This document shows, one piece after another, positions 1-44,055 of a DNA stretch of 44,055 bases; within the stretch, counting starts at the first letter, position 1, and each line of letters opens with the position of its first letter. A program made the translations under genes and the position numbers. Origin of the DNA: Chitinophagaceae bacterium (GTDB lineage: Bacteria; Bacteroidota; Bacteroidia; Chitinophagales; Chitinophagaceae); NCBI GenBank assembly GCA_947453295.1, contig CANGGD010000007.1:1-44055 (forward strand), read 5' to 3'. Below the pieces are notes generated by a model. It was not told where the DNA came from. It searched no databases and saw only the letters and a list, made by a program, of their open reading frames with translations.

Positions 1-1302
1 AATGATCCTACAATAAATTTTGATACCACAAAACTGGAGGTCTATGGCGTGAAAACAGATGGGTCTTCAAATTATTTGTCAACCATATATCCATCAAGAG
101 ACACAAGTTTAAATTTTGTGGATGCTGCTACTTATCCATTCTTGAATTTTAAATTAAAAACGAAGGATACAAAATACATTACCCCAATTCAATTAAAATA
201 TCTAAAAATAAATGCAACCCTTGCTCCTGAAGGAGCAGTTGCGCCAGGTATTGCTTTTACTTGCAAAGACACATTAGAACAAGGAGAGCCATTGAACTTT
301 TTACTTGCATTTAAAAACGTAAGCGAAACAAATTTCGATAGTTTACTAAAGGTAAAATTCACCATAACGGATGATCAAAATAATCTTCATGAAATTGCTA
401 TTCCTAAAAGAAAAGCATTGATTTCAAATGATACATTATTGGTGAGTTATCAATTAGATACAAGAAATTTCGCAGGACACAACACATTATTTATTGATTT
501 TAATCCAGGCCAAGATCAGCCCGAGCAATTTCACTTTAATAATATTTTATACAAGGATTTTTATGTGAAAGCTGATAAATACAATCCTACTTTGGATGTA
601 ACATTCGATGGAACGCATATTTTAAACAGAGACATTGTCTCTTCAAAGCCACATATTTTAGTCAAATTAAATGATGAAAGTAAATACATCGCTTTAAGCG
701 ATACCAGTTATTTAAAATTGCAAGTAAGATTTCCAGATCAAAGCATACACGACTATCATTTTGGAGACACGATGAAGTTTATTCCTGCTAACTTATCATC
801 CGGAGAAAATGTTGCCACAATTGAATTTTCTCCATTTTTCAGTGAGGATGGAGAGTATGAATTAATTGTAACTGGAAAAGATTCTTTGGGGAATACAGCT
901 GGAGATTTAGCATATCGAGTAGTATTTACCGTTATAAACAAATCCATGATTTCCAATTTCTTAAATTACCCCAATCCATTTACAACTTCAACTGCATTTG
1001 TATTTACAATTACAGGTTCTGAATTACCACAAAATATCAGAATACAAATTTTAACTATTACAGGTAAAGTGGTGAAAGAGATTTCCAAAAACGAATTAGG
1101 GGATTTGCATATTGGAAGAAATATAACTTCATATAGATGGGATGGAACGGATATGTATGGACAATCTTTGGCAAATGGTGTTTATCTCTACAGAGTATTA
1201 ACCAATTTAAATGGCAAATCATTCGAAAAGTATAAAACTAAAGAAAATGACACAGATCAATATTTTAATAAAGGATACGGAAAAATGTATTTAATGAGAT
1301 AA
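1..1302 (+). CDS. C-terminal part of a large secreted protein (T9SS-type, C25-peptidase/PorU-like family C-terminus); 5' truncated by window edge
   Basis: The frame is open back to base 1 (reads NDPTINFDTTKLEVYGVKTDG...), so the listed GTG at 49 is not the true start. The C-terminus has a FlgD-like/T9SS pattern 'NYPNPFTTSTAFVFTI...ILTITGKVV...WDGTDMYGQSLANGVYLYRV'. Confidence 0.7.
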   Translation, partial: NDPTINFDTTKLEVYGVKTDGSSNYLSTIYPSRDTSLNFVDAATYPFLNFKLKTKDTKYITPIQLKYLKINATLAPEGAVAPGIAFTCKDTLEQGEPLNFLLAFKNVSETNFDSLLKVKFTITDDQNNLHEIAIPKRKALISNDTLLVSYQLDTRNFAGHNTLFIDFNPGQDQPEQFHFNNILYKDFYVKADKYNPTLDVTFDGTHILNRDIVSSKPHILVKLNDESKYIALSDTSYLKLQVRFPDQSIHDYHFGDTMKFIPANLSSGENVATIEFSPFFSEDGEYELIVTGKDSLGNTAGDLAYRVVFTVINKSMISNFLNYPNPFTTSTAFVFTITGSELPQNIRIQILTITGKVVKEISKNELGDLHIGRNITSYRWDGTDMYGQSLANGVYLYRVLTNLNGKSFEKYKTKENDTDQYFNKGYGKMYLMR

Positions 1303-1328
1303 TTATCTGAATTAGTAAATTAACTTTT

Positions 1329-1360
1329 GGGTTGCTCTTGAAAGCAGCCCTTTTTATTTT
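1329..1360 (+). terminator. Rho-independent terminator after the secreted-protein gene
   Basis: GGGTTGCT-cttgaa-AGCAGCCC stem (one G-T wobble) followed by TTTTTATTTTT. Confidence 0.75.
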
Positions 1361-1368
1361 TAACTTCG
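1338..1368 (+). promoter_or_regulatory. Bacteroidota-type promoter for the hscA-like gene
   Basis: TTG (1338-1340), 20-nt spacer, TAACTTCG (1361-1368), a variant of the TAnnTTTG -7 element; ATG at 1387. Confidence 0.45.
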
Positions 1369-1386
1369 CACATCAATCAAAAAAAT

Positions 1387-3252
1387 ATGGCAAGAATTTC
1401 AATTAATCTAAGCACCGGCAGTTTACAAAAAGAAGAAATGATTGTGGGTATCGATTTAGGCACAACCAACAGCTTGGTTTCAATTATACATCCTGATACA
1501 AAACAACCCATTGCCTTAAAGGAGCACAATTCAAGCTCAATAGTACCTTCTATTATTTATTTTGATGAAAATAATAATGTTATTGTTGGAGAAGAAGCTA
1601 GAAAATTTCTTGAGCTGAAACCAGAAAGAACAATCTTTTCTGCCAAGCGATTAATGGGTAAAAGTTATAGAGATATAAAAGAAAATGCAGACTTTTTTTC
1701 TTACAAAATAATTGATGATGACACAGAAAGTTTGGTAAAAGTACAAATCGGAAATGTTTTTTATTCCCCAATTGAATTGTCGTCTTTTATTTTAAAAGAA
1801 TTGAAAAACAGGGCTGAGCATATTTTAAAAACGCCCGTAAATAAAGCAGTGATAACTGTTCCCGCATATTTCAATGATGCTCAAAGGCAAGCTACGCGTG
1901 ATGCTGGCAAGCTTGCTGGATTAGATGTATTAAGAATAGTGAATGAGCCAACAGCAGCCAGTTTAGCTTATGGCATAGGATTAAATACAAATGCCGAATC
2001 TACTCCACAAACCATTGCTGTGTATGATTTAGGAGGTGGAACTTTTGATATTTCAATTTTACGAATCATCAATGGAATTGTAGATGTTTTGTCAACAAAT
2101 GGAGACACTTATTTAGGAGGAGATGATTTTGATAAAGTCATAATAGATTTTTGGAAAAGAGAAAACAACATTAGTGACGATACTTTACATCAAGATAAAT
2201 CATTGTATCAATCCATTAGATTAAAAGCGGAAGAAGCAAAAAAATATCTCTCGAGTAATGAGTCGTTTGAAACTAATTTAAACTCATTCCAACTAAGAAT
2301 TTCAAAAAATGAATTTGATCAATTGATTGAACCATTAATTGAAAGAACTATTACTTGTTCTAAAAATGCATTAAAAGATGCCAAACTCACACAAAATGAT
2401 ATTACAACAGTTGTAATGGTTGGAGGTAGCACAAGAATACCATTGGTAAAAAACAGAATTGGCGAATTTTTTAATCAAATCGTAAATGATTCTGTGAATC
2501 CTGATGAGGTTGTAGCTTTAGGGGCAGCTATTCAGGCCGATATTTTAGCTGGAAATAATAAAGAGCTATTGTTGCTAGATATCACACCATTAAGTCTAGG
2601 AATTGAAACTGCAGGCGGGTTAATGGATGTATTAATTCCAAGGAATTCGAAAGTTCCAACTAAAGCATCTAGACAATACACCACACAAGTAGATGGACAA
2701 TCGGGTATGCGTATCAGTGTATTTCAGGGAGAGCGCGATTTGGTTAACGATAACAGGAAGCTCGCCACCCTCAATCTTACAAATATTCCAGGCATGCCTG
2801 CGGGAATGCCGAAAGTAGAAGTTAGTTTTTTAATCAATGCTGATGGGATTTTAACTGTTGCTGCAAAAGAATTAAGAAGTGGAGTAGAACAACAAATTGA
2901 AATCAAACCCCAATATGGTCTCACAGACGAAACGGTAGAAAAAATGTTGATGGACTCTATTCATCATGCAAAAGATGATATTGCTTTAAGAGCTTTAACA
3001 GAAGCAAGGACAGAAGGAGAACAGCTGTTGAAAACAACAGAAAAGTTTCTTCAAAAAAATTCGGGTGCACTATCAAAAGTAGAATTATTAGATACTGCTA
3101 ATGCAATGCAAGCCCTTCAATTGTCAATTACAATGGATGATAAGAATTTAATCCAGCAAAAAATAGAGGCGCTTAATGACCTTTCAAGGCCTTATGCGGA
3201 AAGGATTATGGATGAGGCGATTTCTAATGCAATGAAAGGAAAACAGATTTAA
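1387..3252 (+). CDS. hscA: Hsp70-family chaperone, HscA-like (Fe-S cluster assembly)
   Basis: Hsp70 signatures GIDLGTTNSL, VYDLGGGTFDIS, VMVGGSTRIPLV. Length 621 aa and the short C-terminal region fit HscA better than DnaK. Confidence 0.8.
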   Translation: MARISINLSTGSLQKEEMIVGIDLGTTNSLVSIIHPDTKQPIALKEHNSSSIVPSIIYFDENNNVIVGEEARKFLELKPERTIFSAKRLMGKSYRDIKENADFFSYKIIDDDTESLVKVQIGNVFYSPIELSSFILKELKNRAEHILKTPVNKAVITVPAYFNDAQRQATRDAGKLAGLDVLRIVNEPTAASLAYGIGLNTNAESTPQTIAVYDLGGGTFDISILRIINGIVDVLSTNGDTYLGGDDFDKVIIDFWKRENNISDDTLHQDKSLYQSIRLKAEEAKKYLSSNESFETNLNSFQLRISKNEFDQLIEPLIERTITCSKNALKDAKLTQNDITTVVMVGGSTRIPLVKNRIGEFFNQIVNDSVNPDEVVALGAAIQADILAGNNKELLLLDITPLSLGIETAGGLMDVLIPRNSKVPTKASRQYTTQVDGQSGMRISVFQGERDLVNDNRKLATLNLTNIPGMPAGMPKVEVSFLINADGILTVAAKELRSGVEQQIEIKPQYGLTDETVEKMLMDSIHHAKDDIALRALTEARTEGEQLLKTTEKFLQKNSGALSKVELLDTANAMQALQLSITMDDKNLIQQKIEALNDLSRPYAERIMDEAISNAMKGKQI

Positions 3253-4361
3253 AGTATTAAGTCTTTCTTCATTGGTTTGTTTGATATTATAGCCATTAAA
3301 ATTAAGAACGGCGCGAGGGTTAAAAAAAATCGGCTATGCCATTCATCACAAGAAAAAATTACTGAAAGCCAAAAAATAAAAATCAAACTTAAAATGTATT
3401 TATACATCCAATCAAATCTACATTTGGATCGGATATTATGGAATATAATGACACCATAAATTGGATAGAAATAAAGGCAAAGGAATACATTATGTACATT
3501 TGAATAATAAGATCTCATCAATCCAAAAAAAGCTAAGCTTCTAAGCCATACTAACTTTAAAAATTGTTCTGGGTGAGTTATTACATAATTGACCAAACTA
3601 TATAATGAGCTTTCTCCTAATAAAGGACCATCCGGGTTTACAACAGTTGCTACATCACAAATAATATGCTCTTCTTTGAAAGGTAACAAAACATTTACGC
3701 CCTGCCCACTTTTCATCATCGCATCTAATATTAAACAAATTAAATTAATCATTATCAACAAAAGCAGAAGTTTCAATACCAATGAAATGTTTTGTAATTC
3801 TTTTAAAAAAATATAAATAAATGTCGCAGCTACAAAAAATATCCCACTTGGTCTGGTTATGCAAAGTAAAATCATAAAGGCAAACAATTTGCTACAATTG
3901 AGCAAATTGAATTTCTCAATCTTTAATAAAAAGCAACTATAAATAATTACTAAACTAAAAAAAATAGATTCTGTATAGACAAGGCTATTATAATATTGAA
4001 AGGGGATGCATATAATTAAGAGCAATGCTCCGTATAATGCTTTTCGTTCGCTTTCTGTGTTTTTATTTATGAAGTCATAAAATATTTTTACAGAAAAAAA
4101 GTTCAATAAAAGATGAAGTGTAATTATCCAGCCAAATGAAAATGAAAATTTTAGTTTTAAAAATACGAGTAGTATTTCTAGCAAATACATAAAGTAAATA
4201 GGAGTAGAAAATGATTCGTTTTTTAAAAGATGATTTGCTTCTTGAATAAAGCGAAGCGCTTCGCCATTGGTATTTATGCCACTCTTTAAAATAATCGCGC
4301 TCTGAACGACAACCCAAACAAGTAAAATCGTAATCCAATTAAATTTTATTTTAAAATTCAT
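3249..4361 (-). CDS. Multi-pass membrane protein, possibly glycosyltransferase (mannosyltransferase-like)
   Basis: Single long ORF with many hydrophobic segments; topology resembles GT-C enzymes. Family not certain. Confidence 0.55.
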   Translation of the reverse strand: MNFKIKFNWITILLVWVVVQSAIILKSGINTNGEALRFIQEANHLLKNESFSTPIYFMYLLEILLVFLKLKFSFSFGWIITLHLLLNFFSVKIFYDFINKNTESERKALYGALLLIICIPFQYYNSLVYTESIFFSLVIIYSCFLLKIEKFNLLNCSKLFAFMILLCITRPSGIFFVAATFIYIFLKELQNISLVLKLLLLLIMINLICLILDAMMKSGQGVNVLLPFKEEHIICDVATVVNPDGPLLGESSLYSLVNYVITHPEQFLKLVWLRSLAFFGLMRSYYSNVHNVFLCLYFYPIYGVIIFHNIRSKCRFDWMYKYILSLIFIFWLSVIFSCDEWHSRFFLTLAPFLILMAIISNKPMKKDLIL

Positions 4362-4453
4362 TAATCAATTTTTTATAGAGTCAATTTTCGATTTTTTTTC
4401 CGACAACTCTAAGGTGATTATTGAAAAATAAGGCAAAACAATAAACGCTATAA

Positions 4454-5041
4454 TTATTTTGATGAATGAATCCTGTTTATGTATTTTCCAATTATGTCAA
4501 ATTCAATATTTACCCAGTCTTCTATTTTAAGGTATTGCATATTAGTATGTAAAAAAGTGTAGGGTATTATGGCTACTTTGAAAGTATTTTGAGTAACATC
4601 GAAAATAGTCAGACTTATCCCATTTAAAGTAATCGACCCTTTTTCAATCATCAAATTTGCAAATTGATCATCTACAGAAAATTGATACTCCCAACTTCCG
4701 GTTTTGTCTATAATATTTGTACATTTTGCAATGGTATCAACATGACCTTGTACAATATGGCCATCTAGTCGTCCATTTAACTGCATACATCTTTCAAGAT
4801 TCACTAAAGCTCCTTTTTGTAAATGTTGAAGATTGGTTTTTATAATTGTTTCATGTATGGCAGTAACGCGGTGTTTTTGAAGAATGACCTCTTCAACCGT
4901 TAAACAAATACCATTGTGAGCAATGCTCTGATCTATTTTTAATTCATGGCTGATGGGAGATTCTATCCAAAAAGTATAGTTATTACCCGTTATTTCTATA
5001 TCTGTTATAGTGCCAATATTTTCAATTATTCCTGTAAACAT
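4454..5041 (-). CDS. ribE: Riboflavin synthase alpha subunit
   Basis: N-terminal MFTGIIENIGTI and duplicated lumazine-binding motifs (IAHNGICLTVEE ... GSITLNGISLTIFDV; GHIVQGHVD). ATG at 5041 preferred over the TTG at 5047. Confidence 0.93.
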   Translation of the reverse strand: MFTGIIENIGTITDIEITGNNYTFWIESPISHELKIDQSIAHNGICLTVEEVILQKHRVTAIHETIIKTNLQHLQKGALVNLERCMQLNGRLDGHIVQGHVDTIAKCTNIIDKTGSWEYQFSVDDQFANLMIEKGSITLNGISLTIFDVTQNTFKVAIIPYTFLHTNMQYLKIEDWVNIEFDIIGKYINRIHSSK

Positions 5042-5092
5042 GATCAAATTTCGGATTTTTTATGAGATATTTTTTCTTTTCAAAAATTCTTC

Positions 5093-5100
5093 TATCTTTG
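5093..5100 (+). promoter_or_regulatory. -7 element of rpsU promoter (TATCTTTG)
   Basis: Exact match to TAnnTTTG 48 nt upstream of rpsU ATG; T-rich -33 region. Confidence 0.55.
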
Positions 5101-5131
5101 CGTCCCGCTTTTAAAGGGGTATTTTTTCACT

Positions 5132-5140
5132 AAAGGAGGT
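5132..5140 (+). promoter_or_regulatory. Strong Shine-Dalgarno of rpsU (AAAGGAGGT)
   Basis: AAAGGAGGT ends 7 nt before ATG (5148); near-complete anti-SD complement. Confidence 0.85.
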
Positions 5141-5147
5141 ATATAAC

Positions 5148-5342
5148 ATGTTAATTATTGATTCAAAAGATTGCGAAAACATAGACAAGGCGCTTAAAAA
5201 GTACAAAAAGAAATTTGAAAAGAGCCGTACTTTATTGCAGTTAAGAGACAGACAATCTTACACAAAGAAGTCTGTAAGACATCGTACTAAAGTCTTAAAA
5301 GCAATCTACAAGCAGCAATTAGCTACAGGAAATATCGACTAA
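5148..5342 (+). CDS. rpsU: 30S ribosomal protein bS21
   Basis: 64-aa basic protein with bS21 pattern (DKALKKYKKKFEKS...RRxY/KKSVRHRTK). Confidence 0.93.
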   Translation: MLIIDSKDCENIDKALKKYKKKFEKSRTLLQLRDRQSYTKKSVRHRTKVLKAIYKQQLATGNID

Positions 5343-5408
5343 ATAAAAATAGTCGACCAGATAATTAAAATGGTAGCTGAAGTGTAATAACTTTAGTTAC
5401 CTTTTTTT

Positions 5409-6317
5409 ATGTCACAAACTCAACACATACATATCAGAGTGTTTCTTGAATATCTTAGATTTCAAAAAAGATATTCGCAACACACAATAGTTTCTTATCA
5501 AAATGATCTGAATGGATTTTTTGATTTTTTATTAGCGCAATACAATGAAACAGAATTACCCAAAATAAAGTCGATTTATATTAGGTCTTGGATGGCCGAA
5601 TTAAAAGCTGCCGATAATAGTTCCAAAACAATCAACAGAAAAATTTCCGCGCTAAAAACTTTTTTTAAATACCAATTAAAGCAAGGCTTAATTGGTACTA
5701 GTCCAATGGTGACGGTTGTTTCACCAAAACAAAGTAAACGCTTACCAGAATTTGTTGCGCAGCAAGATATAGACACATTATTTGATGCAGTTGAATTTCC
5801 TGATGATTGGGATGGGAGGACGGAGCGTTTAGTGCTTTTATTACTATACAGTACTGGAGTTCGGCAAGCAGAATTAATAGGATTAAAAGAAGAGCACATA
5901 GATTTTTCAAAATCAACAATAAAAGTACTAGGTAAAGGAAGCAAAGAAAGAATTATTCCCATCAGCTCAAAATTGATTTCATTAATAGAATTATATATCA
6001 AAGAGAAAAGTCTTTATTTAGATCAACTAACTTCTAATAAAGAATATTTATTGGTAAAGAAAAATGGGAAAAAATTATATCCTAAATGGGTGTATAATCT
6101 TGTGAAAAAATATCTTTCGTTAGTCACAACAATCACCAAAAAAAGTCCACATGTACTTCGTCATACTTTTGCTACACACCTTACAAATAATGGGGCGGAT
6201 TTAAATGCAGTTAAAGAGTTATTAGGCCATAGTAGTTTGGCCGCCACTCAGATTTATACGCATAATACAATTGAAAAGCTAAAAGATATTTACAAAAAAG
6301 CTCACCCAAAAGCATAA
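5409..6317 (+). CDS. xerC: Tyrosine recombinase XerC/XerD family
   Basis: N-terminal SAM-like core-binding domain; catalytic motifs TGVRQAEL, HVLRHTFATHL, LLGHSSLAATQIYTH. Confidence 0.88.
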   Translation: MSQTQHIHIRVFLEYLRFQKRYSQHTIVSYQNDLNGFFDFLLAQYNETELPKIKSIYIRSWMAELKAADNSSKTINRKISALKTFFKYQLKQGLIGTSPMVTVVSPKQSKRLPEFVAQQDIDTLFDAVEFPDDWDGRTERLVLLLLYSTGVRQAELIGLKEEHIDFSKSTIKVLGKGSKERIIPISSKLISLIELYIKEKSLYLDQLTSNKEYLLVKKNGKKLYPKWVYNLVKKYLSLVTTITKKSPHVLRHTFATHLTNNGADLNAVKELLGHSSLAATQIYTHNTIEKLKDIYKKAHPKA

Positions 6318-6319
6318 TT

Positions 6320-6348
6320 TTTTTAAGTTGAATACTTTAACTTAAAAA
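6320..6348 (+). terminator. Putative AT-rich hairpin terminator after xerC
   Basis: TTTTTAAGTT-gaatacttt-AACTTAAAAA, 10-bp stem; weak because AT-rich. Confidence 0.4.
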
Positions 6349-6434
6349 ACTGCGTTAAAAGAACAGTAATCACCCTTGCATATCTACACAAAATGTAGAT
6401 TTGAAAATTGATTTTTAATCTAAACCCCTATATT

Positions 6435-6734
6435 ATGAACGTCAACATTAACTCAGTGCATTTCGATGCAGATGGAAAACTAATCAATCAAATCGAAAAC
6501 AAAATCAGTAAACTAGATCATTTTCATGGAAAAATTACCAATGTAAATGTGTATTTAAAGCTCGACAATCTGGTACACAACATAAAGGACAAAGTGGTTG
6601 AAATAAAAGTGATGGTTCCAAAACATGAATTCTTTGTAAAGCAAACCAGTAAAACCTTTGAGCAGAGTTTTGAAAGAGCAATGCAGGCTGTTTTATCTCA
6701 AATGAAGAGAAAAAAAGAAAGGCTGGCTGCTTAA
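6435..6734 (+). CDS. hpf: Ribosome hibernation promoting factor / RaiA family (short form)
   Basis: MNVNINSVHFDADGKLINQIENKISKLDHFHGKI..., HPF-fold pattern, 99 aa. ATG at 6435 preferred over the upstream TTG at 6408. Confidence 0.85.
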   Translation: MNVNINSVHFDADGKLINQIENKISKLDHFHGKITNVNVYLKLDNLVHNIKDKVVEIKVMVPKHEFFVKQTSKTFEQSFERAMQAVLSQMKRKKERLAA

Positions 6735-6757
6735 TTTTGAAAACAATAAAACGATTT

Positions 6758-6785
6758 AACCCCTTTGAAAAAAGGGGGTTTTTTA
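6758..6785 (+). terminator. Rho-independent terminator after hpf
   Basis: AACCCC-TTTGAAAAAA-GGGGGTT followed by TTTTAT. Confidence 0.8.
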
Positions 6786-6815
6786 TTTCTTTGAAAAAAA
6801 GTTCTTTCATTTTTT

Positions 6816-6843
6816 TGTTAATAATCATTTTCACTTACCTTTG
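6816..6843 (+). promoter_or_regulatory. Promoter of the tRNA-tuf transcription unit
   Basis: TTG (6816-6818), 17-nt spacer, TACCTTTG (6836-6843). Confidence 0.6.
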
Positions 6844-6985
6844 CCTTCCAAAAAAAAACGGACAACAGTAGTATGTCCTTTTTTTAAAAAGTTCTTTGTA
6901 GTAATTTATTGAGTAATGAGTTGAAAGATGACTTAGATTTGGCATAGCTATTTTTGAGCATAATTAACCCATTTAAGATACAGAT

Positions 6986-7058
6986 GCCGAGGTAGCTCAG
7001 TTGGTAGAGCAGCTGATTTGTAATCAGCAGGTCGTGGGTTCGACTCCCTTCCTCGGCT
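6986..7058 (+). tRNA. tRNA-Thr (anticodon TGT)
   Basis: Cloverleaf: GCCGAGG/CCTCGGC acceptor, anticodon stem GCTGA-TTTGTAA-TCAGC, T-loop TTCGACT. Confidence 0.95.
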
Positions 7059-7067
7059 CATTTTATT

Positions 7068-7149
7068 GGGCAGTTACCAGAGTGGCCAAATGGGGCGGAC
7101 TGTAAATCCGCTGTCTTCGACTTCGGTGGTTCGAATCCACCACTGCCCA
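7068..7149 (+). tRNA. tRNA-Tyr (anticodon GTA)
   Basis: Acceptor GGGCAGT/ACTGCCC, anticodon loop CTGTAAA, long variable arm, T-arm GGTGG-TTCGAAT-CCACC. Confidence 0.95.
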
Positions 7150-7205
7150 CATTACAAACTAGATATTTTAGTTGTCATAAGAAATTTAGTCAATTAAAAT
7201 CATAA

Positions 7206-7278
7206 GCGGAAGTAGCTCATTTGGTAGAGCGATAGCCTTCCAAGCTATAGGTGGCCGGTTCGAGCCCGGTCTTCCGCT
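7206..7278 (+). tRNA. tRNA-Gly (anticodon TCC)
   Basis: Acceptor GCGGAAG/CTTCCGC, anticodon loop with TCC, T-arm CCGG-TTCGAGC-CCGG. Confidence 0.95.
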
Positions 7279-7336
7279 CAATTTGAGTTATAATTTCAAT
7301 TTATTGAAATTAGTGTGTTGATAGAAGTCTCTGCAT

Positions 7337-7408
7337 GCCGTGGTAGCTCAGGGGTAGAGCACTTCCTTGGTAGGGAAGGGGTCGTGAGTTCGATTCTCAC
7401 CTATGGCT
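7337..7408 (+). tRNA. tRNA-Thr (anticodon GGT)
   Basis: Anticodon stem CTTCC-TTGGTAG-GGAAG; acceptor GCCGTGG/CTATGGC with two G-T pairs. Confidence 0.93.
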
Positions 7409-7520
7409 CAAAAACGAAAAGCAAACTTTTCAAAAAAAAATAAATAAAGTCAATTGTTTACAGGCTTTTAAAAAATGAGTAAACTTAAAAAAATTCAAAA
7501 CAACAATTAAAATTTAAACA

Positions 7521-8708
7521 ATGGCAAAAGAATCATTCAAGAGGGATAAACCCCATCTTAACGTTGGTACCATCGGTCACGTAGATCATGGAAAAACAAC
7601 ACTTACAGCCGCTATAACCGATGTTTTGTCAAAAAAAGGTTTAGCGGAAAAGAAAAATTACGATGACATCGATGGTGCACCTGAAGAAAAAGAAAGAGGT
7701 ATCACTATCAACACTGCTCACGTAGAATACGCAACTGCTACTCGTCACTACGCTCACGTAGATTGTCCAGGTCACGCGGATTACGTAAAAAATATGATCA
7801 CAGGTGCTGCTCAAATGGATGGAGCTATCTTAGTAGTTGCGGCTACTGATGGTCCAATGCCACAAACTAAAGAGCACATCTTGTTGGCTCGTCAGGTAGG
7901 CGTTCCTCAAATCGTTGTTTTCATGAACAAAGTTGATTTGGTTGACGATCCTGAATTATTAGAATTAGTTGAAATGGAAATCCGTGAATTATTATCATCT
8001 TATGGATTTGATGGAGATAAAACTCCAATCATTCAAGGTTCTGCAACAGGAGCTTTAGCTGGTGAAGATAAGTGGGTTGCAAAAATTGATGAATTAATGG
8101 AAGCTGTTGATAGCTATATTCCTTTACCTCCAAGATTAGTTGATTTACCATTCTTGATGAGTGTGGAAGACGTATTCTCTATCACTGGTCGTGGTACAGT
8201 TGCTACTGGTCGTATCGAAAGAGGTCGTATCAAAGTAGGTGAAGCAATTGAAATCGTTGGTTTACAAGAAAAAGCGATGGCTTCAACTGTAACTGGCGTT
8301 GAAATGTTCAAGAAATTATTAGATGAAGGAGAAGCTGGAGATAATGCTGGATTATTATTACGTGGTATTGAGAAAACTCAAATCCGTCGTGGTATGGTTC
8401 TTTGCAAACCAGGTTCTATCACTCCTCATACTGAATTTAGATGCGAAGTATACGTATTAAGTAAAGAAGAAGGTGGTCGTCATACTCCATTCTTTAACAA
8501 ATACCGTCCTCAATTCTACTTCCGTACAACTGACGTAACTGGTGAAGTTACTTTGAACGAAGGAACAGAAATGATTATGCCTGGTGATAACACTAGCATG
8601 AAAGTTACTTTGATTCAACCAATCGCGATGGAAAAAGGTTTGAAATTTGCGATTCGTGAAGGTGGACGTACAGTAGGTGCAGGTCAGGTTACTGATATTA
8701 TAAAATAA
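7521..8708 (+). CDS. tuf: Elongation factor Tu
   Basis: [60 protein letters not shown]. Confidence 0.98.
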
Positions 8709-8745
8709 GCTTTGCGAAAGCAAATGGCTTTTAAAGATAAATTAT

Positions 8746-8753
8746 TATCTTTG
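8746..8753 (+). promoter_or_regulatory. -7 element (TATCTTTG) upstream of tRNA-Trp-secE-nusG
   Basis: Exact TAnnTTTG; weak -33 (TGG at 8725-8727, 18-nt spacer). Confidence 0.5.
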
Positions 8754-8766
8754 CAATATTACAATC

Positions 8767-8800
8767 AAAAGCTGTCCTGAGTCATATCAGGATAGCTTTT
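8767..8800 (+). promoter_or_regulatory. 14-bp leader hairpin between the promoter and tRNA-Trp
   Basis: AAAAGCTGTCCTGA-gtcata-TCAGGATAGCTTTT; 13 Watson-Crick pairs and one G-T wobble. Confidence 0.7.
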
Positions 8801-8807
8801 GCTTTCT

Positions 8808-8878
8808 ACGGGCATGGTGCAACGGTAGCATACGGGTCTCCAAAACCTTTGATCTGGGTTCGAATCCTAGTGCCCGTG
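8808..8878 (+). tRNA. tRNA-Trp (anticodon CCA)
   Basis: Acceptor ACGGGCA/TGCCCGT, anticodon loop CTCCAAA, T-arm with TTCGAAT. Confidence 0.94.
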
Positions 8879-8925
8879 CTGATTTTTAAAAAGATTGAAA
8901 AAGTATTAAATCTTAAACCTTTTAT

Positions 8926-9120
8926 ATGAATAAGTTTACAAGTTTTGTAAAGGAATCTTATCAGGAATTAGTAGAAAATGTTAGTTGGCCTAAATGGGAA
9001 CAATTACAACAATCTACAATGATTGTTTTAGGAGCAACTTTATTTATTACAGCAATTGTTGCTTTATTAGATTTAGTATCCAGTGGCTCAATGAAATTTA
9101 TTTACTCTTTATTTAAATAA
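8926..9120 (+). CDS. secE: Preprotein translocase subunit SecE
   Basis: 64 aa, 'ELVENVSWPKWEQLQQSTMIVL' plus one TM helix; directly upstream of nusG. Confidence 0.93.
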   Translation: MNKFTSFVKESYQELVENVSWPKWEQLQQSTMIVLGATLFITAIVALLDLVSSGSMKFIYSLFK

Positions 9121-9122
9121 TT

Positions 9123-9725
9123 ATGACAGAAATATTACCTGCTGAAAAAGCAGCACAAGTCGAAAAAGAGTCTAAATGGTATGTGTTACGTGTAGTTAGT
9201 GGGAAAGAGAGAAAAATAAAGGAATATTTAGACAAGGATATTATCAGAAATGGATGGGAAAAAACAATCAAACAAGTTTTTCTTCCTGTTGAAAAAATTT
9301 ATAAAGTTCAGAACGGTAAAAAAGTAATGCGCGAGCGCAACTTTTACCCTGGATATATAATGATTGAAGTGTCTGATGATATTCTTAAAGATGATATCGT
9401 TCAGCACATCAGTAACATCAGCAATGTAATGCACTTCCTTACGGATGGAAAAGGTTCTAAAGGAAATCCAATTCGTCTACGTAAATCGGAAGTCAACAAA
9501 ATGTTGGGTAAAATGGATGAGATGAATGATATAGGTGGCGTAACTATGAGCGAACCATTTATTGTTGGTGAAACCATCAAAATTATTGACGGTCCATTTA
9601 ATGATTTTAATGGGGTAATTGAAGAAGTAAGTGACGAGAAGAAAAAATTAAGAGTACAAGTTAAAATATTTGGAAGAGCTACACCTGTGGAATTAAGTTA
9701 TATGCAGGTAGAAAAAATAGCTTAA
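9123..9725 (+). CDS. nusG: Transcription termination/antitermination factor NusG
   Basis: WYVLRVVSGKERKIKEYLD (NGN domain) and KOW motif GETIKIIDGPFNDFNGVIEEV. Confidence 0.95.
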   Translation: MTEILPAEKAAQVEKESKWYVLRVVSGKERKIKEYLDKDIIRNGWEKTIKQVFLPVEKIYKVQNGKKVMRERNFYPGYIMIEVSDDILKDDIVQHISNISNVMHFLTDGKGSKGNPIRLRKSEVNKMLGKMDEMNDIGGVTMSEPFIVGETIKIIDGPFNDFNGVIEEVSDEKKKLRVQVKIFGRATPVELSYMQVEKIA

Positions 9726-9742
9726 TAAAATAATGAGTTTAG

Positions 9743-9771
9743 AAAGGAGCCTAAAAAAAGGCTCCTTTTTT
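9743..9771 (+). terminator. Rho-independent terminator after nusG
   Basis: AAAGGAGCC-TAAAAAAA-GGCTCCTTTTTT. Confidence 0.88.
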
Positions 9772-9791
9772 ATAAAAAAGTTTCAAAGTTG

Positions 9792-9822
9792 TTGTTATTT
9801 AAAAAGAATAATCTTAGCTTTG
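9792..9822 (+). promoter_or_regulatory. Promoter of rplK operon
   Basis: TTG (9792-9794), 20-nt spacer, TAGCTTTG (9815-9822). Confidence 0.5.
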
Positions 9823-9917
9823 CCGCCCCAATTAGTTCTTTATAGAATTCATTCAAATAGAATGAATTTGGGAGTTCAGATAATTATCTGGACGTTATCA
9901 CCAAAAAAAAACAACAC

Positions 9918-10364
9918 ATGGCTAAAGAAATTACCGGCTTTGTTAAACTCCAATGTAAAGGAGGACAAGCCAATCCAGCGCCGCCAATTGGTCCCGCGCT
10001 TGGTTCTAAGGGTATTAACATCATGGAGTTCTGTAAACAATTCAATGCAAGAACCCAAGACAAACCCGGAAAAGTATTACCTGTATTAATTACAGTGTAT
10101 GCAGACAAATCATTTGACTTTATTATTAAAACTCCTCCAGCTGCTGTGCAGTTAATGGATGCTGCAAAAATCAGCAGTGGTAGTAAAGAACCTAATCGTT
10201 CAAAAGTTGGTAAAGTAACTTGGGCGCAGATTGAAGAAATCGCTAAAGATAAAATGCCAGATTTGAATGCATTTACCTTAAACAGTGCAATGAGCATGGT
10301 TGCAGGTACTGCACGTAGTATGGGTTTAACCGTTGAAGGAAAAGCTCCTTGGGATAATAATTAA
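9918..10364 (+). CDS. rplK: 50S ribosomal protein uL11
   Basis: [38 protein letters not shown]. Confidence 0.97.
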
Positions 10365-10411
10365 TCGTCAACCGGTTTTGAATATTCAAAACCAATAAAT
10401 TTTTTTAAACA

Positions 10412-11101
10412 ATGATTACTAAAAAAAGAAAAATAGCAGACGCTAAGGTTGACGCCAACAAAGCTTATACGCTTAAAGAAGCATCAGCATTAGTAAAACA
10501 AGTTAATACAACTAAATTCGATAGTTCAGTAGATCTTCATGTTCGTTTAGGAGTTGATCCAAAGAAAGCAGATCAAGCCATTCGTGGAACCGTTTCATTA
10601 CCTCACGGTACAGGTAAAACGAAAAAAGTATTGGTTCTTTGCACTCCCGATAAAGAAGCAGAAGCAACTTCAGCAGGCGCTGATTATGTTGGACTAGATG
10701 AGTATATTACAAAAATTGAAGGTGGTTGGACTGACATCGATGTGATTGTGGCAACTCCTTCTGTAATGCCTAAAATTGGTAAACTAGGTAAAGTATTAGG
10801 TCCTCGTAACTTAATGCCTAATCCAAAAACAGGAACGGTTACAAATGATGTAGCAGGTGCTGTTAATGATTTAAAAGGTGGTAAAATTGCATTCAAAGTA
10901 GATAAAGTAGGAATTATTCATGCCTCTATTGGTCGTGTGAGTTTCTCACCAGAAAAAATCGCAGAAAATAGTCAAGAGTTTATCAATGCCATCATTAGAC
11001 TAAAGCCAGCAACATCAAAAGGAACCTACTTAAAAGGTGTGAGCATGGCCAGTTCTATGAGTCCAGGTATTATGGTAGATACTAAATCTGTTCAAAACTA
11101 A
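10412..11101 (+). CDS. rplA: 50S ribosomal protein uL1
   Basis: [21 protein letters not shown] motif; position after rplK. Confidence 0.97.
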
Positions 11102-11144
11102 TTTACAATCGCTTGGGTGAAAGACCTAACACAAAATATTTGTT

Positions 11145-11768
11145 ATGACAAAGCAAGAAAAAAATGAAGTGATAGAATTGCTAAAAGGCAAATTCGCACA
11201 ATATAATAACTTCTACATTACGGATACAGAAAGTTTAACTGTAGAGCAAGTAGGAAAACTACGCAGTGTTTGTTTCAACAAACAAGTAGAAATGAAAGTG
11301 GCTAAGAACACTTTAATTAAAAAAGCATTAGAAAGTATTGATGCTGAAAAATATGCAGGAGTGTATGATTCATTGCATAAAGTAACAGCTTTAATGTTTA
11401 GCGAAAATCCAAAAGATCCAGCTGTTATAATAAGCGGCTTTCGTAAAGAGAATAATAACGAAAAGCCTTATTTGAAAGCTGCTTTCATTAATGGAGATGT
11501 ATTTGTTGGAGACAACCAATTGAAGGCATTAACACAAATCAAAACTAAAAATGAATTGATTGGTGATATCATTGGATTGTTACAATCTCCTATACAAAGA
11601 GTTTTGGGAGCATTAGAAAACAAAGACAATGCTAAAAAAGCTGAAGAGGCACCAGTTGCGGAAGCACCAGTTGCGGAGGCACCAGTAGTAGAAGATGCTG
11701 CACCGGTTGCTGAAGCGCCTGCTGCGGAAAGTGCACCATCAACAGATGAGCCTACAGCTGAAGCATAA
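11145..11768 (+). CDS. rplJ: 50S ribosomal protein uL10 with Ala/Pro/Glu-rich C-terminal extension
   Basis: uL10 N-terminal domain (YITDTESLTVEQVGKLRSVCFNKQVEMKVAKNTLIKKAL) followed by EAPVAEAPVAEAPVVEDAAPVAEAPAAESAPS tail. Confidence 0.94.
   Translation: MTKQEKNEVIELLKGKFAQYNNFYITDTESLTVEQVGKLRSVCFNKQVEMKVAKNTLIKKALESIDAEKYAGVYDSLHKVTALMFSENPKDPAVIISGFRKENNNEKPYLKAAFINGDVFVGDNQLKALTQIKTKNELIGDIIGLLQSPIQRVLGALENKDNAKKAEEAPVAEAPVAEAPVVEDAAPVAEAPAAESAPSTDEPTAEA
11649..11693 (+). repeat. 15-bp tandem repeat within rplJ tail
   Basis: GCACCAGTTGCGGAA / GCACCAGTTGCGGAG / GCACCAGTAGTAGAA. Confidence 0.85.
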
Positions 11769-11871
11769 AAAACAAAACCTAACCTTAGGTAGATAAGGTA
11801 AAATATAAGAAACAATTTTTTTAATCTCCGCCGGAGTCAAAAACGAAGAAGGCGGTAAAAATGTAAACATC

Positions 11872-12246
11872 ATGGCAGAAATCAAATCATTAGCTGAAAG
11901 TTTAGTAAACTTAACAGTAAAAGAAGTACAAGAATTAGCAGAATTTTTAAAATCAGAGTACGGTATTGAACCAGCTGCTGCTGCAGTTATAGTAAGTGGT
12001 GGCGACGGTGGTGGTGCTGCTGCTGCTGAAGAAAAAACATCTTTCAATGTAATATTGAAAAGTGGCGGAGCTAACAAATTAGCGGTTGTAAAAATCGTTA
12101 AAGATTTAACAGGATTAGGATTGAAAGAAGCTAAAGATTTAGTGGATGGCGCTCCAAAACCAATTAAAGAAGGAGTAGATAAAGCTGCTGCTGAAGAATT
12201 AAAAGCAAAATTAACTGAAGCTGGTGCTGAAGTTGAAATCGCATAA
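11872..12246 (+). CDS. rplL: 50S ribosomal protein bL12 (L7/L12)
   Basis: Ala-rich hinge and C-terminal domain [34 protein letters not shown]. Confidence 0.97.
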
Positions 12247-12265
12247 TTTTTTCAACATTTTTTAT

Positions 12266-12299
12266 AAAAACCCTTTTGAACAATCAAAAGGGTTTTTTT
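12266..12299 (+). terminator. Rho-independent terminator after rplL
   Basis: AAACCCTTTTGA-acaa-TCAAAAGGGTTT followed by T-run. Confidence 0.9.
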
Positions 12300-12673
12300 A
12301 TGCCTCGCCCCCTTATTCTTGAAATCAGTTGACTCAAAAACTTTGAAATCATTTTGAATAAAGGACATTTCAATAGTTTGGCTCAAACTTTTTAAGTTTC
12401 ATTATCTTTATTTTTTATGTATAATCGATTAGATAATAATGCCCCTGTCTCCTAAAATCCTCCTGAAAGGTTTTAAACCCTAGAGATATTACCCATATTT
12501 CTTTTTATATTTCGAATAAATAAAATCTAATCAATTGATTATCTTTTAAATATTAACCCTAAAAATTCCAAGCTCTGCTTTCTATTTCTTCCAATTTTAT
12601 CAAAAATCTTACCAAAATTGTAAAATTGTTCTATTATTTATCCTTTTTGTAAGTTTTATTGCCTAACTTCGCC

Positions 12674-12722
12674 GTCCTTAAATTTGGGAAGGGTAAGCTA
12701 TATACTCTATCCAAGTAAGGAC
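12674..12722 (+). promoter_or_regulatory. Structured rpoB 5' leader
   Basis: GTCCTTA (12674-12680) complementary to TAAGGAC (12716-12722); nested TTGG/CCAA and GGGTA/TATCC pairings are possible; 25 nt before rpoB ATG. Confidence 0.45.
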
Positions 12723-12747
12723 CTTCACTAAAAGTTTTATTTTAAAT

Positions 12748-15700
12748 ATGTCTGCAACAAAAACAAACACTGCTACTCGTATCAATTTTGGAAAAGTTGA
12801 ATTGATGGCAGAGCAACCTGATTTGCTGGGTATCCAGATTCAATCATTTAGAGACTTCTTTCAGTTGGAAACCACTCCCGACAAACGTAATGTGGAAGGG
12901 CTTTTCAGAGTGTTTAAAGAGAATTTCCCGATTACGGATACACGAAACATTTTCGTATTGGAGTTTCTTGATTATTTCGTAGATCCTCCGCGTTATTCAA
13001 TTGAAGAGTGTATCGAAAGAGGACTCACTTACGCCGTTCCGCTTAAAGCAAAATTGCGTTTAAGTTGTAACGATGAAGAACACGTTGATTTTCAAACCAT
13101 CGTTCAAGATGTGTTTTTAGGAAATATTCCTTACATGACTCCAAGAGGTACTTTTGTTATCAATGGCGCAGAAAGAGTTGTTGTAAGTCAGTTGCACCGT
13201 TCACCAGGTGTGTTTTTCGGACAATCTGTTCATCCAAACGGAACAAAAATTTACTCTGCAAGAGTAATTCCTTTTAAAGGAGCCTGGATGGAATTTGCTA
13301 CGGATATCAACAATGTAATGTTTGCTTACATCGATCGTAAGAAAAAATTCCCAGTTACCACTTTGTTGCGTTCTATTGGTTTTGAAACCGATAAAGACAT
13401 TTTGGAATTGTTTGGAATGGCTGATGAAGTTAAGGCTGATAAAAAAACTTTAGAAAAACATATCGGAAAAAAATTAGCCGCTCGTGTTTTACGCACTTGG
13501 GTAGAAGATTTTGTGGATGAAGATACTGGTGAAGTTGTTTCTTTAGAAAGAAATGAAATTATTTTAGAAAGAGATACAGTATTAGACGAAAGCAACATTG
13601 GGTTGATCGTTGAAATGCAAACGAAAAGTGTTTTTATTCAAAAAGAAGAAGTGAGCGGAGATTACGCTATCATTTATAACACATTGAATAAAGATACTTC
13701 AAACAGTGAGTTAGAAGCGGTGCAATTAATTTACAAACAATTGCGTGGTGCTGATGCTCCTGATGATGAAACAGCAAGAGGTATCATTGATAAATTATTC
13801 TTCAGCGACAAGCGTTATGATTTAGGTGAAGTTGGTCGTTATAAAATCAATCGTCGTTTAGGTTTAAATTATCCTCTTGATAAAAAAGTATTAACAAAAG
13901 AAGATATTATCTCTATCATTAAGTACTTGGTATTATTAACCAACGGAAAAAGTGAAGTGGATGATATTGATCATTTAAGCAACAGAAGAGTAAGAACAGT
14001 GGGAGAGCAATTATATGCTCAATTTGGAGTGGGTTTGGCTCGTATGGCTAGAACTATTCGTGAAAGAATGAATGTTCGTGACAATGAAGTATTTACACCA
14101 GTAGATTTGATCAACGCAAGAACACTTTCTTCTGTTATCAATTCATTCTTTGGTACTTCTCAATTATCTCAATTTTTGGATCAAACAAATCCTTTAAGTG
14201 AAATCACGCATAAGCGTCGTATTTCCGCACTTGGACCCGGTGGTTTAAGCAGAGAGAGAGCAGGTTTTGAGGTGCGTGACGTGCATTATTCTCATTATGG
14301 TCGTTTGTGTACTATTGAAACTCCAGAAGGTCCAAACATTGGTTTGATTTCTACACTTTGCGTTCACGCAAAGATTAATGATATGGGCTTCATTGAAACT
14401 CCATACAGAAAAGTAGATAATGGAAAAGTTGATTTAAAGAAAATCACTTTCCTAAGCGCTGAAGAAGAAGATACTGCAAAAATTGCACAGGCAAACGTTG
14501 ACTTGGATCCTAAAGGTAATTTTGTGGACGATAAAATCAAGTCTCGTCAAACAGGTGATTTCCCAATTTTAGATAAATCTGAAGTGGAATACATGGATGT
14601 GGCTCCTAACCAAATTGTAGGGTTAAGTGCATCATTGATTCCTTTCTTAGAGCATGATGATGCCAACCGTGCGTTGATGGGATCAAACATGCAACGTCAG
14701 GCTGTTCCATTATTAAGACCGGAGTCTCCAATTGTGGGAACTGGTTTGGAAGCTAAAGCTGCTCGTGATGCAAGAATTCAAATTCATGCTGAAGGGGAAG
14801 GTGTGGTAGAATACGTTGATGCTAATGAAATTCATGTTCGTTATAAGCGTTCAGAAACACAACAAATGGTGAGTTTTGAAGATGATTTAAAAGTATATAA
14901 GTTAACAAAATTCGTTCGTACGAATCAGGAAACTTGTATCAATCTACGCCCAGCTGTTGTAAAAGGACAAAAAGTTACTGAAGGAGATTTTCTTACCGAA
15001 GGATATGCTACAAAAGGTGGTGAAATCGCGTTAGGAAGAAATTTGAAAGTGGCGTTCATGCCTTGGAAAGGCTACAACTTCGAGGATGCGATTGTAATTA
15101 ATGAAAAAGTTGTAAAAGAAGATTTGTTTACGTCTATTCATATTAGTGAGTTTGAAACAGAAGTTCGTGATACTAAATTAGGAGAAGAAGAATTAACGCC
15201 AGATATTCCAAACGTAAGTGAAGAAGCTACAAAAGATTTGGATCAAAACGGAATTATCAGAATAGGTGCCAATATTAAAGAAGGAGATATTATCATAGGA
15301 AAAATTACTCCAAAAGGAGAAAGTGATCCTACTCCTGAAGAAAAATTATTACGTGCCATTTTTGGTGATAAAGCTGGTGATGCAAAAGATGCTTCTTTGA
15401 AAGCACCAAGCGGAACAGAAGGTGTAGTAATTGATAAGAAATTATTCCAACGTGCTAAGAAAGATAAGAATGCTAAAGTGAGAGAAAAAGCTCAATTAGA
15501 TAAGATTGAAAAAACGCACGAGAAAAACGAAGAAGATTTATTGGAATTGTTATTAAGCAAACTGCAAAACTTGTTGAAAGACAAAACTAGTCAGGGTGTT
15601 AGTAATAATTTCGGTGAAGTATTAATTGGCAAAGGAGCTAAATTTAATGCGAAAAATCTTTCTAGTATCGATTTCATGAATGTAAATCCTTTAGGATGGA

Positions 15701-16557
15701 GTGGAGATGCTAAAACAGATGATTTAATCAATACTTTATTACACAATTACAGCATTAAATACAACGAAGAGTTAGGTCGTTACAAGAGAGAGAAATTCAA
15801 TATTTCAATTGGGGATGAATTACCAGCTGGTGTATTGAAATTAGCTAAAGTGTACATTGCTGTAAAACGTAAATTAAAAGTGGGTGATAAAATGGCGGGT
15901 CGTCATGGTAACAAAGGAATTGTTGCTAAGATTGTTCGTCAAGAAGATATGCCTTTCTTGGAAGATGGAACACCGGTTGATATCGTATTGAATCCACTAG
16001 GGGTACCTTCTCGTATGAACTTAGGACAGATTTACGAAACAGCTTTAGGTTGGGCTGGAGAAAAATTAGGCGTAAAATTTGCTACACCGATTTTTGATGG
16101 TGCTTCCGTTGATGAAATTGCTGAACAAATTGAAAAAGCAGCACTTCCAAAATTTGGACATACTTACTTATATGATGGTGAAACGGGAGATAGATTTGAC
16201 CAAAAGGCAACTGTTGGTATCATCTATGTAATCAAATTGCATCATATGGTGGATGATAAAATGCATGCTCGTTCAATTGGACCATACAGTTTAATTACAC
16301 AACAACCTTTGGGTGGTAAGGCACAGTTTGGTGGACAGCGTTTTGGAGAGATGGAGGTTTGGGCTTTAGAGGCTTACGGAGCTTCAAACATTCTTCAGGA
16401 GTTATTAACCTTGAAATCTGATGATATCATTGGAAGGGCTAAAACTTATGAGGCAATTGTGAAGGGTGAAAACATTCCAAAAGCAGGTATTCCAGAATCA
16501 TTCAATGTATTGGTACATGAATTAAGAGGTTTGGGATTGGATTTGAAATTTGAGTAA
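12748..16557 (+). CDS. rpoB: DNA-directed RNA polymerase subunit beta
   Basis: Full-length 1269 aa; [43 protein letters not shown]. Confidence 0.98.
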
Positions 16558-16615
16558 TTGGATATTTAAGAACAAGCAACTTTAATAATTACAATAACAA
16601 TATTTAAACAATTAT

Positions 16616-19600
16616 ATGGCATTCAAAAAAGAAAATCGTCAAAGGCCTAGTTTCTCAAAAATCACTATTGGGTTAGCATCACCAGACGTTATCTTGGAAA
16701 AGAGTTTTGGAGAAATCATCAAGCCTGAAACCATTAACTATCGTACCTATAAGCCAGAAAGAGATGGTTTGTTTTGCGAAAGAATTTTCGGACCAGTAAA
16801 AGATTACGAGTGTGCTTGTGGAAAGTATAAGCGTATACGTTACAAGGGTATCGTTTGTGATCGTTGTGGAGTAGAAGTTACAGAGAAAAAAGTTCGTCGT
16901 GAAAGAATGGGACACATCAAATTGGTGGTTCCTGTTGTTCATATTTGGTATTTCAAATCATTGCCAAACAAAATCGGTTATTTATTAGGGATGAGTTCTA
17001 AGAAATTAGAAACCATCATTTATTATGAAAGATTTGTGGTAATTCAGCCAGGAATCAGAGCAGATAAAGGCCAGAACTTTGGAGATTTATTAACGGAAGA
17101 AGAATACCTGGATATATTGGATGCTTTACCAAAAGACAATCAAATGTTGATGGATGAAGATCCAAACAAGTTTATTGCTAAAATGGGTGCTGAAGCGGTT
17201 CATGGATTATTAGAGCGTTTGAATTTAGATCAATTAAGTTATGATTTAAGAAATGCGGCAGCAAACGAAACATCTCAACAACGTAAAGCAGAAGCGTTAA
17301 AGCGTCTAAGCGTTGTAGAAAGCTTCCGTGAAGCCAATACAAGGATATTAAACAAGCCTGAGTGGATGGTAATGCAGTACATTCCTGTAATACCACCAGA
17401 ATTAAGACCTTTGGTGCCTTTAGATGGCGGAAGGTTTGCCTCTTCAGATTTGAATGATTTATATCGTCGTGTTATTATTCGTAACAATCGTTTAAAGCGT
17501 TTGTTGGAAATTAAAGCACCGGAAGTAATCTTACGTAATGAAAAACGTATGTTACAAGAATCAATAGATTCATTGTTTGACAATAGCCGTAAATCAAATG
17601 CAGTAAAAGCAGAAGGTGGCAGAGCTTTAAAATCATTAAGTGATGTATTGAAAGGTAAACAAGGACGATTCCGTCAGAATTTGTTAGGAAAGCGTGTGGA
17701 TTATTCTGGTCGTTCTGTAATTGTGGTTGGTCCTGAAATGAAAATGCACGAATGTGGTTTACCAAAAGATATGGCTGCTGAATTATTTAAGCCATTTATT
17801 ATTCGTAAACTTATTGAAAGAGGTATTGTTAAAACAGTAAAGAGTGCTAGAAAATTAGTTGATAAAAAAGAAGCTATCATTTGGGATATTCTTGAAAATA
17901 TTTTAAAAGGTCATCCTGTAATGTTGAACAGGGCCCCAACGCTGCATAGATTATCTATTCAGGCTTTCCAACCAAAATTAATTGAAGGAAAGGCAATTCA
18001 TTTGCATCCTTTAGTTACAGCCGCCTTCAATGCCGATTTTGATGGAGATCAGATGGCGGTGCACGTACCTTTGAGTAATGCTGCAATATTAGAAGCACAA
18101 TTATTAATGTTGTCTTCTCACAATATCTTGAATCCACAAAACGGAACACCAATCACACTTCCTTCTCAGGACATGGTGCTTGGTTTATATTACATCACCA
18201 AAGGAAAGAAAACAATGGGTGATGATATCGTGAAAGGAGAAGGTAAAGCGTTTTATTCTGCTGATGAAGTTATCATTGCATACAATGAAAAGCAAATTGA
18301 TTTACATGCAAACATCAGAGTAAAAGCCAATTTCCGTAATCCAGACGGAACACTAACATTCAAATTAATCGAAACAACAGTAGGTCGTGTAATTTTCAAT
18401 CAATTTGTTCCAAAAGAAGTTGGATTCGTAAATGCATTGCTTACTAAAAAAGCATTAAGAGAAATCATTGGAGACATTATCAAATGGACCAGTGTTCCTA
18501 TTACTGCTAAATTCCTTGATGATATTAAGACACTTGGATTCCGTATGGCATTCCGTGGTGGATTATCATTCAACATCAATGATTTGATTATACCTGCTGT
18601 TAAAGAACAACTTGTAGAAACTGCACAAACTGAGGTTTCTGAAGTTTGGGATAGTTACAACATGGGTCTAATTACAAATAATGAAAGATACAATCAGATT
18701 ATTGATATCTGGAGTCGTGTTGATACTAAAGTGACTGAAACGTTAATTCGTGAATTGGCAATTGACAAACAAGGGTTCAACTCTGTTTACATGATGCTAG
18801 ATTCGGGTGCGCGTGGTAGTAAGCAACAAATTAAGCAGCTTGCTGGATTAAGAGGTTTGATGGCTAAGCCAAGAAAATCTGGGTCATCTGGAAGCGAAAT
18901 CATTGAAAACCCAATTCTTGCAAACTTTAAAGATGGATTGAGTGTATTGGAATACTTTATCTCAACACATGGTGCGCGTAAAGGTTTGGCGGATACAGCC
19001 TTGAAAACAGCCGATGCGGGTTATCTAACTCGTCGTTTGGTGGATGTTGCTCAAGATGTTGTTATCAATGATGAAGATTGCGGAACCCTTCGTGGAATTG
19101 CAACTTCTGCATTAAAAGATAATGAAGATATTATTGAACCATTAAGCGATAGAATTGAAGGTCGTACTTCTTTATATGATGTTACGCATCCTTTAACTGA
19201 TGAAATTATTGCAAGAGCAGGAGAAGAGATTTCTGCTGATGTTGCTAAAAAAATAGAAGAAACAGGAATCGAAGTTGTTGAAATTCGTTCAGTATTAACT
19301 TGTGAAAGCAAGCGTGGTGTATGTGTAAGATGTTATGGTAAAAACTTAGCTTCAGGTTCTTTAGCACAAAGAGGTGATGCTGTTGGAATCATTGCTGCAC
19401 AATCAATTGGTGAACCAGGTACTCAGTTAACACTTCGTACTTTCCACGTGGGTGGTGTGGCAGGATCTGCTTCGGTTGAATCTACATTGGTAGCTAAATT
19501 TGACGGAACACTTCAGTTCGATGGATTAAGAACAGTAAGTACAGAAAATAGTGAAGGAAAGAAAATTGTTGTGGTAATAGGTCGTACCGGTGAAATCAGA

Positions 19601-20908
19601 AACATCGATGTGAAATCAGATCGTTTGCTAAACACAATGCATATTCCTTACGGTTCAATTTTGAGTGTAAAAGATGGACAAAAAATTACTAAAGGAGATG
19701 TTATTTGTACATGGGATCCATTTAATAATGTAATCGTAGCTGAAAGTAATGGTAAAATTAAATTTGAATCTATACTTGAAGGGATAACTTATCGCGATGA
19801 ATCTGATGAACAAACTGGTCACAGAGAAAAAGTGGTAATTGAAACAAAAGATAAAACTAAACTTCCAACAATAATTGTTGCAGGTAAAGAGGAAAAGAAA
19901 TACAATTTGCCAGTAGGTTCTCACATTGTGATTGAAGAAGGTGAAGATGTTCGAAGCGGACAGGTTTTAGTTAAAATCCCAAGAGTATTAAGCAAATTGA
20001 AAGATATCACGGGAGGTCTTCCTCGTGTAACTGAATTGTTTGAGGCAAGAAATCCAAGCAACCCTGCTGTTGTTTGTGAAATTGATGGAGTGGTTAATTT
20101 TGGTACTATCAAACGTGGTAACAGAGAAATTAGTGTTGAAGCAAAAGATGGCGTTACTCGTAAATATTTAGTTCCTTTGAGTCGTCAGATTCTTGTACAA
20201 GATGGTGATTTCGTTAAAGCTGGAGCTGCCTTGAGTGATGGACAAATTTCACCAGCAGATATTTTGGATATCAAAGGTCCTTTTGCTGTTCAAGAATATG
20301 TTGTGAATGAAATTCAAGAAGTATACCGTTTACAAGGGGTAAGAATTAACGATAAGCATATCGAAGTAATTGTGCGTCAAATGATGCGTAAAGTAACTAT
20401 CGAAGATGCAGGAGATACTAAATTCCTTGAAGGAGATGTTGAAGACAGATTAGACTTTAATGTTGAAAACGATAATATCTACGATAAAAAAGTAGTAACT
20501 GAAAGTGGAGAAAGTACAACATTAAAATCTGGTCAAATTGTTACACTAAGAGAAATCAGAGAAGAGAATTCAATTTTAAGAAGAGCAGATAAAAAACTAG
20601 TTGATTATCGTGATGCGAAACCTGCAACTTCTTCTCCTTTGTTATTGGGTATCACCAAAGCCTCATTAGGTACACAAAGTTGGATCTCAGCAGCTTCTTT
20701 CCAAGAAACAACTAAAGTATTAAGTTCAGCTGCAATTCTTGGAAAAACAGATGAAATGTTAGGGCTAAAAGAAAATGTAATCACAGGTCATCATATTCCT
20801 GCTGGTACAGGTTTACGTGATTTTGAAAACATGATTGTAGGAAGTAAAGAAGAATATGAATTACTTATGACTACAAAAGAAGCAATGACTTTTGATGAAG
20901 AAGAATAA
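16616..20908 (+). CDS. rpoC: DNA-directed RNA polymerase subunit beta'
   Basis: Full-length 1430 aa; [12 protein letters not shown]; zinc-binding cysteines [20 protein letters not shown]. Confidence 0.98.
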
Positions 20909-20929
20909 ATCATCTATAATTTAATTTAC

Positions 20930-20957
20930 AGAAAGGGTGTCATTTGGCACCCTTTCT
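20930..20957 (+). terminator. Rho-independent terminator after rpoC
   Basis: AGAAAGGGTGTC-attt-GGCACCCTTTCT, 12-bp stem, then TATTTGG. Confidence 0.8.
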
Positions 20958-21189
20958 TATTTGGATATGATAGTCACAAATTTTTCTAAAATTAATTTCT
21001 CAAAAAGAAGATTGTGTTATCTTGCTAAGGTTTGCAAATGGAAATTACTTCAATTATCTTTTTGCATAAGTTTTTAGCCATTAAATAGTTTTAGATCTCA
21101 TAGTTGTAAAAAAAGTTTGGAAACAAGCTGAAAACAATTCAGTTCATTATTGGGAAAACAATACCATCTGACAAATAAAAAATAAAAAC

Positions 21190-21798
21190 ATGAAAAAAAT
21201 TACACTTGTGCTGAATATCGTTTTACTCATTGCAGTAGCGGTTCTTTATTACTTCCATTTTTCCTGCAACAGTAGTAATAAACAAGAATGCAAAAAAACT
21301 ACCGAGCGTGCTGCGCATCATAATCCAAACAAGCCTTTGATTGCATATGTTGATCTGGATTCAATGAATGAAAGAATTGGATACATCAAAAAAAATAGAT
21401 TGGCATTAGAACAAGAACAAAAATCAATTGAAGCAGAATGGGAGGCGTCCTATCGTGATTTGGAAAATCAAAAAAATAACTTTCTAAAAAAATCATCTTC
21501 TATTACACAATCGCAAGCAGAGTCTTTTCAAAAAATATTACTGGATCAACAACAACGAGTGGATACGAAAAAACAAATGTTGATACAACAGTTAAATGAG
21601 AAAAGCTATAAATTTCTTGAAGACATACAAAAACAATTAAAACAATATTTAGAGGAATACAATCAAAATAAAGGATATGCCTTTATTCTTACTGTTGGTA
21701 ATGGGCTTGATTATATGGTTTATAAAGATTCATCATTAAACATTACAAATGATGTAGTTGAAGGCATGAACGAAAAACTCAAAAGCAAAGAAAAATAA
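21190..21798 (+). CDS. OmpH/Skp family periplasmic chaperone-like protein, N-terminal anchor
   Basis: N-terminal hydrophobic segment, 'IAYVDLDSMNERIGYIK', long Gln/Lys/Glu coiled coil, C-terminal 'YAFILTVGNGLDYMVYKDSSLNIT'. Confidence 0.8.
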   Translation: MKKITLVLNIVLLIAVAVLYYFHFSCNSSNKQECKKTTERAAHHNPNKPLIAYVDLDSMNERIGYIKKNRLALEQEQKSIEAEWEASYRDLENQKNNFLKKSSSITQSQAESFQKILLDQQQRVDTKKQMLIQQLNEKSYKFLEDIQKQLKQYLEEYNQNKGYAFILTVGNGLDYMVYKDSSLNITNDVVEGMNEKLKSKEK

Positions 21799-21868
21799 TT
21801 ATAAAAAGAATTCTTATCTTCAATCCCGCTGGACAAGTGGGATTTTTTAATGTTTTCAACTTTAATCT

Positions 21869-23293
21869 ATGACAAATTCAAATAAAACATTTACACCAAC
21901 ATTAGGGCTAACAGATGCAACAATGATTGTTGCCGGTTCTATGATTGGCTCCGGTATTTTTATTGTTAGTGCAGATATGCTAAAAGAATTGGGAAGCGCA
22001 GGTTGGTTATTAACAGCATGGATTATTACAGGATTTATGACATTGACAGCAGCTTTGAGTTATGGTGAGTTAAGTGCTATGTTTCCGAAAGCAGGGGGGC
22101 AATATGTTTATCTAAAAGAAGCATATAATCCATTGTTAGGGTTTTTATATGGATGGAGTTTTTTCTCTGTAATACAAACAGGTACTATCGCAGCCGTAGC
22201 AGTGGGGTTTGCAAAATTTGCAGGTTACTTTTTTCCTGCTCTAGCCTGGGAGGATATTAATACGTTTCAAATTATTGGGTTGAAAATCCACTATGCTCAA
22301 TTAGTTGCAATTGGATTATTGATACTGCTTACATTTATCAATACAAAAGGTATAGAAACTGGAAAAATGATACAAACATTTTTCACCTCCACAAAATTGC
22401 TTTCTCTTTTTGGTTTAATAATTATGGGACTAATAGCATTTAATTCCAAAATTTGGCAATCTAATTGGATGAACGCTTGGGATTTAAACCATGTTACAAA
22501 ATCAGTAGAAGGGGTTATAGATTATAAACCATTGATAGGCGGTGTTGCGCTTGGTGCCATTGCCAGTGCAATGGTAGGAAGTATTTTTAGCAGCGATGCA
22601 TGGAATAATGTAACATTTATTGCGGGGGAAATTAAAAATCCTAAAAGAAATATCGGACTAAGTTTATTTTTAGGAACCTTAATAGTAACGGTTATTTATT
22701 TATTAATGAATGTGGTTTATTTGGCAACAGTTCCTTTAAATGATTTGGCATTTGCAAAAGACAATAGAGTAGCATTAAGTGCATCTCAGGCCATTTTTGG
22801 CAATAGTGGTACAGCCATCATCGCTATCATGATTATGATCTCAACTTTTGGTTGTAATAATGGATTGATACTTGCAGGCGCAAGAGTTTATTATACAATG
22901 GCAGAAGATAAATTGTTTTTTAAACAAGCTTCTATACTTAATAAAAATACTGTTCCTGCATGGGCTTTATGGATTCAATGTGCAATGGCTAGTATACTTT
23001 GCTTGAGTGGCAAATACGGAGATTTATTAGACATGGTTTCTTTTGTAGTGGTTATTTTTTATGTACTTACCATTGCTGGAATATTTATTTTGAGAAAAAA
23101 ACGTCCGGATATTGAAAGACCTTATAAAGCCTTCGGATATCCATTTTTACCAATTGTTTATATAGTAATGGGATTAACTTTTTGCGGTCTGTTGATAATA
23201 TACAAACCTGAATTTACATGGCCAGGATTAATTATAACATTGATTGGAATACCTTTGTATTATATAGCTGTAGCACAAAAAAACAAAGCGTAA
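21869..23293 (+). CDS. APC family amino acid permease
   Basis: About 12 TM segments; GLTDATMIVAGSMIGSGIFIV, FSSDAWNNVTFIAGEIKNPKRN. Confidence 0.9.
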   Translation: MTNSNKTFTPTLGLTDATMIVAGSMIGSGIFIVSADMLKELGSAGWLLTAWIITGFMTLTAALSYGELSAMFPKAGGQYVYLKEAYNPLLGFLYGWSFFSVIQTGTIAAVAVGFAKFAGYFFPALAWEDINTFQIIGLKIHYAQLVAIGLLILLTFINTKGIETGKMIQTFFTSTKLLSLFGLIIMGLIAFNSKIWQSNWMNAWDLNHVTKSVEGVIDYKPLIGGVALGAIASAMVGSIFSSDAWNNVTFIAGEIKNPKRNIGLSLFLGTLIVTVIYLLMNVVYLATVPLNDLAFAKDNRVALSASQAIFGNSGTAIIAIMIMISTFGCNNGLILAGARVYYTMAEDKLFFKQASILNKNTVPAWALWIQCAMASILCLSGKYGDLLDMVSFVVVIFYVLTIAGIFILRKKRPDIERPYKAFGYPFLPIVYIVMGLTFCGLLIIYKPEFTWPGLIITLIGIPLYYIAVAQKNKA

Positions 23294-23299
23294 TAGTTT

Positions 23300-24298
23300 A
23301 TGAATCATACAGAATTCGATACTTTATTTTATAATTTCAACAACATAAAAATCGGAGTAGTAGGCGATGCAATGCTCGACACCTATTGGTGGGGAAGGGT
23401 AGAAAGAATCTCACCAGAAGCTCCAGTTCCAATTGTAACGGTTTCTAAAAGAGAACAAAGAATTGGAGGTGCTGCTAATGTTGCTTTGAATGCAAAATCA
23501 TTAGGTTGCAATGTTCATATGCTCACTATTGTTGGAAATGATGGAGATGGAAATCAACTCACAAATCTTTTAAATAAAAGTGAAATCAATACTGATTATT
23601 TGATAAAAAGTGATCTTCGAATTACTACCAACAAGATTCGTATCATCAGCAAAAATCAGCAAATGATGCGATTAGATGCGGAGATGACTAACGCAATAGA
23701 TACGCAAGAAGAAAATAATTTATTACTTCAATTAACAAAATACATTCAAACTGAAAAGCCGCATATTGTTATTTTGGAGGATTATAATAAAGGAGTTTTA
23801 ACCGAAAAAATAATTACAGAAGCCATTCGAATTTGCCATTCAAATAATGTTTTAGTAGCAGTTGATCCAAAAAGAAAAAATTTCTTTTGTTATAAAAATG
23901 CAGACATCTTTAAGCCCAATTTACAAGAAGCTAAAGATGCTTTGAATATAGTACAAGACGAATTGAATGAAGATTTTATGAATTTTATTCATGCTTCATT
24001 GTATGAAAAGTTACAACACAAGGCTTCTTTTATTACACTTTCAGAAAAAGGAGTTTATTATAATGATGGAAATGAAAGTAAAATTATCCCAACTCATGTT
24101 AGAACCATTGCAGATGTTAGCGGTGCAGGAGATACTGTAATTGCAGTTGCTGCTATTGTTTATGCAGCCACCCAAAATTTTCAACTGATGGCAGAGATAG
24201 CAAATATTGCCGGGGGATTGGTTTGCGAAGAGGTTGGAACAGTTGCAATTGATAAAAATAAATTATTAGCAGAGGCAAAGTCGTTATTAATCAAATAA
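23300..24298 (+). CDS. PfkB-family kinase, D-glycero-beta-D-manno-heptose-7-phosphate kinase-like (HldA/RfaE1 domain)
   Basis: GDAMLDTYWWGRVERISPEAPVPIV, RIGGAANVALNAKSLG, DVSGAGDTVIAVAA; no adenylyltransferase domain. Confidence 0.85.
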   Translation: MNHTEFDTLFYNFNNIKIGVVGDAMLDTYWWGRVERISPEAPVPIVTVSKREQRIGGAANVALNAKSLGCNVHMLTIVGNDGDGNQLTNLLNKSEINTDYLIKSDLRITTNKIRIISKNQQMMRLDAEMTNAIDTQEENNLLLQLTKYIQTEKPHIVILEDYNKGVLTEKIITEAIRICHSNNVLVAVDPKRKNFFCYKNADIFKPNLQEAKDALNIVQDELNEDFMNFIHASLYEKLQHKASFITLSEKGVYYNDGNESKIIPTHVRTIADVSGAGDTVIAVAAIVYAATQNFQLMAEIANIAGGLVCEEVGTVAIDKNKLLAEAKSLLIK

Positions 24299-24317
24299 AT
24301 TAAAAACTAAAAAACAA

Positions 24318-25271
24318 ATGCAACCTTTTTCAATTGTCATTCATGGTGGGGCAGGTACTATTTTAAAATCGGATATGACCCCAGAGCTAGAAAAGGCTTA
24401 TTTGAATGGGTTAGAAGCTGCGCTATTATTGGGATTTTCTGCTTTGGAGAAGGGAGAAAGCGCAATCAACGCAATTATTTCCGCAATAAAATTATTAGAA
24501 GATAATATTTTATTTAATGCAGGACGAGGAGCAGTATTTACCAAAAAAGGGGTACAAGAAATGGATGCCGCAATCATGGATGGAAAAACTTTAGCGGCAG
24601 GATCAGTAGCAGGTGTAAGAAATGTAATGAACCCAATTGATTTAGCTAATGAAGTGATGATGCATAGTAATCATGTTTTTTTAAGTGGAAAAGGTGCAAA
24701 TGATTATGCTATTAAACAGGGTGTAAAACTAATGCCGGATGAATATTTCTTTTCGAAATTCCGATATGATCAATGGAAAGAAATTAGAGATAGTGATAGT
24801 TATTCGTTAGATCACACTCATCAAGACTTGGCAGAATTTTTTAAAGATAAAAAATTTGGAACAGTAGGCGCAGTAGCTTGTGATCAATTTGGAAATATTG
24901 CAGCAGCAACAAGTACCGGTGGAATGACAAATAAAAAGTACGGTAGAATTGGCGATAGTCCTATTATTGGCGCAGGTACTTATGCCAATAACAATACATG
25001 TGCCATCAGTTGTACTGGTCATGGTGAACTTTTTATTAGAGCAGTTGCAGCTTATGATGTGAGTGCGCTTATTGAATACAAAGGACTCTCTTTACAAGAT
25101 GCAATGAATTTTGTTGTACATGATAAATTAAAAAAAATAAATGGCGAAGGTGGTATGATTGGAATCGATGCTCAAGCTAATACAGCTATGGTTTTTAATA
25201 GTGCTGGAATGTACCGCGCTATGAAACACTCCAACGGCACTCAAGAAATTTCAATATACAAAGCGAGTTAA
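24318..25271 (+). CDS. Isoaspartyl peptidase / L-asparaginase (Ntn-hydrolase, plant type)
   Basis: IVIHGGAGTI and autoprocessing site KKFGTVGAVACDQFGNIAAATSTGGMTNK with GRIGDSPIIGAGTYA. Confidence 0.92.
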   Translation: MQPFSIVIHGGAGTILKSDMTPELEKAYLNGLEAALLLGFSALEKGESAINAIISAIKLLEDNILFNAGRGAVFTKKGVQEMDAAIMDGKTLAAGSVAGVRNVMNPIDLANEVMMHSNHVFLSGKGANDYAIKQGVKLMPDEYFFSKFRYDQWKEIRDSDSYSLDHTHQDLAEFFKDKKFGTVGAVACDQFGNIAAATSTGGMTNKKYGRIGDSPIIGAGTYANNNTCAISCTGHGELFIRAVAAYDVSALIEYKGLSLQDAMNFVVHDKLKKINGEGGMIGIDAQANTAMVFNSAGMYRAMKHSNGTQEISIYKAS

Positions 25272-25295
25272 TTATTATTTCAATTTTTAATACTG

Positions 25296-25964
25296 ATGAA
25301 AAAAATAGCAGTAATTGTTGGCGGCGGTTCAGGAAGTAGAATGAAGACTGATATACCCAAGCAATTTTTGTTGTTAAAAGAAAAACCTATTCTATTTTAT
25401 ACAATTGATTCTTTTTTAAAAGCATTTGCTGACTTTCAAATCATTCTTGTTTTGCCAGCAGATTACATTGAACAAGGGAATCAAATTATTCAAACCTATT
25501 TTCCGGCTTCTGATATTCAAATTATTGCAGGAGGCGCAACAAGATTTCATTCTGTTCAAAATGGATTGAGCTGCATTAAAGATGAATCAGTAGTTTTTGT
25601 GCATGATGCAGTTCGCTGTTTGGTAAGTGAAGATTTAATTGCAAGAGCTTATCAATCAACAGTAGAAAAAGGCTCTGCTATACCGGTAGTTTCTTCTAAA
25701 GACAGTGTGAGAATGATTCAAAATAACAACAGTAAAATTCTAGATAGATCCACTATTAAATTAGTACAAACACCTCAGGTTTTTTTAAGTAGTATTTTGT
25801 TGCCTGCTTTTAAGCTTCCTTTCCAAGAGGATTTTACAGACGAAGCATCTGTTGTTGAACACTACGGACAAAACATTCATTTAATTGAAGGAGAGGAAAC
25901 TAATATTAAAATCACTCACCCAATTGATTTGATAATTGCAGAAAAATTTATCGAATCAACTTAG
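25296..25964 (+). CDS. ispD: 2-C-methyl-D-erythritol 4-phosphate cytidylyltransferase
   Basis: VIVGGGSGSRMKTDIPKQFLLL, VFVHDAVRCLVS, TPQVF, DEASVVE. Confidence 0.93.
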   Translation: MKKIAVIVGGGSGSRMKTDIPKQFLLLKEKPILFYTIDSFLKAFADFQIILVLPADYIEQGNQIIQTYFPASDIQIIAGGATRFHSVQNGLSCIKDESVVFVHDAVRCLVSEDLIARAYQSTVEKGSAIPVVSSKDSVRMIQNNNSKILDRSTIKLVQTPQVFLSSILLPAFKLPFQEDFTDEASVVEHYGQNIHLIEGEETNIKITHPIDLIIAEKFIEST

Positions 25965-25965
25965 T

Positions 25966-26889
25966 TTATTTTTTTATTAGCCGTATTATTTTAGGTAGTC
26001 TATTCCATTTTACAGATATATATTGTTGATTTTGAGTAGATATTTTTTTATAGAAATCTGCCACTCCCGGCAAATCAGATCCTTCAAAATCAAAAATCAG
26101 TTCTTCAACTAAGTGCTCTTTTAAAATCTCATTGTATAAAAAATAATTTGCGAGTAGTTTTTTCCCAGTGGGTGTAATACAGGAAATGATGTTATACATG
26201 CGTTGCCCATCATTTAATAGTAGCGCCAATGCCAACAATTCATAGTTGTTTTTAGATATAACTTTTCTAATGATTATTTTATTTTCACATTGAAGCTTTT
26301 TACATAACTCATTAAACTTGTTTAAATCAAAATCTGTAAGCGATTTGATTTTTTTTTGATAAAGATTTTGATATAATAAAAGCGAAGAATGAATACTTTC
26401 TTCATTTAAATAATTCATGTCGTTTCTGGAAGCTTTATTTAATCGTTTACGTAAATACGAATCGCTTTCAAATAAAGAAACAGCGGCGGAAGAAGATACT
26501 ATAGAAATGAAATTATTCTTTTTTGAGACAATAAATTTCTTGTCAAAATTGAATTCGCTTTGTTGATAATTTAAATTAATTTCTGCAAATTGAAATTTGG
26601 AGTAGGCCAATTCTAAGAAGGCTTCTACAATTGTATTATCAATAGCTTGATCCGAAAACAATCCTAACTGTTGTACAAATGCGGGTTGATATAGATATTT
26701 AATTCCAAATTTTTTCCTCCAGGGTAATGGCATGACAATCTCATAATCTCCCATCACAATAGCATCCCATTGTTCAGCCATTGCATCTAAATATGTTGAG
26801 TATGCATATATTAATTTGTTCCCTGCATTGTCAATGCAATGATTCCATTTTGCTTTGTCTATTTCAATATGTGTTAGATATCTTATCAA
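25966..26889 (-). CDS. GNAT/FemAB-like acyltransferase family protein of unknown function
   Basis: Overall pattern (IEIDKAKWNHCI... YSTYLDAM...W...PLPWRKKFGIKYLYQPAFVQQLGLFS... LRKRLNKASR). Confidence 0.6.
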   Translation of the reverse strand: MIRYLTHIEIDKAKWNHCIDNAGNKLIYAYSTYLDAMAEQWDAIVMGDYEIVMPLPWRKKFGIKYLYQPAFVQQLGLFSDQAIDNTIVEAFLELAYSKFQFAEINLNYQQSEFNFDKKFIVSKKNNFISIVSSSAAVSLFESDSYLRKRLNKASRNDMNYLNEESIHSSLLLYQNLYQKKIKSLTDFDLNKFNELCKKLQCENKIIIRKVISKNNYELLALALLLNDGQRMYNIISCITPTGKKLLANYFLYNEILKEHLVEELIFDFEGSDLPGVADFYKKISTQNQQYISVKWNRLPKIIRLIKK

Positions 26890-26893
26890 AATA

Positions 26894-29617
26894 TTATAGT
26901 GAAATTTGAGGGATTAAATTTTTAAGTGAAAGTTGTTGTAAGTCTAGACTAAATGAGATGTTATGTAAAAACTTGTTCTTTGGAATAGTTGAATTAACAT
27001 ATTTTCTAAACGAACTACTATATAACACAGGACAATAAATATTCAACGCTTTTTTAAAAAAAGAAAACTGAAATCCGCTATTAAAGTAAATCTTTTCAGT
27101 TGTAGCATCTGCTTTCCATGTGCCAGCATGTGTTCCAACATCTGTAAACAATAACAAAGGGATTTTTATTGGCAATAACTCTAAAGGATTAATTTTTTTA
27201 GGTATTGTACTTACAAAGTTTAATGCACACACCCAATTGTCGGATTTGCCGATTTTTTCACTTAATAGGTCTGTCCTTATTTTAAAGCCTCCATCCTTAA
27301 TAATCAATTGACGAGCAGCGATTCCATCAAAATCATTTCTACCCAAAAAATAACTATTGTAAGTATAATCTTCATATCCATTTGCACCGCTCATATTAAT
27401 ATGGTAGCGTTCTGTATTAAATTGTGTAAAGATTGAAGCAGATTTGGTGTACATAAATTTACCGGCAAAGAATCTGCATTGTAATCCGCCTTCGGCGGGA
27501 TAATTTAAATAATATTTTCCAGTCATTCCCGCTTTAATAAAATCATTTGTTTGTTGTGCTTCCAATTCCAATGAGTAGGGATATAAGATTCGATTGTTTT
27601 CAATCACATATCTTAATTGATTTACAAAATATGATGCAGAAGGAGTGGTGATTAGATCAACCTGATTGATCGTGTCGGATATGAAATTGAAATTTGTTTC
27701 TGTTACAAAAAAAGATTTCCACTCGATAGATTTTTTAATTTTTTCTAAAGGAGAAGAATTTCCAAAAACGTATTTTATCGACGGAGATAATTTTTTAAAA
27801 TAAAGAAAGTGTTTGTTGCTTTTTTCATCTTTGTATTTATCAATAGAAAAGGTACTAGCAGCAATGGAAAAAATGAATTGATTGCCATTATCGCCTATAA
27901 ATTTTGCGAATGATATTTTTGAACTTCCATTAAATGATTTTGATTGTATGCTATACAAAGGCGCAATGTAGAACTGAAGATTATGTTGAGGTAGACTGTA
28001 GTTGTGTAATAACGTGCCAAGCATCATACCATCATAATGATTAAATCCAATTGCAGGTGCAAAAGACAGGTAGTTGTATTTTTCTGTATTATGGAGGTTT
28101 GCAAAAAAAGTAAATTTTAGTTTTTTCTTTTGCGGGGCATTAAAATATCCTTTTTTACTTAACAAACTAAATTCTGAATCGAGATTTAGTTTTGAACTAC
28201 TTTCCAAAATACGCTTAAAGTCAACAGGAGATGGGTGTTTGAATTTCCACGCATCATAATATACTTTCATGCAGCTATCGAACAAGTTCATTCCTAATTT
28301 ATTTTCAATACCCTTCAACCATTCTGCACTTTTATGATAAGCAATCAATCCATAATTTAAGGAAGAAAAAATTTCAGAACTAGTTTCAATTGGCTGATCT
28401 TTTTTTTGATGAATAGCTTCTTCTAGGATTAAGTTTTCCCAGCTATCAGGAAGTTTTTTAGAGAAGAAGTTTTTCTTTTGTGAAGCTTGGTTGTAAAATA
28501 AATTTGTATAGCGCTCATCATAAAAGCTATTGACACCTTCATCCATCCAAGGGTGAAGACGTTCATTTGTTCCAAGAATTCCATAAAACCAATTATGCCC
28601 TACTTCATGATTAATTAAATTGTCGAGTGATTTTTTATCTGATGAATTTTCTAGCAATGTTATCGTTGGGTATTCCATACCGCCAATATTATTTTGCTTG
28701 CTTTCAACAATAGAAACTATATCATAAGGGTATTCGCCAATCCAGTTAGATTTTGTTTGGATAGCAGCTTTAATATATCGTATAGAATTACTCCATGCAT
28801 CATTTTTGTTTAGATGATACGCATATAGTTCAATGATTCTTTTATTTAAAAGTAATGTATCGTGTTCAATTGTAAACTGCTTGTCTGCAAACCAGGCAAA
28901 ATCATGAATATTAGATTGAAAGTAATGGCTTGTTTTATTTTCTCCATTTATAATTTCATTTATCTTCTTACCAGTTGCAGCAATAATAAAATCTTTATGT
29001 GTATTTATGGTTACATCAAAATTTCCATATTCTGAATAAAACTCACCTTGATCAAGATATGGAAAAGGATGCCATCCGTCTTTATCATACACAGCCGGTT
29101 TAGGATACCATTGAGTGATTTGAAACGAGCTATCAACATAACCAGATCTGGAAAAATTATAGGGTAATTTAACATGAAATGGAGTAGAGATATAAATCGA
29201 TTGACCAGATAGAAGAGGCTTAGGCAAAAATAATTTTGCAATATCAATATGTAATGAATCTATTAAGAAAGTTGCATCCAATTCATCAACTTTAAATTGT
29301 AGTCCATTAATGAATCCTAATTTTGTTTCCTCCGCAAAATAAAAATCAGTTCTTCCGTTTTTTAATAATTGTTCACTAAAAGCGGTTTGGTCATTTTTGT
29401 ATGCATTTGGCCATAAGTGAAACCAAATAAATGGCAAGGAGTCGGAAGAGTTATTAGTGTATTTTATTTTTAAAAAGCCATCTAAATTGTGAAGGCTATC
29501 ATTGAGGGTAACATCGATTGTATAATCAACATTCTGTTGCCAGTATGAAGAATTAGATTGCGCAGATACAATTAAGCTAACACAATAAAAAAAGATAAGT
29601 AGTAAAAAGTTTTTCAA
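26894..29617 (-). CDS. M1 family metallopeptidase (aminopeptidase-N-like), signal peptide
   Basis: GGMEYPT (GAMEN-like) and NHEVGHNWFYG...HPWMDEG (HExxH-x18-E). Confidence 0.9.
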   Translation of the reverse strand: MKNFLLLIFFYCVSLIVSAQSNSSYWQQNVDYTIDVTLNDSLHNLDGFLKIKYTNNSSDSLPFIWFHLWPNAYKNDQTAFSEQLLKNGRTDFYFAEETKLGFINGLQFKVDELDATFLIDSLHIDIAKLFLPKPLLSGQSIYISTPFHVKLPYNFSRSGYVDSSFQITQWYPKPAVYDKDGWHPFPYLDQGEFYSEYGNFDVTINTHKDFIIAATGKKINEIINGENKTSHYFQSNIHDFAWFADKQFTIEHDTLLLNKRIIELYAYHLNKNDAWSNSIRYIKAAIQTKSNWIGEYPYDIVSIVESKQNNIGGMEYPTITLLENSSDKKSLDNLINHEVGHNWFYGILGTNERLHPWMDEGVNSFYDERYTNLFYNQASQKKNFFSKKLPDSWENLILEEAIHQKKDQPIETSSEIFSSLNYGLIAYHKSAEWLKGIENKLGMNLFDSCMKVYYDAWKFKHPSPVDFKRILESSSKLNLDSEFSLLSKKGYFNAPQKKKLKFTFFANLHNTEKYNYLSFAPAIGFNHYDGMMLGTLLHNYSLPQHNLQFYIAPLYSIQSKSFNGSSKISFAKFIGDNGNQFIFSIAASTFSIDKYKDEKSNKHFLYFKKLSPSIKYVFGNSSPLEKIKKSIEWKSFFVTETNFNFISDTINQVDLITTPSASYFVNQLRYVIENNRILYPYSLELEAQQTNDFIKAGMTGKYYLNYPAEGGLQCRFFAGKFMYTKSASIFTQFNTERYHINMSGANGYEDYTYNSYFLGRNDFDGIAARQLIIKDGGFKIRTDLLSEKIGKSDNWVCALNFVSTIPKKINPLELLPIKIPLLLFTDVGTHAGTWKADATTEKIYFNSGFQFSFFKKALNIYCPVLYSSSFRKYVNSTIPKNKFLHNISFSLDLQQLSLKNLIPQISL

Positions 29618-29661
29618 AGAAAATGTTTTATAAAAACTAATGAAATCTTTTTTAATTCAAA

Positions 29662-31056
29662 TTATTTTCCTGTACCTGAAAATATAATTTTCAAAGTATA
29701 AATCATTATCTTAAAATCTAAAGCCAATGAAATGTTTTCAATATACATTAAATCGAAAGGCATTCTTTTTATCATTTCCTGCACAGAAGAAGCATACCCA
29801 AAATTAACCATACCCCAACTTGTGATCCCTGGTTTGACTTTTAATAAGAAATTATATTCAGGATTAGTTTTGATAATTTGATTAATATAAAACTTTCTTT
29901 CTGGCCTTGGTCCAATAATACTCATTTCTCCTTTAAGTACATTAAAAAATTGAGGCAGCTCATCAATTCGCCATTTTCGCATTGTTTTACCCCATGAAGT
30001 AATTCTGGAATCATTATGACTACTAAGTTGTGGACCATCTTTTTCAGAATCAACAAACATCGATCTGAATTTGTACATCATAAAAGGTTTTCCTTTAAAA
30101 CCAATTCTTTCTTGTTTATATAACATTGAACCTTTAGAAGAAATCAATACTCTAATAATGGTATATAGGATTAAAGGTGACAATAATATCCCAGCAATTA
30201 AACAAATAAAAATGTCAATACATCTTTTTATGTTTTGTTGCCATAAAGGGAGAATTCCAGAATGAATATCAATTAAAGGAACTCCATATAAATTATCTGT
30301 TTTTAATGCGCCTGTTAATAAATCAACTTTGTCTGGTGTGATTTTTACATTCACATCTTTATCACTTAATTGTTCAAGTATTTTTGTAATGTTTGTTCTG
30401 TCTTCTTTAGGAATAGTTATAATGATTTCTTCAATATTCTGTGTATCTATTATTTGATTGATGTTCGAATTTGGGGCGAAATATTGAATTTCATTTGACA
30501 CGGGTTCATTGAAATCGTGAATGTTCATAAAGCCAACAATATGTAATCCAGATTTTTCTTTTAATGAAACAAAAGATTGATAAAACTCCATTGCTTTTTT
30601 AGCATTGCCAATAATTAAAGTATTAAAAAATACTTTTTTAGTGGTCAGTTGATTTTTTGCGATGTTCAAAAAAAATATTCGAGAACTTAAGGTTAGAATT
30701 AATATGGGAATTAATAAACTAAAAAACTCTTGATAATATTTTATGTTCTCCACTTGAGGGTTTTTCAAAATAAAAAAAAACAAAAGAAAAACACTTCCTA
30801 TGATACAAACAAAAAAAGTTCTGCCAAATTCTGTTAATCTAGATTTTACATATAATGAGCCATAGGCGCCACTTAAAAAATGTAATGCAAGCCATCCTAT
30901 AACGTAAAGAAAAAGACCTAAATAAAATCCAGATGGAATGGATAATGGGTAATGATAAATGATAGTTCTTAAATAGTAAAAAAGCAGCCAAGTAAAACCA
31001 CTGATGATCACATCAGATAAAATATACCAATTGATATTTATTCTAGGCTGTTGCAA
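29662..31056 (-). CDS. Polyprenyl-phosphate sugar phosphotransferase (WcaJ/WbaP-like, exopolysaccharide initiation)
   Basis: N-terminal TM helices, C-terminal bacterial sugar transferase domain: YKFRSM, WRIDELPQFFNVLKGEMSIIGPRPE, VKPGITSWG. Confidence 0.92.
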   Translation of the reverse strand: MQQPRININWYILSDVIISGFTWLLFYYLRTIIYHYPLSIPSGFYLGLFLYVIGWLALHFLSGAYGSLYVKSRLTEFGRTFFVCIIGSVFLLFFFILKNPQVENIKYYQEFFSLLIPILILTLSSRIFFLNIAKNQLTTKKVFFNTLIIGNAKKAMEFYQSFVSLKEKSGLHIVGFMNIHDFNEPVSNEIQYFAPNSNINQIIDTQNIEEIIITIPKEDRTNITKILEQLSDKDVNVKITPDKVDLLTGALKTDNLYGVPLIDIHSGILPLWQQNIKRCIDIFICLIAGILLSPLILYTIIRVLISSKGSMLYKQERIGFKGKPFMMYKFRSMFVDSEKDGPQLSSHNDSRITSWGKTMRKWRIDELPQFFNVLKGEMSIIGPRPERKFYINQIIKTNPEYNFLLKVKPGITSWGMVNFGYASSVQEMIKRMPFDLMYIENISLALDFKIMIYTLKIIFSGTGK

Positions 31057-31068
31057 AAAATAGTTTTA

Positions 31069-32037
31069 TTAATGTTGCGATTGATTTATTTTTTCTAAAA
31101 TTTGATGAGCAACTTCCATTGCTCTAAAGCCATCAATAATTGACACAGGAGTTTCAATATTATTTTTTATTGCTAAAACAAACGCTTCTAATTCCATTTT
31201 GATTGCATTAGAAGATTCAATAGTAGGGGAAACAACACCAATAGATTTAGTGCCATTATTTGTTTCAATATCAAATGAAAAATCAAATTGTTCATTCTCC
31301 TGACTAAATTTAATGATATCCGTTTTTTTCTCTAAGAAATCAATTCCAATATAAGCGTCTTTTTGAAACAGTCTCATTTTTCTCATTTTTTTGAGAGATA
31401 TTCTACTGCTTGTTAAATTAGCAACACAGCCGTTATCAAACTCTAGTCTTACATTGGCAATATCTGGAGTGTCGCTTAATACGGCAACACCATTAGCTGA
31501 GATGTAACTCACATTACTCTTTACAATATGGAGAATGATATCAATATCATGAATCATTAAATCTAGTACAACACTAACATCAGTACCTCTTGGATTGAAT
31601 TCGGAGATACGATGCACTTCAATAAACATTGGATTCAATGTTTGAGTTTTTAATGCAAGAAATGCAGGATTAAATCTTTCAACATGACCAACTTGAAATT
31701 TAACATTAGATTCCTTAGCCAATTTCACAAGCGTTCTGGCTTCTTCCATGCTATTGGCAAGGGGCTTTTCAACAAAAACATGTTTCCCTTTTTTAATAGC
31801 CATTTCACATAATTCAAAATGGTTGATGGTAGGAGCGATAATATCTACTGCATCACAAGCATCCATTAAAGATTCGCAATCGAAAAATGGTTTAAGTTGG
31901 TATTGTTCAATTGCAATTTTTGAATTTTCTGGATGGGGGTCAAAAAACCCTATGATTTCAACACCCTCTATTTCTTTCCAATTATTTAAATGAAATCTTC
32001 CAAGATGACCTACACCAAAAACGCCTATTTTCAACAT
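31069..32037 (-). CDS. Gfo/Idh/MocA family oxidoreductase
   Basis: GVFGVGHLGRFHLNNW Rossmann motif; GKHVFVEKPLANSMEEA. Confidence 0.92.
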   Translation of the reverse strand: MLKIGVFGVGHLGRFHLNNWKEIEGVEIIGFFDPHPENSKIAIEQYQLKPFFDCESLMDACDAVDIIAPTINHFELCEMAIKKGKHVFVEKPLANSMEEARTLVKLAKESNVKFQVGHVERFNPAFLALKTQTLNPMFIEVHRISEFNPRGTDVSVVLDLMIHDIDIILHIVKSNVSYISANGVAVLSDTPDIANVRLEFDNGCVANLTSSRISLKKMRKMRLFQKDAYIGIDFLEKKTDIIKFSQENEQFDFSFDIETNNGTKSIGVVSPTIESSNAIKMELEAFVLAIKNNIETPVSIIDGFRAMEVAHQILEKINQSQH

Positions 32038-32072
32038 CTGACTATATTAAACTAAAAGTGATTAAGAATTAA

Positions 32073-33044
32073 TTATTGGTTTCTTCCCAAACCCATTTTA
32101 CCGAATTTTTTTATTCTATCTTGGATTCTCTGCTCAGCAGGAATTTTTTCTAATTCATCAATAACTGGTGTGAGATAATTTTTAAGCAATTGAGCAGCTT
32201 CTTCATAATCCCAATGAGCACCACCTAATGGTTCTGGAATTACATCATCAACCAAACCAAAATTTAGCATATCGGTACCAGTTAGTTTTAATTGCTCGGC
32301 AGCGATTTCTTTTTTATCCCAACTTCTCCATAAAATACTACTGCAACTTTCAGGAGAAATAACTGTGTACCAAGTGTTTTCCATCATTGCTACTTTATCG
32401 CCAACACCTATTCCCAAAGCACCGCCACTAGCCCCTTCGCCAATAACAACACAAATAACAGGCACTTTTAAACTTATCATTTCATAAATATTTCTCGCAA
32501 TAGCTTCGCCCTGACCGCGCTCTTCCGCTTCTAAACCAGGGAAGGCGCCGGGGGTATCAATAAGCGTTACAATTGGCTTGTTGAACTTTTCAGCTAATTT
32601 CATCAACCGCAAAGCTTTTCTATAGCCTTCAGGATTAGCCATTCCAAAATTTCGGTATTGTCTTGTTTTAGTATTAATTCCTTTTTGTTGCCCAATGAAC
32701 ATTACCGTTCTTCCATCTAATTCAGCAAATCCACCTACCATTGCTTTATCGTCTTTTACATTTCTGTCGCCGTGCAATTCAATAAAATTGGTGCACATTT
32801 TTTCAATGTACTTTAATGTATAGGGTCTATCGGGGTGTCTGCTTAATTGTACCCTTCTCCAAGGGGTTAAATTATCAGTGAGAGATTTTTTTGTGTCAGT
32901 AAGTTTCTTTTCCAAGTCGCTAATAGCAGCGGATAAATCTGTTTGACTTTTCACTTCAGTGGTTCTCATTTGTTCTATCTGGTCGTATAGCTCTTTAATA
33001 GGCTTTTCGAAGTCTAGAAATTGTCTGTCTTTTAATGCTGGCAT
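32073..33044 (-). CDS. accA: Acetyl-CoA carboxylase carboxyltransferase subunit alpha
   Basis: [72 protein letters not shown]. Confidence 0.97.
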
Positions 33045-33087
33045 TTTAATTAATTATGGTAATACGCAATGATACGATAAGTTGTGG

Positions 33088-33095
33088 CAAAAATA
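33088..33095 (-). promoter_or_regulatory. -7 element of accA promoter (TATTTTTG on minus strand)
   Basis: Plus-strand CAAAAATA; T-rich -33 about 19 nt upstream; 44 nt before accA ATG. Confidence 0.45.
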
Positions 33096-33121
33096 CTTCA
33101 TCAGAGTTTTTTATAAAAGTT

Positions 33122-33153
33122 TTGTTTATAAAAAGTAAAATTCATTATCTTTG
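33122..33153 (+). promoter_or_regulatory. Promoter of tRNA-Asp
   Basis: TTG (33122-33124), 21-nt spacer, TATCTTTG (33146-33153). Confidence 0.55.
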
Positions 33154-33200
33154 CCCTCCGAAAACAACGTATCATAAAGATAAGTTATTGGAGGAGAGTT

Positions 33201-33274
33201 GGATCGGTAGTTCAGTTGGTTAGAATGCTGCCCTGTCACGGCAGAGGTCGCGGGTTCGAGTCCCGTCCGGTCCG
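33201..33274 (+). tRNA. tRNA-Asp (anticodon GTC)
   Basis: Acceptor GGATCGG/CCGGTCC, anticodon stem CTGCC-CTGTCAC-GGCAG, T-arm CGGG-TTCGAGT-CCCG. Confidence 0.95.
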
Positions 33275-33287
33275 CTAAATAACAATT

Positions 33288-33314
33288 AACCCCTTGATAT
33301 TCAAGGGGTTTTTA
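33288..33314 (+). terminator. Terminator after tRNA-Asp
   Basis: AACCCCTTGA-tat-TCAAGGGGTT then TTTAATTATTTTT. Confidence 0.8.
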
Positions 33315-33349
33315 ATTATTTTTTAAAAATCTCACTAATCCATAAAAAT

Positions 33350-36300
33350 TTACTCCACAGTAATCATACTTGATGTAGTGAAATCTTCTCCTGAAAGTTT
33401 TATTTGATAATTACCAGCTTGTATCACTGGGCTTAACTGAATACTATATTTATATTGATTTGAAATAGTATTGAATATGGTTTTTTGAATTTGATGCCCA
33501 AGTATATCTAAAATTTCAAGTGAATAAAGACTTGTTTTATTTTGTTTGAAATAAATATTCAAAGTTTTATTTTTTACTGGATTCGGATATATTGATATGA
33601 ATTGATCGATATTTATAAACTCTACTTTTACAACATTGCTATATTTTTTATCTCCGCTTTTTTCAATCATGACTACTCTGTAGTAATTAAAATGTAAAGA
33701 AGGATATTTATCGTTAAAAATATATTCGTTTTCACTAGTATTAGATTTTTTGACAGCTATTTTTCCAAGGTTGAAAAAATGTTTACCATCTAAGCTTTTT
33801 TCAAGAATGTAATAATTCACATTTATTTCATCAGCAACACGCCAATTAATATCAATTGTTTTTTGCTCGTTCACATTCGCATGTACTGAAACAAATTTAA
33901 CTGGCAACTGTACGGTGGGTCTAAATACTATAATAAATCTTTCCGGATTGTATGATCCAGAATCATTGTTAACAAAGAATGATATGCTTGCCTTTCGATC
34001 AAGGTTAAAATTTGTTTCTGTGTTTAAATACCTGTCAATCAATATTCCATTTAAACTGCTTGTATTAAAATTAGTTGGATAAAAATCGAAAATATAATTT
34101 CTTTGTTTTAAAGAATTTAGATACACTTTTAAAGTGTCATTTTCCTGTATTTCTTTTCGTCTTTCTACAACGAGTTTTGTTGAATTGTTTATGATTGAAA
34201 TAGATTCTGTGCTGGAAAATAATTTTAGTGCATCATACTCATCAACTTCATTAGAAAATTGATCGGCAAAATCTGCAGTAATGCCGTCTAATAAAATGCT
34301 GTCATTGCTTGATTGCACTAATAAATTAATAGCTAATCTTTTAAATGAAATTGCACTACTTCTATTTACCAAATTAGATAGTGTATCTGCTTTTGCAGAT
34401 TCTTTAAATTGAACAATACCACCATTATTACCAGATGCATGTACAAAAAAAGCACTTCCGGATTGTATATATCCTTTTACATCATTGTTTGGAGCTGCTG
34501 GATAACTGCCACTTCCTGGTGATACATGATAGGTTCCATTTAAGTTAGAGGTAAATGTTTGATACCCGCCATATCCATAGGGAGAGTTGGCATTGTTTGT
34601 TAATTTAGGATCCCATAAATAAAATAAATCTTGCACACCACCTGTTTTGGTAAGTAAGGCAAAATCAACAATTGATGCATAAGGATTTCCGATAGATTCA
34701 AAAGAGTTAGCAGTTACATATGGAACAGGTGGGGGATAATTTGATACATCATATAAAAATCCTTTTGATCTTAATATTGTAGGACTAGGCGTTTGAGAAT
34801 TGGATGTAATAAAACGGTTGCCTTTAATAAAAATCATGTATCCCGTACTGTTATTTACTAATGCTCTTGTGCTATCTATACCTACCCAATTATTAATTGC
34901 TGAGTTATAATATTTCATACTTGCAAACTGAGAAACGCCATCAAAGCCCAACGCGACAGCATTTGAAAGATTTGATGTGATTTGTGTTCCATATCCCGGG
35001 CTATTATTACTTGTATTATTTGTTGCGTTTTCCTGCCAAGAAGCCTTTATGGTTTGACCAATGGTAGGTGTACTTAAAAACTGCCATGATTTCCCATGCT
35101 GATTAGCACCAACACCTGTAGCAATATATCGTTCTACAATAACTCTTCCTGTGTCGTAAGTAATATTTGCATTATCACCAATTGATGAAAAATTGGCAGT
35201 GCCATTTGAGTCAGATAGTAAAGTAATATCGTAATTTCTTTTTAGGGAGAGTACGCCTTCTTTGATACTTAATGTTTTTCCAATTTTAACGGATTTACTA
35301 AGAAATACAGTATCGCTAATAAGTGCACCAGTATTACTGATTTCTAATTTTCCTTTTACTGTATCAGGCAAACCTAAGCCAGTGTTTTGATTAGTAATTC
35401 CAATATAAATATAGCTTGCATTTTTACTAAAATTTCTTGTTGTCATTCGTATACTGCCTAATTCATTTGCAGTTAAACCAGCAGCCCCGGTTGGTGTTAT
35501 TCCTGCAGGGTTTGATATATATAAACTTGCGCCTGCATTTAGATTAAAAGTTCCAGTTCCTACGAATCCACATCCAGGCAAGCATCTCACTGCGCCATTT
35601 ACATTTAATACTCCAGTTGAAAAGCTTTTATTAGAAGTTAATGTTGCTTTTGAATTGGAGGCTATTACAAGTTTGCCTAAACCATTAAGATTTATATTGC
35701 CTCCATTTAATATAGCAGTGTCTCCATCAATAATTAAATCTCCTGTGCCACTGTTTGTAATACTACTTAGACCGGTCATTCCATTTCTCAAATATTTAAT
35801 ACCAGCAGAATCAAATGTTACAGATGCTGCAGCATTAAATATTCCATTAATTCTAAGTGTATCTCTTGAGCCTATAATGTTATTAGCTTGTGAAATTCTA
35901 AAATTAGTGGTATCGGTTGGAAGTGCATTTGGAAAATAGGTGCATCGGTAAGACTCAAAACTAGTGGAGGCAGCCCAATCATAAACAGATCCAGATGCAA
36001 AATATACATTACTAGATCGAGCAAAATCATCACTTGTAGATGGGGAATTATTACTTTTTACTTTTACAACACCTCCATTGTTGACCAATATTTTACCTCC
36101 GACATTTAAAGTAGGTTGATTACCAAACATTTCGTATGTGCCTCCAATAATGAAATCGTATCCTGTTGTATCTGTAATATTTAAATTAAAAGCACTTGAA
36201 TTATTATCATAAGTTAAAGCACCCCCCGCTTCGATTAAAAGTCTCTTTGCTGTAACATCACTTGCTATAGTATCTGTTAACCCAGCAGAAATAACTATGG

Positions 36301-37114
36301 CTCGGGCAGCATTAGTCGGGTATACAGAAGTGTTAGACCAATAAACACTATCTGGCGAAGCCTGCCAAATGGTACTGTCGTTCCATTTTCCACTACCCTT
36401 TGTTCTATAAAAACTATTGGGGTTTGTAATGATACCTGTTACTTTTATATTGTCTAATAATACAATAGGAAAATTACCACTACCCGCAGCAGAATAATCA
36501 TAAAACCTAAAAACACAAGTAGCATTATTATTATAACCAGCTGGTATTTTTAAACTAATGTGTAGATTATTAGGTGAACTATTATTCACAGGTCTATAAT
36601 CTGTAGTATTACTTGTTAATTCTGTAAAACTTGTTCCATTGTTAATACTCCCAAATACTTTAAATATGCTTGTTTTGCTCGCATTTGCAGTATTAATTAA
36701 TGTACTTACATCCATAGTTAATGAATCAACTGTAACTCCGCTGAAATTGATAAGTAAATCTAATGCCACTTGTTTTCCAGCAGCAGCTAAAAACTTTAAG
36801 TTGGTTGTCCCTTTTCCAATACCACTTGTAGTACCTGTTGTATTTACAAAACTGGTACATTGATCAGAAATTAGAGTGCCTGCAGCCGTTGTTCCTGCAG
36901 AGACAGCCACCCCGCGCCACCTGTTTGCACCCAAACCCGTTCCGCCCGGAGCACTCCAATTGGCAATTGAATCAAAATTTTCGGTGTACATTAATCCATT
37001 TAAACTGCTCATAGGTACAGCAGTTTGTGAATAAGCACTACTTGAAATAATGAAGGAAAAGAAAAATATCGCTCTACATAAAATCTGAGAATGGCAATGT
37101 TTGATAATTTCCAT
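33350..37114 (-). CDS. Large secreted/cell-surface protein with T9SS type A sorting domain
   Basis: Signal peptide ('FFFSFIISSSAYSQ'); long beta-rich Asn/Thr/Ser-rich body; C-terminus 'ISIYPNPVKNKTLNIYF...SLEILDILGHQIQK...AGNYQIKLSGEDFTTSSMITVE'. Confidence 0.88.
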   Translation of the reverse strand: MEIIKHCHSQILCRAIFFFSFIISSSAYSQTAVPMSSLNGLMYTENFDSIANWSAPGGTGLGANRWRGVAVSAGTTAAGTLISDQCTSFVNTTGTTSGIGKGTTNLKFLAAAGKQVALDLLINFSGVTVDSLTMDVSTLINTANASKTSIFKVFGSINNGTSFTELTSNTTDYRPVNNSSPNNLHISLKIPAGYNNNATCVFRFYDYSAAGSGNFPIVLLDNIKVTGIITNPNSFYRTKGSGKWNDSTIWQASPDSVYWSNTSVYPTNAARAIVISAGLTDTIASDVTAKRLLIEAGGALTYDNNSSAFNLNITDTTGYDFIIGGTYEMFGNQPTLNVGGKILVNNGGVVKVKSNNSPSTSDDFARSSNVYFASGSVYDWAASTSFESYRCTYFPNALPTDTTNFRISQANNIIGSRDTLRINGIFNAAASVTFDSAGIKYLRNGMTGLSSITNSGTGDLIIDGDTAILNGGNINLNGLGKLVIASNSKATLTSNKSFSTGVLNVNGAVRCLPGCGFVGTGTFNLNAGASLYISNPAGITPTGAAGLTANELGSIRMTTRNFSKNASYIYIGITNQNTGLGLPDTVKGKLEISNTGALISDTVFLSKSVKIGKTLSIKEGVLSLKRNYDITLLSDSNGTANFSSIGDNANITYDTGRVIVERYIATGVGANQHGKSWQFLSTPTIGQTIKASWQENATNNTSNNSPGYGTQITSNLSNAVALGFDGVSQFASMKYYNSAINNWVGIDSTRALVNNSTGYMIFIKGNRFITSNSQTPSPTILRSKGFLYDVSNYPPPVPYVTANSFESIGNPYASIVDFALLTKTGGVQDLFYLWDPKLTNNANSPYGYGGYQTFTSNLNGTYHVSPGSGSYPAAPNNDVKGYIQSGSAFFVHASGNNGGIVQFKESAKADTLSNLVNRSSAISFKRLAINLLVQSSNDSILLDGITADFADQFSNEVDEYDALKLFSSTESISIINNSTKLVVERRKEIQENDTLKVYLNSLKQRNYIFDFYPTNFNTSSLNGILIDRYLNTETNFNLDRKASISFFVNNDSGSYNPERFIIVFRPTVQLPVKFVSVHANVNEQKTIDINWRVADEINVNYYILEKSLDGKHFFNLGKIAVKKSNTSENEYIFNDKYPSLHFNYYRVVMIEKSGDKKYSNVVKVEFINIDQFISIYPNPVKNKTLNIYFKQNKTSLYSLEILDILGHQIQKTIFNTISNQYKYSIQLSPVIQAGNYQIKLSGEDFTTSSMITVE

Positions 37115-37130
37115 TTCGGTTGGTTTTCTC

Positions 37131-37138
37131 CGAAAATA
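37131..37138 (-). promoter_or_regulatory. Candidate -7 element (TATTTTCG on minus strand) for the T9SS cargo gene
   Basis: Plus-strand CGAAAATA 17 nt upstream of ATG; TTCG variant of the consensus. Confidence 0.3.
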
Positions 37139-37195
37139 AGAAAATTATTTTATTAATAACTGATTCTAATTAAGAATTATCAACGCTCTGTATGA

Positions 37196-38284
37196 TTAAT
37201 CTCTTTTTATGGATATAGGGTAAATAGCGACTCCCTGCTTTGTTGTAGCCTTTATTTTATAAATACTTTCGTACAATTTTTGTGTGTCAAAATAAGCTAT
37301 GGTTGAACCTTTATATAAGATAGTTTCATTTATTAGTGTAGCATTTGAATCCAATAGTTGCAAAACAATATCTTCTTCATTTAATCCTTTACATTGAATA
37401 ATTATTAATTCACTTTTCGCTGAAAAGATAACAATTAATTCATTTTCTTTTTCTGCAGTATTCATTGATTCAAAATTTCTTTTCTTGTATTCTATAATCG
37501 GTTCATATATTGAATCTATTTTTTTGTTGTTGACTTTTCCATAAAAATTTGGACCAACAAAAAAAGGGTAACTAGGAGAGTTGTTGGAATCTACTGTAGC
37601 AAAATAACAATAAGTGCCTAAAGGATATTCTGGTGTAATGCAAAACTTACCATTGTGCTCATCTGTATAATTTTCCCCAGAGTGAGGAATGTATTCGTAA
37701 TCGCTCTCAAAAAAACCTAACGGAAACTTTTTTGAAACTTTTGGCCCTGTTTTCTTTTTAATGCCACCTTCAATACTATTCCTTCTTTTTATATTTTTTA
37801 ATTGGTAACTAGAATGCATTATTACGCTAGTTTCTTCACTATCTTTTTGAATAATATAGGCATCGTAAATTGGATAACCATCCATTGCAAACCCAATTAT
37901 AGAGGGCGCTTTGGCGTCTTTTTTTAAATTTGAAAATAATGTATTCCAATTTATATTTTCATTTGAAAATATCTTTTTTCCATTTAATAACAGGCCTTTT
38001 AAATTTATCGGTTCATTTTTTCGCAGACTGTCTTCTTGTGGATGTATTGGAAAATCATATAGCTTATTTTCTAAGTCTTTTATATAAACTGAATTCAATG
38101 AGAAAAATACGGATTTGATAGTTGATGAATCTTCAATGCCAGGCTCATTTATTTTCCATGAGTTTATAATAGGTAAAGTTTGCGCTGAACAAGCATGAAC
38201 AAATGAAAACAAAATCAAAAAGATGAAATTTATCTTGTTGTTGATTGCGTTTTCATTTTTAAATGTGATTATTCTAGAACTCAT
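37196..38284 (-). CDS. YHYH-domain family exported protein with T9SS-CTD-like tail
   Basis: 'SIIGFAMDGYPIYDAY' and 'DEHNGKFCITPEYPLGTYCYFATVDSNNSPSYPFFVGPNFYG' match the YHYH family core. Signal peptide ends SAQ; C-terminal 'LQLLDSNATLINETILYKGSTIAYFDTQKLYESIYKIKATT' resembles a sorting-domain fold. Confidence 0.78.
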   Translation of the reverse strand: MSSRIITFKNENAINNKINFIFLILFSFVHACSAQTLPIINSWKINEPGIEDSSTIKSVFFSLNSVYIKDLENKLYDFPIHPQEDSLRKNEPINLKGLLLNGKKIFSNENINWNTLFSNLKKDAKAPSIIGFAMDGYPIYDAYIIQKDSEETSVIMHSSYQLKNIKRRNSIEGGIKKKTGPKVSKKFPLGFFESDYEYIPHSGENYTDEHNGKFCITPEYPLGTYCYFATVDSNNSPSYPFFVGPNFYGKVNNKKIDSIYEPIIEYKKRNFESMNTAEKENELIVIFSAKSELIIIQCKGLNEEDIVLQLLDSNATLINETILYKGSTIAYFDTQKLYESIYKIKATTKQGVAIYPISIKRD

Positions 38285-38303
38285 GTATAAAAATAATATT
38301 TTT

Positions 38304-38333
38304 CAAATTTATCTGTTTAAATTTAGTATTCAA
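38304..38333 (-). promoter_or_regulatory. Promoter of the YHYH-family gene
   Basis: Minus strand TTG (38333-38331), 19-nt spacer, TAAATTTG (38311-38304); 19 nt before ATG. Confidence 0.65.
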
Positions 38334-38353
38334 TTTCTTTATTAAAATTCAAT

Positions 38354-39070
38354 ATGGATTATTTTCGTCCGCACTTAATGCTCTTAAGAATCAGCCTAAT
38401 GGCATTTATTTTTTCTTTTCTTTTTTCAAAAGTTTTTGCACAAGAAAAATCTATTCGATTTGATTTTGGTTTGTTGTATAAAGATCAAATGATAAAAATG
38501 AATAAGGATTATTTTTTTAAATCTTCCAATGATAGTTTTAAAATTACTGTTTTGAAATTTTATATTTCAAATATTTGCTTTTACGATAAAGACAAACTGG
38601 TGTGGTCTGAAAAAAACAGCACTCATCTGGTTGATGTAAATGCAAAAGGCTTCTTCACAGTAAATATGCCTAATCAACTCAATATTGATAAAGTTTCATT
38701 TGACCTTGGGATAGATAGTGTTACCAATACTTCGGGCGCACTGGATGGCGACTTAGATCCTATGCTAGGAATGTATTGGACATGGCAAAGTGGTTATATC
38801 AATTTAAAATTGGAGGGATTATATAATTATTCTGACATGCAGCAACAACCTTTCGAATTTCATATAGGGGGATACAATGGAGAAGATAATGCATTGCAAC
38901 ATTTGTATTTTGATGTAAATCCAGGTAAAAATAAACTAAGTTATAAATTTAAGCTTGATTCAATATTAAATGAATTGAAAAATATAAACTATAAGCATTT
39001 AATGTCTCCGGGAATAAATGCAGTTCTGTTTTCAAAAATGATTGGAAAAAATATAATCCTCACTCAATAA
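38354..39070 (+). CDS. MbnP-like exported copper-binding protein
   Basis: Signal peptide ending FAQ; 'FDLGIDSVTNTSGALDGDLDPMLGMYWTWQSGYINLKLEG' and 'FHIGGYNG' match the MbnP family signature. Confidence 0.82.
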   Translation: MDYFRPHLMLLRISLMAFIFSFLFSKVFAQEKSIRFDFGLLYKDQMIKMNKDYFFKSSNDSFKITVLKFYISNICFYDKDKLVWSEKNSTHLVDVNAKGFFTVNMPNQLNIDKVSFDLGIDSVTNTSGALDGDLDPMLGMYWTWQSGYINLKLEGLYNYSDMQQQPFEFHIGGYNGEDNALQHLYFDVNPGKNKLSYKFKLDSILNELKNINYKHLMSPGINAVLFSKMIGKNIILTQ

Positions 39071-39096
39071 TCAATGACCATAAAATCAACAAATAA

Positions 39097-40101
39097 ATGA
39101 AACGCTTTGTTGCCATTGCAATTTTATTGGTGTTTATATTCTCATCATTTAAATGGATAGATGATTTCGCTGCGTTATATCCTGTTTATTGGCCTAAGCC
39201 AACTTATGATTTTTCAAAAAATAAATTTTCAAAAGAAAAAGTAGAGCTTGGAAGAAAGTTGTTTTATGATCCTATTTTTTCAAAAAATAATAAAATTTCT
39301 TGTGCTAGCTGCCATTCTCCATATTCCTCTTTTGCACATATTGATCATGCATTGAGTCATGGTATTGATGACAGTATTGGTACTAGAAATGCCCCTGTAT
39401 TGATTAATCTAGCTTGGCAAAAATATTTCATGTGGGATGGTTCTATTTTAAATTTAGATAAGCAGGCATTGACACCTATTACTCATCCACGAGAAATGGG
39501 GGAGAGTATGAATCATGTAATTTCTAAATTACAACAATCGAATGTTTATCCAATACTGTTTTCTAAAATCTATGGGGATAGTTTAATTAAGGAAGACAGA
39601 GTGCTAAAATGCATTACACAATTTCTGATTTCATTAGTAAGCTGTCACTCTAAATATGATAGCGTAATGAATCATACTGCTTCATTTACCAAACAAGAAC
39701 AAAATGGATATGTTTTGTTTAAAAGAAATTGTGCTGCTTGTCATCAGGAGCCATTATTTACAAACAACCAATTTTCCAAAAATGAATTAGCAGTTAACAC
39801 ATCCCTTTTGGATTTTGGTAGAATGAATTTTACAGACGATAGAAAAGATTCATTGTTATTTAAGGTCCCTACATTAAGAAATATAGAATACTCTTATCCT
39901 TATATGCATGATGGCAGATTCACAAAATTGGGAGATGTATTAAATCATTATGTAAGCATTAAGCCTTCGGTTCATAATACCAAAGCCTTACAAAAAGGAA
40001 TGAAACTTTCCTCCAATGAGAAAATAGATATAATTGCTTTTTTATTGACGCTATCTGATAGGAATTTCATTTTTAATGAAGAGCATTTATATCCAAAGTA
40101 A
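39097..40101 (+). CDS. Diheme cytochrome c peroxidase / MauG/MbnH-like enzyme
   Basis: Two CxxCH motifs (CASCH, CAACH); RNAPVLINLAWQKYFMWDGSILNLDKQALTPI; FKVPTLRNIEYSYPYMHDGRF; signal peptide; 26 nt after mbnP-like gene. Confidence 0.85.
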   Translation: MKRFVAIAILLVFIFSSFKWIDDFAALYPVYWPKPTYDFSKNKFSKEKVELGRKLFYDPIFSKNNKISCASCHSPYSSFAHIDHALSHGIDDSIGTRNAPVLINLAWQKYFMWDGSILNLDKQALTPITHPREMGESMNHVISKLQQSNVYPILFSKIYGDSLIKEDRVLKCITQFLISLVSCHSKYDSVMNHTASFTKQEQNGYVLFKRNCAACHQEPLFTNNQFSKNELAVNTSLLDFGRMNFTDDRKDSLLFKVPTLRNIEYSYPYMHDGRFTKLGDVLNHYVSIKPSVHNTKALQKGMKLSSNEKIDIIAFLLTLSDRNFIFNEEHLYPK

Positions 40102-40133
40102 TTCAATTGTGAGTTAGGTTTATTTTATAATTA

Positions 40134-41540
40134 TTAAACAGGAATACTAATTATCATTGTGCAGCCTTTGCCGAGTGAAGTTTTTAAATTCAATTTTCCA
40201 GAGAGTAATTCGGTTCTTCTTTTTATATTAGCTAAACCGATTCCTTTTTTTATTTCATCACTGTTAAATCCAATACCATTATCTTCAATTATCATCGTAA
40301 GATTTTTTTCTTTGATAGTTAATTCAATATAAACAGAACTGGCTTTCGCGTATTTTGAAATATTACTGAGTTGTTCTTGTAAAATTCTGTATAAATTAAG
40401 TTGAACATCACTATTTAAAACATTTTCATTTTCATCATAATTGAAATGTAAATTTATTTCGTATTTTTCTTCAGAATTAAATATGTGGATCAACTCTTTG
40501 AAATTATCCTGAATCGTAGTATGATCAAAAAAAGATGGAGCCAGGCGGTGTGAAATATTTCTAATTTCATCAAGTGCCAGATTAATAAACTTTTTAGACT
40601 TTTCATACCATTGAAGAGCATCGTCTGGTATTTTTTCTTTCAACATTTCTAAACTCAATTGGCCACTTGCTAAAATCTGACAAACATTATCATGCAATTC
40701 ACTCCCTATTTCAAATCTTTCTTCTTCTTGTGTTTTAATAATCGCACTGGTGATTTTTTTTTCTGTTATAATGCTTTCAGTAACATCTATTAAAATCATC
40801 GTTTCGTATTCCGCATCATCTATTATGATTTTGTTGGTGTACATATCTACATCAATCAATTCTTTAGATTTCTTTTTGTGTTTAAACCTGCCTTTGTAAA
40901 TGTCTTTATTTTGATTAATGGATTCAATTGTTTTTATTTTTTCTTCGTTAGTATAGTTGTCAGAAAAGATGTCTGTTAATTTTAATGAATTAAATTCTTC
41001 AAGTGAATATCCGTATAATTCTGTGGCAGCTTTATTGACTTGAAGGAAGTATAGGCTTGAGATATTATAAATCCACATGGATTGAGGACTCAACTCAAAA
41101 AGATTCATGTACTTTTTTTCCGACTCTTCCAATAATGTATTTGTTCTTTTTCTTTCAATATTGTACTTAATACTTTTATATAATGAGGAAGCATTGATGT
41201 CGTCTTTGATAAGATAATCAGATACTTTTAACGTCAATGATTTAATACCAAATTCAACATCTCCATATCCTGTGATAATGATAACTGGAATATCCGGACA
41301 TTGAGAAACAATATCGGTGATTAGTGTTTCGCCTCGGTTATCTGGTAATGTTAAATCAAGCAATACAACATCAAATTTTTTTTCAGTCGAGGATAATATG
41401 ATTTTTGCATCGGAGTATTTTGTGCAATGTTGAATTTGTAAGGTTTCAATTAGTTCTTCTAAATAGTCTTTTATTAAGAGATAATCTCCAAGATTGTCTT
41501 CAATCACCAAAATTTTTATTGGGACATTATCTTTAACCAT
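40134..41540 (-). CDS. REC-PAS-histidine kinase (HisKA_3 / HATPase_c)
   Basis: N-terminal receiver (KILVIEDNLGDY...VVLLDLTLPD), PAS, HisKA_3 'EEERFEIGSELHDNVCQILASG', HATPase 'RILQEQLSNISKYAKASSV..IEDNGIGF..GIGLANIKRR'. ATG at 41540 (4 nt after upstream stop) preferred over 41594. Confidence 0.88.
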   Translation of the reverse strand: MVKDNVPIKILVIEDNLGDYLLIKDYLEELIETLQIQHCTKYSDAKIILSSTEKKFDVVLLDLTLPDNRGETLITDIVSQCPDIPVIIITGYGDVEFGIKSLTLKVSDYLIKDDINASSLYKSIKYNIERKRTNTLLEESEKKYMNLFELSPQSMWIYNISSLYFLQVNKAATELYGYSLEEFNSLKLTDIFSDNYTNEEKIKTIESINQNKDIYKGRFKHKKKSKELIDVDMYTNKIIIDDAEYETMILIDVTESIITEKKITSAIIKTQEEERFEIGSELHDNVCQILASGQLSLEMLKEKIPDDALQWYEKSKKFINLALDEIRNISHRLAPSFFDHTTIQDNFKELIHIFNSEEKYEINLHFNYDENENVLNSDVQLNLYRILQEQLSNISKYAKASSVYIELTIKEKNLTMIIEDNGIGFNSDEIKKGIGLANIKRRTELLSGKLNLKTSLGKGCTMIISIPV

Positions 41541-41544
41541 GAAA

Positions 41545-41982
41545 TTAATTTTTGCTATGTGGGATGAGAGCCGTTTGCAACCAAAATTCTTCAATCTTAG
41601 AAATAACAGACATAAAATTGTCTACTTCTACTGGTTTTGAGATGAAGCAATTGGCATAATTTTTATAGGAGGTTACTATATCTTTTTCAGAAGAGGATGT
41701 ACTGAGCATGATTACAGGAATTTGTTTTAAGTTCTCATGTTCTTTAATAAATTGAAGTACTTCTTGACCGTCTACTTTCGGCAAATTAATGTCTAATAAA
41801 ATAATATCGGGTAATTGAATCTCTTTATTAAATAAAACATACTCAAGATATTCAATTGCAGCATTTCCATCTCTTGAAATTTCCATAGTTTCAATCATTA
41901 AACTATTTTCCAAAGCTTCTTTTGTTAGAATAATATCTCCTTCATTATCTTCTACTAACAATAAGTGTATTTTATTCTTCAT
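41545..41982 (-). CDS. Single-domain response regulator, Rcp1-like
   Basis: HLLLVEDNEGDIILTKEALEN..SRDGNAAIEYLEY..PDIILLDINLPKVDGQEVL; no output domain. Confidence 0.92.
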   Translation of the reverse strand: MKNKIHLLLVEDNEGDIILTKEALENSLMIETMEISRDGNAAIEYLEYVLFNKEIQLPDIILLDINLPKVDGQEVLQFIKEHENLKQIPVIMLSTSSSEKDIVTSYKNYANCFISKPVEVDNFMSVISKIEEFWLQTALIPHSKN

Positions 41983-41991
41983 GATCTAAAT

Positions 41992-44055
41992 TTATTTTGG
42001 TAGTGTAAAATGAAATGTGGTTCCAATTTTTTCTTTGGATTCGACCCAAATTTTACCTCCTAAGTTAGTGATAATTTTTTTTGTAATGGCTAAACCAATT
42101 CCTGTCCCAGAATACTCGTCTTTGTTATGTAGTCTTTGAAATATGGTAAAGATCTTATCGAAATATTGTGGATTGATACCTATTCCATTATCTTTAAATG
42201 AAAATTTCCAGAATTTATTTTGTTCTTCAATAGCCACTTCAATAATAGGAGGAATATCTTTTTTATGGTATTTAAGGCTGTTGCCGATTAAATTTTGAAA
42301 AATTTGTCTAATCGGTGTTTTATAACTTTTAATAACAGGCAAATGTTTAAATCTAATCACTGCATGCAACTCTTGTATTTGTTGTCGATATAATATTAAA
42401 ATCTCTTCCGACAATTCTTTTAAATGAATGTCTTTCATGGTTTCATCCGATTTACCAACTCTTGAAAATTCAAGTAAATCCAGTATGATTTGTCGCATTC
42501 TTTTAGCACCATCTACAGCATAAAAAATATATTCCTTTGCTTTTTCATCTAATTTATCATTATATTTTTTTTCTAATTGCGTTAGGAAACTCGTCACCAT
42601 TCTTAGTGGTTCTTGTAAGTCATGTGAAGCAACATAAGCGAACTGTTCTAATTCATTATTAGACTTTTGGATATTCTCTAAAGCTTGATTGAGTTGAATT
42701 TGAATTAATTTAAGCTCAGTTATATCTATTCCATAACCAATAACGAATCGTAGTGCATTATTTTCGAAATAAGGATAAAATTTTCTAAGCACAAATCTCG
42801 GCTTGCCATCTTTTTCATGCTCATCTACCCATTCGTAAGTAGTTTTATTTTTTACTGTAGTGTTAAAGATTTGTCTTCTGGTCAGCGCTAATTCATTACT
42901 GATACTTTTATGCTTAGCATAATCAAAATCATTTTTTCCAATCAGCCACTGTCTTGTTTCATCATCTTTTATCGCATTCGGATTTAGAAACAAATAATTA
43001 TGATTACTATCGAATACGGCAATATCTGCTGGTATATTATTTAAAATATCTTCTGTAAACTTTTTCTGATTAGCAAGTTCATTTGCTGAAAATACTTTTT
43101 CTGTTACATCTCTTTCAATAGCAATCCAGTGCGTAACATTTCCTTTTTCATCAGAAACGGGACTGATGGATAAATTATTCCAAAATTCTTTTCCATTTTT
43201 TTTGTAATTAATGGTCGTGATTTCACATGATTCATAATTATCAATTGCCATCTTAATTTTCTGAATTTCAGATTTATCTGATTTTGGTCCTTGAAGCATT
43301 GAAGGATTTTTGCCAATTGATTCTTCAGAAGAATATCCAGTCATTTTAGTGAATGCATCATTTACATACACTATTTTATTTTCTTTAGAAGCATCAGTGA
43401 TAACAACGCTATCATTCAAATGAGTGATAACGGATTCTAATAATTTTAAATGAAGTTCCTCACTTTTTTGCTTCGAAATATCTTTCATTGCGCCCACCAT
43501 TCTAACTGCTTTGCCGTACTCATTTCTTATAATCAGCGCTCGGTCTATTATTGTGGTATATTCTCCATTCTTTTTAAGAAATCTAAATTCATCAGTCCAA
43601 TTGTTTTCTTTTCCAATTAAACAATTGTTGATTTTTTGATTTACTCTTTCTATGTCATCTGGATGTACAAAAAATCTCCAATCATATTTAGTCTTATAAT
43701 CGACTATGCTATCAAATCCAAAAATCTTTTTAAATCCATTACCATGATACATGGTTTTGTTGATTATATCATAATCCCAAATTGCTTCAGTTATCGCTTG
43801 GTTTACATATTCATACCTTCTGTTACTTTCTTCTAGAAAATACTTAATTTTTTCATTTTCTTTATTGACAATTGACAAGTCATTTTTTTGTTTATTGACT
43901 TTTACGAGTAATTCTTTAAGTTCAGTATTTACGATTTCTTGGTTTTTCATAATATGAACCAAGTCAATCATTGGATTGTGAGCGGCAAAGTCCTTTATTA
44001 AAAGTCCAGATGAAATAAAAGTATCTGTATTGTCAAACCAGGGAGAAATCAGAAG
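41992..44055 (-). CDS. Multi-PAS sensor histidine kinase; N-terminus beyond window
   Basis: At least three PAS/PAC regions, HisKA 'LEQFAYVASHDLQEPLRMV', HATPase 'DNGIGINPQYFDKIFTIFQRL..GTGIGLAI'. The frame stays open past the listed M at 43971 to the window end (reads LLISPWFDNTDTFISSGLLIKDFAAHNP-MIDLVHI). Confidence 0.9.
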   Translation of the reverse strand, partial: LLISPWFDNTDTFISSGLLIKDFAAHNPMIDLVHIMKNQEIVNTELKELLVKVNKQKNDLSIVNKENEKIKYFLEESNRRYEYVNQAITEAIWDYDIINKTMYHGNGFKKIFGFDSIVDYKTKYDWRFFVHPDDIERVNQKINNCLIGKENNWTDEFRFLKKNGEYTTIIDRALIIRNEYGKAVRMVGAMKDISKQKSEELHLKLLESVITHLNDSVVITDASKENKIVYVNDAFTKMTGYSSEESIGKNPSMLQGPKSDKSEIQKIKMAIDNYESCEITTINYKKNGKEFWNNLSISPVSDEKGNVTHWIAIERDVTEKVFSANELANQKKFTEDILNNIPADIAVFDSNHNYLFLNPNAIKDDETRQWLIGKNDFDYAKHKSISNELALTRRQIFNTTVKNKTTYEWVDEHEKDGKPRFVLRKFYPYFENNALRFVIGYGIDITELKLIQIQLNQALENIQKSNNELEQFAYVASHDLQEPLRMVTSFLTQLEKKYNDKLDEKAKEYIFYAVDGAKRMRQIILDLLEFSRVGKSDETMKDIHLKELSEEILILYRQQIQELHAVIRFKHLPVIKSYKTPIRQIFQNLIGNSLKYHKKDIPPIIEVAIEEQNKFWKFSFKDNGIGINPQYFDKIFTIFQRLHNKDEYSGTGIGLAITKKIITNLGGKIWVESKEKIGTTFHFTLPK

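Follow-up and report, generated by a model that had tools for sequence, protein, structure and literature searches.

The window analyzed here is a stretch of 44,055 nucleotides from the genome of a Chitinophagaceae bacterium (contig CANGGD010000007.1, forward strand), and all coordinates below are positions in this window unless a locus label (L followed by a number) is given. Gene boundaries were taken from the open reading frames of the window and their translations, and families were assigned by comparing Pfam profile scores with the curated cut-offs. The locus under study contains the following features:

37196–38284, minus strand: reduced YHYH-family protein, 362 aa (PF14240, 87.7 bits, profile positions 81–185 only)
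38285–38353: divergent spacer of 69 bp between the YHYH and MbnP genes
38354–39070, plus strand: MbnP, 238 aa, with a signal peptide (PF20243, 120.2 bits; model matches PDB 7l6g)
39097–40101, plus strand: MbnH-like diheme enzyme of the MauG superfamily, 334 aa (PF03150, 168.8 bits; TIGR04039, 189.1 bits)

The three reading frames lie where the initial annotation had placed them, separated by 69 nt on the divergent side and by 26 nt between MbnP and the diheme gene. The annotation had read them as YHYH-family, MbnP-signature and MauG/MbnH-like proteins, and profile searches agree, all three proteins scoring above the Pfam cut-offs (25 bits for PF14240, 27 for PF20243 and 25.6 for PF03150). A script scan of the spacer found a promoter-like site, TTG-N19-TAAATTTG, at 38304–38333, directed toward the YHYH gene with its first base at 38333 on the minus strand; about 0.02 such sites are expected by chance in a stretch of this size. 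We take TTG-N19-TAAATTTG to represent the −33/−7 promoter type of Bacteroidota, using a consensus from general knowledge. Toward MbnP, the scan of the spacer returned no matching promoter-like site. On its other side the YHYH gene adjoins a gene on the same strand (33350–37114) for a secreted protein of 1254 aa with a T9SS sorting tail.

The description of the first gene product as an exported YHYH-family protein holds with regard to the PF14240 match, but the eponymous motif is absent and the match is confined to positions 81–185 of the 193 in the profile. The protein is composed of a signal peptide, the C-terminal half of the YHYH domain and a beta domain resembling a T9SS tail, in which the tail motifs are weak. 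When aligned to canonical members, it lacks residues 143–157 and 162–215 (L066 numbering), a loss of about 70 residues that takes with it the region of the conserved Trp157. We searched the alignment for the YHxH motif and the conserved Asp and His residues, and found D170, H175, Y181, H182 and H184 all deleted in the window copy, while the equivalent of H217, the His of an HSP motif, is Ala. Judged by this alignment, the window protein is a YHYH-family member without the YHYH motif. For the YHYH domain, a Zn-dependent hydrolase activity with a site of three His and one Asp has been predicted (PMC7824862). The window protein shares the C-terminal half with the YHYH domain of phage tails and bacteria (PF14240), but the predicted Zn site is missing.

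Such losses could point to decay of the local YHYH gene, as a remnant of an ancestral cassette with no role of its own, leaving the neighboring pair to work alone. The missing motif and residues, the change of the HSP His to Ala, the weak tail motifs and a branch length of 2.2 in the YHYH tree, against a median of 0.27, all fit this explanation, as does the presence of canonical YHYH copies elsewhere in the same genome. We nevertheless consider it unlikely. The frame is open over 362 aa, the promoter-like site faces the gene, and the C-terminal half shows strong conservation (DxHNG[KR]FCxTPEYPxGxYCYF). Moreover, the same reduced form is found with open frames in two genomes of the same genus (L194 and L195), at 41–45% identity. 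The L194 protein (343 aa, 45% identity) is encoded directly beside MbnP and the diheme enzyme (CCP) and on one strand with them; that of L195 is incomplete at a contig end and lies behind a canonical YHYH gene. Because these two genomes share the loss of the motif and keep open frames at such distance, the motif-less YHYH protein looks like a retained genus-level variant rather than a product of decay.

The window genome (2.08 Mb, 95.5% complete) contains four YHYH-family matches and one MbnP. The canonical YHYH copies are located on two other contigs, and one of them follows a 1115-aa protein in which a multicopper oxidase, a sulfatase and a T9SS tail are fused (L103, 4417–7764, contig C3). 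In L102 (6632–10691, contig C37), the second canonical copy is closely preceded by a gene for a 738-aa peroxidase-family protein of catalase-peroxidase size.

Turning to the pair, MbnP falls below the cut-off of the TIGR04052 equivalog (35.3 versus 140 bits), and its 38 relatives that were scanned with TIGR04052 are likewise all moderate matches (best E 6.7e-14). Since the equivalog score was this low and searches of the PDB by sequence, with the single sequence as well as with a profile, returned no relative, we tested the fold. An AlphaFold2 model built from 38 sequences (mean pLDDT 87) matched each of the six chains of MbnP from Methylosinus (7l6g), with E-values of 5e-7 to 6e-6 and a probability of 1.00, at 12–13% sequence identity; the first unrelated fold followed with a probability of 0.12. 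The window MbnP contains a WxW motif (Trp142-x-Trp144) together with Met140 and His170, and these four residues are invariant in 78 MbnPs that neighbor YHYH and at least 97% conserved in 31 other MbnPs. In the study of the solved MbnP, the first Trp of WxW is reportedly converted to kynurenine, and copper is held with one His and one Met. By this likeness, we infer that His170 and Met140 are the copper ligands in the window protein. MbnP is common in the host's family, being carried by 144 of 200 genomes.

The diheme enzyme retains both haem motifs; the two CxxCH that the initial annotation had pointed out are indeed present, at residues 69–73 and 212–216, along with Trp113 and Glu133, which are conserved in relatives. 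Its TIGR04039 score is below the cut-off of this MbnH equivalog (189.1 versus 362.85 bits). CCP_MauG is a broad family, and in a search with the single sequence true cytochrome c peroxidases score above MbnH, as would be expected of an ordinary H2O2 peroxidase whose MbnP-like partner stays unmodified and free of kynurenine. We find this reading quite improbable, because MbnH (6e1c) becomes the best PDB match once the family profile of 28 sequences is used, and because Tyr285, conserved in 106 of 106 aligned relatives, is aligned with a Tyr of 6e1c at a position where the bacterial peroxidases listed in the alignment have none. The adjoining partner also keeps WxW, Met and His invariant. Tyr285 would thus replace Met as distal haem ligand. 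Together, the haem motifs, Trp113, Glu133, Tyr285 and the match to 6e1c place the enzyme with the MbnH/MauG type rather than with ordinary peroxidases. The earlier recognition of the two genes as an MbnP and MbnH-type pair is therefore borne out by the PF20243 match, the 7l6g fold and the family relationship to 6e1c.

The pair had also been proposed to be independent of methanobactin. No methanobactin or TonB gene is apparent among the open reading frames of the window, in line with the initial annotation, and a search of the whole genome, which is 95.5% complete, for the MbnB family (PF05114) gave no match, while two control genomes did match; the proposed independence is thus supported. Compared with MbnP-MbnH of Methylosinus trichosporium OB3b (7l6g and 6e1c), the window pair has the same MbnP fold, the WxW, Met and His residues, the MauG-type Tyr and the adjacent genes, but the sequence identity is 12–13%, the genome has no methanobactin biosynthesis gene and the pair has a YHYH neighbor. 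We are not aware of any kynurenine-based copper site demonstrated experimentally in Bacteroidota. In methanotrophs, CorA-CorB and MopE-SACCP likewise combine a copper protein that contains kynurenine with a diheme CCP-like partner, and are copper-repressed (PMC3912023); in the window pair, the kynurenine is predicted. MbnP has no marked sequence similarity to CorA or MopE (PMC3621798). The copper site of these two proteins consists of two His and the kynurenine, unlike that of MbnP.

We next consider the relation of YHYH to the pair. Canonical YHYH proteins carry a T9SS tail (PF18962), which in a structure search matched the PDB entries 8qb1 and 8glk; the meaningful matches were restricted to this tail, and no solved relative of the YHYH core was found. 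In a sample of the host's family, 25 of 40 YHYH reading frames lie only a few genes from MbnP and the diheme enzyme, the YHYH protein being full-length and T9SS-tailed; the order is MbnP>CCP>YHYH in 20 of the 40 and YHYH>MbnP>CCP in 5 more. Among 80 named loci of public genomes, 57 combine YHYH with MbnP and the diheme enzyme and 54 have the order MbnP>CCP>YHYH, but these loci were chosen by similarity to the cassette YHYH (nearly all are from Bacteroidota, one from Ignavibacteriota, and many contigs are cut). A less biased figure comes from an evenly drawn sample of the phylum, where 8 of 22 full-length YHYH loci are at most 5 kb from MbnP, all on the same strand. The gene neighborhood of MbnP, CCP and YHYH, for which the initial annotation had suggested a survey, is thus conserved across Bacteroidota. 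Co-occurrence shows the same trend: MbnP is present in 31/31 other genomes of the family with full-length YHYH versus 112/168 of the rest (p 1e-5, relatedness ignored), and in the phylum sample MbnP is present in 12/21 genomes with full-length YHYH versus 65/275 of the rest (p 0.002, relatedness again ignored).

About one third of YHYH loci show no visible MbnP/CCP pair, partly through contig ends, and YHYH is missing from the majority of MbnP loci in the phylum, which makes YHYH dispensable to the MbnP-MbnH pair. On the YHYH tree the MbnP/CCP neighborhood changes at least 13 times when starred branches alone are counted, a number inflated by cut contigs, and the link therefore appears to have been repeatedly broken or remade. 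The window CCP itself is placed, with modest support, among the YHYH-associated enzymes and not with the YHYH-free pairs. A role of YHYH as a third component, which the initial annotation had called speculative, gains strong genomic support from the conserved cassette, the repeated neighborhood changes on the tree and the co-occurrence, while within the window the copy is reduced and its gene lies on the strand opposite to the pair. On this genomic evidence, YHYH is a plausible third part of a copper system.

In relatives, the cassette is often preceded by genes for an ECF sigma factor (PF04542, PF08281), for a short product without family assignment, positioned like an anti-sigma gene, and for a small exported protein, in whose family 8 of 20 members match Metal_resist. 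This arrangement resembles CnrYXH-type ECF sigma and metal sensor systems, a likeness that we draw from general knowledge; the Metal_resist match is weak, and no such genes are found beside the window pair. YHYH often has multicopper oxidases and sulfatase-like proteins as neighbors, with or without MbnP. It is very improbable that YHYH or the multicopper oxidase, and not MbnP alone, is the real cassette substrate of the diheme enzyme: the tight order CCP>YHYH, at times without a visible MbnP, and the conserved Trp and Tyr residues of YHYH would suit such a role, but YHYH is absent from most MbnP loci and the Trp157 region is deleted in the window copy.

We consider it rather probable, from the sequences and the MbnP model, that the window contains a methanobactin-independent MbnP-MbnH copper pair next to a genus-specific, shortened YHYH-family member whose counterpart in relatives is normally encoded in one operon with the pair. 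Both proteins of the pair would be exported, and peroxide would activate the diheme enzyme via a high-valent, Tyr-ligated diheme center. The activated enzyme would then oxidize Trp142 of MbnP, the first Trp of WxW, to kynurenine, and mature MbnP would hold one Cu(I) with Met140 and His170. In many relatives, the ECF sigma factor, the anti-sigma-like gene and the metal-resistance-like protein head an operon that ends with a canonical, type IX-exported YHYH; this operon is probably metal-regulated and often includes a multicopper oxidase. The simplest reading would be an envelope system responsive to metal, with MbnP handling copper and with YHYH and the oxidase acting on the same metal outside. 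In the genus of the window these parts are split over several loci; in the window genome the canonical YHYH and the oxidase-sulfatase fusion are located elsewhere, and the local YHYH, devoid of the predicted metal site, would probably be a non-catalytic binding partner.

A broader version of this proposal, which we offer tentatively, is that MbnP, the diheme enzyme and T9SS-secreted YHYH belong to a single metal-regulated copper system that is widespread in Bacteroidota. In this version the YHYH domain would be an extracellular protein for copper or another metal that works with a secreted multicopper oxidase, and the window would represent a genus-level variant with a YHYH stripped of its metal site. 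MbnP-MbnH pairs are already known far beyond methanobactin producers (PMC3621798). What is new is the link of YHYH to the pair and the motif-less variant: within a limited literature search, we found neither a paper linking YHYH with bacterial copper proteins nor a description of the YHYH-containing cassette or of the motif-less form. A cassette that joins MbnP-MbnH, YHYH, an ECF sigma factor, a metal-resistance-like protein and multicopper oxidases provides a testable hypothesis for the role of MbnP-MbnH outside methanobactin operons and for the function of YHYH; the motif-less variant amounts to a naturally occurring YHYH mutant.

Lastly, we made two observations on genes around YHYH in other genomes. 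Multicopper oxidase-sulfatase fusions, an unusual domain pairing, also occur in L184, L197, L199 and L204 (1115–1212 aa overall), and the fusion gene either immediately precedes a canonical YHYH gene or is separated from one by a short gene. Stand-alone exported proteins of 114–133 aa (L197, 7195–7596; L198, 7309–7686; L200, 7065–7409; L202, 7291–7635) match the window YHYH solely in its C-terminal T9SS-tail/DUF3244-like domain, at 41–47% identity, and in L197 this protein sits between the oxidase-sulfatase fusion and the canonical YHYH.
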